A DNA stretch of 53,549 bases from Bacillota bacterium. Lineage in GTDB: Bacteria > Bacillota > Dethiobacteria > Dethiobacterales > Dethiobacteraceae. A program made the position numbers and the translations under genes. The notes under the pieces were generated by a model, which saw only the letters and a list, made by a program, of their open reading frames with translations, made no database searches and was not told the origin of the DNA. The stretch is from positions 1-53,549 of the forward strand of contig QLUR01000018.1 in the NCBI GenBank assembly GCA_018725565.1, read 5' to 3'. Shown here in pieces: positions 1-53,549 of this stretch (position 1 is its first letter; each line of letters starts with the position of its first letter).

Positions 1-10
1 AAAAAATTTT

Positions 11-41
11 CCCCTGAAGCCTTATGCCGCAGGGGGTTTTT
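11..41 (+). terminator. Rho-independent terminator of a gene upstream of the window
   Basis: Six-base stem CCCCTG (11-16) pairs with CAGGGG (30-35) around a loop, followed by a run of T (37-41). The transcript it ends starts outside the window. An A-run precedes it (1-6), so it could also work on the other strand. Confidence 0.6.
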
Positions 42-104
42 GGTTTCTGTATTTAGCTAAGCTGTCAAACTAACGAGTACTCTTTCTGAAAGCTTTTGCA
101 GCAG

Positions 105-133
105 TTGACTTTTCTGACTTACTAATGTATACT
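105..133 (+). promoter_or_regulatory. SigA-type promoter of the tRNA operon
   Basis: TTGACT (105-110) and TATACT (128-133) are separated by 17 bases, and the first tRNA begins 18 bases after the -10 box. Nothing else between 42 and 151 looks like a gene. Confidence 0.75.
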
Positions 134-151
134 GAGTAAGCATCATCGTTT

Positions 152-228
152 GGAGCTGTGGTGTAGCGGCCTAACATGCCGGCCTGTCACGCCGGAGACC
201 GCGGGTTCGAATCCCGTCAGCTCCGCCA
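152..228 (+). tRNA. tRNA-Asp (GTC)
   Basis: Full cloverleaf with acceptor stem GGAGCTG/CAGCTCC, anticodon GTC at 186-188 in a CT-GTC-AC loop, T-arm with GGTTCGAATCC, and an encoded CCA end (226-228). It is the first gene of a three-tRNA transcript. Confidence 0.97.
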
Positions 229-232
229 TATT

Positions 233-308
<76 letters not shown>

Positions 309-309
309 T

Positions 310-384
310 GCGGAAGTAGCTCAGTGGTAGAGCATCGCCTTGCCAAGGCGAGGGTCGCGGGTCCGAATCCCGTCTTCCGCTCCA
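310..384 (+). tRNA. tRNA-Gly (GCC)
   Basis: Cloverleaf with acceptor GCGGAAG/CTTCCGC, anticodon GCC at 342-344, discriminator T and encoded CCA at 382-384. It starts two bases after tRNA-Phe and is the last tRNA of the operon. Confidence 0.97.
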
Positions 385-414
385 TTATGCAAATTTCAAA
401 AAAGCCCCATAAAC

Positions 415-450
415 AAAGGGATTGGAGTATCTGCTCCAGTCTCTTTATTT
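415..450 (+). terminator. Terminator of the tRNA operon
   Basis: Long imperfect stem: AAAGGGATTGGAG (415-427) pairs with CTCCAGTCTCTTT (434-446) across a TATCTG loop, followed by ATTTTG. It sits 30 bases after tRNA-Gly. Confidence 0.75.
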
Positions 451-528
451 TGCGTTTAGACAAAAATTAGACAAACAATATTTTTGTTAGTTTACATAAT
501 ATACATTATCGGACGTTATTTTTAAATT

Positions 529-2031
529 TCAGTCGATGCTTTTAAAGCTGTGATTTCTCAAGATTACTCCTGTGAAGACATGCACCAAGTAAGGGTCAAA
601 CTGCTTACCGGCGCTGCTTCTGATTTCGGCGACGGCCTGAGCGGAACTAAACGCTTCGCGATACGGCCGGTCATGGGTCATGGCGTCATAGGCGTCCAAA
701 ATAGCCAGGATTCTGCAGCAGAGCGGTATCTCATCCCCCTTAAGCGCCAGTGGATAGCCGTTTCCATTCCACCATTCATGATGATGCAGAATAAGTTCAG
801 CAATGTGTTCCAGGTCCGGAGAAGTCTTGGCAATACGGAAGCCTATTTCTGCATGCCTTTTCATTACTTCCATTTCTTCAGCTGTAAGTTTGTCTTCCTT
901 GAAGAGAATTTTATCTGAAACGCCAACTTTACCCAAGTCGTGAAACTTGGCAAGCAGCAATAAATCAGCCTTCTCCGTTTTAGGCATATCCAAAGCTTCT
1001 GCCATAACCAGCGCCATTTTTTCCAAACGGTCCGCATGTCCTTCAGTGATATAATCCCTCTCTGCCAGCATTGCCTTCAGCGTCGCAATAAAATGACTCT
1101 TTGCACCGGCGCTGCGCAGCAGTTTATCACGATTCAGGTTATGGTCAGCCTGCAGGTATACATCCCGAAGCGGCGGAAATCCGGTTGCGTAGCCGATGGA
1201 AAGGCTAAGCGGAATTTCCGGGGATTTTTCATTGTAACTTTTTAGGGACTCGCCGATGCGCCGACAAGCATCCTCTGCAGCAGCTCTCCCTGTATTTGGC
1301 AACAGCAGGGCAAATTCATCGCCTCCGATGCGGGCGACCACATCAGAACCGCGAAAAGGAAATTTTATAACATCGGCGGCCGCTTTTAGCAATTCGTCTC
1401 CTTTATGATGACCCATTGTATCATTGACCAGCTTCAGGGCATCCACATCACACATGATAATTGTAAGCGGAGCATACCGCTCGTCCTTGTCCAGACGTGC
1501 GATTTCTTCTTCAAAGTAAATCCGGTTGTAAAGACCGGTAAGAACATCATGCATACCAAGGTATTGCAACCGTGCCAGCATTTCTTTATGAGCCGTAAAA
1601 TCCTTGATGGTTTTGACTGCTCCCAATACCTGCCCCTCACTGTCTTTAATGATTGAAGCAGCGCTCCACAGGTAGGCACCCTTACCTTTGTTCAGCAGGG
1701 GCGAAAATACCTCGGAAAACACAACGTCACCTTCGCGACGAAATTGCAGGTAATGTTCGGCAACCGCGAGTTCAGGATATAACAAGCTGTCAACTGTCAA
1801 CGGTCTTCTTTCGCCATACAAAGCAACTGCATACTCATAATCGGCTTTGCCAAGTATTTCTGAGGCCCGGACACCAGTTAATGATTCCATGGCGCCATTC
1901 CAGGCAATTACGTTTCCCTGAAGGTCAATGGCAAACGTGGGGTCAGGCAGGCAGTTAATTAAAACTTCAAAGATTGTCCGGTAGGTTTCCGCAGTAATTG
2001 TTTTTGTTTGCCGATTCAATTTTTCAGGCAC
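529..2031 (-). CDS. PAS-GGDEF-HD-GYP c-di-GMP turnover protein
   Basis: A predicted cytoplasmic protein that could both make and break cyclic di-GMP. Domains in order: a PAS sensor (about residues 15-150), a GGDEF diguanylate cyclase with intact GGDEF near residue 236 and an RxxD inhibitory site (RGSD) five residues before it, and an HD-GYP phosphodiesterase with FHDLGKVGV (about 363) and HHEWWNGNGYP. All signature residues are present, so both activities are possible; which dominates cannot be read from sequence. No membrane segment is seen. I chose the GTG at 2031 because AGGGAGG stands nine bases before it. The first ATG of the frame at 2091 would overlap the upstream gene by 35 bases and has no ribosome binding site. 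It lies 25 bases after the ADP-forming synthetase gene, probably in one transcript. Confidence 0.9.
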   Translation of the reverse strand: MPEKLNRQTKTITAETYRTIFEVLINCLPDPTFAIDLQGNVIAWNGAMESLTGVRASEILGKADYEYAVALYGERRPLTVDSLLYPELAVAEHYLQFRREGDVVFSEVFSPLLNKGKGAYLWSAASIIKDSEGQVLGAVKTIKDFTAHKEMLARLQYLGMHDVLTGLYNRIYFEEEIARLDKDERYAPLTIIMCDVDALKLVNDTMGHHKGDELLKAAADVIKFPFRGSDVVARIGGDEFALLLPNTGRAAAEDACRRIGESLKSYNEKSPEIPLSLSIGYATGFPPLRDVYLQADHNLNRDKLLRSAGAKSHFIATLKAMLAERDYITEGHADRLEKMALVMAEALDMPKTEKADLLLLAKFHDLGKVGVSDKILFKEDKLTAEEMEVMKRHAEIGFRIAKTSPDLEHIAELILHHHEWWNGNGYPLALKGDEIPLCCRILAILDAYDAMTHDRPYREAFSSAQAVAEIRSSAGKQFDPYLVHVFTGVILRNHSFKSID

Positions 2032-2056
2032 AAATTTCAGCCTCCCTGCCCTCGTG

Positions 2057-4213
2057 TCAATCATGTTCAGCGGACAGAATGACCAGCGCATCTACAGCGA
2101 CTGGTTGGCTGCCGCTGATAATCAGCGGATTGATATCCAATTCGGTAATTTCCGGGTGTATCAGGGAAATAGAACCAAGAGTACGAATAATAGAAGACAA
2201 AGCGGCAACGTTAGCTGCAGGCAAACCGCGGTATTCACCAAGAATCCTGGCGGACAAAAGGTCGCCGGTCATCTCCTCCGCCTCCGTATCGCTTAGAGGT
2301 GCTGCCCGAAAGGCAAAGTCCCGTATTGCCTCCGCGAAAATGCCGCCTAACCCAAACATCAGACAAGGTCCAAAGCCAGGGAAACGCGTCATGCCTGCCA
2401 GTAATTCCCTGTTGCCCTGTACCATTTCAGAAACTAGAACAGGGATCTGCTGCGCCACGGCAGTAACAGCACGATAAGCCTGCCGGACTTCGCTTTCATT
2501 TTTAAGGCTGAGGTGAACGAGTCCCTTTTCAGTTTTATGAGCTATTTCCGGTGAGCAGCCTTTCAGGACGACAGGGTAGCCAAGAGAAAGCGCGGCACTG
2601 ACCGCCTCATCCTCACTTAAAACCAGTTTCTCTTTGGTAACCGGAATCCCATAGGCTGCCAGCACTTGTTTAGACTCATACTCATCCAGTGACCGCCGGC
2701 CATTACGCACGGCATTGTCCAGAATCGCTGCAACCTGCAGTTGTCTGGCTGGCAGTTCAGCAGCCGGGAAAAGTGCTTTCCGTTCCCTGATTTTTTTGTA
2801 TTGGAAAAGAGTGGCCATTGCTTTGGCGGCTTTTTCCGGCGAGTCAAATACCGGTATTTCATTATCCCTGTATGCAGAGGTGTAATTGTCTTCACGACCA
2901 AAAAATGAAGATACAAGCAGAGGAAAATTATATTTTTTCGGCAACTCAACAGCTTTGCTCATGTCCGGAGCATTCATCTCCAAGAATTGTTCCAATGTTA
3001 ACCCGCCCACCATTTCTTTGATACGCGGGTAAATCTCTCGCATAAATCCGTGGCTCATGGCTCCGTGCAAAATGAGTCCGTCTACTTCTCCACTCTTTAT
3101 GATTATCTCGGGTATGACTCTTGAGAGAATTTTGTCATTGAGATGAAAAGTCATGTCAACCGGGTTGGCACAAGAGGCATGGGAAAGTACATGTTGTTTG
3201 ATTTCGTGTTGCAGTTCATCCGAAAACCGGGGCACATCCAAACCTCCAGTTTCACAAACATGAGAAATAGCCGTTCCGGGTCCTCCGGAGTTGGTAATCA
3301 CTGCTACTCTGTTTCCTTTTAAGACTGGCTGAGTAGCCAGAGCCCAACCCTGAGCATAAAGGTCTTCGATGCCAAAGCTCTGGATAACGCCTGCCTGCTT
3401 GAAAATACCTTCATACAGGAATTCCGGACCGCCCATGGAACCAGTGTGACTCATCCCTGCCCGGGCGCCGGCCCCTGACCCTCCTACATACTGTGCCAGC
3501 ACTGGTTTGTAAGGGGTAATTCTCTGGGCCACATCAATAAACCGGCGCCCGTTTTTGATTCCTTCAATGTACAGCGAAATAGCACTGGTCTGTTCATCTT
3601 GACCAAGATACTCCAATGCATCCACTATATCAATATTCGCTTCATTGCCAACGCTGATTGCCTTGCTGAAATGAATGCCCTTATTCTTTAAATAAGATAA
3701 CGTCTGCGTAATATATGTGCCGCTCTGCGAAATCATCCCCAGCCTGCCGGGTTTTCCGGTGCCAGGGAATACTGTTATATTCAGGGGTAATTCAGAGTTA
3801 ATAAAGCCTATGCAATTCGGCCCCAGAAAACGTATGCCGTAACGTGCCGCTATTTCTTTCAATTTATCTTCCTGTTTTTGACCATGCAAACCGCTTTCCC
3901 TGAATCCAGCCGTTACAATTACTGCATACTTAGTTCCAATTTTACCGAAATCATCTAATAGCTGCAGCACCTGTTCCACCGGTACAACCAGCATTGCTAA
4001 GTCTGGAACTTCCGGCAAATCGTATACAGATTTATATGCCCTGCGTCCGAACACAGTTTCTTCCCGGGGGTGAATTGGATAAAACGCCCCCGGATAACCA
4101 TCCTTCACAATACTAAGCGCATGCAATGTTCCCATCTTGGTTGGTTTCTTCCCGGCACCAACCAACGCCAGTGATTTTGGGTGTAAAATTTGCTTTAGCG
4201 GATTGTTGTACAT
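2057..4213 (-). CDS. Acetate/acyl-CoA ligase (ADP-forming), fused alpha-beta type
   Basis: Interconverts an acyl-CoA plus ADP and phosphate with the free acid, CoA and ATP, giving substrate-level ATP from acetyl-CoA or related thioesters. The 718 residues hold the alpha part (CoA-binding Rossmann domain at 1-130, then succinyl-CoA-synthetase-like domains) and the beta part (ATP-grasp, about 495-718) in one chain. GMSHTGSMGG around residue 256 carries the phosphorylated His of the family. SISLIHPEITELDINPL near the end is the typical ATP-grasp finish. The ATG at 4213 has GGAGG six bases upstream. Substrate cannot be told from sequence (acetyl, propionyl, aryl-acetyl). The window also has an AMP-forming acetyl-CoA synthetase, so the two may work in opposite directions. 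This is an inference. Confidence 0.9.
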   Translation of the reverse strand: MYNNPLKQILHPKSLALVGAGKKPTKMGTLHALSIVKDGYPGAFYPIHPREETVFGRRAYKSVYDLPEVPDLAMLVVPVEQVLQLLDDFGKIGTKYAVIVTAGFRESGLHGQKQEDKLKEIAARYGIRFLGPNCIGFINSELPLNITVFPGTGKPGRLGMISQSGTYITQTLSYLKNKGIHFSKAISVGNEANIDIVDALEYLGQDEQTSAISLYIEGIKNGRRFIDVAQRITPYKPVLAQYVGGSGAGARAGMSHTGSMGGPEFLYEGIFKQAGVIQSFGIEDLYAQGWALATQPVLKGNRVAVITNSGGPGTAISHVCETGGLDVPRFSDELQHEIKQHVLSHASCANPVDMTFHLNDKILSRVIPEIIIKSGEVDGLILHGAMSHGFMREIYPRIKEMVGGLTLEQFLEMNAPDMSKAVELPKKYNFPLLVSSFFGREDNYTSAYRDNEIPVFDSPEKAAKAMATLFQYKKIRERKALFPAAELPARQLQVAAILDNAVRNGRRSLDEYESKQVLAAYGIPVTKEKLVLSEDEAVSAALSLGYPVVLKGCSPEIAHKTEKGLVHLSLKNESEVRQAYRAVTAVAQQIPVLVSEMVQGNRELLAGMTRFPGFGPCLMFGLGGIFAEAIRDFAFRAAPLSDTEAEEMTGDLLSARILGEYRGLPAANVAALSSIIRTLGSISLIHPEITELDINPLIISGSQPVAVDALVILSAEHD

Positions 4214-4245
4214 GTTTGCCTCCGGTAAATTAAATTATTGCTTTA

Positions 4246-4275
4246 ATTATACAAAAATTATGCCAGGAAAGTAAA
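4246..4275 (-). promoter_or_regulatory. Probable promoter of the ADP-forming synthetase gene
   Basis: On the minus strand TATAAT (4251-4246) is preceded at 18 bases by TTTACT (4275-4270). The -10 is perfect, the -35 matches four of six. It lies about 33 bases before the start codon. Confidence 0.45.
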
Positions 4276-4378
4276 TATGGAACAACCTGTTTTGATTTAT
4301 AGCTGACTTGATATGCACTAAGCAGAGCAACTCCTAATATACTGAACTGATAATTTTTTAAGCAAGAAGGTGTGTTTA

Positions 4379-4843
4379 ATGTCAGCTATCAAACAAAAAA
4401 GGTCAGGTTCCAAGGCGGGTAGGCCAGTACTCCGTGCGGCTCATGCTCAAAGCTGGTTAAGCAAACAGCACTTATTCCCGAAAATGGTCTCTTTTACAGA
4501 AGTATTGCCAGGAGTTCCCAGGGTACTCTTTGTGGAATTCTTGGATGCCACCGGTCAACAACTGCCGGTATCGAACGGATTTGTGGTGCTGGCGCCGCGT
4601 ACCTTTATCAGGGTCACTTTTTCAGCTCCTGTATCTCAGGCTTTCTTTTTCCTGACGGCGTGCTGGGTAAAATTCTTTCAGCCGTCACAGCTGATTGGTT
4701 TTGAAGTTGTTGACCCGCCACAGCGCACAATCAGATTCGTCTGGGATGTGCCTCCCGGAATCCGCAACTCTCTCTTCATTTTCGGGTGCAGCGAATCAAT
4801 CTGTGGCCGGCCCGAAATATTCCTGGTCATGTCCCGTTCCTGA
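4379..4843 (+). CDS. Hypothetical protein, unrecognised
   Basis: A 154-residue protein I cannot assign to a family. The first 20 residues are basic and Ser/Lys/Arg rich; the rest is rich in beta-forming and aromatic residues with no clear membrane segment or signal peptide. A cluster near the end (IFGCSESICG) has two Cys five apart. I chose the ATG at 4379 because AGAAGG ends eight bases before it; an in-frame GTG at 4370 lies inside that ribosome binding site. It stands alone and converges on the radical SAM gene with a 22-base gap. The clean start signal supports a real gene, but function is open. Confidence 0.6.
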   Translation: MSAIKQKRSGSKAGRPVLRAAHAQSWLSKQHLFPKMVSFTEVLPGVPRVLFVEFLDATGQQLPVSNGFVVLAPRTFIRVTFSAPVSQAFFFLTACWVKFFQPSQLIGFEVVDPPQRTIRFVWDVPPGIRNSLFIFGCSESICGRPEIFLVMSRS

Positions 4844-4865
4844 ACAGTATCATAGCACCGACTCT

Positions 4866-5972
4866 TTAAGGACAGATTATCATTTCTCTGGACCACAAGC
4901 AATCGCCGCAAGACGGGAAGCCGCCGTCACAATCTCCCTCAGCCTGCCGTACGGTCAAATCGCAGCCTTCCACAAGTGTGCAGTCGCTGCAGGACGGATA
5001 AAGACTATTGGCTACACGGTAGCGGAATTGTTGATAATCAGCCTTGGTCCAGATTTCGCGCAGACCAGAATCCCATAGGCTGCCGAACCTAAAAGCAGGA
5101 ACTTCCTTGCTCCGTCGGTAGTATGTTTCCTTATAACCATGCAGATGCCGGTAACATGGAGAAACCGCACCGTCCCAACGAATTACAACACTCATATTCT
5201 CCACAAAACTGCACCTCCGGTCAGTTACCGGTTTATCCCGCGGGAACAGCACCGCCAAGCCGCTATTTAAAGCGGCGATGCGAGCACGTGTCAGAATATT
5301 TTTATCATCCTGCGTCAATTCGGGATCGAAAAGCGCTTCGTCACGTTGCGCCGGCGAAATGGGTAGCAGGTGACTTACGATAAGTTGTCTGACGCAGTGT
5401 TTAGCTGCAAGACGCACAATATCCGGAAGCTGCGCTCTGTTTTTTTTCTGCCAGACTGTCTCCCACCACCAGTTTATTCCGGGTGTACAGGATATTTCTT
5501 CCGCTAAAGCTGTTAACCTATGGCTAACCTCACCTGCGGCAAAGCCACGGACCTCCCTCTGGACAAACGGATCCACGCCATCTACAGAAAGAACAATCCT
5601 GGCAACTCCTGCCTCAGCCAGCCGCTTGATGTGTTCCGGATAGAGCAAAACACCGTTCGTCGGAAGAACAATCCGGGCGTCTCCGGCAACGCCGCGCAAT
5701 CTGGGAAGCCAATCCCAAAACCTAGGGTGACATAGCGGCTCCCCAAAACCACCAAGAACTATTTCCTCCAATTCTGCCAGTTGGGAAATTTCACCAAGCA
5801 CGCGGACAAAAAGCGCTTCTGACATTTCACCTTCGGGGCATCGCCAACTGTGGCGGTAGCACATGAAACAGTTCAAATTGCAGCGGTTTGTCAGTTCAAT
5901 AAAGAGTTTCCGGATATTCAGTACCGGATGAAAGACTACAGTCCATCCCGGGTCTCTGATTTTGCCGTACAT
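4866..5972 (-). CDS. Radical SAM/SPASM protein, tungsten-cofactor-maturase-like
   Basis: A radical S-adenosylmethionine enzyme that would cleave SAM with a [4Fe-4S] cluster held by C31, C35 and C38 (CNLNCFMC). The C-terminal 100 residues contain eight or more Cys in SPASM-like spacing (for example CSDCTLVEGC), which usually bind auxiliary clusters and act on peptides or protein-bound cofactors. The stretch IELTNRCNLNCFMCYRHSW resembles, from memory, proteins annotated as maturases of tungsten aldehyde:ferredoxin oxidoreductases. No such oxidoreductase is in the window, so the substrate is unproven. I chose the ATG at 5972, with GGAGGGAG just upstream, over an ATG 18 codons earlier. It converges on the unknown gene at 4379. 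Confidence 0.8.
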   Translation of the reverse strand: MYGKIRDPGWTVVFHPVLNIRKLFIELTNRCNLNCFMCYRHSWRCPEGEMSEALFVRVLGEISQLAELEEIVLGGFGEPLCHPRFWDWLPRLRGVAGDARIVLPTNGVLLYPEHIKRLAEAGVARIVLSVDGVDPFVQREVRGFAAGEVSHRLTALAEEISCTPGINWWWETVWQKKNRAQLPDIVRLAAKHCVRQLIVSHLLPISPAQRDEALFDPELTQDDKNILTRARIAALNSGLAVLFPRDKPVTDRRCSFVENMSVVIRWDGAVSPCYRHLHGYKETYYRRSKEVPAFRFGSLWDSGLREIWTKADYQQFRYRVANSLYPSCSDCTLVEGCDLTVRQAEGDCDGGFPSCGDCLWSREMIICP

Positions 5973-6278
5973 GCTCCCTCCGCTCCTATGCTTATCCAGG
6001 CAGGCAGAAGTTCCAAAGGCACGCAATGTAATTCGCCCTGGAGGCCATTAACACCTGCACTTGCTCCCGCTTCAGACAGAGAAATATTGCCCCGGGAAGG
6101 CGACAACCGGCAACCAGCGTCTAGGCTGGCCACACCGACTACGCTTTTACTGCCAACGAATACAGCCACCCTGAGATAGAGGCGCTCAGGAGAGAGATCG
6201 GCAAGCTATAACTTTGTCACTTGCTTATCACTTACGCAGGCGATTTTCAGCGATTTTACACGCACTTTTGGACGCAAA
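5973..6278 (-). other. Long leader of the radical SAM gene, no gene seen
   Basis: About 300 bases without a convincing gene. On the minus strand it contains a small hairpin CCAGC-CTAGAC-GCTGG (near 6115-6130) and a second, GC-rich paired stretch just after it. An open frame from a GTG at 6169 overlaps the radical SAM start out of frame, has no ribosome binding site, and I do not call it. I could not match the leader to a molybdenum/tungsten-cofactor riboswitch by eye. Confidence 0.4.
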
Positions 6279-6367
6279 AACAACCACGGGAGCCGAAAAC
6301 GCCCGTGGTTGTTGAGTTTTTATGGTCGGAGCGACAGGATTTGAACCTGCGGCCCTTGACCCCCAGT
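6279..6367 (-). repeat. Displaced 3' half of tRNA-Pro plus terminator (att-like copy 1)
   Basis: An 89-base near-copy of 7905-7994: it contains the tRNA-Pro from the anticodon loop (CCCCCAG in + orientation) to the CCA end and the terminator hairpin behind it. It differs by one missing base after GGCC. It lacks the 5' half, so it cannot be a working tRNA. Such a truncated 3' half is what site-specific integration into a tRNA gene leaves at the far end of the element. Confidence 0.85.
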
Positions 6368-6505
6368 ATCCATTTTAGGTTCAAACTGGCAGACACTAAA
6401 GCAATCTCAAAGCCCCACAAAGCTTGACAGCACGTGCTTTTTGCGCATGGTATTTCTGTCCATTACCCTTCAGGAAAAATGAGTTTTTTACAGTTTTTTG
6501 AGGTT

Positions 6506-6526
6506 CCGCACACAAGCCGCACACAA
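6506..6526. repeat. Tandem direct repeat near the left end of the element
   Basis: CCGCACACAA occurs at 6506-6515 and again at 6517-6526, an 11-base period. It could be an integrase arm-type site. The right end has a different 11-base tandem pair. Confidence 0.6.
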
Positions 6527-6546
6527 CTGGAACACTATAAAGAAGC

Positions 6547-6805
6547 CTACGGCTTGTAAGCTTCCTTCCGGTGTTTAACCGCCATAACGGTAATGATCTC
6601 GCCTTCCAGTTTATAAAGTATACGATAATCACCTTCACGGATACGGTAGAGCGGTTTAAGGGGAGGCGCCAGCTTCTTTGCTCCCAGTTGAAAGAGAGGT
6701 ATTTCTTTCATCTTTTAGAAGCTTTGCAAGAATTTTATCACGGTGTTTTTTTTCGATTGCATCCAGGTCGCCTTGCGCCTGTTTTGTGAGTAGGATTTCC
6801 ATCAT
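6547..6805 (-). pseudogene. RelE-family toxin, frameshifted
   Basis: The first part reads from ATG 6805 (MMEILLTKQAQGDLDAIEKK...) in one frame and stops early. The conserved second part (EIPLFQLGAKKL, then LKPLYRIREGDYRILY and VKHRKEAYKP before TAG at 6549-6547) is in another frame. The frames join if one base is removed from the run of four T at 6713-6716 (four A on the coding strand). Whole length would be about 85 residues, normal for a RelE/ParE-type mRNA interferase. The start overlaps the antitoxin stop as ATGA, so translation was coupled. A sequencing error in the homopolymer or programmed slippage are alternatives; as written the toxin is dead. Confidence 0.8.
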
Positions 6806-7014
6806 ATCCGCTTTCCTGCGATATAATCATCCAGGCTGATAGTACGCCCTTCCTCAATGTCCTTTTCAGATTGGGCAATGGCAAGAATTTCTTCCTGGCT
6901 CAAAGTCTCGTTATCCAGCCCTCGCAGTAAAAACTCCAAAAACTTTGAGACTGTTTCCTCAAATTGCTCAGGCAACTCATCCACCATTTTGTGAATTTGT
7001 TGTTTGCTCATCAT
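6802..7014 (-). CDS. Antitoxin partner of the frameshifted RelE toxin
   Basis: A 70-residue acidic protein (MSKQQIHKMVDELPEQFEE...) whose first half is helical and whose C-terminal half (TISLDDYIAGKRI) resembles toxin-wrapping tails of small antitoxins. It would neutralise the RelE-type toxin encoded directly downstream with an ATGA overlap, and usually such antitoxins repress their own promoter. Start chosen at ATG 7014, six bases after GGGAGG; an adjacent ATG at 7011 is equally possible. Because the toxin frame is broken, the antitoxin may persist alone or act on the toxin at another locus. Confidence 0.75.
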   Translation of the reverse strand: MMSKQQIHKMVDELPEQFEETVSKFLEFLLRGLDNETLSQEEILAIAQSEKDIEEGRTISLDDYIAGKRI

Positions 7015-7201
7015 TCTTTGCCTCCCTTCTTCCAATTCAATTAAAGCGTATGCTTACCAGCCCCTTTTTTATATCTTATCATATTTTCCGATAAGTAAAA
7101 AGCGAACCGTGCTATTAGACCGCCTTACCTGTTGCTACTAACACATAATGTCCAATGACTGATTCGCCACGCTGTCCGTGATTTGACGATTAGATTGTCT
7201 A

Positions 7202-7462
7202 TTAGTCTCCATAGTGTGAACGACAATCCGCAATTATGAGCAGATCGCCTTCTATACGGTATACCAAGCGATTAGTATCATCTATCCGGCGCGACCACCA
7301 ACCGTAGAAGTCGCCCCGTAGCGGTTCAGGCTTTCCTGTCCCATCATAACCGTTTCGCTCAATGTCCCTTATAAGCTGATTCACCCGCCTTAGTGTCTTT
7401 TTGTCCTGATTTTGCCAATATAAATAGTTTTCCCAAGCCTTATCAGTCCATAGTTTTTCCAT
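7202..7462 (-). CDS. YoeB/Txe-family mRNA interferase toxin
   Basis: An 86-residue RelE-superfamily toxin that cleaves mRNA at the ribosome when free of its antitoxin. Family landmarks are visible: WTDKAWENYLYW at the start, LIRDIERNGYDGTGKPEPL in the middle, and RLVYRIEGDLLIIADCRSHY at the end, holding the catalytic Arg and the terminal His-Tyr. The length is the family's usual one and the frame is intact. The ATG lies six bases after the stop of the RelB-like antitoxin gene, so the two form one operon. It is the intact module of the tRNA-Pro element. Confidence 0.92.
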   Translation of the reverse strand: MEKLWTDKAWENYLYWQNQDKKTLRRVNQLIRDIERNGYDGTGKPEPLRGDFYGWWSRRIDDTNRLVYRIEGDLLIIADCRSHYGD

Positions 7463-7468
7463 CGCTGG

Positions 7469-7723
7469 TCAATCTTCTATGAGTTCATGGGCAGTCAGTT
7501 TACCCTCGTTTGCTTCTTGGATAGACTTCCGCAATATTTTCATATTGGCCTCATTATAAAATGGGTCTATCCTCGTTGTGATTTCAAAGGGGATACCGCC
7601 TTGCCGCACTGCTTGACTTACGAATAAATTGACCGCCGATGAAAAGCTTAAACCTAAGGTGTCAAATAGTTTTTCGCCTCGCTCTTTCAAAGTATCATCA
7701 ATCCTGATATTCACTTGTGCCAT
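7469..7723 (-). CDS. RelB/DinJ-family antitoxin
   Basis: An 84-residue ribbon-helix-helix antitoxin (AQVNIRIDDTLKERGEKLFD, then LGLSFSSAVNLFVSQAVRQG). The N-terminal part binds DNA and represses the operon, the C-terminal part would wrap the toxin. Start chosen at ATG 7723, eight bases after AAGGAG; the earlier ATG at 7741 includes that ribosome binding site. RelB/DinJ antitoxins usually pair with RelE or YafQ, while YoeB more often pairs with a Phd/YefM type, so this pairing is a mixed one, which does occur. Confidence 0.9.
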   Translation of the reverse strand: MAQVNIRIDDTLKERGEKLFDTLGLSFSSAVNLFVSQAVRQGGIPFEITTRIDPFYNEANMKILRKSIQEANEGKLTAHELIED

Positions 7724-7856
7724 GCCAAACACTCCTTTCAAATTATAGTTTATAGCATTCTCTATACATTGTCAACTGATACGTAGCAGGCTGCAGGACT
7801 TAATTTTGGTGTCGACGATGAGCTATCAGAGACATCGAGATTGGCTTGCTCTAAAA

Positions 7857-7878
7857 ATTTTGCTACAATTTTGCTACA
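7857..7878. repeat. Tandem direct repeat near the right end of the element
   Basis: ATTTTGCTACA occurs twice head to tail (7857-7867, 7868-7878), 27 bases inside the tRNA-Pro repeat. The position and 11-base period suit integrase arm sites. Confidence 0.65.
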
Positions 7879-7904
7879 GTAAGCGGTTTTTTCACTGAGA
7901 AACG

Positions 7905-7994
7905 AACAACCACGGGAGCCGAAAACGCCCGTGGTTGTTGAGTTTTTATGGTCGGAGCGACAGGATTTGAACCTGCGGCCTCTTGACCCCCAGT
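7905..7994 (-). repeat. tRNA-Pro 3' half plus terminator (att-like copy 2)
   Basis: This 90-base segment matches 6279-6367 with a single-base indel. Here it forms part of the intact tRNA-Pro gene, so this is the rebuilt side of the presumed integration. Confidence 0.85.
7907..7937 (-). terminator. Terminator hairpin of tRNA-Pro
   Basis: Ten-base stem CAACCACGGG (7907-7916) with CCCGTGGTTG (7928-7937), 11 bases beyond the tRNA CCA end. The T-run after it on the minus strand is weak here; the copy at 6281-6311 is followed by TTTTT. Confidence 0.6.
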
Positions 7995-8025
7995 CAAGCG
8001 CGCTACCAAGCTGCGCCACGCCCCG
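7949..8025 (-). tRNA. tRNA-Pro (GGG)
   Basis: On the minus strand the acceptor CGGGGCG pairs with CGCTCCG (one G-U), the anticodon stem is CTTGA/TCAAG with a CTGGGGG loop, so the anticodon is GGG. The T-arm has GGTTCAAATCC and CCA is encoded (7951-7949). It is the presumed attachment site of the neighbouring element. Confidence 0.95.
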
Positions 8026-8036
8026 AATGTGCTGTA

Positions 8037-8065
8037 ATTATACTACATGGGCGTGTAAAATTCAA
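8037..8065 (-). promoter_or_regulatory. Promoter of tRNA-Pro
   Basis: On the minus strand TTGAAT (8065-8060), a 17-base spacer, and TATAAT (8042-8037). The tRNA begins 11 bases after the -10 box. Confidence 0.75.
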
Positions 8066-8111
8066 TAACCCGCGAGAAAATCCTGTGAACGGGCGTAATT
8101 CCGTTAGGAAT

Positions 8112-8140
8112 TTCACTACAAAAGCACTTCACGGTATGAT
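8112..8140 (+). promoter_or_regulatory. Possible promoter of the nitrilase-like pair
   Basis: TTCACT (8112-8117), 17 bases, TATGAT (8135-8140), about 60 bases before the chosen start. The -10 matches five of six, the -35 four of six. Confidence 0.45.
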
Positions 8141-8200
8141 ATTATCCAGTTGTAACCCTGAGCAAATATCGGCCTTGTGGTGAAAGGCAGGTGTCAGACA

Positions 8201-9085
8201 GTGCAGGCAACCACTCTCTCCTTTGCCGAAAGCTCTTTTTGCTCGCCGGCTGAGTACCAGGTCTGGCTGGAGGCGCGTCTGCCGGCAGGTTCACCGGAGA
8301 TGGGAGCTTTGCTCGTTCTTCCTGCTTACCTGGCACTGCTTGCCGCCTGGCGTTTCGGCGACCTTGGGAATCCTGTAAGTTTTGAAGAAGCAATCTCTTT
8401 GTCTGCCGGGCTGCCGGACCGCTGGCATGAGAACTGGCTGGAACTGCACAGGGTCCTCGCCCGCAGACTTAAGGCCTGGCTTGTGCCCGGCACGGCTTTT
8501 GTAGTTGAACAAGGCCGGCTGTTTCACACCTGCAGTCTATTTTCCCCGGACGGAGACCTTCTTGGCAGCCAACGTCAACTTTTTCTCACTCGCGAGGAGC
8601 GCAAGCTCGGACTCTCCCGCGGCTGCGAGCTGCGGGTGTGGGAGACACCGTTCGGCCGGCTCGGCATCATTGTCGGTACCGACGCCTGGTACCCGGAAGC
8701 CGGCAGGATCCTCGCTCTGCAAGGCGCCGAGATCATTTGCTGCCCCGGAGCGTTGCCGAAAGGAGAAAGCCGTTGGCGGCAGATCAGCGGAATTTGGGCC
8801 CAGGTCCAGCAGAACCAGTTCTTTGCCGTGGAAAGTCAGTTAGTGGCTGATATTGCCGGTCAGGAATTCGCGGCTGAGTCCCTGGTCCATGCCCCATGCG
8901 AGATGACTGAAGGCTGCACTGGAATTGTGGCCCGGGGAGGCCTGTACGGCAGCGCACTGTCCGCAACACTTGACAGAGAAGCACGGCGCAAAGTCATCAC
9001 CAGTTACCCTCTGCTGCGCCTGCTCAGGCCCGGCGCTTACAGTGTCATCACAGAATCAGGAGGTGCAGCGAGTGAAATTCCGTGA
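8201..9085 (+). CDS. Nitrilase-superfamily pseudoenzyme (catalytic triad absent)
   Basis: It has the carbon-nitrogen hydrolase fold pattern and aligns along most of its length with the next gene, but all three catalytic positions differ. Glu is Ala42 (LLVLPAY against LLVFPEL), Lys is Gln126 (SQRQLFLT against FQDKVHLT), and Cys is Gly159 (IIVGTDAWYPE against APVCMDATYFE). Structural landmarks such as TPFGRLG and LQGAEII are kept. It cannot work as a classical nitrilase or amidase; I infer a structural or regulatory partner of its active neighbour, as nitrilases oligomerise. The GTG at 8201 follows AGGCAGGTG at seven bases; GTG 8177 or 8180 have no such signal. The 3' end overlaps the next gene by 14 bases. 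Confidence 0.8.
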   Translation: MQATTLSFAESSFCSPAEYQVWLEARLPAGSPEMGALLVLPAYLALLAAWRFGDLGNPVSFEEAISLSAGLPDRWHENWLELHRVLARRLKAWLVPGTAFVVEQGRLFHTCSLFSPDGDLLGSQRQLFLTREERKLGLSRGCELRVWETPFGRLGIIVGTDAWYPEAGRILALQGAEIICCPGALPKGESRWRQISGIWAQVQQNQFFAVESQLVADIAGQEFAAESLVHAPCEMTEGCTGIVARGGLYGSALSATLDREARRKVITSYPLLRLLRPGAYSVITESGGAASEIP

Positions 9086-10163
9086 GCGGCTGTTCCCCTT
9101 CCGCCTGTCCTGGCAAACACGGCCGGCAGTAGTGGCAGAATATTTGCAGAGCAAAAAAAATATCGTCCGCAGTAATTGCGAAAAATTGGACCCGCGGCAA
9201 GTGGTGGCGGGCGCGGTTCAATTGGAAGTAAAGCTTTTCTCCGATGTTCGGGAATATCTTGACGAGATGCACCGGTTTACTGCTCTGGCTGCCGGGGAAG
9301 GTGTCCAGCTCCTCGTTTTTCCGGAATTAAACTCTTTGCAGCTGCTCGGCCTTATCCCCGGAATCTCAAAACTTGCACAACAAGCAGGTACGGAAGACAC
9401 CGCCGAACTGCCGGTGACGGAACTGTTCCGTCTGGTCGGCCCCGTTTTCGGGCGGATTGTGCGGCAGACCTTCTCTTGGCTGGCACAGGCTTACGGACTG
9501 TACATCATGGCCGGCAGCTTTCTGGTCCCGGACGGCGGGCGGGTGGTTAACCGGGCGCTGCTGTTTGACGCCGGCGGACGGTTAGCGGGCTTTCAAGATA
9601 AGGTGCATCTGACGGTACAGGAGAAAAAATGGGGGCTGACCAGCGGAGACTCGCTGGCCGTTTTCCCCACCCCGCTTGGGGTGTTGGCTGCTCCGGTCTG
9701 CATGGACGCCACTTACTTCGAAACCTTCCGCCTTCTGGAACGTCAGGGAGCCGAGATAGTCATGGTGCCGATAGCCAACCCTGAACAGTATAATTTCTGG
9801 CTGGCGCTGCGCGGTATTTGGCCGCGCGTTCAGGAAAGCACGGTCTATGGCCTTAAAAGCGCTTTGGTCGGCGACTTTCTGGGCTGGAAGCTGACCGGCA
9901 GGGCCGGTATCTTCGCGCCGCTTGAACTGACACAAAACAAAGACGGCGTCCTGGCTGAAACGGTTTCTGCTGTAGGGGAAGGGTTTGTCACTGCTACGCT
10001 TGACCTGGTTGCCCTCCGGCAACTCAAAGACAATCATCCCTACCTAGGTGATATTAACCCAGGACTGGAACAGAAATATTTCCCCGCCATCTACAGCGGT
10101 GCAGTACCCTTCGCTCTTAGCGCGGACGACTGCTCTTTGGCGCGGACTTCTTTTTCCGGATAA
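9072..10163 (+). CDS. Carbon-nitrogen hydrolase (nitrilase superfamily), triad intact
   Basis: A 363-residue amidase/nitrilase-type hydrolase acting on a non-peptide C-N bond; substrate unknown. The Glu-Lys-Cys triad is complete: E85 in LLVFPEL, K177 in FQDKVHLT, C210 in APVCMDA. The chain carries about 45 residues ahead of the domain, longer than most family members. The GTG at 9072 is eight bases after AGGAGG and overlaps the end of the upstream paralog by 14 bases, so translation is coupled and a heteromer is likely. Its last 73 bases overlap the 3' end of the convergent transporter gene. An earlier in-frame ATG at 8925 would lie deep in the neighbour and is not credible. Confidence 0.85.
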   Translation: MKFRERLFPFRLSWQTRPAVVAEYLQSKKNIVRSNCEKLDPRQVVAGAVQLEVKLFSDVREYLDEMHRFTALAAGEGVQLLVFPELNSLQLLGLIPGISKLAQQAGTEDTAELPVTELFRLVGPVFGRIVRQTFSWLAQAYGLYIMAGSFLVPDGGRVVNRALLFDAGGRLAGFQDKVHLTVQEKKWGLTSGDSLAVFPTPLGVLAAPVCMDATYFETFRLLERQGAEIVMVPIANPEQYNFWLALRGIWPRVQESTVYGLKSALVGDFLGWKLTGRAGIFAPLELTQNKDGVLAETVSAVGEGFVTATLDLVALRQLKDNHPYLGDINPGLEQKYFPAIYSGAVPFALSADDCSLARTSFSG

Positions 10164-11422
10164 AATAGAAAGATCAGTCCGCCGGCCAACACAAACAGCA
10201 CTGCCACCAGCGGGGTGAGCCGCACACCAAGAGGTTCTGCAACGGTACTGCCAAAAATCTGGAACAGCAAGCCGGTAGTAAACGTCGAGACACCCAGCAG
10301 CGTTTTTAAGACCAGTCCCTGCGTCCCGAAATACATGGCTTCGCGCCGCTGTCCCGATAAATCCTCTTCCAGGTCGGTAATCGAAGAAAGGATGGCATCA
10401 GGCAGGACAAACAAGCTGGACAGCGGCAACCCGGCCAGCGCCAGAACAAGGTAGGCAAAGGCTACCGGTTCAAGGCCAAATAAGGGTTGCCCCAGGAAAT
10501 AAAACAACGGCAAAATCACGACGAACTGGGCGAAAGAAGCCAGCATCACCTTTTTATGCCCCACCTTTTTTACCAGCAGGTTGACCACGGGGAAAGCCAG
10601 GAAAGCAACACCGAAAGTAGCGGCAAAAAAGGCCGAAACAGCCTCCTTCGGCATACCAAGCAGCACCGTTACATAAAAAGGCAGTGCCAGAGTAATAATG
10701 TTAAAGCCAAACCAGAAGGTGGCGTTACCTGCCAGATAGATACGGAACGCCCTGTTACGCAGCGTCGTGGCGACGGATTCCCGCAGGCCCAGAGTAGATG
10801 GTCGCGCCTCGGCGTATTTTTTTTCCCGTACGAAAAGGGGCAGATACATCAGTAACAGCCCGACCGCGGCCAGACTCCAAATCATACCCTGAAAACCAAG
10901 CCGGGATATCAGCGGACCTGAGCCTACCAGCGCTGCCGCTACCCCCAGCAGGGAAAAAACGGCCCGCAGCGTTGCCAGGTCCACCCGGTCATAGGCGGTG
11001 CGGACCAGTTCCGGCATCAGTGCCAGATATGGGCAGACATAAACTGTAAACAGGAAAAAATAAGCTGCCGTCAATATCAGCAGATATACCATGTTCAGAA
11101 GGCCGTGAGCCGGCGCCGGCGGGTGGAACAGCGCCACAAAAGCAAGTACATAAGCTATCCCGCCTGCCAGCAGGAACGGAGTGCGTCTGCCAAGCGCACT
11201 CCGGCAATTGTCGGACCAGAAACCGACAAGCGGGTCGGCCAGAGCATCAATCACCCGGCCAAAAACGAGGATAGCGCCGAAAGCGGCCGGCAACATCAAC
11301 GGGACAGCGCCTTCCACATAAAAAAACATCAGCCAGGTCACGACCAGGCGATCCAGCATTGCCCAGCCGGCTGAAGAAGCGGCATACAGCAGCTTACCGG
11401 AGGTTGGCAAATTTTTGCTCAT
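10091..11422 (-). CDS. GPH-type MFS sugar:cation symporter
   Basis: A membrane transporter of the glycoside-pentoside-hexuronide:cation symporter branch of the major facilitator superfamily (MelB-like), with about twelve hydrophobic segments over 443 residues. The landmark RVIDALADPLVGFWSD near residue 55, followed by GRRTPFLLAGG, is typical and holds the cation-binding Asp pattern. The cargo is probably a sugar or glycoside, supported only by the glycosidase-like gene just upstream: its stop (11426-11424) is one base from this ATG, and AGGAGG inside that gene's end serves as ribosome binding site. The C-terminal tail is charged and its last codons overlap the nitrilase gene on the other strand. 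Confidence 0.82.
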   Translation of the reverse strand: MSKNLPTSGKLLYAASSAGWAMLDRLVVTWLMFFYVEGAVPLMLPAAFGAILVFGRVIDALADPLVGFWSDNCRSALGRRTPFLLAGGIAYVLAFVALFHPPAPAHGLLNMVYLLILTAAYFFLFTVYVCPYLALMPELVRTAYDRVDLATLRAVFSLLGVAAALVGSGPLISRLGFQGMIWSLAAVGLLLMYLPLFVREKKYAEARPSTLGLRESVATTLRNRAFRIYLAGNATFWFGFNIITLALPFYVTVLLGMPKEAVSAFFAATFGVAFLAFPVVNLLVKKVGHKKVMLASFAQFVVILPLFYFLGQPLFGLEPVAFAYLVLALAGLPLSSLFVLPDAILSSITDLEEDLSGQRREAMYFGTQGLVLKTLLGVSTFTTGLLFQIFGSTVAEPLGVRLTPLVAVLFVLAGGLIFLFYPEKEVRAKEQSSALRAKGTAPL

Positions 11423-11423
11423 G

Positions 11424-13268
11424 TTATTCCCCTCCTGCCTTCATTTCACGACCCAAGGTGTGCCAGAGCGCAAACGCCAGGAAGCCGGCGCCTGAGGCAA
11501 AGGCCTGCCCGGTGGAAGCACGGCCGTTTACGGGCTCGACCGTTTCACAGAAATAGCCGCTGTCCATCACCGCCCGGCGGAAAAATTTCTCCTGTCCCAG
11601 GTTAAGTGCCAACAGGTCGTTTACGGCGTGCAGCGGCCAGGGATTGGATGCATGGCGGGAGGCAGCGCCGGAAATGTTCCTCCCGGCAGCGAAAAACGGG
11701 TTATGCCGGGAATGTATCCAGCGCACAGTATTCAGAAACACCAGGTCATCTTTTGTGCAAAAGCCGTAATGCGGCAGTAATTGCAAGCTCCCCGGCGGGT
11801 TGTCGTACAACTCGTAATTTCCTTTACCATTCACAGCCCAGGCAAACATAGGCCCAAACGGGCCATCCACCACCCCGTGCCGCAGGATTGCTGCGCGCAA
11901 GTCGCCGGCCATAAGGGTCATTCTTTGCGGAAATGTTAAGCCGTTTTCCTGCAGGCCGGCCAGAAAGGAGAGAGCCCTCTCCGCCAAGGCGTTGTCATAC
12001 ACCAGAAAAGGATAGCTTGGCTGGTCGTCAGATGGATCCAGGAAGGTGGCATACAGGCCAGTTTCCCTGTCCCTGGCCGCCAGCAGCTTTCCGGCAGCGG
12101 TCACCAGACCGTCTTCCATTGTATTCTCCCGTAACAGGGAAATATCACCCGTCTGCTGCAGATAGATTTTTAAAGCTAAAAAGTAAGCGGCCAGCTGGTC
12201 AAGCTCAAATCCGGGATAAAGCAATACCCCATTGATATAGTGGGCATGTTCCCCCGCCCGCTCCAGATGACGCGAAAAAACGGTCAACAGCAACTCCCGG
12301 GCCGTTTTCCGGTCCGCCAGCAGAACCCCGGGGAAACTCCACAGCAGGCAGTCCCTGCCCCAAAAAGCAGCACTGACATAATAGCGCGGGCTGCGGGAAG
12401 TAACCGCTGCCAGCTGGTCGGTATCAACCGTCCTGCCGAGCGCAAAAAAATAATTAAAAAAAAGGTTGCGGTTGGCTAACGCCCTAAAACGCTGCAGAGG
12501 CAAAACACGCGCGGCCAGCCAGCCTTCTGTTGCAGCCAGCAAAACCTGCGCTCCACGGCGGCGCAGATCAACGGTTGTGGTGGCCGCCCCACTTCCTTCG
12601 ATATTTACCGCCAGGTACAGCGGTAAGGTAAAGCTCTCGCCGGGTGCCAGTTCAACCGTCATGCCTCCTCTTGCCTCCGCTGTCTTGCCTGCTGTTACGG
12701 TGCAGCACCAAGGGCGCCCGCCCTCCAGCGACAAGGCCAGTGCGGCCAGCGGAACCTCCCGGCCCGCTAGTAACACCAGGCTTTTTGTCCACTCATCCCA
12801 CTCCATTCGGCAACGGCCGACAGGAACAGTCCGGAAAATCCGCCTGCTTACACCAGCGCAACAGACCTTAAAGCCCGCCTCGGCAGTCAGCGGTTCGCCA
12901 CCGGCATTTCTCACTTCCAGTAAATATACGGCCCCGCGGTGTCCCGGCGGAGCAAATATTTTCCCCCGCACGGCAAGAACGCCGGCTTGGCCGGAAAAAA
13001 CAGGCAGCCAGAAAAAGCGGCTGCTCCAGATCATTTTTTTTAACGGCACATCTTGCCCGTTTATTTTGCAATAAGGCGCCAGCAGCGCTTTTCCCCCCTT
13101 ACCGGTAAACTCCAGCAAGGAAAGCGCCCCCATGTGCAGGACGTTAACAGAACCGAGCCCGGCGTCCTGTGGGTCGATGTCCGGAAACGACAGGTACTCG
13201 TTGCCATGAACGAGCCATGTCTTATAAGCTTTCGCTGCCACCGGAACAGTGAGAATTTCTTCGCTCAT
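11424..13268 (-). CDS. Glycosidase-like (alpha/alpha)6-barrel protein
   Basis: A 614-residue soluble protein. The first half (to about 260) is beta-rich, and the second looks like an alpha/alpha-toroid of the six-hairpin glycosidase type, with AAFWGRDCLLWSFPGVLL near residue 310 resembling the acid-bearing segment of amylo-1,6-glucosidase and GH125-like enzymes. I infer action on an oligosaccharide imported by the coupled symporter, but I cannot point to both catalytic acids, so hydrolase, phosphorylase and mannosidase remain possible. No signal peptide is seen, so it is cytoplasmic. Start chosen at ATG 13268, preceded by GGAGG; an ATG four codons earlier lies in that signal. Confidence 0.65.
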   Translation of the reverse strand: MSEEILTVPVAAKAYKTWLVHGNEYLSFPDIDPQDAGLGSVNVLHMGALSLLEFTGKGGKALLAPYCKINGQDVPLKKMIWSSRFFWLPVFSGQAGVLAVRGKIFAPPGHRGAVYLLEVRNAGGEPLTAEAGFKVCCAGVSRRIFRTVPVGRCRMEWDEWTKSLVLLAGREVPLAALALSLEGGRPWCCTVTAGKTAEARGGMTVELAPGESFTLPLYLAVNIEGSGAATTTVDLRRRGAQVLLAATEGWLAARVLPLQRFRALANRNLFFNYFFALGRTVDTDQLAAVTSRSPRYYVSAAFWGRDCLLWSFPGVLLADRKTARELLLTVFSRHLERAGEHAHYINGVLLYPGFELDQLAAYFLALKIYLQQTGDISLLRENTMEDGLVTAAGKLLAARDRETGLYATFLDPSDDQPSYPFLVYDNALAERALSFLAGLQENGLTFPQRMTLMAGDLRAAILRHGVVDGPFGPMFAWAVNGKGNYELYDNPPGSLQLLPHYGFCTKDDLVFLNTVRWIHSRHNPFFAAGRNISGAASRHASNPWPLHAVNDLLALNLGQEKFFRRAVMDSGYFCETVEPVNGRASTGQAFASGAGFLAFALWHTLGREMKAGGE

Positions 13269-13388
13269 CCCGGCCTCCATTTTCAGAAATGTACGCTAAT
13301 TAGCAATACACTTATTCCACCTCCGGGAAAGAAATTCCTGCCAAGGGAGGCAGCAATACCTGTAAAACAGTGGCGGAAATAGAAATTT

Positions 13389-13414
13389 CAAGGGACACCA
13401 TAAGGTGTCCCTTG
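13389..13414 (-). terminator. Terminator after bioY
   Basis: Eleven-base perfect stem CAAGGGACACC/GGTGTCCCTTG with an ATAA loop, 16 bases past the bioY stop. The bases after it on the minus strand (AAATTTCTATTTCC) are only moderately T-rich. Confidence 0.65.
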
Positions 13415-13430
13415 ACAATATTTTCTTTAA

Positions 13431-13985
13431 TTATTTGGGCTGGAGATGGGCGGTCAGGTTTCTGGCCAGCACGGCGCGCACAATAACAGCAGAAGCGGCG
13501 ACCTTCAAAATATCACCCGGAATAAACGGCCACATGGACGCCAACGCCCTGGCGGGCGTCATACCGGTGACGACAGAGAGCTGTACCACTCCTGGAAGAT
13601 AAATGAGCGCGATTCCTCCGACAGCTATGGCTAACAAAAGATAGGGCAGTGACGGTTGCGGGCGTTTCTCCAGCAGCTTGCCTATAACATAGGCTCCGAG
13701 GACAAAACCGAAAAGAAAACCGCCAGTCGGACCGAGCAGTACGCCAAGTCCGGCCCTCCCTTGAGCGAATACCGGCAGGCCAACAGCCCCCAGCAGGATA
13801 TAGATTATCTGGCTGAAAGCGCCAAGTCTTGCCCCCAGTAGTGCGCCGGCCAGCATTACCGCCATAGTCTGACCGGTAATCGGCACCGGGATAACCCCGG
13901 CCGGGATGGAAATCTGCGCCATGACCGCAGTCAGCGCCGCGAAGAGAGCCACAAGCACCATTTCACGGGTAGTCAATTTTTGCAA
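13431..13985 (-). CDS. bioY: BioY biotin transporter (ECF S-component)
   Basis: Integral membrane biotin-binding subunit of an energy-coupling-factor transporter, 184 residues with about six hydrophobic segments. Landmarks: ISIPAGVIPVPITGQTMAV near the N terminus and LGPTGGFLFGFVLGA in the middle. No ATPase or T-component genes are adjacent, so it would use shared modules or act alone. The TTG start at 13985 has AAAGGAG eight bases upstream. Regulation is visible: a BirA-type operator covers its promoter at 14014-14067. It stands as a single-gene transcription unit between two terminators. Confidence 0.93.
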   Translation of the reverse strand: MQKLTTREMVLVALFAALTAVMAQISIPAGVIPVPITGQTMAVMLAGALLGARLGAFSQIIYILLGAVGLPVFAQGRAGLGVLLGPTGGFLFGFVLGAYVIGKLLEKRPQPSLPYLLLAIAVGGIALIYLPGVVQLSVVTGMTPARALASMWPFIPGDILKVAASAVIVRAVLARNLTAHLQPK

Positions 13986-14013
13986 TGTAAGTTCTCCTTT
14001 GCGATTTTTGACG

Positions 14014-14067
14014 ATTATAGCATAGCGCCGCCTTGAATGTCAACCATCTTTAATATTTTGGTTAACA
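14014..14067 (-). promoter_or_regulatory. BirA operator overlapping the bioY promoter
   Basis: Inverted repeat TGTCAACC (14038-14045), 14 bases, GGTTAACA (14060-14067), matching the Firmicutes biotin-repressor pattern TTGTTAACC-N14/15-GGTTAACAA with one arm mismatch. On the minus strand the TTGACA -35 (14043-14038) lies inside one arm and TATAAT (14019-14014) follows after 18 bases, so bound BirA would block RNA polymerase. Confidence 0.85.
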
Positions 14068-14100
14068 AAGATAGTCTGCCCTGATGAGCAGACTATCTTT
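14067..14100 (-). terminator. Terminator after the NYN gene
   Basis: Perfect 13-base stem AAAGATAGTCTGC/GCAGACTATCTTT with an eight-base loop, 24 bases past the NYN-gene stop. It directly abuts the BirA operator; on the minus strand it ends in TTTGTT. Confidence 0.7.
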
Positions 14101-14123
14101 CTCCAAAAATAGCGTCCGGGCCT

Positions 14124-14885
14124 CTATTTTTCCTGGGCAAAGCCCACAACAACGTAAGTCCCGCTGCGAGGGTCGGTGCGCAGCTCGATAAAGCCTTTTT
14201 TCTGCGCATCCTCCAGCAGTTCGGAAAAAGACCGGTAACCGTAGGAAGACTCGCTGAACGAGGGGCGTTTGCGTTTCATGGTGTCTTTGACCATGGAAGA
14301 CCAGAGGGACTCTTTGTTCTCCCTGATAAGCGCTATTATGGATTCAAACAGCAGGCTGAAGGCCGGATGTTTTTCCTTAGGCACCTTGCTGTCCAGTTTG
14401 GGCGGCTGGAACTCGCCTAGCACCAGGTCTTCGTAATAAATGAATTCGTCGCAGTTGTCGCTGAGCAGTGCCGAAGTGGACGAGCGCATGCCCAGGCCAA
14501 TCACATGCTTACCGTTCTCCTTCAGCTTGGAAACAAGCGGGGAAAAGTCGCTGTCCCCGGAGATAATGGCAAAAGTATCGATATGTTCCTTGGAGTAGCA
14601 AAGGTCGATGGCATCCACGGCCAGGCGGATATCAGCCGAGTTTTTGCCGGTCGAGGTACGCTTCGGGATTTCTATCAGCTCAATTGCCGCCTCGTGAAAG
14701 GGCTGTTTGTATTTGGTAAACCTGCTCCAGTCAGCGTATGCCTTCTTAACAATAACCTTACCTTTTTCCACCAGGCGTTCCAGCACTTTTTGGATGTCAA
14801 AATCCGGCTCTTTGCGTCCCTGTATACCCATAGCGATATTTTCAAAGTCTACAAACATGGCTAAAGTATGCTCCCGTTCGTTCAT
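14124..14885 (-). CDS. NYN-domain RNase with LOTUS/OST-HTH domain
   Basis: A cytoplasmic protein of 253 residues. The first 150 form a NYN (LabA/DUF88) PIN-like nuclease domain with acidic landmarks AMFVDFENI near the start, KNSADIRLAVDA and FAIISGDSDFSPLV. The last 75 residues fit a LOTUS/OST-HTH domain that binds RNA, ending in an SFSELLEDAQKKGFIEL-type helix-turn. The conserved acids suggest an active metal-dependent RNase; the target is unknown. The ATG at 14885 is preceded by AGAGGTG; a TTG eight codons earlier has no signal. It follows the aldolase gene after 30 bases and is likely co-transcribed with it. Confidence 0.88.
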   Translation of the reverse strand: MNEREHTLAMFVDFENIAMGIQGRKEPDFDIQKVLERLVEKGKVIVKKAYADWSRFTKYKQPFHEAAIELIEIPKRTSTGKNSADIRLAVDAIDLCYSKEHIDTFAIISGDSDFSPLVSKLKENGKHVIGLGMRSSTSALLSDNCDEFIYYEDLVLGEFQPPKLDSKVPKEKHPAFSLLFESIIALIRENKESLWSSMVKDTMKRKRPSFSESSYGYRSFSELLEDAQKKGFIELRTDPRSGTYVVVGFAQEK

Positions 14886-14915
14886 CCGGCACCTCTTCTC
14901 CTCCGACAATTTTTT

Positions 14916-15983
14916 TCAGGCCACGGTGATGTTTTGGTCAAGGTAAACGTCCTGAATGGCATGAAGCAACTTAATTCCTCCGCCCAGCGGGCGTTGAAAA
15001 GCCTTTCGCCCGGAAATCAAACCCATGCCGCCGGCCCGCTTGTTGATTACGGCGGTCCGCACCGCCTCAGCCAAGTCATTCTGACCTGACGGCCCGCCTG
15101 AATTGATCAGGCCGATCCGTCCCATATAACAGTTAACCACCTGATAGCGGGTCAGGTCAATGGGGTGCGCCGTAGTCAGTTCGCTGTACACTTTTTTATG
15201 TGTCTTGCCGAACTCTTTTCCGGACAGGCGGCTGACGGCCGGATAACCTTCATTCGTTTCAGGCAGCTTCTGCTTGATAATGTCGGCTTCGATCGTTACT
15301 CCCAAATGGTTGCCCTGGCCGGTCAGGTCTGCGGCCGTGTGATAGTCCGCACCATCGATTTTAAAGGATGGGTTGCGCAGGTAACACCACAGCACCGTAA
15401 ACATGCCAAGTTCGTGAGCCTGTTGGAACGCTTCGGAAACTTCCTGAATCTGGCGGCGCGACTCGGCTGACCCAAAATATACAGTGGCACCGACAGCCAC
15501 TGCCCCCAGATTCCAGGCCTGTCTGACGCCGGCGAACATCACCTGGTCGTAGTGATTGGGATACGAAAGAAACTCGTTATGGTTCAGCTTAACAAGAAAG
15601 GGGATTTTGTGGGCGTATTTTCTGGCCACCGCTCCCAGCACACCGAGCGTGGAAGCCACCGCGTTGCATCCCCCCTCCAGCGCCAGCCGGACAATATTCT
15701 CCGGGTCAAAGTAAGCCGGGTTGGGGGCAAAGGAAGCACCGGCCGAATGTTCGATCCCCTGATCCACCGGCAGGATAGAAACATACCCTGTGCCGGCCAG
15801 CCTACCCTGAGCAAAGAATTGCTGCAGGCTGCGCAGCACCGGTGTGGGCCGGTCGGACAAAACAAAAACACGCTCCAGAAAATCCGGCCCGGGCAGATGA
15901 AGTTGTTCTTTGGGCACCGTCCGGCAAACGTGACAAAGCAACGATTCTCCTTCACCTCCCAGCATTTCCAAGAGATCGCTCAC
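14916..15983 (-). CDS. fbaB: Class I fructose-bisphosphate aldolase (DhnA/FbaB type)
   Basis: Splits fructose 1,6-bisphosphate into glyceraldehyde 3-phosphate and dihydroxyacetone phosphate, or makes it in gluconeogenesis, via a Schiff-base Lys. At 355 residues it matches the E. coli FbaB length. Landmarks: [13 protein letters not shown] near residue 70, LVKLNHNEF, and [10 protein letters not shown], which probably holds the Schiff-base Lys. The motif [13 protein letters not shown] follows near the phosphate site. The start is GTG 15983 or the TTG just before it at 15986, both behind AAGGAGG. With the phosphofructokinase and pyruvate kinase at 38-41 kb it covers key glycolytic steps. Confidence 0.9.
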
Positions 15984-16144
15984 CAAAAACCCTCCTTTAA
16001 ATTTAATGACTTTTCCGATACAACTCCTTGCGTCATTGCCTGTCTGCCGTAGTCCTGCGCTTTTTAGCCGCCTAAGGCAGGATTTACTGCAGGCTTACCG
16101 AAGATTTAATGCAAATATTTATCGTTAAAGAGGAGGTCATAACT

Positions 16145-17326
16145 ATGCTGCCGGTTGAAATCAAAGAAAATGTTTACTGGCTCGGCGTACTTGACTGGAA
16201 CATCCGTTACTTTCACGGCGCCACCTATTCCACTAACCGCGGTACGACTTATAATTCTTACCTGCTGCTGGATGAAGCCCCCACACTGATCGATACTTGT
16301 TTCACCCCATTTGCCGGGGAACTGCTTACTGCTCTGCGCCGCCTGCTTGATCCGCAAAAATTGCGCTATGTGGTTGTCAATCATGTGGAAACAGACCACT
16401 CCGGAGCCCTGCCCGCTGTGATGGAGGCATCTCCGCAAGCCCAGATCATTTGTTCCGCCAAAGCAGCACCGGCGCTGGAGAAACTGTTCGGCGGCAACTG
16501 GCCGAAGCAGGTGGTCAAAACTGGAGATGCCATTTCCATCGGCCGCAGGACGCTCACCTTCATTGAGGCCCCCATGCTCCACTGGCCGGACAGTATGTTT
16601 ACCTATGTGCCGGAAGAGAAGCTGCTGCTGCCCAACGACGCCTTCGGACAACACCTGTGCAGTTCAACGCGCTTTGACGACGACACAGACGCTGCTGTTA
16701 TCATGCAGGAAGCGCAGAAATATTATGCCAATATCCTGCTGCCCTTCGGTCCCCTGGTCCTCAAAAAAATTACAGAAATCGTCAAAATGAAACTGGCTAT
16801 AGAAATGATTGCCCCAAGCCACGGTATTATCTGGCGTAAAGACCCTGGGAAAATAATCGACGCTTACGTTAGCTGGGCCAAAGGAGAAAACAAAAACAAA
16901 GCAGTCATTGCCTATGAAACAATTTGGGGCAGTACGGAGAAAATGGCCCACGCCATATTAGAAGGACTGGTACAGGGCGGGATGGAGGCAAGACTCTATA
17001 AAATGTCTGCCAGCGATGCAAGCGAAGTGATCGCCGACTTGCTCGACGCCGAGTTGCTGGTAGTAGGCTCTCCTACCATGAACCGCGACTTCCTGCCTAA
17101 GCTTTCACCTTTTCTGGATGACCTGGCCGCCCTGAAACCAAGGAACAAGCGGGCCGCCTTATTCAGTTCTTCAGGCTGGAGTGGCGGAGCAGTCACAGAG
17201 TTGACAGGGAGAATAACCAAGGCCGGCCTAACTGTTGCAGACAGCCTGGAAATATTTTGGGCGCCCAGCGCTTCAGAGCTTGAAAATTGCCGGCAGTTCG
17301 GGCTGCGCCTTGCTGGCAGGAATTAA
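16145..17326 (+). CDS. Flavodiiron protein (oxygen/NO reductase, FprA type)
   Basis: Reduces oxygen to water or NO to N2O using a beta-lactamase-like diiron domain (1-250) and an FMN flavodoxin domain (about 255-393), protecting anaerobes. The diiron ligands are clear: H80-x-E82-x-D84-H85 in NHVETDHSG, His in MLHWPDSMF, Asp in [10 protein letters not shown] and His in PSHGIIWR. The FMN loop is [12 protein letters not shown]. Electrons come from rubredoxin or coenzyme-specific donors, none of which is adjacent. ATG 16145 follows AGAGGAGGT; an ATG at 16109 has no signal. The stop overlaps that of the convergent transketolase gene. Confidence 0.95.
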
Positions 17327-17340
17327 CCTGCCAGCAAGGC
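17307..17340. terminator. Palindrome spanning two convergent stop codons
   Basis: Perfect 14-base stem GCCTTGCTGGCAGG/CCTGCCAGCAAGGC with loop AATTAA. The loop supplies the TAA stop of both convergent genes (17324-17326 on +, 17325-17323 on -), and the stem encodes the last residues of both (LAGRN and ALLAG). There is no T-run, so it may act as a bidirectional mRNA 3' end barrier rather than a classical terminator. Confidence 0.6.
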
Positions 17341-19308
17341 ACGTGCCCTTTCAACTATTCTCTCCACCGTAAAGCCGTATTTCTCCATCAGCACCTCGCC
17401 GGGCGCTGAAGCGCCAAAATGGTCCAGGCCAATCACAGCCCCCTCCGCGCCGGTAAAGCGCTCCCAGCCCAGCGGCAGCGCCGCTTCCACGGCAAGCCGT
17501 TTTTTTACCCGTTGCGGCAGCACTTCTTCCTGGTACTCCGGCGGCTCAGCCAGGAACAGTTCAAAGCTCATCATACTGACAACCCGGGCAGAAACTCCTG
17601 CGCTGCTTAATTCCTGCCAGACCTGGTCAACAAGCTGCACTTCCGAGCCGCTGGCCAGCAGGATCAGGTCAGGATTATCGCCCTTTTCCCGGCGTAGAAT
17701 ATAGCCCCCCCTGGCTGCCTGGGGGCCGGTGCCGTCCAGTTGTGGTAGGTTTTGCCTTGACAGGACCAGAGCAGTAGGCCCGTCTGTTCTGCGGAGCGCC
17801 GCCAGCCAAGCGGCTGCCGTTTCGCGGCCGTCGGCAGGGCGCAGCACATGCAGTTGCGGGATGATCCGCAGGGAGGCCAGCTGTTCCACTGGCTGGTGCG
17901 TAGGGCCGTCCTCGCCCACAGCGATACTGTCATGGGTAAATACGTACACGACCGGCAGCTTCATCAGCGCCGCCAGCCTGATAGCAGGCCGCATATAGTC
18001 CGCGAACACCAAAAAGGTGGCTCCGTACGGGCGGCACCCGCCGTGCAGCGCCAGACCGTTTAAAACAGCAGCCATGGCGTGTTCCCGCACGCCGAAAAAG
18101 ATATTGTTGCCATTGTAGCCTGGAGGCTGAAAATCACTGCTGTTTTTCAGGTAGGTCTTGGTGGAAGCGTTCAGGTCAGCAGAACCGCCCAGCAGGTTGG
18201 TCAGGTGACGGGCCAGAAGCTGCAGTACCTGTCCCGATGAGACACGTGTTGCCGCCGGCTGAGGATGCTGCCAGAGCAACGGCTCGCGCTCCAGCTCTTC
18301 CGGTAGTTCCAGCGACTGCCAGGCGGCAAAGCGTGCCGCCTCCTCCGGGTATCGCCGCCGGTAGTCGGCGTACAGCGCCTCCCAGGCCAGCCTGTGCTGC
18401 TCCAGCCCCTTCCTGACGGAATCAAAATGCTCCCGCACCTCCGGCGGCACAAAGAATGACGGTTCAAGCGGCCAGCCCAGCTTCTCCTTTGCCAGACGCG
18501 TCTCTTCCGTCCCCAGGGGAGCGCCGTGGGCCTCTGCTGTGCCCTGTTTGCCCGGGCTGCCGTAGCCGATCTCAGTGCGAACCATAAGCAGCGAGGGCCG
18601 GGCTAGGTCGCTTCTGGCGAGTTTTATCGCCTCCGCGACAGTCTCTTGGTCTGTGCCGTCATTAACTTGCAGTACCTGCCAGCCGTATGCCGCAAACCTT
18701 CGGGCCACATCTTCGGTAAAGGTAATCGCGGTGCTGCCGTCAATTGTGATACGGTTGTCGTCGTACAGGCAAATCAACCGGCCGAGTTTAAGGTGGCCGG
18801 CTAAAGAAGCGGCTTCCGCCGTTACCCCCTCCATCAGGCAGCCGTCACCGCAATAAACATATGTATAGTGGTCCATAAGATTATACCCGGGCCGGTTAAA
18901 TTCAGCCGCCAGCCGCCGCTCGGCGACGGCCATCCCAACTGCGTTGGCAAACCCTTGCCCGAGCGGACCGGTAGTAGTTTCCACCCCCGGAGTGTGCCCG
19001 TACTCCGGATGACCTGGCGTCATGCTTCCCCACTGGCGGAAGCTCTTTATTTCCTCAAGCGGCAGGTCATATCCGGACAGATGGAGCAACGCATACAGCA
19101 GCATGGAGCCGTGCCCTGCCGACAGGATAAAGCGATCCCGGTCCGGCCAATGCGGAGCAGACGGGCTGTGCCGGAGAAATCGCGTCCAAAGCACATAAGC
19201 CATGGGCGCACCGCCCATCGGCAGTCCAGGGTGTCCGGAGGCGGCAGCTTCCACCGCATCCACCGCCAAAAACCTTAACGTATTGACAGCCAGTTCGGCA
19301 ACTCTCAT
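17323..19308 (-). CDS. tkt: Transketolase
   Basis: Thiamine-diphosphate enzyme moving two-carbon units between sugar phosphates in the pentose phosphate pathway. The 661-residue single chain is full length. Landmarks: [18 protein letters not shown] near the start, [14 protein letters not shown], the ThDP/metal motif CGDGCLMEG...DDNRITIDG around 155-190, and the transketolase signature [12 protein letters not shown] in the second half. The ATG at 19308 follows GGAGG-AAAGAA. The last codons lie in the palindrome shared with the convergent flavodiiron gene. It stands apart from other pentose-phosphate genes here. Confidence 0.95.
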
Positions 19309-19353
19309 TTCTTTCCTCCAAAAATTGTCGGGGCAAAAATTCCTGACAACCGC

Positions 19354-19926
19354 TTACTTCAGACGCAGGATTATTTTACCCACATTTTCGGCAAAGCGCA
19401 ACAACGTAGTCATGCCCTCCCCGTCCTGCAGGGCCTCTCCCGGCTTTTTGCCGTACAGGATGTTCCAATAGGTTGACCCGGGAACAATCATTTCATTTAT
19501 AAAGAAAAACATCAATAATTCCTGAATGACGGACGTAGCGCCTCCTCGCCGGTTAACCGCTACCGGGCCGCCCACCTTCCAGGACAGAAACTTGTCATTA
19601 TTGTAAGAAAGCATGCCGACACGCTGCAACAGGTTCAGCAAGTCACCCCGCGCCGTTCCGAAATAAACGGGGGAGCCGACAATCAGGCCGCGGGCGGCAC
19701 GTATTTTGCCGGCGATTTCGTTCAAGTCATCGTCAAGGGAGCAAATCCCGCTGCCCAGGCACTTATAGCAGGCCACACAGGAAGCAACCGGCCTTCCGGC
19801 CAGGCCTATCACTTCAGTTTCGAGTCCCAGCTCCTCCAGCCTGTCGGCACATCTTTCCAGCACCAGTGCCGTATTACCGTCTTTTCTCGGACTGCCGGAT
19901 ATCAGCAGTACTTTTTCCGGTTTCAA
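19354..19926 (-). CDS. NADPH-dependent FMN reductase / iron-sulfur flavoprotein-like
   Basis: A 190-residue flavodoxin-fold protein. SGSPRKDGNTA at the start is the FMN phosphate loop, and GSPVYFGTARGDL is the second FMN motif. The segment CVACYKCLGSGIC has four Cys in the compact spacing of archaeal/clostridial iron-sulfur flavoproteins, which may bind a [4Fe-4S] cluster. Likely function is electron transfer or reduction of small molecules; partner unknown. The start is TTG 19926, behind GGGAGAG. It lies between the transketolase and the CBS-ACT genes, with short gaps, and may be part of that operon. Confidence 0.85.
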   Translation of the reverse strand: MKPEKVLLISGSPRKDGNTALVLERCADRLEELGLETEVIGLAGRPVASCVACYKCLGSGICSLDDDLNEIAGKIRAARGLIVGSPVYFGTARGDLLNLLQRVGMLSYNNDKFLSWKVGGPVAVNRRGGATSVIQELLMFFFINEMIVPGSTYWNILYGKKPGEALQDGEGMTTLLRFAENVGKIILRLK

Positions 19927-19970
19927 CTTACTCTCCCTTCCCCTGGCCTGCTGTCGCTGGCAGCGCCCTT

Positions 19971-20639
19971 TCAGCTCTTCTGCCCATTGCCATTTTCACA
20001 TGTGTGTACGACTCGGTAACCTTTTTCACGCAACATATCCAGTAACAAGCCCGTATTGCTGCAGCCCTGCAGGCGCCAGACGGACAGCCCGACGTTTTTC
20101 CCTGGTTCGCTGGGCAGCACTGCCACGCTGACCACGTTTACCGCGGAACTGCGGAAAACTTCGGCTACCTCCGCCAGGGTGCCCTGGCGGTCTGGCAACT
20201 CCAGCGTCAGCCTCAAACCGCCGCGGTTTACACCTAGCATTTCGAGAAATGCGGTGAAAATATCAGTTTCAGTGATTATGCCGACCAGCATCCCATTACT
20301 GACAACCGGCAGCCCGCCCAGCCGGTGCTCCCGCATTAACTTTGCTGCTTCATCAATGGGGGTTTCCGGGGAAATGGTCACCACCTTTTTAGCCATCACG
20401 TCTTTGACGGGCAGCCTGGCCAACAGATAGTTCAGTTCCCAGATGCTTAAAGAAGTAGCCGGTGAAGGAGAAGCACGTACCAGGTCAAGCAGGGTGACAA
20501 TACCAACCATGCGGTCTTTGTCAATTACAGGCAACCGGCGGATACCTTTCTTTTCCATCAGTGACAGCGCATCAGGAATAGTAGTTTCTGGAGTAATGGT
20601 GACTATTGGTGCAGACATCCTGTCTTTGACCAGCATCAT
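19971..20639 (-). CDS. CBS-pair plus ACT domain protein (AcuB-like)
   Basis: A 222-residue sensory protein: two CBS repeats (about 1-60 and 75-135) that usually bind adenine nucleotides, then an ACT domain (about 142-205, starting LRLTLELPDRQGTLAEVAE). This arrangement and size match Bacillus AcuB, whose role in acetoin/acetate use is poorly understood. Possible partners here are the AcuC-like deacetylase at 36982 and acetyl-CoA synthetase at 49667; the link is inferred. AAAGGAG precedes two adjacent ATG codons (20639, 20636), either of which may start translation. The last residues are a polar tail. Confidence 0.85.
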   Translation of the reverse strand: MMLVKDRMSAPIVTITPETTIPDALSLMEKKGIRRLPVIDKDRMVGIVTLLDLVRASPSPATSLSIWELNYLLARLPVKDVMAKKVVTISPETPIDEAAKLMREHRLGGLPVVSNGMLVGIITETDIFTAFLEMLGVNRGGLRLTLELPDRQGTLAEVAEVFRSSAVNVVSVAVLPSEPGKNVGLSVWRLQGCSNTGLLLDMLREKGYRVVHTCENGNGQKS

Positions 20640-20750
20640 TCTGCTCCTTTGGCTTTTTCTTTATTTTAACAGGAATTAAGTAGTCTGTGAAGAAGCCACA
20701 GGAAGGACTTTTTGTTCTGCTAATGAATTATTTTGGTTGGAGGGATGAAG

Positions 20751-21278
20751 ATGATTGTTGACAGCCGGGAAATGGAACAAAAAGCCGTTATGGAAGTAGC
20801 TGCCCTGATGTGCCTCGCGGCCAGGACATCTCCGAAAGGTCGCGGCACCGATAATCTTTTATGCCGGGTGCTCAGTGGTAAAGACCTTGAGCAGCTGGCT
20901 GCCGAGATGAAACGATATGGTGAAGAACATGGGCTCCCGTTTTTTGTCCGCGACAGCGGCAACATGTCACGCACCCAGGCGGTGGTGCTCATTGGCACCC
21001 GCCTGAATAGGCTGGGTCTCCAATCCTGCAATTTCTGCGGACACGAAGGTTGTCAGGAGGCAGAAAAAGCCGGTGTGCGCTGTGCTTTTAATGCCGGCGA
21101 CCTTGGTATCGCCATCGGGTCAGCCGTCAGCGTCGCGGCAAACCACCGGGCCGACTGCCGTGTGATGTATACTGTCGGCAGGGCCGCGCTTAATCTGGGC
21201 TTACTCGGGGAGGAGGTAAAAATCGCTTTTGGAATACCTTTATCCGCCAGCGGTAAAAACCCCTATTTTGACCGCTAA
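20751..21278 (+). CDS. Ferredoxin-domain-containing DUF2148 protein
   Basis: A 175-residue protein of the DUF2148 family, common in anaerobic Clostridia and archaea. It starts with an alpha-helical segment (VAALMCLAARTSPKGRG), and the central CNFCGHEGCQEAEKAGVRC has four Cys that could bind an Fe-S cluster. The Gly/Ala-rich part after it (GDLGIAIGSAVSVAANH) is typical. Function is unknown; I infer a redox role. ATG 20751 is chosen because GGAGGG (20739-20744) stands six bases before it; ATG 20745 is too close to that signal. It is transcribed between two CBS genes read the other way. Confidence 0.85.
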   Translation: MIVDSREMEQKAVMEVAALMCLAARTSPKGRGTDNLLCRVLSGKDLEQLAAEMKRYGEEHGLPFFVRDSGNMSRTQAVVLIGTRLNRLGLQSCNFCGHEGCQEAEKAGVRCAFNAGDLGIAIGSAVSVAANHRADCRVMYTVGRAALNLGLLGEEVKIAFGIPLSASGKNPYFDR

Positions 21279-21287
21279 GCTTACAAA

Positions 21288-21758
21288 TCAGGTTTCCGTT
21301 TCAGCCATGAATTTGACCAAGTCAGCCCTGGTAATAACACCGGTTAGCCTGTTGTTCTGATTGACGACCGGCACACGGTTGATTTTTCGTTTTATCAACA
21401 GCTTCGCAATATCGGAAATAGGCGTTTCTTCGCTGACCGTATAGACCTTTTTGGTCATCACCATTTCGATAGGCGTCCGGTGTAAAATATCAAAACCCTG
21501 GCGGATACTTACTATGTCATCTGACTCGCAGTATGGTAAGATCCAAAACGAACCGCTCGTTTTGGGCAACACCTGTTTGAGGTGGGAATAGCGCATGATA
21601 TCTGTCCCTGAAATGACACCGACAACTCTGCCTTCATCGTCGATTACGGGAAGTCCGCTCACATTATGTTTGGCAAGTAAGTCAAGAGCTTCTTTGACAG
21701 TTTGGTTTCTTTTGACCGTAATTGTTAAAACAGACATTATATCCCGGGCTATAAACAT
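21288..21758 (-). CDS. CBS-domain pair protein
   Basis: A 156-residue stand-alone Bateman module: CBS1 (about 5-60, VSGLPVIDDEGRVVGVIS) and CBS2 (about 95-152, RVPVVNQNNRLTGVIT), joined by a 35-residue linker with FWILPYCESDD. Such proteins sense AMP/ATP or SAM and regulate a partner. No partner is fused and none is certain. Ribosome binding site AAGGAGG is eight bases before ATG 21758. It is one of three CBS proteins within 4 kb (the others at 19971 and 22131). Confidence 0.9.
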   Translation of the reverse strand: MFIARDIMSVLTITVKRNQTVKEALDLLAKHNVSGLPVIDDEGRVVGVISGTDIMRYSHLKQVLPKTSGSFWILPYCESDDIVSIRQGFDILHRTPIEMVMTKKVYTVSEETPISDIAKLLIKRKINRVPVVNQNNRLTGVITRADLVKFMAETET

Positions 21759-22130
21759 GGTTAAAACCTCCTTAAGTAAATGTAGTGCGATAATTATCAG
21801 GCGATAATGATATGCCTATTCTGCAAAAGCCGAAGAAATCCTACCACTTGGCGAATAGTATTACTTAAACATTTCGTTTCTGCCTAAATGCCGTATGAAA
21901 ATCAGCACATATTCGCTTTGTTGCACTATCTGCCACAGCTCTGGGCGCTATTTCGACCGTCTTGCGAAAAGAAATGTTCTGTTGTATAATTAAGAAATCG
22001 CAGCAGCAATTTTCAGAAAATATGTGCCGGGAGTTGATGCCAAATACCCGCTCAACAACAAGACAGTCAGTTCGCTGCAATAGAAATTCTTAAGAGAATC
22101 AACCCTTTTTATCTCCTGGACAACGAAACT
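21759..22130 (+). other. Divergent intergenic region upstream of the cNMP/CBS/DUF294 gene
   Basis: About 370 bases between divergent genes. It holds a plus-strand promoter (21962-21990). The last 93 bases (from 22038) stay open in the frame of the downstream protein and encode plausible family sequence, but with no standard start codon. I see no other gene. Confidence 0.6.
21962..21990 (+). promoter_or_regulatory. Promoter of the cNMP/CBS/DUF294 operon
   Basis: TTGCGA (21962-21967), 17-base spacer, perfect TATAAT (21985-21990). Transcription would start near 21997, leaving a 40-130 base leader depending on the true start codon. Confidence 0.7.
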
Positions 22131-23975
22131 TTGACCCAAGTGGCACAAAATACCGACCTGCGACATTACCTCAAAGGGTCGTACGTTTTTCGTCAGGGCG
22201 ATCAGTCTCGCCAGGCCTTGTTCATTATAGCCTACGGCTCTGCAGAAGTTGCCGTGCTGGATGAGCATGACAGGGAAACAGTGGCCGGGTTACGACAGGA
22301 AGGAGAGTTTTTTGGAGAAACTGTTTTTTTGTCTGAAGAGCCTTATCCGGGTTCTGTACGGGCGCTAAGTGACCTGACCTGCCTAGTTATCCCCCATAGG
22401 GTGTTTGAAGAGGTGCTTGCCCGGCAAGCTGATTTTTTGGCCCAGTTTAACCGCATCCTGGCCGAGAGGATGCGTGTTCTCTATCATTCGCTGGCCGCTG
22501 ATCCACGCGACAGCACTGAATTCCACGAACAACCAATGCACAAACGGATAGCGGACCTGATGTCTAAGCCGGTTTTGACCGCTTTCCCCAAAGAAGAGAT
22601 ACCTGAGCTGGCCAAAAGAATGGCTGCGCAAAATGTTTCCTCTCTGGTGATTATCAACGAAAAACAGAACCCCGTGGGCCTGGTAACTGAAAATGACCTT
22701 GTCAACAAAGTGCTGGCCAGAAGTGATCTGCCACAAAAACTTACGGCATCTGATATTATGAGCACTAACCTCCTCACGGTTGAACCGGCGGCGTTTTACT
22801 ATGAAGCGCTGTTAACAATGGTCAGGAATAAAGTCAAGCATCTGCTGGTGACCTCCGGTGATCGCTTGGAGGGAATTGTCACCATCCGGGATTTGGTTAC
22901 TTCGCGCAGCATGGGTGCCCTGAGCGTAGTTAACAGTATTGAAGCACAGAAAAATATTGAGGGACTGGCAAAAGCCAGCATGATGATAGACCGGGTCCTG
23001 CGGGCACTGCTTATGGAAAAGGCCGGCAGCAGAGAGATTTTGCAAATCATCACTGAATTGTATGATTGCCTGACCCGTAAAATAATTCAAGTCTGCGAAC
23101 TGGAGATGATTGCGGAAGGACACGGACAGCCGCCGGTAAGCTATTGCTGGATTACTATGGGCAGCAGCGGACGGCAGGAACAGTTTGTTAAGACTGACCA
23201 AGATAACGGGATAATCTATGAATACGTTCCAGAGGACAAACAAGCACAGACCGCAAAATATTTTCTTGCTTTAGGGGAAAAAGTGGTTGAAGGCCTTTAC
23301 CGGTGCGGCTTTGCCAAGTGCAAAGGAAACGTGATGGCCTCCAACCCACACTGGTGCCGCTCGTTTAATGAGTGGCGCGATGCTGTTAATGAGTGGGTCG
23401 ATGTGCTGAACCCGGGGAATGTACGACTGATGACGATATTTCTTGATTTCAGATATATTAGCGGCAAACAGAGCCTTTGCGACTTATTGCGGAATTTTGT
23501 GATAAGGAAATTTCAAAAGTCAGCTACGGCGCTGCGTTCGCTGGTCATGGATGACCTGGAGTACCGCGTCCCGCTTGGTATTTTCAAGCAGATTATAACA
23601 GAAAAAACCAAAGAACATCGTAATATGGTAAATTTAAAAACAGCGGCTTGTGTCCATGTGGTTGATTGCTTACGCGCGTATTCCCTGCGTGAAGGAATTC
23701 TTGAAACAAATACTTTTAAGCGCTTAGATATTCTTGCTAAAAGAAGAACATTTTCCGCTGATGTTGCCGAGTCGCTGTTCACAGCTTATGAAACCCTGAT
23801 GATGTTCAGAATCCGGCAAAGCGTACTGCAGCTAGACAAAGGTATGGAGCCGGACAACTACATTGCCCCGGGAGATTTGAACAAAAAGGAAAAAGTTGCT
23901 TTACGTGAAGCTTTTCTGGCGGTGGATTATCTGCAAATTTTAGCCGGACATTCCTTCTATTCCAATATCGGCTGA
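22131..23975 (+). CDS. cNMP-binding, CBS-pair, DUF294 nucleotidyltransferase-like protein
   Basis: A 614-residue cytoplasmic regulator. Order: cyclic-nucleotide-binding fold (about 1-110, GSYVFRQGDQSRQALFII), two CBS repeats (about 145-270), then DUF294 with a nucleotidyltransferase signature GSSGRQEQFVKTDQDNG near 345 (GS and DxD-type acids) and its C-terminal helical domain. The family may modify a partner by nucleotidyl transfer, but this is unproven. The TTG at 22131 is the first standard start, yet it lacks a ribosome binding site, and the same frame upstream reads ILKRINPFYLLDNE, which looks like the missing cNMP-domain start. The true N terminus is probably upstream by a rare start or across a frameshift. 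The next gene, an exonuclease, is a common partner of this family. Confidence 0.85.
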   Translation: MTQVAQNTDLRHYLKGSYVFRQGDQSRQALFIIAYGSAEVAVLDEHDRETVAGLRQEGEFFGETVFLSEEPYPGSVRALSDLTCLVIPHRVFEEVLARQADFLAQFNRILAERMRVLYHSLAADPRDSTEFHEQPMHKRIADLMSKPVLTAFPKEEIPELAKRMAAQNVSSLVIINEKQNPVGLVTENDLVNKVLARSDLPQKLTASDIMSTNLLTVEPAAFYYEALLTMVRNKVKHLLVTSGDRLEGIVTIRDLVTSRSMGALSVVNSIEAQKNIEGLAKASMMIDRVLRALLMEKAGSREILQIITELYDCLTRKIIQVCELEMIAEGHGQPPVSYCWITMGSSGRQEQFVKTDQDNGIIYEYVPEDKQAQTAKYFLALGEKVVEGLYRCGFAKCKGNVMASNPHWCRSFNEWRDAVNEWVDVLNPGNVRLMTIFLDFRYISGKQSLCDLLRNFVIRKFQKSATALRSLVMDDLEYRVPLGIFKQIITEKTKEHRNMVNLKTAACVHVVDCLRAYSLREGILETNTFKRLDILAKRRTFSADVAESLFTAYETLMMFRIRQSVLQLDKGMEPDNYIAPGDLNKKEKVALREAFLAVDYLQILAGHSFYSNIG

Positions 23976-23988
23976 CCGGAGGTAAAGC

Positions 23989-24786
23989 ATGGACAAAAAT
24001 AGTCCGATTTATTTGGAATCCCGCCCCTCACGCTGGCGGATAATCGCAAACCGCTTGCTCTACCGCTACTATAAAGCGCGCGCCGAAAAGAACGGTTTCA
24101 ATAACAACAGCTATCGCCCTGAACCGGCAGAAGCCAGCTTATTGGCGGAAAAATCGCAATTACTGAAGAAGGGCTTCAATTGGGAACAGCCGCTGCAAAG
24201 CAGCCGTTATATAGTCTTCGATACTGAAACTACTGGCTTTTATCCTTATCAGGGTGACGAGATAATTGCTGTCGGCGGAGTGCTGGTAGAAGACGGCGTC
24301 ATCCGGAATGAGCATGTTTTTCATGAACTGGTCAATCCATACAGGCCTATCCCTTCTTCTGTCACTGCCATTACCGGCATCACAGACGAAATGGTGGCCG
24401 ACAAACCAGGTATCTGCAGCGTTATCTGCAATTTTCTTGATTTTATCGGCGATGCGACCTTAGTGGCACATAATGCCGAATTTGACTTGGCCTTTATGAA
24501 TATTAAAATGAAATGGTACACGCAAACGGAAATCTGCAACCCAATTATTGATACCTATAAACTGTCCTATGCTTTTTACCCGGAACTTGATTCCCATGAT
24601 CTGGATTCGCTGCTAGGCTTTCACCAGGTAGAAATAAGAGAAAGGCATACGGCACTTGGTGACTCGTTATTGACCGCGCAAATATTTCTCCATTATTTGC
24701 AGGCAATGAAAGAAAAAGATATTAAAACCTTAAAACAGCTTCACTACTTTATTCACCTTAAAAATACGCTTGTCTTTTGTACGTAA
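23989..24786 (+). CDS. DnaQ-like 3'-5' exonuclease
   Basis: A 265-residue DEDD-type exonuclease related to DNA polymerase III epsilon. The catalytic acids are visible: Asp and Glu in FDTETTGF, Asp in HNAEFDLAF, and His-Asp in RHTALGDSLL (DEDDh subtype). The first 75 residues are a basic extension (LLYRYYKARAEK) outside the domain, unlike a minimal epsilon. Its location 13 bases after the DUF294 gene suggests joint regulation, rather than a role as the main replicative proofreader; the DnaE in this window is far away. ATG 23989 follows GGAGG. Confidence 0.9.
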   Translation: MDKNSPIYLESRPSRWRIIANRLLYRYYKARAEKNGFNNNSYRPEPAEASLLAEKSQLLKKGFNWEQPLQSSRYIVFDTETTGFYPYQGDEIIAVGGVLVEDGVIRNEHVFHELVNPYRPIPSSVTAITGITDEMVADKPGICSVICNFLDFIGDATLVAHNAEFDLAFMNIKMKWYTQTEICNPIIDTYKLSYAFYPELDSHDLDSLLGFHQVEIRERHTALGDSLLTAQIFLHYLQAMKEKDIKTLKQLHYFIHLKNTLVFCT

Positions 24787-24840
24787 TATTCACGCTATTC
24801 TATACTCGGCTGCAGAAATCCGTCCTGCAGTATAACTCTT

Positions 24841-24870
24841 GGCTCCGGTTTTCCGGAGCCGTTGCTTTTC
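24841..24870 (+). terminator. Terminator after the exonuclease gene
   Basis: Perfect eight-base stem GGCTCCGG/CCGGAGCC with a TTTT loop, followed by GTTGCTTTTC. It lies 55 bases past the stop. Confidence 0.7.
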
Positions 24871-24921
24871 CAAATGAAATCAAGTAAAATTTAGACAGTT
24901 TATTAAAGGAGGTGATCGGCA

Positions 24922-26223
24922 ATGGCCCAAATAATCACTTTTCGCGGTCTGCGTTACAACCAGGAAAAAGCTGGTTCCTTATCAACTCTTACAGCTCCGC
25001 CTTACGATGTGATAGACGAGCAGGCCCAGCGCCTGCTTTATGCTAAGAACCCCTACAATGTAATTCGCTTGGAATACGGGAAAAACGACCCAAATGATAA
25101 TGACTGGGATAACCGCTATACACGGGCTAACAGCTTTTTTGCCCGCTGGCGGGCAGAAGGCATTTTGCTGCGCGAACCCAGGCCTGTTCTTTATTTTCAT
25201 GAACAGAAATTCTCTTTGCAGGAGAAGCAGTACTCGCGTCGTGGTTTAGTTGCCGGCATAGGGTTGGAGGATTACGCCTCCGGCATAGTCCTCCCTCATG
25301 AAGAAACACTTGCCAAGGCCAAAACTGACCGGCTGGAGTTGCTGCGCACTGCTCGTGCTAATTTCAGCCCTGTTTTTGGTATCTATGAAGACCAAGCGGG
25401 TATAGTAGGGAAAATGGCCGACAGCACCCTGCGCCAACCACCGCTGCTTGACTTTACTGACGACTCGGGTGAAAACCACCGCCTCTGGACAGTCAGCGAC
25501 GAACAGTCTTTATCCGCAATCCGGCAGTTCTTTTTGGAGCAACAAATTATTATTGCAGATGGCCACCATCGTTACGAGACCGCATACTTTTTCCACAAGG
25601 AAATGTCAGCTCAGGGTCAGGACAGCTTTAATTTTGTTTTAATGACACTAGTAGATGCCCATGACCCCGGCCTGCTTGTTCTTCCTACCCATCGCCTGGT
25701 CAAAGATGCTGCCGCTCTTGATGCCGGGAACTTTCCCGAACTGTTGGCAAAGTTTTTTAATGTCACTCCGCTGAAGTTGCCCGCTACCAGGATGCTGGAC
25801 GCATTGACTGCAGAACAAACCGCAACTCATTCTTTTGTGATGTATCTAGGTGGCAGCCAGCTTTACCTGCTTACCCTGCCCCGCCAACGGGCTGCCATTG
25901 CGATGGCCTCTCGAGCCGCTTCTAAATCCGGTGCCTGGCGCAACCTTGATGTGGCAGTGCTGCAGTCTCTCATTCTTGAAGAACTGCTTGGCATCGATGA
26001 GGAAGCACGCCGCAGCGGGAAAAATCTCTACTATACCCGCGACGAAGCGGAGGCACTGCAGCTGGTAGATTCCGGTGTGTACCAAGCGGCCTTTTTCCTG
26101 AAGGCCCCTACAGTCAACGAGGTCATCAAAGTTGCCAGGGATGCCGATAAAATGCCGCAGAAGTCAACTTATTTTTATCCAAAATTATTAACAGGATTAG
26201 TTATTAACGATTTCTCTGTTTAA
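24922..26223 (+). CDS. DUF1015 family protein
   Basis: A 433-residue cytoplasmic protein of the conserved DUF1015 family, of unknown function. Landmarks: TAPPYDVIDEQAQ near residue 25, NPYNVIRLEYGK, and IIADGHHRYETA near 210, which is the most conserved family motif and looks like a metal or phosphate site. The family has been linked in some genomes with serine metabolism genes, none of which is here. Ribosome binding site AAAGGAGGTG precedes ATG 24922. It is a single-gene unit, converging with metF. Confidence 0.88.
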   Translation: MAQIITFRGLRYNQEKAGSLSTLTAPPYDVIDEQAQRLLYAKNPYNVIRLEYGKNDPNDNDWDNRYTRANSFFARWRAEGILLREPRPVLYFHEQKFSLQEKQYSRRGLVAGIGLEDYASGIVLPHEETLAKAKTDRLELLRTARANFSPVFGIYEDQAGIVGKMADSTLRQPPLLDFTDDSGENHRLWTVSDEQSLSAIRQFFLEQQIIIADGHHRYETAYFFHKEMSAQGQDSFNFVLMTLVDAHDPGLLVLPTHRLVKDAAALDAGNFPELLAKFFNVTPLKLPATRMLDALTAEQTATHSFVMYLGGSQLYLLTLPRQRAAIAMASRAASKSGAWRNLDVAVLQSLILEELLGIDEEARRSGKNLYYTRDEAEALQLVDSGVYQAAFFLKAPTVNEVIKVARDADKMPQKSTYFYPKLLTGLVINDFSV

Positions 26224-26239
26224 CTTATTACGGAAGCAC

Positions 26240-26260
26240 AAAAAAAGGCCTTACCGGCCT
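26240..26260 (-). terminator. Terminator of the metVF operon
   Basis: On the minus strand a short stem AGGCC/GGCCT (26260-26246) is followed directly by a run of seven T (26246-26240). It lies 20 bases past the metF stop and separates the operon from the convergent DUF1015 gene. Confidence 0.6.
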
Positions 26261-26279
26261 GGAAATGGATGATTTATTG

Positions 26280-27164
26280 TCAAAGCCCTGCCGCGGCAAT
26301 AATATCCGGCACTACCTCTTCTTTGTTGATGGCCATGATGTGAACGCCGTCGCACAGCTTTTCTCTTTTTAATGCGGCAATCATCCGGCCGGCAATTTCA
26401 ATGCCGACTCGGAGCGCCTCACCTTTAGGGGCACGGGATAACTCGTCAATCAGGGGTTGGGGGACAAAAATACCCGGGACATTCTCCGTCATATATTTAG
26501 CCATACGGGCTGAAGACAACAGGACGATACCGGCCAGTATTTTGACAGGGAACTTACGGGCGTATGACATGAACTTGGCATAATTATCTAAATCATACAC
26601 CGCCTGGGTCTGAAAGAATTCAGCACCAGCCTCTACTTTTTTTTCAAACTTGGCCAGCTGGGGCTCTATAGGCTGCGCTTCCGGTGTCACGATTGCTCCC
26701 GCACAAAACTCGACAGCCCCGTCCAGTTCATTACCTCCCAGGTCCTTGCCCGACTCCAGCAAACGGATGGTTTTCAACAACTGTACGGAATCAAGGTCAA
26801 ATACACCCTTACCTTCTTTATGATCTCCTACGGGAACAGCATCGCCGGTCAGGCAGAGCACATCTCTTACGCCTCTGCTGTAGGCAAACATTAAGTCAGC
26901 CTGCAGCGCAAGCCGGTTCCTGTCACGGCAGGTCATCTGCAGAATAGGTACGCCTCCGTGCTCTAATACTGCCAGGCAGCCTGCTATCGAAGGCATACGC
27001 ATCACCGAACTTTGGTGATCTGTAACATTCAAGGCTGTAACCTTATCGTGCAAGAGGTGGAGATGATGGTTCATTTTCTCCAGGTTTGTACCTTTGGGCG
27101 GCCCAACTTCGCTGGTAATGACAAAATCTCCGGAGTCCAGCGCCTGCTTAAAAGTTGACACCAT
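26280..27164 (-). CDS. metF: Methylenetetrahydrofolate reductase, MetF subunit
   Basis: Reduces 5,10-methylene-THF to 5-methyl-THF, the last step of the methyl branch of the Wood-Ljungdahl pathway. The 294-residue flavin-binding TIM barrel has the family landmarks: EVGPPKGTN at the start, LNVTDHQSSVMRM, LQMTCRDRNR and FFQTQAVYD. It is the short acetogen type without the C-terminal domain, needing MetV as partner. The gene follows metV by 13 bases, and AAAGGAG precedes the ATG. The upstream FdhA-like/NuoE/NuoF-GltD genes are in the same operon and probably feed it electrons. This is an inference from gene order. Confidence 0.95.
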   Translation of the reverse strand: MVSTFKQALDSGDFVITSEVGPPKGTNLEKMNHHLHLLHDKVTALNVTDHQSSVMRMPSIAGCLAVLEHGGVPILQMTCRDRNRLALQADLMFAYSRGVRDVLCLTGDAVPVGDHKEGKGVFDLDSVQLLKTIRLLESGKDLGGNELDGAVEFCAGAIVTPEAQPIEPQLAKFEKKVEAGAEFFQTQAVYDLDNYAKFMSYARKFPVKILAGIVLLSSARMAKYMTENVPGIFVPQPLIDELSRAPKGEALRVGIEIAGRMIAALKREKLCDGVHIMAINKEEVVPDIIAAAGL

Positions 27165-27177
27165 TTTCTATTCTCCT

Positions 27178-27825
27178 TTACGTTGAAATCTTAAAGCTTT
27201 TTGGTTTAAGAGTGACATGATGGTTCTTAGGAGGATGGTAGGCACTCATCAATTCCAGCCTCCCCTGTTCCTTCAAGCGGTTATAGATCAGGGTAAAGGC
27301 ACAGTCTTTTTCTTTATCAACTTCGCACATACCTTTGTTTGTACCGCCGCAAGGGCCGTTAAGCAAGCCTTTGTGGCACGCGGCAAGCGGACAAATCCCG
27401 GACGTATAGCCCAAAATGCACTGCCCGCACTGGACGCATGTTTCAAAGAAGCTGCCCTCGCTCATTTCCATTCCGATAAACATGGTATCCAAGGCAGGGA
27501 TAACCGGCCTGCCGAGGTATGAGGCGATCCTCTGTACCCCAAGGGCGCAGGACATCACCAAGATGCTCTGCGCGTTACGGAAAGCCTCAGCGTTGATACT
27601 TTCCATCTCACCAGTCATTTCGTCACAGGCTGTGGGGACTACCAAAAAACCTGTCACCAGCTTCCCATCTGCTTGTAATCGCTCTTTCATAGCTGTTACT
27701 TCCTCGATGCCGCCTGTCTTGGTAGTTGTGGCGCATGTGCCGCAACCGACCACACAGACCCGGTCGAGTCCTTCCAGCAATTGGCTCACTTCAGTGTAAG
27801 GCTTTTGTTTTGTTATCGACTTCAT
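27178..27825 (-). CDS. metV: MetV, iron-sulfur subunit of methylene-THF reductase
   Basis: A 215-residue protein that couples with MetF in acetogens. Its Cys-rich segments (VCVVGCGTC near residue 25, CVQCGQC near 130, then CPLAACHKGLLNGPCGG and MCEVDKEKDC) are expected to bind iron-sulfur clusters and in some enzymes zinc. It would relay electrons from an upstream donor to the MetF flavin. AGGAGGG precedes ATG 27825, 12 bases after the NuoF-GltD stop. The five genes from 34037 to 26280 are joined by overlaps or short gaps, so they make one transcript. Confidence 0.92.
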   Translation of the reverse strand: MKSITKQKPYTEVSQLLEGLDRVCVVGCGTCATTTKTGGIEEVTAMKERLQADGKLVTGFLVVPTACDEMTGEMESINAEAFRNAQSILVMSCALGVQRIASYLGRPVIPALDTMFIGMEMSEGSFFETCVQCGQCILGYTSGICPLAACHKGLLNGPCGGTNKGMCEVDKEKDCAFTLIYNRLKEQGRLELMSAYHPPKNHHVTLKPKSFKIST

Positions 27826-27837
27826 TGCTTATCCCTC

Positions 27838-30800
27838 CTAGCTTTCCAGGTCACAACGCAGGCAGCGCTTTGGTTCTTCTCTGGCTTCTTCTTCCGAAAA
27901 ACCTAATTCTGTCTCCAGGAAGCTCTTTTTCCTTTCCTCAACAGAAAGATATGCCATTTTCGGCCTGAACTGCGGTTGCCAGGTTTCCTCTTCACTTTCA
28001 CTGTCTTCCTGGCGTATGGCAGTACCGTTACTTATTTTCATGTCATACATCCTGACTCTGGACTTGTCACCTCTAAAATATTTATCAATAGACATCGCAC
28101 CCCTTCTGCCAGCAGCAACAGCGTCAATCAGCATACCGGGGCCGGTAATAAAGTCGCCGCCAGCAAATATTCCGGCAAGGTTGGCGGAAAGCCTGTTGTC
28201 ATCGACGACCAATGTTTCCCAGCGGGTTCTTTCCAGCGCGCTGTCAGGCGGCAAAAAGGAGAGGTCGGGCGCCTGGCCCACAGCGGCAAAAATTGTGTCC
28301 GCCTGCATAAAGAATTCCGAACCCGGTATGGGGACTGGACGCCGCCGGCCATCTGCTCCTGGTTCGCCCAGAACCATGCGGGTACATTGCAGTCCGGTCA
28401 CCTTCCAGTTTTCGTTTACTATCCTGGTCGGGCTGACAAGGAACTCTATCTTCAGCCCCTCGGCAAGCGCTTCCTCGTATTCCGCCTCGGAAGCAGGCAT
28501 TTCTTCCCTGGTCCGGCGGTATAAAATAGTAACCTCTTCCGCACCAAGGCGAATTGCCGTCCGCGCTGTGTCCAAAGCCACGTTGCCGCCTCCGATGACA
28601 ATTGCGCGCCTGCCGATCTTGACATTCCTGCCGATCTTGACATCTCTTAAAAAGCGCAGACCATAATAGAACCCATCCAGGTCTTCTATCTCGCCCGGAA
28701 TGCCGACACGCTGACTGCGTTGGGCACCGGCGGCGATAAAGACCGCGTCATACCCGCTTTTGCGCAGGTCTTCGACTGTCATGCCTGTGTTGACCGGCGT
28801 ATTGTATCTGATTTCCACCCCGCGTTTAACAATATAGTCTATTTCTTTCTCAATCACTTCTCTTGGCAGTCGAAACTCAGGGAGGGCTACCGAAAGCATG
28901 CCACCGCCGACGGGCAATGCCTCAAAAACTGTTACCCGGTAGCCGAAGCGGGTCAGGAAATAGGCGCAGGTAAGCCCGCAGGGCCCGGCACCGACTACTG
29001 CGACGCTTTGAGGGTGAAGGCGGGGGAAAGGCTCAGGTTCCGGAAGTTCTGCGCTGTTGTCAAAATACCAGTCTGCCGCAAAACGCTTCAGCGACCTGAT
29101 CGACACCGGCTCGTCAAGTTCGCCGCGCCGGCATCTGGCTTCGCAGGGGTGGTTGCAAATACGGCCGCAGATAGCTGGAAAGGGATTTCTTTCCCGGATT
29201 GTTTCTACCGCTTTCAGATACTCCCCTTCGGCTATATGGGCAAGATATCTTGGCACATCAATCCCGGCCGGGCAAGTATGCTGGCAAGGGGAAACCATCA
29301 GCGCATCACAAATTGCTGCCGGACATTTCTTCTCCCGGATATGGCTTTCATACTCTTCCCGAAAATATTTAAGGGTAGTTAACACCGGGTTCGGACAGGT
29401 CTGGCCGAGACCGCACAGAGAGCCCTCTTTAACCGTTTTGGCGATACTGAGCAGTGTGTCGATATCGGTGTCACGGCCTTTACCCTGGGTAATGCGTGTT
29501 AATATCTCCAGCATCTGTTTAGTGCCCAGGCGGCAGGGAGTGCATTTACCGCAGGATTCGGACTGAGTAAAGCTCAGGAAGTAACGGGCGATGTCCACCA
29601 TGCAGGTGCTTTCATCCATGACGACCATGCCGCCGGAACCCATGATCGAGCCGAGTTTGGCCAGGCTTTCATATTCCACCGGTGAATCGAGGTAGCGGGC
29701 CGGAATGCAACCGCCTGAAGGGCCTCCTGTCTGGACTGCCTTAAAGCGCCTGCCGCGGGGAATGCCGCCGCCGATTTTAAAGATTATTTTGGAAAGCGGG
29801 GTGCCCATCGGCACCTCGACTAAGCCGCTGTTGGAAATTTTGCCAGTCAAGGCAAAGACGGCCGTGCCGCGGCTTTTCTCCGTGCCCACATTTTCAAACC
29901 AGCCGGCGCCGCGGCCGATCACGGCTGTGGCGGCGGCAAGCGTTTTGACATTATTAATGATTGTTGGTTTGCCGTCAAGGCCGGACTGAGCCGGGAAAGG
30001 GGGCCGCGGCCTGGGCATGCCGCGCCTGCTTTCAATTGAAGCAATCAGCGCCGTTTCCTCGCCGCAGACAAACGAGCCTGCCCCTTCTTTGATTTGAATT
30101 TTAAAGTTAAAGTCCGAGCCAAGGATCCTGCTGCCAAGGAAGCCCCGCTCTTCCGCCTGGCTGATGGCGATGCGGACGCGCCTGACCGCCAGGGGATACT
30201 CGGCTCGTACATAGATGTAGCCTTCGCTGGCCCCTGTGGCATAGCCGGCCAGTGTCAGTCCTTCCACAACAGCATGCGGGTCGGCTTCCAGGATGGAACG
30301 GTCCATAAACGCTCCGGGATCTCCTTCGTCGGCATTACAGATAACATATTTCTTTTCTCTGAGGGCGTTGCGGCAAAACTCCCATTTTTTTGAGGTGGGA
30401 AAGCCAGCACCTCCGCGCCCGCGCAGCCCTGCCTGACTGATTTCGTCGATCACGCCCTGAGGCGTCAGTTCAAGCACTGCTTTCCTGAGCGCCTGGTAGC
30501 CCTGCATTTCCAGGTAGTCGTCAATTTTTTCCGGGTTAATGCGGCCGCACCTATAGAGAATTACACGTTCCTGCTCTTTGTAGAAAGTGACTTCGTCATG
30601 GTAAGGCACGGCTTTGCCGGTCAGCGGCTCGCGGTAGAAAAGGCGCTCCACGGGCTTATCGTCCCGGAGATGAGAGGCGGCAATTTCTGCTGCATCCTCT
30701 GCCTGGATTTTGGTGTAGAAGATTCCTTCCGGTTCCACAATAGCTATCGGACCCTGTTCGCAAAACCCGTGGCAACCGGTGTAGTCTACTTCTACACCAT

Positions 30801-30909
30801 CAAGTGCCAAAGCGGCAACTTCAGCTTTCAGGGCTTCGTAAACCAGATAAGAATTACTGGAAAGGCACCCTGTTCCCTGGCAGATAAAGATCTTACGGCT
30901 TCTCGTCAT
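27838..30909 (-). CDS. NuoF-like / GltD-like fusion flavoprotein
   Basis: A 1023-residue electron-transfer subunit. An N-terminal thioredoxin-like [2Fe-2S] domain (CQGTGC, CHGFC) leads to a NuoF/HydB module with the FMN/NADH motifs GLRGRGGAGFPTSKKWEF and CNADEGDPGAFMDRS and the [4Fe-4S] motif ESCGKCTPCR. From about residue 545 on follows a GltD/NfnB-like module with two Cys-rich cluster motifs (CQHTCPAGIDVP, CGRICNHPCEARC), an FAD site (VVGAGPCGLTCAYFL) and an NADPH-type site (VIGGGNVALDTARTA). Two pyridine-nucleotide flavin sites in one chain are compatible with NAD/NADP exchange or flavin-based bifurcation. A similar fusion is known for the beta subunit of Moorella NADP formate dehydrogenase (from memory). 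ATG 30909 follows GGATGGGGG; it overlaps the NuoE-like gene by 17 bases. Confidence 0.93.
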   Translation of the reverse strand: MTRSRKIFICQGTGCLSSNSYLVYEALKAEVAALALDGVEVDYTGCHGFCEQGPIAIVEPEGIFYTKIQAEDAAEIAASHLRDDKPVERLFYREPLTGKAVPYHDEVTFYKEQERVILYRCGRINPEKIDDYLEMQGYQALRKAVLELTPQGVIDEISQAGLRGRGGAGFPTSKKWEFCRNALREKKYVICNADEGDPGAFMDRSILEADPHAVVEGLTLAGYATGASEGYIYVRAEYPLAVRRVRIAISQAEERGFLGSRILGSDFNFKIQIKEGAGSFVCGEETALIASIESRRGMPRPRPPFPAQSGLDGKPTIINNVKTLAAATAVIGRGAGWFENVGTEKSRGTAVFALTGKISNSGLVEVPMGTPLSKIIFKIGGGIPRGRRFKAVQTGGPSGGCIPARYLDSPVEYESLAKLGSIMGSGGMVVMDESTCMVDIARYFLSFTQSESCGKCTPCRLGTKQMLEILTRITQGKGRDTDIDTLLSIAKTVKEGSLCGLGQTCPNPVLTTLKYFREEYESHIREKKCPAAICDALMVSPCQHTCPAGIDVPRYLAHIAEGEYLKAVETIRERNPFPAICGRICNHPCEARCRRGELDEPVSIRSLKRFAADWYFDNSAELPEPEPFPRLHPQSVAVVGAGPCGLTCAYFLTRFGYRVTVFEALPVGGGMLSVALPEFRLPREVIEKEIDYIVKRGVEIRYNTPVNTGMTVEDLRKSGYDAVFIAAGAQRSQRVGIPGEIEDLDGFYYGLRFLRDVKIGRNVKIGRRAIVIGGGNVALDTARTAIRLGAEEVTILYRRTREEMPASEAEYEEALAEGLKIEFLVSPTRIVNENWKVTGLQCTRMVLGEPGADGRRRPVPIPGSEFFMQADTIFAAVGQAPDLSFLPPDSALERTRWETLVVDDNRLSANLAGIFAGGDFITGPGMLIDAVAAGRRGAMSIDKYFRGDKSRVRMYDMKISNGTAIRQEDSESEEETWQPQFRPKMAYLSVEERKKSFLETELGFSEEEAREEPKRCLRCDLES

Positions 30910-31393
30910 GGCGACCCCCATCCTTCTTGAACAATTGACCCACCTTTTTGGGATTCATGTTGCCATACACGTTGCTGCCGACGACCATGGTGGGAGCAAG
31001 AGCACAGACACCGATACAGGCCACTGTTTCCAGTGTGTATTCCAGATCTTCAGTGGTTTCCCCCTCTTCAAGACCTAGCTGTTGCTTTACCAGTTTTAGT
31101 ATGGTCTTGCCGCCTCGCACATGGCAGGCAGTACCGCGGCAGACTCTGACCACATTTTTTCCGCGCGGCTCGGTATAAAGCTGGGCATAAAATGAAATCA
31201 CGCCCTGGACTTCACTGGGGAAAAGGCCAAGCGCTCCGGCAATCACAGGCACCGTTTCCGGAGGGATAAAGCCGAGTTCTTCCTGCAATTGCTGGACAAG
31301 CGGAATCAGTGACCATTTTTGGTTTTTATAGTTCTCAACCAGTTCCTTAACCTGCCCCATATCAACCTGGTCGATTTTCTGAACATTACACAT
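30893..31393 (-). CDS. NuoE-like [2Fe-2S] subunit
   Basis: A 166-residue thioredoxin-like ferredoxin of the NuoE/HydA-gamma family. The four cluster ligands are in CRGTACHV and CIGVC, spaced as usual. The first half is the helical bundle (LIPLVQQLQEELGFIPPETV). It would carry electrons between the NuoF-like FMN and the FdhA-like clusters. ATG 31393 overlaps the end of the FdhA-like gene by eight bases, with AAAGGAT upstream, and its end overlaps the next gene by 17 bases, so stoichiometric production is likely. Confidence 0.93.
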   Translation of the reverse strand: MCNVQKIDQVDMGQVKELVENYKNQKWSLIPLVQQLQEELGFIPPETVPVIAGALGLFPSEVQGVISFYAQLYTEPRGKNVVRVCRGTACHVRGGKTILKLVKQQLGLEEGETTEDLEYTLETVACIGVCALAPTMVVGSNVYGNMNPKKVGQLFKKDGGRHDEKP

Positions 31394-34037
31394 TTTTCGC
31401 GATCCTTTCTATTCTGACGTTGCAGGTATTCAGCGTTAGGCTGCTGTGATCTCCTTTCTCCCTAAGACTGAAGAGTCTGTCTATTCCAGGAAAAGAAACA
31501 GGCAGTGAGACTATCCGGGGAGGCAGCTGCATATCAATCTCGACTGCTGCCTCTGCTTCACCGGCTGCCGAAACGATTTTTACTCTTTCCCGGGAACAGA
31601 GCGATAGTTCAGCGGCATCCGCTGCATTTACCGACAGAAAATTTCCAGGCGGCATAAAGCGCAGGCGTGGAGACCTGGAAGTTCTCTCGCCGCTTCCGAA
31701 ATGAGTAAGGGAAGGCTTAACAATCAGGGTAAGGGGAACTTCTGCCGTATCGCGTTTTTCTGAAAGAAAATCGGCTTTTGTGAAACGCACAAAGCCGTTC
31801 AGGGACTCCCAGCAGGAATCGCGCCGCTGCTCCCAGCCAGAGCGTCCTTCTTCATAATGATAACCTTCGTAATGCGGTACCAGTTCCTCGATCTCTTCCA
31901 TTACGTGCTTGAGATTTGCGAAAGGCAGCGGTTTCTCCATCGCTTCCGCAAGTCTAAGCAGGATCGTCCAGTCAGGCAGGCTTTCTCCGGGCGGCTCCAC
32001 CGCCTTGCGCACATGACCCACCATGCCTTCAAAATTGGTGAAGGTTCCTTCTTTTTCGGCAAAACTGGCAGCAGGAAAGACTACATCAGCCATTTTGGCG
32101 GTTTCCGTCAGAAAAAGATCCTGCACAACAAGAAAATCCAGAGAGGAAAGAGCCTCGCGTGCCAGCTCCGTATCTGCCAGGCTGACAGCCGGGTTTTCCC
32201 CAACCACAAAAAGTGCCCTTATTTTTCCCTCTGCCGCCTGCCTGAAGACCTGCAGATACGATAACCCTCGCTTTAACGGCAAGTTTACCTGCCAGCGCTT
32301 CTCAAATTTTCGCCTGGCCTGGGTGTCGTCAAGTCGCTTATATCCCGGGAGATACTCAGGAACAGCACCAATGTCGGCAGCACCCTGAGCATTATTTTCC
32401 CGTTGCAAGGCATATATCCCGCAGCCCCTGCACCAGATATTTCCCGTCAGTTCGGCAAGGTTAACCAATGCTTTAATACTTTCCGCACCGCCTTCACGTC
32501 CGGCAATACCACTGCCATAGACAATCGACGATTTGGCTGCAGCGGCATAGAGGCGTGCAGCCTGACGAATATCATCAGCCGGGACACCGGTGATGGTTTC
32601 GGCAAACTCAGGCGAATATTTTTCCAACGACAACGGGAGCACGTTAAAGTCTTCGGTTTTTCTGCTTACATATTCAATGTCCATGAGTTCCTCGTCAATA
32701 ATTACCTTGGTTAGAGCATTTAAGAGGGCCACATCAGTACCAACTCTGGGTCGCAGCCAGATTTGGGCAAATGCTGTTAACTTGGTTTGCCTGGGATCAA
32801 TAACTATCAGTTTTGCTTTCTTAAATTTGACGGCTCGCTTGATGGCATAGGCGACCTGTGGTGCCGAGACAGCAGTATCTGTGCCGATTGCCATAATCAC
32901 TTCAGATTGTTCAAGCGCACCCAGATGGTTGGTAGTACCGGGAAAACCAAGCGACGCGCCCAGTCCTGACCTGGTAGCCTCCTGATACATACTGGCACTG
33001 TTGTCTATATTATTAGTGCCTAAGATTTTACGGGCGAAGAGCTGCAGAAGGTAGTTCTCCTCGTTGGTACACTTTGCTGAGCCAAGTACAGCCAAACTGT
33101 CAGGACCGTAGTTTTCCCTGGCGCGCTGCAGGCCCTCTGCCGCCTTATGCAAAGCTTCTTCCCAGGAAGCTGCCCGGAGGCTTTCCCCGTCCCTGACAAG
33201 CGGAGTCGTCAATCTGTCCGCGCTGTGGATAAAATCGTAGCCGTAACTGCCTCTTACGCAAAGAGCGCCGCGGTCAGAAAGCATATCCCTCCCCGGTACG
33301 GCGCGTACCACCCTGTTGTCCTTAATCTCCAGACGCACGCTGCAACCGCAGCCGCAAAAGGGGCAGGTTGTGGTTACCGAAGTTCTCGTCGTTCCCTGAT
33401 ATGGTTTCTCTTTTTCCATCAGAGCGCCTGTAGGGCATACAGCCACACAGGCGCCACAGAAGGTACACTCACTTTTTTCGAGGGGGAAATCGCCAAAAGT
33501 TGCCGGGTAGGCCTTAAACCCACGCTTACAGTAGTCAATCACGCCTTCCACAACCAACTCTTGGCAAGCACGGATGCAACGGGCACAAAGGATGCATTTA
33601 CTTAGGTCCCTGATAATATAGGGATTTATTTCTGTCACGACTGCCGGCTGGGGGATCTTCTCCAGACCTGTGTCGCCAATGCCCAGTCCGGCTGCAATTT
33701 GACGCAGCTGACAGCGGTTGCCCTTGTCACAAACAATACATGAGTCAGGGTGGCTGGCAAGCATGAGCCTGACAATTGTTTTACGGTGCTCAATAACCCG
33801 CGGCGAAGCGGTATTTATATTCATCCCGGGGGTAATCGGCGTAACGCAGGAGGCCAGCAAAGCTCCGCTGGCCTCATTTTCAACCAGGCAAAGCCTGCAC
33901 GCGCCTATAGGCTTCAGATAAGGTTCATGACAAAGTGTGGGGATTTCTATTCCTGTCTCTCTGGCCAGTTCTAGGACGGTCATCCCCTCATGTCCGCTCA
34001 CCAATCGCTTGTTCAAGGTGATTGCTACCTGTTGCAA
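31386..34037 (-). CDS. FdhA-like molybdopterin oxidoreductase lacking the Sec/Cys ligand
   Basis: An 883-residue homolog of acetogen formate dehydrogenase alpha. The N terminus holds a [2Fe-2S] domain, a His-Cys motif (HPDSCIVCDKGNRC), and two [4Fe-4S] motifs (CILCARCIRAC, CTFCGACVAVC). Then comes the pterin domain, with its own CPFCGCGC cluster motif, LCVRGSYGYDF, SAKCTNEENY, VIDPRQTK and ENNAQGAADIGAVP. In formate dehydrogenases a segment like DHCARLUHSPTVAG carries the metal ligand (Sec or Cys) followed by His. Here it reads DNSASMYQEATRSG: Tyr351 and Gln352 replace them. No in-frame TGA exists. I therefore infer an electron conduit or an enzyme with another substrate. TTG 34037 follows AAGGAGG. 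First gene of the metVF operon. Confidence 0.9.
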   Translation of the reverse strand: MQQVAITLNKRLVSGHEGMTVLELARETGIEIPTLCHEPYLKPIGACRLCLVENEASGALLASCVTPITPGMNINTASPRVIEHRKTIVRLMLASHPDSCIVCDKGNRCQLRQIAAGLGIGDTGLEKIPQPAVVTEINPYIIRDLSKCILCARCIRACQELVVEGVIDYCKRGFKAYPATFGDFPLEKSECTFCGACVAVCPTGALMEKEKPYQGTTRTSVTTTCPFCGCGCSVRLEIKDNRVVRAVPGRDMLSDRGALCVRGSYGYDFIHSADRLTTPLVRDGESLRAASWEEALHKAAEGLQRARENYGPDSLAVLGSAKCTNEENYLLQLFARKILGTNNIDNSASMYQEATRSGLGASLGFPGTTNHLGALEQSEVIMAIGTDTAVSAPQVAYAIKRAVKFKKAKLIVIDPRQTKLTAFAQIWLRPRVGTDVALLNALTKVIIDEELMDIEYVSRKTEDFNVLPLSLEKYSPEFAETITGVPADDIRQAARLYAAAAKSSIVYGSGIAGREGGAESIKALVNLAELTGNIWCRGCGIYALQRENNAQGAADIGAVPEYLPGYKRLDDTQARRKFEKRWQVNLPLKRGLSYLQVFRQAAEGKIRALFVVGENPAVSLADTELAREALSSLDFLVVQDLFLTETAKMADVVFPAASFAEKEGTFTNFEGMVGHVRKAVEPPGESLPDWTILLRLAEAMEKPLPFANLKHVMEEIEELVPHYEGYHYEEGRSGWEQRRDSCWESLNGFVRFTKADFLSEKRDTAEVPLTLIVKPSLTHFGSGERTSRSPRLRFMPPGNFLSVNAADAAELSLCSRERVKIVSAAGEAEAAVEIDMQLPPRIVSLPVSFPGIDRLFSLREKGDHSSLTLNTCNVRIERIAKNV

Positions 34038-34084
34038 CGTAATCCTCCTTCCAATGCGTCAGGCACTTGTTTGCTACGCCCGCG

Positions 34085-34867
34085 CTATGAAACCATGCTC
34101 AGGCGCTCTCCCAGACTGACGGCCCTGATTGCCGCCAGCAGCTTGGAACTTACACTCTTCTTGGGAATAAACCCAACCGCCCCCGCTTCTGTACTGGCCC
34201 TTACATTCTGCTCGTCGTCATACTGGCTGAGCATTAAAACCTTAACATTCTCTTTGCACTTCCCGGAAATCTGCCTGGTGGCTTCCAACCCGTTCATCCC
34301 CGGCATGACAATATCCATCAGCACTACGTCCGGCTGCAATTGCAGCGCCTTGTCGACTGCCTCCTGCCCATCCACCGCCTCTCCGACGATATGGATGTCT
34401 TTTTGCAGATTCAGCAGGGCGCTGATGCCCTCCCGGACCATGGCATGATCGTCGGCAACCAGCACCTTGATTTTTTGGATCTCCTGGTCCAAGAGTTTCT
34501 CGACCAGCTGCACCAGCACGCCGGTCTGCACCGGCCGGAGGAAATAATCCTCAGCTTCCATCTGCAACCCCTCATCCCGTCTCCATCCCATAGTCAGCTG
34601 CTTTTCGTAAGGGGCATCAACCACTAGGTGAGGGATATCGCGGAAGGCCGGCAAATTTTTAAACCATTTGTGGAGGAGAAAAGCGCTGCCTCTTGGCTTG
34701 ATCATGCCGAGCACAACCACTCCCGGCCGCTTTGACATGGCCATTCTTTGCGCTTCAGTCATGCTGCGCGCCACATGCGTCTCATGATTCACTCCCAACG
34801 CTGCCTGCAGGTCACCAGTAAATTGAAGGTCATCATCCACTACCAACACTGTTTTGTTCCTGGTCAT
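34085..34867 (-). CDS. Two-receiver response regulator without output domain
   Basis: A 260-residue protein with two receiver domains and nothing after them. The first (about 1-120) keeps the acidic triad (LVVDDD), but the phospho-acceptor Asp is Gly (VVVLGMIKPRG for the usual LLDxxMP) and the conserved Lys is Arg (YFLRPV), so it is a pseudo-receiver. The second (about 132-255) is intact: VLVADDHAMVREG, VVLMDIVMPGMNG, and Lys in FIPKKS. It would act by protein contact or as a phosphate sink for the kinase at 35691. ATG 34867 follows GGGGAG. It lies 47 bases before the FdhA-like gene, pointing to a role in control of that operon. Confidence 0.9.
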   Translation of the reverse strand: MTRNKTVLVVDDDLQFTGDLQAALGVNHETHVARSMTEAQRMAMSKRPGVVVLGMIKPRGSAFLLHKWFKNLPAFRDIPHLVVDAPYEKQLTMGWRRDEGLQMEAEDYFLRPVQTGVLVQLVEKLLDQEIQKIKVLVADDHAMVREGISALLNLQKDIHIVGEAVDGQEAVDKALQLQPDVVLMDIVMPGMNGLEATRQISGKCKENVKVLMLSQYDDEQNVRASTEAGAVGFIPKKSVSSKLLAAIRAVSLGERLSMVS

Positions 34868-34961
34868 CTCTGCACTCCCCTTTCTTTCGGACAAATTATG
34901 TGCTTAGTTATCTTAATTATAGTGCTTTTCTGAACATTCAGGATAGCGGGATTCACCTTAG

Positions 34962-35008
34962 AAAAAAAAGAATTTTCCCCTGTTTTAAGCCCGGCAAATC
35001 TCGCAGGG
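34962..35008 (-). terminator. Possible terminator after the NarL-type regulator
   Basis: On the minus strand CCCTG (35008-35004) can pair with CAGGG (34982-34978), and a run of eight T follows at 34969-34962. The stem is short and the loop long; a GC-rich region before it (35010-35043) has more paired arms. Confidence 0.35.
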
Positions 35009-35050
35009 CGGGGAAACCCCTATGGTGCCGCAGGCGGCATGGGTGTCTGT

Positions 35051-35704
35051 TTAGATTATAATGATGCCCTTACGTACAGCATATTTTACCAGTTCCACGC
35101 GGTTATGAAGATCAAGTTTGGTCATCAGCCTGGTTTTGTGTCCCTCCACAGTTTTGGGGCTGATTATCAGCATTTCGGCAATTTCCTGCGTTGTATGGCC
35201 TTCCGCCAGCAATTTTAAAACTTCTTTCTCTCTTTCGGTCAGTTGCTCGTAAGGGTCAAGCCTTTTTTTGCCGGCCGATTCACGCTGGAAATCTTCCACC
35301 AGATATTTAGCCACAGTAGGGGACAAAAACGAATCACCATTAAAGACAGAACGGATACCGCTGACAAGATCGGAGGAGGCGACAGTTTTACTGATAAAGC
35401 CGCGCGCTCCGGCCTCAATAACTTGCAGCACATATTCTCTGTCATGATACTGCGTAAGAGCCAAAATTCTGGCTTCAGGGAATCTCTGTAATATTTTGCG
35501 CGTTGCCTCTAAGCCGTCCATCACCGGCATAGCAATATCCATCAAAACAATATCCGGATCAATTCTTTCTAATAATTCAAGTGCTTCCTGACCATTACAC
35601 GCCTCCCCTACCACTTCTATCTCAGGTGAAAGCCCAAGCAGCGCGCAGATTCCTTCCCTGACAATTGTATGGTCGTCAACCACCAAGACTCTAATCTTCT
35701 GCAT
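35051..35704 (-). CDS. NarL/FixJ-family response regulator
   Basis: A 217-residue DNA-binding regulator: receiver (about 1-120) with VLVVDDHTIVREG, the phospho-acceptor in IVLMDIAMPVMDG and Lys in GFISKTV; then a LuxR-type helix-turn-helix (about 150-217) with LTEREKEVLKLLAEGHTTQEIAEMLI (in two parts) and SPKTVEGHKTRLM. It is the cognate partner of the histidine kinase upstream, whose gene overlaps its start by 14 bases. ATG 35704 follows GGGGTG; a GTG seven codons earlier is possible. The second receiver of the neighbouring protein at 34085 resembles its receiver, pointing to duplication. Confidence 0.93.
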   Translation of the reverse strand: MQKIRVLVVDDHTIVREGICALLGLSPEIEVVGEACNGQEALELLERIDPDIVLMDIAMPVMDGLEATRKILQRFPEARILALTQYHDREYVLQVIEAGARGFISKTVASSDLVSGIRSVFNGDSFLSPTVAKYLVEDFQRESAGKKRLDPYEQLTEREKEVLKLLAEGHTTQEIAEMLIISPKTVEGHKTRLMTKLDLHNRVELVKYAVRKGIIII

Positions 35705-36971
35705 ATGCCGCACCCCGCTTACCACTTAGCCAGCGCTCATTAGGGATTACAGCAGTCACGGTTGTTCCTCTGCCCGGTTCCGTCTGCACGCTACAGGAGG
35801 CACCGATTAGATTCATCCTTTCCTTCATGTTAAAAAGTCCATAGCCCCTTCCTCTCTCACCTGGGTTGCGCAAATGCAAAGGGTTAAAGCCTTTGCCGTC
35901 GTCACTGACCTGCAGCACTAAGTCCCCTTCCCTGTACAGCATGGATACCAAGACATTTTTAGCCTGCGCGTGCTGTATAATATTGCCAACTGCCCCCTGG
36001 ACCCAGCGGAATAAAGTAACCTCCTCTTCCGGCAGCAAAGTTTTTTTCAGCTCTTCAAGTCTAAAATTAATCTGAATACCAAGCGGAGCCAAGCTACTTT
36101 CAATATACTGACGAATCGCCGGAATAAGTCCAAGAATATCCAGCAGTGCCGGGCGCAAGTCAGCGATCAGCCTGCTCACCTCAATATTAACCTGTACTGT
36201 GGAAGCATGCGTCTTTTTAAGAATTGCTTTAAATTGCTCATTTTGTATACCTAACATCTCAGCCAGTTCAATCATTGCCTGCAGGTTAAGTGCCAGGCCC
36301 GCCAATGTTTGACTTGTTTCATCGTGGAGTTCCCTGGCAATTCTTTTTCTTTCTCCTTCTTGGGCCAAAATAACCTGTCGCGCTAACTGGCGGTATCTTT
36401 CACGTTCTTTTTTCAGCTGCTCGTACAGGTTGGCATGGTTAATGGCTATCCCCAGCTGATCCCCGATGGAATGCAACAAGTGGATATCGGTTTCAGTAAA
36501 CAGGCGCGGGAATTTGTTTGCGCAGTTCATCACTCCGAACACTCTTTCCTTGGCCTGCAGCGGCACACTCACAAAAGCTTTCAGGCCTTCCTTGGCGATC
36601 AGGTCAAGCTTGGCCGCCTTCGGCTCCACTGAAATATCCTCCAAAAATATCGCTTTGCCGCTTTGGGCGACTCTGCCGGCAATTCCCTCTCCGAGGTTGA
36701 GGCACATGCTCTCTGCGTAATCATCCGATAAGCCGCGGTAGACATGATAACAAAGCAGATTTGTCTCTTCATCAAGCAACATAATCCCGCCGACTACCCA
36801 GTTCATAAACTCCAGTGTGGTATCCAGCCCGATACGGAGAATGGCATCCAGGTTGGAAAGCCCGCTGATGGCGGCCGCCACACGGCTTACGACCAACATG
36901 GGACAGGTCTTGTCGTCTCTTTTCAGACAAAAATTAGCCGATTTTGGCGGGGTAAACCTGCATACATCCAT
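35691..36971 (-). CDS. GAF-domain histidine kinase (NarX/DegS-like)
   Basis: A cytoplasmic sensor kinase of 426 residues without membrane segments. A GAF domain (about 30-180) would bind the signal or a cofactor. A HisKA_3 dimerisation segment follows, with the phospho-accepting His in ERKRIARELHDETSQTLAG (about 215), then a HATPase with NIIQHAQAKNV and VSDDGKGFNP. The N-terminal KRDDKTCP is Cys-containing, and a redox or metal signal is possible but unproven. AGGAGG precedes ATG 36971. It lies 10 bases after the AcuC-like gene and overlaps the regulator gene, so deacetylase, kinase and regulator make one operon. Confidence 0.93.
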   Translation of the reverse strand: MDVCRFTPPKSANFCLKRDDKTCPMLVVSRVAAAISGLSNLDAILRIGLDTTLEFMNWVVGGIMLLDEETNLLCYHVYRGLSDDYAESMCLNLGEGIAGRVAQSGKAIFLEDISVEPKAAKLDLIAKEGLKAFVSVPLQAKERVFGVMNCANKFPRLFTETDIHLLHSIGDQLGIAINHANLYEQLKKERERYRQLARQVILAQEGERKRIARELHDETSQTLAGLALNLQAMIELAEMLGIQNEQFKAILKKTHASTVQVNIEVSRLIADLRPALLDILGLIPAIRQYIESSLAPLGIQINFRLEELKKTLLPEEEVTLFRWVQGAVGNIIQHAQAKNVLVSMLYREGDLVLQVSDDGKGFNPLHLRNPGERGRGYGLFNMKERMNLIGASCSVQTEPGRGTTVTAVIPNERWLSGKRGAAYAED

Positions 36972-36981
36972 ATATATCCTC

Positions 36982-38037
36982 CTATTTCAGTTTATGTAAT
37001 AACAGGTGCTCGCGGACAGCAGCAATGACCTTGTGCGGGTTGCCAAAAACAGGGCCGCTGCGGTACACCTCTTCTTCCCTGACCGGCCGCTCCCATTTAC
37101 CAAGCTCAGCCAGGATAGTTACCACCGCTTCCGCCTGCCCCTGCAGGTGATAGCCACCCTCCAAAAAGAGAACTATCCGCCCGCCGCAATATGTTTCGGC
37201 TATTTCCCGTACATACCGGGCCATGGCGGCAAATCCCTTGAAACTCAGGCTCATTCCGGCCAGCGGATCAGCATGGTAAGTGTCGTGTCCGGAGGAAACC
37301 AGCACCACCTCGGGCCGGTAAGCTTCAGCCAGCGGAACGATTACTTCCCTGAAAGCCGCGTCGTATTCTTCATCGCCACAGCCTGGCGGCAGCGGAATAT
37401 TCACGTTGTACCCCAACCCCTGACCCGCTCCTCTTTCATGATGATGGCCGGTTCCGGGATAGGCCGGGCTCTGATGAATTGAAACAAACAGGACCTCGGG
37501 GCAGTGGTAAAAACATTTTTGGGTTCCGTTGCCGTGGTGTACATCCCAGTCCAGGAAAAGAATTTTGGAAACACCGTATTCTTTCATGGCGGCATGTGCG
37601 GCAATGGCCCCGTTATTAAACAGACAAAACCCCATGGCATTGTCCGGTTCAGCGTGATGTCCGGGAGGTCTGCCCAGGGAAAAACAGGAACGCAATTCCC
37701 CGCCCAAGACAGCACGCATTGCGGCAAGAGCTCCTCCGGCCGACAGCAGGGCCACATCAAAGGAATGTTTGGTGAGATAGGTATCGGCATCCAGATAACT
37801 GTTGCCGCGCTCCACCATTTTTCGCACATATTCCAGATGTTGCGGCGTGTGTACCTGGGTTACCTCTTCCAACGCAGCCGTCAGCGGCAAAATTTGCTGC
37901 AGGCGGGTTAAAAGGTTTTCCCTGGCAAGGAGTGACATGACTGCCTCCAAACGCTCTTTTCTTTCGGGGTGGTGCGGGTTTGTGTGCAGCAAAAAATCAG
38001 GATGATAAACAATTCCGGTTTTCATGCCAGCCGTCAT
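36982..38037 (-). CDS. Histone-deacetylase-family amidohydrolase (AcuC-like)
   Basis: A 351-residue zinc hydrolase that removes acetyl groups from Lys of proteins or from polyamines. The family motifs are intact: GRPPGHHAEPD (His pair), FLDWDVHHGNGTQ (zinc Asp/His), SSGHDTYHADPLAG (zinc Asp), and LEGGYHLQG near the end. In Bacillus, AcuC reactivates acetyl-CoA synthetase by deacetylation; the acs gene at 49667 and AcuB-like gene at 19971 make this a reasonable, though inferred, role. ATG 38037 follows GAGGAGGT. A 9-base inverted repeat at 38058-38086 lies in its leader. The downstream neighbour is a sensor kinase. Confidence 0.92.
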   Translation of the reverse strand: MTAGMKTGIVYHPDFLLHTNPHHPERKERLEAVMSLLARENLLTRLQQILPLTAALEEVTQVHTPQHLEYVRKMVERGNSYLDADTYLTKHSFDVALLSAGGALAAMRAVLGGELRSCFSLGRPPGHHAEPDNAMGFCLFNNGAIAAHAAMKEYGVSKILFLDWDVHHGNGTQKCFYHCPEVLFVSIHQSPAYPGTGHHHERGAGQGLGYNVNIPLPPGCGDEEYDAAFREVIVPLAEAYRPEVVLVSSGHDTYHADPLAGMSLSFKGFAAMARYVREIAETYCGGRIVLFLEGGYHLQGQAEAVVTILAELGKWERPVREEEVYRSGPVFGNPHKVIAAVREHLLLHKLK

Positions 38038-38057
38038 TATAGACCTCCTCTTTATAC

Positions 38058-38086
38058 TATACGCAACGTCGGAAGACTTGCGTATA
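38058..38086. promoter_or_regulatory. Inverted repeat upstream of the AcuC-like gene
   Basis: Perfect 9-base arms TATACGCAA (38058-38066) and TTGCGTATA (38078-38086) with an 11-base spacer, starting 21 bases before the ATG. The symmetric arms and 20-base centre distance suit a dimeric regulator operator. A hairpin in the leader RNA is an alternative. Confidence 0.55.
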
Positions 38087-38126
38087 CGGATGACAGGACC
38101 TCACCCCGACGTCATGTATAAGATGC

Positions 38127-38519
38127 TTAACGCCAGAAAAAATGCATCGTGCCTTCTTCCAGTGCTTTTCTCAGTTTGCTCCGGAAATACTGTTTAACTG
38201 CTCCCCTGCTGCCCGGAACTAACAGCAACAGTCCGGCCGTATCGGAGATAAGGCCAGGAGTCAGCAACAAGGCGGCGCCGATCAGGATAGCCAGACCGTC
38301 AAGCAATTCATCGCCTGGCAACAGACCCTGACGCAGTTGCCCGGTGATTCTCCTGAGCACCCGAAAACCCTGCGCTCTGGCCAACAGTACACCGCAAAAT
38401 CCGGTAATGACAACCAGCAGGATAGTTGGGGCAACCCCCACCCGACGGCCAAGCTCAATCAGCAGGTAAAGTTCGAGCAGCGGGAACAGTGTAAATAACA
38501 GCAGCAGTTTAAGAAACAT
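38127..38519 (-). CDS. fxsA: FxsA family membrane protein
   Basis: A 130-residue membrane protein of the FxsA (cytoplasmic membrane, phage-exclusion-suppressor) family. It has three to four hydrophobic segments (1-22, 28-45, 75-100), with the family motifs PLLELYLLIELG near residue 13 and LLTPGLISDTAGLLLLVP near 85, then a basic C-terminal tail. Role unknown in most bacteria. ATG 38519 lies three bases after the thioesterase stop, so translation is coupled to it. It is the last gene of the dnaE-pfkA-pyk run. Confidence 0.88.
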   Translation of the reverse strand: MFLKLLLLFTLFPLLELYLLIELGRRVGVAPTILLVVITGFCGVLLARAQGFRVLRRITGQLRQGLLPGDELLDGLAILIGAALLLTPGLISDTAGLLLLVPGSRGAVKQYFRSKLRKALEEGTMHFFWR

Positions 38520-38522
38520 TTA

Positions 38523-38951
38523 TCATTCCTGCTGTTCTCCGGTAGCTTCCAACAGGCGCCTCCAGAGAAAGGGGTTATATTTTTTCAGCACTACCGGTTT
38601 GCCCATCCGATTGACAAAAGCATGTTCCGTCTCACCGATTGCCAGAAGCTCGTTTTTTTCATGCCGGAAAATCTCGTATTTAAAAGTCATCCTTACCTCC
38701 TGCAAGCTGTTTACACCGGTGACCACACGCAGCAGGTCATCGTAGCAAGCCGGCGACTTATATTGGCAAAAAGCCTTCGTCACCAACAACAACAAGTTAT
38801 TTTTTTCAAATTCCGCATAGGGCATGGCTAACTGCCGGAAATATTCGGTACGCCCTACTTCAAACCAAATAAAATAGTTGGAATGATAGACCACCCCCAT
38901 TTGGTCCGTTTCCGCATAACGCACACGCAGCAACGTTTCCCCGCTCTTCAT
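38523..38951 (-). CDS. Acyl-CoA thioesterase, YbgC/4HBT family
   Basis: A 142-residue hot-dog-fold thioesterase hydrolysing acyl-CoA or related thioesters. The active-site motif RYAETDQMGVVYHSNYF near residue 10 holds the catalytic Asp, and the following FIWFEVGRTEYFR is typical. The substrate chain is unknown. AGGAAGG precedes ATG 38951. It is 14 bases after pyk and just ahead of fxsA in a run of closely spaced genes. Confidence 0.92.
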   Translation of the reverse strand: MKSGETLLRVRYAETDQMGVVYHSNYFIWFEVGRTEYFRQLAMPYAEFEKNNLLLLVTKAFCQYKSPACYDDLLRVVTGVNSLQEVRMTFKYEIFRHEKNELLAIGETEHAFVNRMGKPVVLKKYNPFLWRRLLEATGEQQE

Positions 38952-38965
38952 TCCTTCCTCCCCGC

Positions 38966-40714
38966 CTAAAGTATGGTAGCCCGGCCCCGATAGACCAACC
39001 CGCGGATAGTGTCCATGGTTACCGTTTCGCCACTGTCAATGGCACTGGCAGCCCCTTTCGCACCGACAATGACCGGCAGTTTCAGTTGCAGCGCGACCAC
39101 AGCCGCGTGGGAGGTAAGTCCGCCTTCTTCCACAATCATGCCGGCAGCCTTTCCAAGATGAGCGACATACTCATTGTCGGTACAAGGCGCGACGAGGATT
39201 TCCCCGTCCTGCAAGGCGGCAGCCGCAGCGGCGCTGCTGACGACCCGCGCTGCACCGGTAGCCGGCTTTTTCCCAATGCCGGTTCCACGCAGAATAACCT
39301 CACCCACAGTATGTACCCGCAGCAAATTTGTCGCCCCGCTTACACCTACCGGCACGCCAGCCGTAATGAGCACCAAATCACCGTTCTGTACCAGGCCGCT
39401 GTTCAGCGCTGCCGCCACAGCCTCATCAAACATTTCATCCGTGGTCCTGGTAGGGGGACAAAGCACCGGGTAGGCTCCCCAAGTCAAGGCCAGCGCTCTG
39501 GCTACCGACTCACGTGGTGTAACCGCAACAATTCGCGCTTTTGGTTTGTATTTGGAAATCATCCTGGCAGTAAACCCTGAATGGGTAGCGGTTATAACGG
39601 CACTGGCTCCCAGTTCCTGAGCAGCGCGGCAGGTAGCGTAAGAAATAGCCTCTGTTACGCTTCTTTCGGCCGGAGACAGAAAACTCTCCAAAATTTGGGC
39701 GTACTGCAGCGCTGATTCCGCTCTCTCAGCTATACGGGCCATAGTAGCAACCGTCTCCACCGGATAACGGCCTATAGCTGTTTCACCAGATAGCATCACT
39801 GCATCCGTCCCATCAAAAATTGCGTTGGCAACATCGCTTGCCTCGGCGCGGGTCGGACGGGGATTGCGGATCATCGACTCCAGCATCTGAGTAGCGGTAA
39901 TAACCGGCTTGCCCAGCGTGTTACACTTAGAAATGATCATTTTTTGTACCAGCGGAACATCTTCCGCGGGTATTTCCACTCCTAAATCTCCCCGTGCCAC
40001 CATTACCCCGTCGGAGACCGCCAGTATCTGCTCCAAATTGTCTACGCCTTCCTGGTTTTCGATTTTGGCTATGACCTTTAGTGTTGAGCGGCGTGATTCC
40101 AGAATAGCCCGCACAGCCAGCACATCAGCAGCTTGACGGACAAACGAGGCAGCTATAAAATCAAAGTCGTAATCTACTGCAAAGTTGATATCTGCCCTAT
40201 CCTTCTCCGAGATGTAGGGCAGATTAATTCTTAGCCCGGGAATATTGACGCCTTTCCGGTTAGAAAGTTCTCCTCCCGCCAGCACCAGGCAGCAAATTTC
40301 GTTTGCCTGCACTTTGAGCGCTTCCAAAACAATTAAACCGTCATCCAGCAGGATCTTCATCCCCGGCTGCACATCAGCGACGACTCCCGGATAATTGACA
40401 CTGACTCTCTTTTCGTTTCCCTCAACTTCTTCGGCAGTCAAAACAAAATTTTGTCCCGCTATCAGTTCGATTTGCCCGGAACTGAATGTGCCAATCCGGA
40501 TTTCCGGGCCCTTGGTGTCGAGCAACACGGCCAGATTGCCCTTTTGCTCCCTGGATGCTTTTCTGACGTTAGCCAGCATCCGGGCATGCTCCTCATGGCT
40601 GCCATGAGAAAAATTAAGCCTGACCACATCCATGCCGGCCGCCAGCAACTGTTTAAGGACCAGGTCTTCGCTGCTAGCCGGCCCAAGAGTACAGACAATT
40701 TTCGTCTTTCTCAA
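38966..40714 (-). CDS. pyk: Pyruvate kinase with C-terminal PEP-utiliser domain
   Basis: Makes pyruvate and ATP from phosphoenolpyruvate and ADP. Of 582 residues the first 470 form the usual enzyme: RKTKIVCTLGPAS, LNFSHGSHEEH, the Lys signature IAKIENQEGVDNL, ARGDLGVEIP and KPVITATQMLESM. The last 100 residues add the extra domain found in Bacillus/clostridial enzymes, with EEGGLTSHAAVVALQLKLP, which resembles the phospho-His domain of PEP synthase. Start TTG 40714 follows AAAGGGGG. It sits 16 bases after pfkA, the usual pair in Firmicutes. Confidence 0.96.
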   Translation of the reverse strand: MRKTKIVCTLGPASSEDLVLKQLLAAGMDVVRLNFSHGSHEEHARMLANVRKASREQKGNLAVLLDTKGPEIRIGTFSSGQIELIAGQNFVLTAEEVEGNEKRVSVNYPGVVADVQPGMKILLDDGLIVLEALKVQANEICCLVLAGGELSNRKGVNIPGLRINLPYISEKDRADINFAVDYDFDFIAASFVRQAADVLAVRAILESRRSTLKVIAKIENQEGVDNLEQILAVSDGVMVARGDLGVEIPAEDVPLVQKMIISKCNTLGKPVITATQMLESMIRNPRPTRAEASDVANAIFDGTDAVMLSGETAIGRYPVETVATMARIAERAESALQYAQILESFLSPAERSVTEAISYATCRAAQELGASAVITATHSGFTARMISKYKPKARIVAVTPRESVARALALTWGAYPVLCPPTRTTDEMFDEAVAAALNSGLVQNGDLVLITAGVPVGVSGATNLLRVHTVGEVILRGTGIGKKPATGAARVVSSAAAAAALQDGEILVAPCTDNEYVAHLGKAAGMIVEEGGLTSHAAVVALQLKLPVIVGAKGAASAIDSGETVTMDTIRGLVYRGRATIL

Positions 40715-40730
40715 ATCTGCTAACCCCCTT

Positions 40731-41690
40731 TCAGATGGACAAGATGCCTGCCAGATGGTACAGTTCGGCAGGAAACTCCTTTTTTTGTGCTAAAGCGGCT
40801 GCCAAAGGACTGAAGCGCAATTCGCAGCCCACGTTCCCAACCATTTGGCCAAAGCGGCCTGAAAGCAAAAGGTCTACTGCCGCTGCACCAAACCGGCTCG
40901 CTAATATCCTGTCAAAAGCGGTCGGCGTGCCGCCCCGTTGCAGATGACCGAGAATGGTCACCCTTGTTTCCATGTTGGTTCTCATTTTTATTTCTTCTCC
41001 AATAGACAGGGCACTTCCGGCTCCTTCCGCCACCAGAATAATACTGTGCAGCTTGCCCCTTTGTACCCCGCGGTGCAGCCGCTGGCAAACATGTTCCAGG
41101 TCAAAGGGCAATTCAGGAACAAGAATTGACTCCGCGCCTCCCGCCAGACCGGCAAAGAGGGCAATGTGGCCTGAAGTACGACCCATTACTTCAATAACGT
41201 AAACACGTTCGTGCGACGTTGCAGTGTCCCTTACTTTGTTAATCGCATCCGTTACATTGCAGACAGCCGTATCAAAACCGATGCAATAATCGGTGCACGC
41301 TATATCATTGTCAATGGTAGCCGGAATACCCACCGTAGGCACTCCGGCGGAGGTCAGCCAGTCAGCACCGTGGAAAGAGCCGTCACCACCGATAACTACC
41401 AGTGCGTCAAGTTCGTTTGCACGCAGCGTACTCAGGGCCGCCCGCCGGCCTGACTCGTGCATGAATTCCGGCGTGCGGGCGGTGCGCAATATTGTCCCCC
41501 CGCGATGAATAATATCAGCCACCGAGCCAAGGTGCATCCGGAAGCAGTCGTTGCTAATCAATCCCTGAAAGCCGCGGCGTAGACCGAACACCTCCAGGCC
41601 GTGAAAAATGCTTTTCCGCACAATGGCACGGATAGCTGCATTCATACCGGGGGCATCTCCGCCGGAAGTCAATATACCGATTTTGCGCAT
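40731..41690 (-). CDS. pfkA: 6-phosphofructokinase
   Basis: ATP-dependent phosphofructokinase, the committed step of glycolysis. The 319 residues have the bacterial landmarks: GILTSGGDAPGMNAAIR at the N terminus, IGGDGS (the Gly before Asp-Gly-Ser favours ATP over pyrophosphate), PATIDNDIACTDYCIGFDTA with the catalytic Asp, and VMGRTSGHIA. ATG 41690 follows AGGAGA. It lies between dnaE (24 bases) and pyk (16 bases), a known gene order in Peptococcaceae-type Clostridia. Confidence 0.97.
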   Translation of the reverse strand: MRKIGILTSGGDAPGMNAAIRAIVRKSIFHGLEVFGLRRGFQGLISNDCFRMHLGSVADIIHRGGTILRTARTPEFMHESGRRAALSTLRANELDALVVIGGDGSFHGADWLTSAGVPTVGIPATIDNDIACTDYCIGFDTAVCNVTDAINKVRDTATSHERVYVIEVMGRTSGHIALFAGLAGGAESILVPELPFDLEHVCQRLHRGVQRGKLHSIILVAEGAGSALSIGEEIKMRTNMETRVTILGHLQRGGTPTAFDRILASRFGAAAVDLLLSGRFGQMVGNVGCELRFSPLAAALAQKKEFPAELYHLAGILSI

Positions 41691-41714
41691 TAGCGATTCT
41701 CCTGCCTCTTTTTG

Positions 41715-44700
41715 TCAAATCCTAATCTGCCCAGTGGCAGCCAAATCTATCCGGAGCGGCTTACAAATAACCGCCTCCCGGCCAAACAGCCGTTCTATTT
41801 CAGGCAATCTGGAGCAGCCTTCCGCCAGCCAGAATTCCCCGGGCAACAGCACCTTTTTCTGGGCAAAGGGAAATTCCAGACAAACCGGCCAGGAGCCCAA
41901 TGAACCGCTCAAAATCTTTTTTAAAGCCAACAGGCGCCCTTCATCAACGCTTTCTTCACAGCGAATCAGCACTTCCTGCAGCTCGGGGGAGAGCAATGTG
42001 ACGCTTTCCGCGATAATTTTAACTTCTTCTTCCTTATGGCTGATGCGACCATGGACAAGCAGGACCCGGTCGTTTTCCAGGTAAGCCCTGACTCTTTCGA
42101 AGATCTTGGCAAAAACTATTACTTCAACAACACCGCTCTGATCTTCCAACTGCATAAAGGCCATCGGCTTGCCTGCTTTGGTAACGATCTGCCTGACCTG
42201 TACAGACATGCCAACTATACAAATATGCACATTATCAGGAACATCCCGCAAATCGCCGCAAGAAGTCACCCCGGGCAAACGGCTGAGCACTTCTGCGAAT
42301 TCCTGCAGCGGATGACCGCTGAGATAAAACCCAAGTACTTCTTTTTCCATGACCAAACGTTCCCCTGCAGACAACGGCGGCAGTGCCGGCAAATCATCCT
42401 GCGGCAGGTACATCTGCTCTTCAAACACCGGCAAATCAAACAAGCATTGCTGGCCGTTCTGGCGCTGGCGGGCAGCCGCCTGAACTGCAGCGATTTTTTC
42501 ATCCACAACTGCCAGCAGCCGGTTACGGTTGGTGTCAAGGCAGTCAAAAGCACCACTCTTAATCAGGCTCTCCAATACTTTTTTGTTGCAGGTCCGCAAC
42601 TCCACCCGTGAACAAAAGTCACTCAGGGAGATAAAATCCCCGCGTGCCCGCCGTGCTGCCAGAATAGAGCAGATAGCTGCCTGGCCGACGTTTTTTACCG
42701 CTGCCAGGCCAAAGCGGAGGCAAGCTTCCCCTTCTACTGAGAAATTGTCAACACTTCTGTTAATATCCGGCGGCAGGATTCTCAGTCCCGCCCGTTTGCA
42801 TTCAGCAATGTAGGCGGCTACCTTGTCGCTGTTGCCAATCACGCCGGAAAGACCGGCGGCCATGAACTGGGTGGGAAAATTGGCTTTTAAATAGGCGGCC
42901 TGATAAGCGACCATAGCATAGGCGGCCGCATGTGATTTATTAAAGCCATAGGAGGCAAATTTGACAATTAAATCGTATAATTCATTTGCCAGTCCCCGCG
43001 GATGCCCGTTAGCAAGGCACCCCTGGATAAATTTCGCACGTTGTTCATTTAAGGCCTCCAGTTTCTTTTTACCGATCGCCCGCCGCAAGCTGTCAGCCTC
43101 TCCAAGAGAGAAGCCGGCCATGGTAGCAGCCACCTGCATAATCTGTTCCTGGTAAACCATCACGCCATAAGTTTCTTTTAGAATGGGCTCCAGGTCAGGG
43201 TGCAAATAGTTGATAGAGTTTTTGCTATGCTTGCTTTGGATAAAAGCCGGTATCTGCTCCATAGGTCCGGGGCGATAGAGAGCTACGACAGCAATAATAT
43301 CCTCAAAAGTGTTGGGACGCAGTTTCTGCAGGATGTCACGCATTCCGGGAGATTCCAACTGAAAGACACCGGCAGTGTCGCCCGAGGACAACAGCAGATA
43401 CGTGGCTTCGTCCTCCAGCGGCAGGTTTGATAAGTCGATTCGCCTGCCGAAAGACTCAAAAATCAGCTTTGTTGCTTCCTGCATCATAGTCAAAGTGCGC
43501 AAACCGAGGAAATCCATTTTCAGCAGGCCGAGCTCCTCCAGCGTTCCCATGGGAAACTGGGTGGTCAGACCGTTCTCACCTGTTTTCTGTAAAGGAACCA
43601 ACCTCACTAACGGTTCGCATGATACAACCACTCCGGCCGCATGCGTTGAGGCGTGCCGCGGCAACCCTTCCACCGCTTGGGACAGCTCCAGCAATTTGCG
43701 TACCCTGTCATCCGTCTCAAACAACTGCTGCAGCACCGGCTCCCTGCTGCGCGCATCTTCCAGAGAAATATTCAATTCCGTCGGTACAAGTTTGGCAATC
43801 CGGTCCACTTCGGCATAAGGGAAGCCAAGCACACGTCCCACGTCGCGCACAGCCGCCTTGGCCGCCATAGTGCCAAAAGTAATAATTTGGGCCACGTTCT
43901 CTTCCCCGTACTTTTTCACCACATAGTCAATTACCTGTCCCCGCTTTTCATAGCAAAAGTCAATATCGATATCCGGAGGACTAACGCGTTCAGGATTCAG
44001 AAACCGTTCGAACAGGAGCCCGTAGCGCAGCGGGTCGATCTCGGTTATGCGCAGGCAATAAGCCGCCAGGCTGCCAGCGGCTGAGCCTCTCCCCGGCCCC
44101 ACCAGGATTCCTGAGTTATGGGCATAATGCATAAAATCCCACACTATCAGAAAATACGAGGCATAACCAACCTTTGAAATAACTTTTAGCTCATATTCCA
44201 GCCTGTCCAGCACTTCAGCCGGCAAAGCCTCTCCATACCGCTCTCTGGCACCGGCAATAGCAAGCTCCCGCAGGTAGCTGTTTTCGCCCGCCTGACCGTC
44301 AGGCAGGTCAACTCTGTCTTCGGGCAGCTTAAACCCGGGCAGATAGGTCTTGCCAAAAGAGAATTCAAACTGGCAGGCGTCCGCTATTTGCAGTGTGTTC
44401 TCCAATGCCTCCGGCAACTCCGGGAACAGAGCGGACATCTCCCCGGCTGTTTTAAAATAGAATTCTGAGCCGCCGAATCGCAGCCGGTCCTCATCTGTCA
44501 GTGTTTTGCCCGTCTGGATGCACAATAACACGTCGTGTGCCAGCCAATCACCTTTATGAAGATAATGGACATCGTTGGTGGCTGCCAGCGGAGCACCTGT
44601 TTCACGCGAGAGAGCCGTGAGCGCTTTATTAATCGTCCTCTGTTCCGGTAATCCGTGGTCCTGAAGCTCCAAATAAAAGTTTTCCTCCCCAAAAACTTCC

Positions 44701-45200
44701 CGATAGAATGCTATCTCCCGCAAGGCATCTTCCATACGGTTTTCCAGCACCGCCTGCGGGATTTCCCCTGCCAGACAGCCGGAAAGAGCTAAAAGGCCTG
44801 AACTATAGCGTTTTAACAACTGATGGTCAACGCGCGGCTTGTAATAAAACCCTTCGCTGAAACCACGCGTCACCAGTTCCAACAGGTTCCGGTAGCCGGT
44901 CTCATTACGGACCAGCAAAACCAGATGAAACTGCTTGGAGTCAAGTCGCGGGTCACGGTCGCTTCGCAAACGTCCGTATGGAGCAGCATAGACTTCACAG
45001 CCTATGAGCGGTTTGATGCCTTTTGCCTTAGCCTTCTTATAAAAATCAACCACCCCGTACATTACGCCGTGGTCAGTTAAACCCAAGGCTGGCTGTCGCA
45101 ACTCTGCGGCCCGGCTAATCAATGCCGGAATACGTGCTTGCCCGTCCAGCAGGGAATACTCACTATGGCAGTGCAGGTGGACAAAATTTGTACCCGCCAT
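41715..45200 (-). CDS. dnaE: DNA polymerase III alpha subunit
   Basis: Replicative C-family polymerase of 1161 residues. The PHP domain comes first (VHLHCHSEYSLLDG, GLTDHGVMYG), the polymerase core has its catalytic acids in PPDIDIDFCYEKRG, and the C-terminal half carries helix-hairpin-helix and OB (VEVIVFAKIFE) regions. It is of the DnaE1/DnaE3 size; no PolC is in the window. ATG 45200 is chosen because AGAGGTG lies five bases upstream and MAGTNFVHLHCH fits the family start. The open frame extends 42 codons further into the fur terminator and is not convincing. Confidence 0.96.
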   Translation of the reverse strand: MAGTNFVHLHCHSEYSLLDGQARIPALISRAAELRQPALGLTDHGVMYGVVDFYKKAKAKGIKPLIGCEVYAAPYGRLRSDRDPRLDSKQFHLVLLVRNETGYRNLLELVTRGFSEGFYYKPRVDHQLLKRYSSGLLALSGCLAGEIPQAVLENRMEDALREIAFYREVFGEENFYLELQDHGLPEQRTINKALTALSRETGAPLAATNDVHYLHKGDWLAHDVLLCIQTGKTLTDEDRLRFGGSEFYFKTAGEMSALFPELPEALENTLQIADACQFEFSFGKTYLPGFKLPEDRVDLPDGQAGENSYLRELAIAGARERYGEALPAEVLDRLEYELKVISKVGYASYFLIVWDFMHYAHNSGILVGPGRGSAAGSLAAYCLRITEIDPLRYGLLFERFLNPERVSPPDIDIDFCYEKRGQVIDYVVKKYGEENVAQIITFGTMAAKAAVRDVGRVLGFPYAEVDRIAKLVPTELNISLEDARSREPVLQQLFETDDRVRKLLELSQAVEGLPRHASTHAAGVVVSCEPLVRLVPLQKTGENGLTTQFPMGTLEELGLLKMDFLGLRTLTMMQEATKLIFESFGRRIDLSNLPLEDEATYLLLSSGDTAGVFQLESPGMRDILQKLRPNTFEDIIAVVALYRPGPMEQIPAFIQSKHSKNSINYLHPDLEPILKETYGVMVYQEQIMQVAATMAGFSLGEADSLRRAIGKKKLEALNEQRAKFIQGCLANGHPRGLANELYDLIVKFASYGFNKSHAAAYAMVAYQAAYLKANFPTQFMAAGLSGVIGNSDKVAAYIAECKRAGLRILPPDINRSVDNFSVEGEACLRFGLAAVKNVGQAAICSILAARRARGDFISLSDFCSRVELRTCNKKVLESLIKSGAFDCLDTNRNRLLAVVDEKIAAVQAAARQRQNGQQCLFDLPVFEEQMYLPQDDLPALPPLSAGERLVMEKEVLGFYLSGHPLQEFAEVLSRLPGVTSCGDLRDVPDNVHICIVGMSVQVRQIVTKAGKPMAFMQLEDQSGVVEVIVFAKIFERVRAYLENDRVLLVHGRISHKEEEVKIIAESVTLLSPELQEVLIRCEESVDEGRLLALKKILSGSLGSWPVCLEFPFAQKKVLLPGEFWLAEGCSRLPEIERLFGREAVICKPLRIDLAATGQIRI

Positions 45201-45290
45201 TTTTTCACCTCTGTTTGCTAACATATTCTTTCCCTGCTGCCTTTTTCCTTTTACTGCAGTCGCGTTAGAAATTTTCTTTGAAAAAGGACC

Positions 45291-45316
45291 AAAAGACCCG
45301 GCAGCTAATCCGGGTC
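45291..45316 (-). terminator. Terminator of the Fur-family gene
   Basis: On the minus strand GACCCGG (45316-45310) pairs with CCGGGTC (45301-45295), followed by TTTT. The stem begins within the last codons of the fur gene. Confidence 0.7.
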
Positions 45317-45727
45317 CTTTGCACATAAGTTATTGTTACAGCAGCCGGCACAAAGGCCGTAAATTTCCAGGCGGTGCGATTCAACCCGTCCGTTGACCGC
45401 CTCAGCCGCCAAAGTATTAATCTTATTCATCACCGGAAGGTTCACGTCAGCAACCGCATGGCACTCACGGCAGACAAAGTGGTAATGGTCGGAAGGGTTA
45501 CCGTCGAAACGGCTGTGTGAGCTGCCGTAACTCAATTCCTGAATCTCCCCGTTCTCTGTCAGGACCCGCAGGTTGCGATAAACAGTCCCCAAGCTGATTT
45601 GCGGCATGATTTTCCTCACCTGTTCATAAATCACATCGGCAGTCGGATGAACGCCTGTGCCGCGGAGCACCTCAAGGATTATCTGGCGTTGTCTGGTCAT
45701 TCGATGTCTGATAAGTTTAAAAGGCAT
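45305..45727 (-). CDS. Fur-family metalloregulator (PerR-like)
   Basis: A 140-residue winged-helix repressor. The DNA-binding half has RMTRQRQIILEVLRGTGVHP and ISLGTVYRNLRVL. The dimerisation half has the metal motifs HYHFVCRECHAVADV and LCAGCCNNNLC: two pairs of Cys that hold a structural zinc. His and Asp residues around HSRFDGNPSDHYHF would form the regulatory site. PerR-type peroxide sensing is favoured by the family pattern in anaerobic Firmicutes but is not proven. ATG 45727 follows GAGGCGG. Confidence 0.92.
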   Translation of the reverse strand: MPFKLIRHRMTRQRQIILEVLRGTGVHPTADVIYEQVRKIMPQISLGTVYRNLRVLTENGEIQELSYGSSHSRFDGNPSDHYHFVCRECHAVADVNLPVMNKINTLAAEAVNGRVESHRLEIYGLCAGCCNNNLCAKDPD

Positions 45728-45766
45728 ATCGACCGCCTCATTTTTAACATAATACAGCTATGCAAA

Positions 45767-45795
45767 AATATACGCCGTACCGCGAGTTTTGTCAA
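45767..45795 (-). promoter_or_regulatory. Promoter of the Fur-family gene
   Basis: Minus strand TTGACA (45795-45790), 17-base spacer, TATATT (45772-45767), about 40 bases before the ATG. A clear Fur/Per box was not seen by eye. Confidence 0.75.
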
Positions 45796-45814
45796 GCAGA
45801 ACGCAGCCGTTCCG

Positions 45815-46750
45815 CTAAAAACCGGCCTGTCTTACTGCTTGCCGCAACACCTGCGCGGAATTAAGCAAAGCTTTTTCTTCTTCGGCAGACATCGGGACAG
45901 CAAGCTCTCTTTCCCTGCCGGAGCCGTTTACGATACAGGGGAGACTCAGGCAACAGCCCGTAATACCGTTAACCATGCCGGACACTGTCAGTATAGAGTT
46001 CTCATCTCTCAAAACCGCCTCGCAGATCCGTCTGACAGCCAGAGCTATCGCGTAGTAAGTGGCTCCTTTTCGACGGATTATTTCATAAGCGGCCATGCGT
46101 ACCCGCCCGGCAATATCCAGCCTGTCTGCCGGCTCAATACCTTTCAGCGCATAAAATTTCTCAAGGCTCATCCCGGCCACGTTGGCTGAACTCCAGAGGG
46201 GCACCTCGGAATCTCCGTGCTCTCCGACAACATAGGCATGGATATTGCGCGGATCCACTCCACAGTACTGCGATAATTCCGCTCTGAACCTGGAGGTATC
46301 CAGCACCGTTCCGGAACCAAACACGTGGCTTGCCGGCAGGCCGGAGATTTTTAAGGCCGCATAAGTTAAGACATCCACGGGATTGGCTACCATCAGGTAA
46401 ATGGCCTCCGGGCAGTACCGCAGTAATTCCGGCAATGTTTTCTTTAAAATTGAGACATTGTCCTGCAACAGTGATAAGCGGCTCTCTCCCGGCTTCTGGT
46501 TAGCTCCCGCGGTAAAAATGACCATGTCAGAATCCCGGCAATCGGCAAAACCGCCGGCCAGAACAGCCGTCGGTTTGATGAAAGCCGCGGCGTCTCCCAG
46601 ATCCATAGCCTCGCCTTCGGCCTTTTCGCTTCTGACATCTACAATAACCAAATCGCTGGGCAAACCGCTGACCATCAGGGCAAAAGCGGCGGATGAACCA
46701 ACTAGCCCCGCACCGATAACCGAAATCTTAATTCCCCTTTTTTTTGTCAA
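45815..46750 (-). CDS. ldh: L-lactate dehydrogenase
   Basis: Reduces pyruvate to L-lactate with NADH. The 311 residues show the NAD site ([16 protein letters not shown]), the substrate loop [17 protein letters not shown], whose Gln favours lactate over malate (malate enzymes have Arg), [13 protein letters not shown], and the catalytic His in [16 protein letters not shown] 46750 follows GAGGAG at eight bases; the upstream GTG at 46768 is within that signal. It precedes the Fur-family gene and points away from the copper-chaperone-like gene by a 40-base gap. Confidence 0.94.
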
Positions 46751-46790
46751 AATACTTGCTCCTCGCACTTACTGGTTTTTATATCCCTTC

Positions 46791-46997
46791 TCAAATCAGC
46801 TCATATCCGGCTTCACTGACCACGGCACGCAGGTCTTCCGCCCGCAGTCTGGCGGAGTCAAAACTGACCGTTGTCTGTCCCGTGTTTATGTCAACCTGGA
46901 CGTTTTCCACACCGTCCATGGTCCGCAGCGCTTTTCCCACTTTCATTTTGCAGTGGTTGCAGGTCATACCGCCGATCTTCAAAGTCAGCGTTTCCAT
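46791..46997 (-). CDS. copZ: Heavy-metal-associated domain protein (CopZ-like)
   Basis: A 68-residue ferredoxin-like metal chaperone with the metal loop GGMTCNHCKMKV (two Cys), binding Cu(I) or a similar soft metal and handing it to a P-type ATPase. No such ATPase is in the window. ATG 46997 follows GGAGGTG at eight bases. It lies between the LonB-like protease and ldh, with gaps of 86 and 40 bases. Confidence 0.9.
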   Translation of the reverse strand: METLTLKIGGMTCNHCKMKVGKALRTMDGVENVQVDINTGQTTVSFDSARLRAEDLRAVVSEAGYELI

Positions 46998-47083
46998 CAG
47001 TCAATCACCTCCGAAAATAGCATTTCCCCTAACTGTTATTTTCATCATGTGATTATTAGGTTTGCCGTCCCGGCAAAAACAAT

Positions 47084-49513
47084 TCAGTGGCAGGGGCCAG
47101 AGCCGGTGCACCTATCGGAAGAGTCTTTCTCCCCGTCGTTGTTTTCATCTTTCTTCAGGCGCTGATGGTAAAACTGCAGCTTTTGCTCCACCCGCCAGAA
47201 AACGCTCCCCGGCGGGTAATTGCCGCCATCAGGCTGCCCTGCCGGCACCCCGGTCAGAATTTCCACTCCTTCTTCCACACTGGCCACCGGGTATATATGG
47301 AACTGCTCTGCGCGCACAGCTTCCACCACCTCATCCGAGAGATTCAGATTGTTGACGTTTTGGACCGGAATAATAACTCCTTGCCTGCCGGTCAGTCCCT
47401 TCAGGCGGCATGCTTTGAAAAACCCTTCAATTTTGTGGGTTACACCGCCGACAGGCTGGATTTCACCCCACTGGTTAACGGAGCCGGTAATGGCCAAGTC
47501 CTGCCTGACCGGTAAGTCTGCCAGGCTGGACAGCAGGGCATACAGTTCGGCGCTTGAGGCACTGTCGCCTTCCACGCCGCTATAGAGTTGCTCGAAGGTA
47601 ATGCTGGCCGACAGGGAGAGCGGACGTTCCCTGGCAAACCTGTAGGCCAGGTACCCGTTCAGTGTCAGCACTCCCTTGTCATGAATCTGGCCGCTCAAAC
47701 GGATTTCCCGTTCGATGTTGATAATCCCGCGCCGGCCAAGATAGGTCACGGCGGTAATCCGCGACGGGCGGGCAAAAACGTAGTCTCCGCTGTTCAGTAC
47801 CGACAACCCGTTAACCTGACCGATCTTTTCTCCCTCCAGATCAAGCAGAATTTTGCCTTCCGCCAGCAGTTCCTGCAGTTTCTGTTCGTACTTGTCGGAG
47901 CGATAGATTTTCTCGGCAATGGCCCGCTTGACATGCCCGCCGCTGACTACCTCCGCCTTGTTCAGCTGCGCCCAGGCGTCCGCCTCATAAATGATTTCCA
48001 CCAATTCATTAAAGCGAGTACTCAGTTTCCGCTGGTGATCCGCCAGCCTCGAGCTGTATTCCACAATCCGGGCCACGGCGGTCCGGTCAAAATGGTGCAG
48101 ATTCTCGCGCTGGCAATGCGTGGAAATGAAGCTGGCCATGCTGGTCATGTTGTGACGGTCCAAATTCATCTCCGTATCGAAATCAGCTTTTACTTTGAAT
48201 AGTTTGCGAAAATCCTCATCAAAATGGTACAGTATCTGGTATAGGTATGGATTGCCGATCAGGATCACTTTAACATTTACCGGAATAGCCTGCGGCCGCA
48301 AAGTTGACATAGCCAGTAGTCCAAACTGCTCACCCAGATTTTCCAGGCACGCCTCCCGTGTTTTTAAAACACGTTTGAGGCCTTCCCAGGTCCCGGGATT
48401 GCTCAGCACCTCCCGCGCCTGCAGAATCAGGTAACCCCCGTTCGCTTTCAACAGTGAGCCTGCTTTAATCATGCCGTAGTCGGTCGTTACCATCCCCAGC
48501 CTGTTCTCGTATTCCACCCGCCCTACCAGGTTGTAGTAAGTCGGGTTTGTTTCTACAATTACCGGCGCACCCAAAGTATCTTTGTTATCTACTGCCAGAT
48601 TGACACGGTATTTAAACCCCGGTTCTCCTTTGCGGCGCAGCCAGGGAAACGGCACCGACTCCTCTTCCTCCCCGCCGCGGAAATCATCCAGGTTTTCCAG
48701 AATATCTTTTTGCACCGCGTTCAGGTAGCCGGCAATCGGTTCCCCATAGCGCTCCTTTAACTCCTCAATCAGGAAGCCCACCGCAAACAAACCGATCTTG
48801 ATTTCCAGCTCTTTGACTTTTTCCTTCATGCCACGCTCGGCGTTTTGGATGCGGCGCATCACCTGCAGCGCCTTAAACTGGATTTCCGCCGACTTGCGTT
48901 CCATTTCCTCCCGGACCTCCTGAGGCAGCGCCTCGTATTCCTCGGTGGAAATTTCCTTGCCATCAATTAACGGAATACTTACAAAGCCCGTGCTGGCCCG
49001 TCGCAGGATAAAGCCCTGTTCGGCAGCGGTGCGGGTCAGTTCATCCAGCAGTTCCCCCCTGACTTCCTGGAATTCTTTAAACAACGTGGTCTTTTGCCGC
49101 TCATAATCATCGGCGTCAAATGCTTTGGGAATCTCCAGTTTCAGTGAGTCCACCAGTTCTTCCATATCTTTTTTAAAGCGGTTTCCCTGGCCGGGAGGCA
49201 AACGCAGGGCCACAGGATGGCCCTGACTTTCAAAGTTATACACATAGCACCAATCGTCAGGAACCAGCTCTTTTTCAGCAATCTTGCTGACCAAAGACTG
49301 AGCGTAGGAAATTTTTCCGGTGCCAGTCAACCCGGTCATAAATATATTATAGCCGTGGCGTTTGATTGACAGGCCGAACTCCATGGCACGAGCGGCCCGC
49401 TCCTGTCCGACGATGCCTTCCAAAGGGGCCACTGTTTCCGTTGTCTCAAATTCAAATTTTGCCGGGTCGCAATAAAACTTCAGCTCCTCAGCTGTCAACT
49501 TTCTGTGTGTCAA
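47084..49513 (-). CDS. LonB-like ATP-dependent protease (AAA plus S16)
   Basis: An 809-residue relative of Lon without the Lon N domain. The AAA part holds a Walker A-like GLTGTGKIS near residue 60, in which Ile stands directly after GK, and a long helical insertion (about 140-250). The protease domain near the C terminus has the Ser-Lys dyad: Ser in GVEGDSASSAELYALL (about 675) and Lys in PVGGVTHKIEGFF. It probably degrades damaged or regulatory proteins in the cytoplasm. The last 30 residues are acidic/polar. TTG 49513 is preceded by GGGGGAAGG. Confidence 0.9.
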   Translation of the reverse strand: MTHRKLTAEELKFYCDPAKFEFETTETVAPLEGIVGQERAARAMEFGLSIKRHGYNIFMTGLTGTGKISYAQSLVSKIAEKELVPDDWCYVYNFESQGHPVALRLPPGQGNRFKKDMEELVDSLKLEIPKAFDADDYERQKTTLFKEFQEVRGELLDELTRTAAEQGFILRRASTGFVSIPLIDGKEISTEEYEALPQEVREEMERKSAEIQFKALQVMRRIQNAERGMKEKVKELEIKIGLFAVGFLIEELKERYGEPIAGYLNAVQKDILENLDDFRGGEEEESVPFPWLRRKGEPGFKYRVNLAVDNKDTLGAPVIVETNPTYYNLVGRVEYENRLGMVTTDYGMIKAGSLLKANGGYLILQAREVLSNPGTWEGLKRVLKTREACLENLGEQFGLLAMSTLRPQAIPVNVKVILIGNPYLYQILYHFDEDFRKLFKVKADFDTEMNLDRHNMTSMASFISTHCQRENLHHFDRTAVARIVEYSSRLADHQRKLSTRFNELVEIIYEADAWAQLNKAEVVSGGHVKRAIAEKIYRSDKYEQKLQELLAEGKILLDLEGEKIGQVNGLSVLNSGDYVFARPSRITAVTYLGRRGIINIEREIRLSGQIHDKGVLTLNGYLAYRFARERPLSLSASITFEQLYSGVEGDSASSAELYALLSSLADLPVRQDLAITGSVNQWGEIQPVGGVTHKIEGFFKACRLKGLTGRQGVIIPVQNVNNLNLSDEVVEAVRAEQFHIYPVASVEEGVEILTGVPAGQPDGGNYPPGSVFWRVEQKLQFYHQRLKKDENNDGEKDSSDRCTGSGPCH

Positions 49514-49604
49514 GCACCTTCCCCCTTTAATCTTCGATAAGTCTTATTATTTTCCCCCGCAACCGGGCAATTCCTGCTACCGATAAAGCAGAATCTGTCG
49601 TTTT

Positions 49605-49643
49605 GGAAAAAAACAGGCCGCCCGTCTTATACCGGGTGGCCTG
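49605..49643 (-). terminator. Terminator of acs
   Basis: Minus strand stem CAGGCC-CGGG type (49643-49633 with 49624-49614, one G-U/mismatch) followed by a run of T (49613-49605, six or more). It lies 24 bases past the acs stop. Confidence 0.85.
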
Positions 49644-49666
49644 CCAAATTTTTGGGCGTACTAATA

Positions 49667-51634
49667 TCAGCCGGCGCGATCAGCGACAAGTATCTCAACC
49701 ACCGCCGGATCGGCCAGTGTAGAGGTATCGCCGATATTCTCAATATCGCCCTGAGCAATTTTACGCAGGATACGGCGCATAATCTTGCCGCTGCGAGTTT
49801 TAGGCAGTCCAGGGGCAAACTGGATTTGGTCGGGAGTAGCTATCGGCCCGATGACTTTACGGACATGCGCCGCCAGGTCCTTGCGCAGCGCGTCACTGGC
49901 GGCAAAGCCTTCGCGCAGAATAACATAGGAATAGATGCCCTCGCCCTTAATATCATGGGGGTAGCCAACCACTGCCGCTTCCGCCACGGAGGCGTGCGAT
50001 ACCAGGGCGCTTTCTACCTCGGCCGTACCGATACGGTGACCGGATACATTGATCACGTCATCAACGCGGCCCATCAGCCAATAATAACCGTCCTCGTCCT
50101 TGCGCGCGCCGTCACCGGTAAAATAGTATCCGGGATACTGGGAGAAATAAGTGTTCTTAAAACGTTCGTGATCGCCGTAAACCGTGCGCATAATGCCCGG
50201 CCAGGCTTTCTTGATCACCAGGTAACCGCCTTCGTTGACCCCGCACTCGCTGCCGTCCTGCCGGATGACCAGCGGCTCAACGCCGAAGAAGGGACGGGTG
50301 GCCGAGCCAGGCTTAGTGGGCATTGCTCCCGGGATAGGGGAAATCAGGATGCCGCCCGTCTCCGTCTGCCACCAGGTATCGACAATGGGGCACCTTTCCC
50401 CACCGACAAAAGAGTGGTACCACATCCACGCTTCCGGGTTAATCGGCTCACCGACAGTACCGAGCAAACGCAGGCTGGACAGGTCGCGGCCCTTTGGCCA
50501 CTTATCGCCATCGCGCATCATGGCGCGGATAGCCGTCGGTGCGGTGTAAAAAACGTTTACATTGTTCTTCTCTACTATTTCCCAGAAACGGTCCGGCTGC
50601 GGGTAATTGGGCACACCCTCAAACATCAGGCTGGTAGCCCCCAGTGACAGCGGCCCATAAACAATGTAGCTGTGACCGGTCACCCAGCCGATGTCGGCGG
50701 TGCACCAGTAGGTGTCTTCATCTTTGAGGTCAAATATATACCGGCAGGTAGCGTTAACCTGGGTCAGATACCCGCCGGTGGTATGCAGCACACCTTTGGG
50801 TTTGCCGGTACTGCCGCTGGTATAAAGGATAAACAACGGGTCCTCGGCATCCATTTCCTCCGCCGGGCAGACATCGCTGATATTAGGGGCAGCCATTTCA
50901 TCATCCCACCAGGTGTCGCGACCGTCCTTCATATTAACGGCGGCGCCGGTGCGGCGGTAAACGATCACACTTTTAATAGTAGGGCAGCTCTCCAGCGCTT
51001 CATCAGACGTACTCTTCAGCGCCACATTTTTGCCGCCGCGCAGGCCGAAATCAGCAGTGATCAGGAAGCGGCAGGCGCTGTCCTGGATACGGTCTTTCAG
51101 CGATTCAGCGCTGAATCCGCCGAAAACGATGCTGTGAATAGCACCGATGCGGGCGCAAGCCAGCATGGCAATAGCCAGCTGCGGGATCATCGGCATGTAA
51201 ATAGATACGCGGTCACCTTTCGCAACGCCTTTCTTTTTCAGCACGTTGGCAAAGCGGCTCACTTCCCGGTGCAGTTGCTGGTAACTATAAGTCCGGCTCT
51301 CCTGAAGCGGATCACCTTGCCAGATAATGGCGGCCTTGTTTTTTCGCCAGGTATCCAGGTGGACATCAAGGCAGTTGTAGGCCACGTTCAGCTTGCCGCC
51401 ACTAAACCATGTTATGTCAGCATTTACAAAATCAAACTCCCGCACCTTCTGCCAGGGTTTGAACCAGTGCAGCTTGCCGGCCATCTCCGACCAGAATCCA
51501 TCCGGGTCATCTACTGAGCGGCGGTACATTTCTTCGTACTCCGCCATGCTCTTGATATGTGCCTTGCTGCTGAATTCTGCTGTCGGGTAAAATTTCCTGG
51601 TCTCCTCCATCACCGAGGTAATTGCCTTATCCAT
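49667..51634 (-). CDS. acs: Acetyl-CoA synthetase (AMP-forming)
   Basis: Activates acetate to acetyl-CoA with ATP, via acetyl-AMP. The 655 residues are full length. Landmarks: [15 protein letters not shown] (AMP-binding P-loop), [48 protein letters not shown], and the hinge/acetylation site [14 protein letters not shown] with the Lys that acetylation usually silences. The AcuC-like deacetylase at 36982 could control it. ATG 51634 follows AGGAGGG. A single-gene unit with its own terminator. Confidence 0.97.
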
Positions 51635-51972
51635 GCTAACCCTCCTAAATTGGTTTTAAGAAACCGACCTCCCCGCACATAGCATCTGCTGCATATAATG
51701 TTCAAATAATTAGCTACTATTATACGATTCCGACAGTATATATTCCTGCTCTTTCCATTAGTTATTTATATTTTTTATGAACTTTTCGCCTCATAGCTGC
51801 CGGCTGGACTTTAAGGTGGTAATTTTCTGAACATACTGACAATTCTCTTCGCAATAACCTTAACACCATACTAATCAGATAGAGCCTGTTACTTGAAAGA
51901 CTGTTTATTACCCTATCACGCCTGCCTTAAACAGGCAGGCGTGATAGTCTGGTCCCGCCCGGAAGCGCGACC
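51635..51972. other. Intergenic region between acs and the PII-like gene
   Basis: About 340 bases, AT-rich in the half near acs. It contains a TATAAT on the minus strand (51724-51719) with no good -35, so the acs promoter is uncertain. A 15-base perfect hairpin stands at 51913-51947. I see no gene. Confidence 0.5.
51913..51947 (-). terminator. Strong hairpin after the PII-like gene
   Basis: Perfect 15-base stem CTATCACGCCTGCCT/AGGCAGGCGTGATAG around a TAAAC loop, 25 bases past the stop at 51973. No good T-run on either strand, so termination is likely but not certain. Confidence 0.5.
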
Positions 51973-52290
51973 TTAGATTTTCCCGTGGTGGAGTATACGT
52001 ACGTCTTCCAGGTATGCAATCCCGGCATACTTCTCAGCTAAAAACTTGTTATAAACTGCTTCCATGAGGGCCTTTGCCTGTGCCTCTTCCTTAACAATCA
52101 GTTCAATACGCACATTTTCGCAAAAACCAGCCAGACACTGACCTGAACGAACCCCGCGCACACCTTGCCCGGTAAGATTTCTAATGACCGTATAAGCTTC
52201 GGCTCCCTGCGCTTTGAGCAGACTAAGAACCTGTTGCTCCATCAGTGCTTCCGTAATAATAATCACTTTTTTTGCCGCTATCAGTTCCAT
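51973..52290 (-). CDS. PII-like protein (SbtB-type), partner of SbtA
   Basis: A 105-residue small regulator of PII size. It starts MELIAAKKVIIITEALMEQ, with the beta-alpha-beta pattern of the PII fold and a loop around LTGQGVRGVRSGQCLAG where classical PII has its T-loop. The end (AYLEDVRILHHGKI) fits the last strand. SbtB proteins bind adenine nucleotides and gate the bicarbonate transporter SbtA, and the gene directly upstream is SbtA-like. ATG 52290 follows AGGAGGTG at nine bases; an ATG 18 codons earlier has no signal. Gap to the transporter gene is about 100 bases. Confidence 0.8.
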   Translation of the reverse strand: MELIAAKKVIIITEALMEQQVLSLLKAQGAEAYTVIRNLTGQGVRGVRSGQCLAGFCENVRIELIVKEEAQAKALMEAVYNKFLAEKYAGIAYLEDVRILHHGKI

Positions 52291-52394
52291 TATATCTTTC
52301 ACCTCCTCCGCCGCGACATCATTAGAACGCCACAGTCCCGGCATGGTTTAAGTTGATCGGGAAGCAGGGGCAGAGAAAAATCTGCGCTTCCAAT

Positions 52395-53444
52395 TTAAGC
52401 AGCACCCCAGAGAATCTGAGAAACTATCATCCACATTGGCATACCGATAAGTACATTAAACGGGAATGTTAAGGCGACAGCCATCGGCAGATATACCGAA
52501 GGATTTGCCTCAGGCATATTGGCACGCATGGCCGCCGGCGCGGTTACAAACGAACAGCCGCCTGCCAGGGTGGCAAAGACAAAGGCGTCTCCCCAGAAAA
52601 GCTTTCCGGGCATGGCCAAATGGATCGCATATGCCCCCAGTATTCCTACAAGCCCCCAGACCTGCGGCAGCGCGAAAGCATAAAGAAGCGCTTTAACAGC
52701 ATGCTTTCCAAGCTCTTTCAGCGCGCCGATCTGTTTTGCCGCAGCCAGCCCCATTTCCAGCATAAACAAGCAGATAATACCGCGGAACATGCCGTCAAAG
52801 AATAATAAAGCCCTGCTCAGCTCTCCTGGCGAGTATACGGCAGAAAGCATGCCGATAAACAGCGCGGTTACCAGGACCCATACCCCCATGCCAAAGACGG
52901 TGAGATGCAGGACCTTCTTGATATCGGCCTTTTCCCCGCCGCCCTGCTCGTTGATTAATGCCATTCGACCTAAGACAATAGCGGCTATTAGGGCGGAGGA
53001 GTCCATGAAAGGATACACTGCCGGCATCCAGCCGGCAAAGATTTGTGCCGCAGGGTTGGCGGCCTGGGCTTCACTGGCCAATGCTACCCCTAAAGCAACG
53101 GTTGCCGAACTGACCGCGCCGTAATGTCCCGCGCAGGCCCAGGCATCGGCGGTGCGCATAAATTTCTTAAACAGCGTTCCCGTCATGAAAGCAAAAAACG
53201 GACCTAAAAACATGGCCAGCAGCGCTATTGCCACGATCACGCCAATTAAGGCAGGATCTGCTTTCAGAGATTCAATTGCTGCCGCTCCTCCGGTAATCCC
53301 GATTGATGCCATAAGAAAGATGACCATCGCCGTCCCCATCGCCGGCGGGATATGCAAATCTGATTTTACAAAGACGCTCACCATTCCCAGGACAAAAAAT
53401 AAAATGGGGGGAGCAAATAATCCGGCTAGAACCATTTCCCACAT
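52395..53444 (-). CDS. SbtA-like sodium-dependent bicarbonate transporter
   Basis: A 349-residue membrane protein with about ten hydrophobic segments, matching the SbtA (DUF897) family which imports bicarbonate with sodium. Landmarks: APPILFFVLGMVSVFVKSDL near the start, GHYGAVSSATVALG in the middle, and GGCSFVTAPAAMRANMPEA with SVYLPMAVALTFPFN near the end. ATG 53444 follows AGGAGG at ten bases; a TTG at 53453 is too close to that signal. In an acetogen-like organism it would provide inorganic carbon or its export; direction is inferred. It is followed by the PII-like gene. Confidence 0.85.
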   Translation of the reverse strand: MWEMVLAGLFAPPILFFVLGMVSVFVKSDLHIPPAMGTAMVIFLMASIGITGGAAAIESLKADPALIGVIVAIALLAMFLGPFFAFMTGTLFKKFMRTADAWACAGHYGAVSSATVALGVALASEAQAANPAAQIFAGWMPAVYPFMDSSALIAAIVLGRMALINEQGGGEKADIKKVLHLTVFGMGVWVLVTALFIGMLSAVYSPGELSRALLFFDGMFRGIICLFMLEMGLAAAKQIGALKELGKHAVKALLYAFALPQVWGLVGILGAYAIHLAMPGKLFWGDAFVFATLAGGCSFVTAPAAMRANMPEANPSVYLPMAVALTFPFNVLIGMPMWMIVSQILWGAA

Positions 53445-53549
53445 AGAATACAAACCTCCTCAAGTCTTTCTTCAAAATCCGCCAAGCATTATTGAATTTA
53501 TAATTTGCCGGCAAATAAGCCCCCTTTCACTGTCGGGCGAGTTGCAGGT

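Follow-up and report, generated by a model that had tools for sequence, protein, structure and literature searches.

Nitrilases are usually regarded as homo-oligomers in which all subunits are active, and pseudoenzyme partners are common in biology. A close described case comes from grasses, where the NIT4A and NIT4B nitrilases are heteromeric (Jenrich et al. 2007, as cited in PMC5154151, PMC6214922 and PMC8585852) and where a NIT4A/NIT4B2 heterodimer is cited as having a changed function (PMC8585852). In a mixed assembly, an inactive nitrilase subunit carrying a Cys-to-Ala change can impose its own specificity on the active partner (PMC6214922). The bacterial gene pair described here, whose products we call P1 and P2, resembles the grass system, as the citing papers present it, in that two nitrilase paralogues would act as one hetero-oligomer; the grass proteins are of plant origin, outside any bacterial glycosidase and transporter module. 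The inactive subunit of PMC6214922 is an engineered point mutant, whereas P1 is natural and appears ancient. A literature search that covered few subscription journals returned no on-topic paper on a nitrilase with a pseudoenzyme or on GH125 with a nitrilase, and neither a natural bacterial pair of the P1/P2 kind nor the four-gene module reported below was described in the literature searched. Since partner pseudoenzymes and heteromeric nitrilases are already known, we rate the bacterial dead/live pair with its module as a new variant.

The window is a stretch of 53,549 nucleotides from a Bacillota bacterium (contig QLUR01000018.1). A first-pass annotation of this DNA had described tandem nitrilase genes with a 14-base overlap, and had given the catalytic positions as Ala42, Gln126 and Gly159 in the first and E85, K177 and C210 in the second; the coordinates and residue numbers proved right, and both products match PF00795 (CN_hydrolase) above its cut-off (P1 51.7 bits, P2 63.0 bits). 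Scores against named NCBIfam subfamilies are far under the cut-offs for both. The features of the pair are as follows.

8112..8140, + strand: candidate sigma-70-like promoter 5' of P1, TTCACT-17-TATGAT (consensus scan, 9/12 matches)
8201..9085, + strand: P1, predicted nitrilase-fold pseudoenzyme, GTG start, 294 aa (PF00795, AF2 model, fold matches)
8324..8326, + strand: P1 codon 42 (gct, Ala), catalytic Glu position
8576..8578, + strand: P1 codon 126 (caa, Gln), catalytic Lys position
8675..8677, + strand: P1 codon 159 (ggt, Gly), catalytic Cys position
9072..9085, + strand: 14-nt stretch shared by the last codons of P1 and the first of P2
9072..10163, + strand: P2, predicted triad-intact nitrilase-superfamily hydrolase, GTG start, 363 aa (PF00795, AF2 model, fold matches)

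The TTCACT-17-TATGAT element is a possible promoter of P1, a consensus match that says nothing on function. A strong Shine-Dalgarno sequence, AGGAGGTG, was read by eye within the 3' end of P1, just before the P2 start. Shortly before P1, on the reverse strand (7202-7741), there is a YoeB/RelB toxin-antitoxin pair that adjoins a tRNA-Pro gene at 7949-8025. The source genome carries two further CN_hydrolase genes away from this locus.

E85, K177 and C210 make up the catalytic triad of P2, which thus has the complete Glu-Lys-Cys set, and all three are replaced in P1; the second glutamate of the tetrad is present in both (P1 E133, P2 E184). Among 80 relatives the P2 homologue typically lies directly 3' of the P1 homologue. 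In alignments of 30 P1 rows and 26 P2 rows, the triad is broken in every P1 protein and intact in every P2 protein that spans the sites; among the P1 proteins, L016 keeps Lys alone and L027 Cys alone. Scanning named genomes gave 75 loci, mostly from Dethiobacter-like and Syntrophomonadaceae-labelled Bacillota, with further hosts among Thermosediminibacter, Thermovorax, Fervidicola, Petroclostridium, a Halanaerobiaceae MAG and an Anaerolineae MAG, and in a phylum-wide draw of 398 genomes, 77 yielded P2 relatives, of which about 70 adjoin a P1 relative. The two collections overlap, and the triad counts use de-duplicated rows. Among the 115 distinct P1 proteins readable at all three triad sites, Gln occupies the Lys site in 113 (Lys 1, Ala 1), the Glu site is Ala in 70 (Gly 22, Pro 8, Ser 5, Glu 5, others 5) and the Cys site is Gly in 87 (Ser 8, Cys 8, Ala 5, others 7); not one of the 115 has two or three triad residues. 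Their distinct P2 partners carry Glu-Lys-Cys in 108 cases out of 109. As all the canonical homologous pairs that were examined show the loss, and they come from about 35 families within the phylum, neither chance nor local decay accounts for it. Misalignment was ruled out as a cause, as the motifs align clearly in more than 100 homologues. The closest P1 homologue (L035, 59% identity) comes from a contig of 3.5 kb that is filed under Candidatus Hakubella thermalkaliphila S34. This host is not part of the main group, and either transfer or misbinning could explain the finding.

Both genes tend to be present or absent together. Among 98 genomes of the class, 47 carry both P1 and P2, five P1 only, two P2 only and 44 neither (Fisher 2e-19, a value that ignores kinship between genomes). 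Three of the five P1-only genomes have contigs that end at, inside or before P2, and the remaining two, both from genus g9 (G008, G015; loci L188, L189), have a truncated P1, no P2 and no gene for the glycosidase described below, as if P1 decays after P2 is lost. In 126 of 130 P1 loci, a set that includes some duplicates between the two collections, P2 follows P1 in the same orientation. In five genomes (L110-L114), four of one genus and one from another family, P1 and P2 lie in a single open frame; the fusion in L111 has a Gly/Pro/Ala-rich linker and retains the N-terminal helix of P2.

P1 is under purifying selection, with dN/dS between 0.09 and 0.28 in 21 of 22 close comparisons and 0.42 in one low-dS pair; values for P2 are close to these. 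Its AF2 model (pLDDT 92.1) shows a complete CN-hydrolase fold, and the best matches in a fold search were all CN hydrolases (VIA Z up to 28.1, rmsd 2.8, 258 aligned). The P2 model (pLDDT 81.8) has the standard fold, with a CN-hydrolase match of VIA Z up to 28.8 (rmsd 3.0, 268 aligned), and a helical, conserved N-terminal extension at residues 3-26. The nearest solved folds, which match both proteins over the full length, are Nit2, N-carbamoylputrescine amidase and Pyrococcus PH0642. Motif positions are shared with the nitrilase superfamily (PF00795), and P2 has its E-K-(E)-C machinery; P1 differs from the superfamily in lacking the triad and P2 in its conserved helical N-terminal extension. 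By fold and descent P1 is a CN hydrolase, yet is predicted not to be a working nitrilase.

Conservation within P1 peaks at helices NH5 (residues 165-173, mean entropy 1.00) and NH6 (190-205, 1.47), against 2.29 overall, and at a turn at 231-237; the pocket Glu site is not among these peaks. In P2, the entropy of NH6 is 0.66 against 1.91 overall, and the monomer model positions this helix poorly (residues 241-250 have a block mean pLDDT of 40). We take NH5 and NH6 to be the dimer face of the nitrilase superfamily. Dimerisation through the A interface is common to superfamily members (PMC6637149). Covariation between P1 and P2 (effective N 74) placed five NH5/NH6 by NH5/NH6 pairs in the top 200, versus 1.5 expected. 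The E166-R220 switch follows a clade, and the strongest signals, between P1 127-140 and P2 327-333, were set aside because they involve a gappy column. Interprotein covariation gives the heteromer weak support, is confounded by clade structure and was given no weight.

To place the pair among its relatives we used a quick tree of 116 rows (LG+G4). In it, P1 and P2 group with a third set, of solitary proteins, to the exclusion of other nitrilases (SH-aLRT 99). The P1 rows fall into one clade (98) and the P2 rows into a second (88); each clade holds a few divergent pair members, and a few rows labelled 'other' sit inside both the P1 and P2 regions. Those solitary sister proteins that come from the same phylum retain E-K-C. 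Given these clades and the residues of the solitary sisters, the triad loss in P1 is therefore best read as a single old event that followed a single duplication. The solitary relatives from Chloroflexi (L105-L109, 439-666 aa) retain Glu and Lys and have Gly in place of Cys in four of five cases; an HMGL-like synthase gene lies near those of L105 and L106. A plasmid-borne origin was considered and dropped, the matches being only distant CN hydrolases, none of which reached 80% query coverage. Some pairs have diverged further. Three loci (L170-L172, from G121, G201 and G287) hold a second P1-P2-like tandem in which the triad of the P2-like member is partly or wholly gone and both members look dead; G121 carries a normal pair alongside it. 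In L147 (G222) the P2-like partner reads E-K-G, its Cys gone, and in L176 (G419) it is without most of the triad. Such dead-dead pairs are few and derived.

Two reverse-strand genes, convergent with the pair, follow it.

10091..11422, - strand: GPH-type (MFS_2) symporter (PF13347, 1.7e-53)
11424..13280, - strand: GH125-like glycoside hydrolase (PF06824, 4.3e-24)

The first-pass annotation did not include this glycosidase and symporter module. The symporter is assigned to the GPH/MFS_2 type through its PF13347 domain; its score against TIGR00792 (gph; 2e-39, 135.5 bits) is under the cut-off of 231. The PF06824 match of the glycosidase is limited to residues 403-555, and no family match was found for its N-terminal half. 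Its C-terminal portion can be aligned with GH125 (PDB profile matches 2nvp, 3qt3 and 5m7i), and the alignment takes in the PSDD and late Glu motifs. D418, D419 and E579 are invariant and fall within the GH125-aligned stretches; D310, E359 and D361 are invariant as well. These acidic residues suggest an active yet unclassified glycosidase family. Compared with GH125 alpha-1,6-mannosidases, the neighbour is larger (about 620 aa) with an unmatched N-terminal half, and a distant member scores under the Pfam cut-off; it probably represents a different family of this general type.

The association recurs across genomes. An MFS symporter gene was found in 46 of the 130 P1 loci, the GH125-like gene in 69, and one or both in at least 79, many of the remaining loci lying on short contigs. 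Among the genomes of the class, 41 have the glycosidase and P1, 11 P1 without the glycosidase, four the glycosidase without P1 and 42 neither. Thermosediminibacter-like and other genomes have the order glycosidase-P1-P2-symporter on a single strand, and in one genome (L121) P2 and the glycosidase share one open frame of 1242 aa, in which an internal glycosidase start is possible. A PIG-L-type deacetylase gene (BshB-like) lies between P2 and the glycosidase in L086-L088 and L091. The upstream genes polA, fpg, coaE and isocitrate dehydrogenase, conserved in one Dethiobacteria-like family, were not counted as part of the module, being housekeeping genes that are missing beside the pair in distant taxa. 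The neighbour genes, the fusion of P2 with the glycosidase and the PIG-L gene point to glycoconjugate handling; a substrate of the mannosyl- or glucosyl-glyceramide type is speculation.

We consider it likely that P1 and P2 constitute an amidase with P1 as its pseudo-subunit, working in a module for glycoconjugate uptake and breakdown. One old duplication within the nitrilase (CN hydrolase) superfamily would have given rise to both. P2 would have kept the Glu-Lys-Cys machinery and remained an enzyme, and P1 would have lost the triad once, early, and been retained since as a pseudo-subunit. The usual A-surface helices would join the two into a heterodimer or higher hetero-oligomer, with P1 supporting the fold, the substrate pocket or the regulation of P2, and P2 alone carrying out hydrolysis. 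Together with the GPH-type symporter and the GH125-like glycosidase, the pair would probably serve the uptake and dismantling of an amide-containing glycoconjugate. Pairs of this kind occur in many anaerobic bacteria. As the loss in P1 is universal, P2 almost always intact, and the pair travels with a glycosidase and a transporter, it is very probable that the dead copy functions as a partner and is not a gene in decay. The first-pass annotation had proposed that the inactive protein is retained as a partner in an active/inactive heteromer, and had named conservation of the loss in relatives and the dN/dS of P1 as checks; the conserved loss, the dN/dS values and the natural P1-P2 fusions all support the partnership, and decay was seen in no relatives save the one genus without P2. 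For the heteromer itself, co-transcription and fusion count for less, since both are also expected of proteins that merely share a pathway.

P1 could instead serve as a subunit for ligand binding or regulation, or as an independent sensor, in which a vestigial pocket lined by Gln binds substrate, product or another small molecule and on which the P2 active site need not depend. The fixation of Gln at the Lys site and the near-invariance of Q124, D161, W199, Q203, N205, E211 and the GPCE(M/I)T region fit this reading, because together they make the edge of the P1 pocket look selected and not neutral; dead-dead pairs (L147, L170-L172, L176) do occur, and a pure role of P1 in supporting P2 catalysis leaves them unexplained. 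The Glu site, however, varies freely among A, G, P and S, the dimer-face helices are under the strongest constraint, and fusion with P2 argues for direct partnership, so that we regard this alternative as unlikely. Considerably less probable is that P1 is an enzyme of other chemistry, using different residues in the old pocket and sharing only a pathway with P2. Q124-x-Q126, D161 and E166 are strongly conserved, and C233-E234 is found in many P1 proteins, but C233 is not retained throughout the wider family (e.g. L086-L088 and L097-L100), and as the P1 family has no invariant Ser, Cys, Lys or His, P1 is left without an obvious set of nucleophile and base. That P1 is a decaying duplicate held by linkage alone may describe genus g9, with its truncated P1 and missing P2, but for the family as a whole decay is refuted by selection and conservation, the gene being full-length with an intact fold and the identical loss spanning some 35 families in a deep tree, and we give it next to no credence.

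Beyond the amidase with P1 as pseudo-subunit, a broader proposal can be put forward only tentatively: that the GH125-like glycosidase, P1, P2 and the GPH symporter form a widespread module built around an obligate hetero-oligomeric amidase, whose Gln-fixed pseudoenzyme subunit would predate the radiation of the approximately 35 families and would have turned its old pocket to substrate selection or regulation in a glycosyl-amide pathway. If true, an inactive/active pair that is natural and ancient, and fused in some genomes, would offer a clean bacterial test system for the role of pseudo-subunits in this superfamily, and the module, if true, would point to a glycoconjugate pathway of anaerobes that has gone unrecognised.
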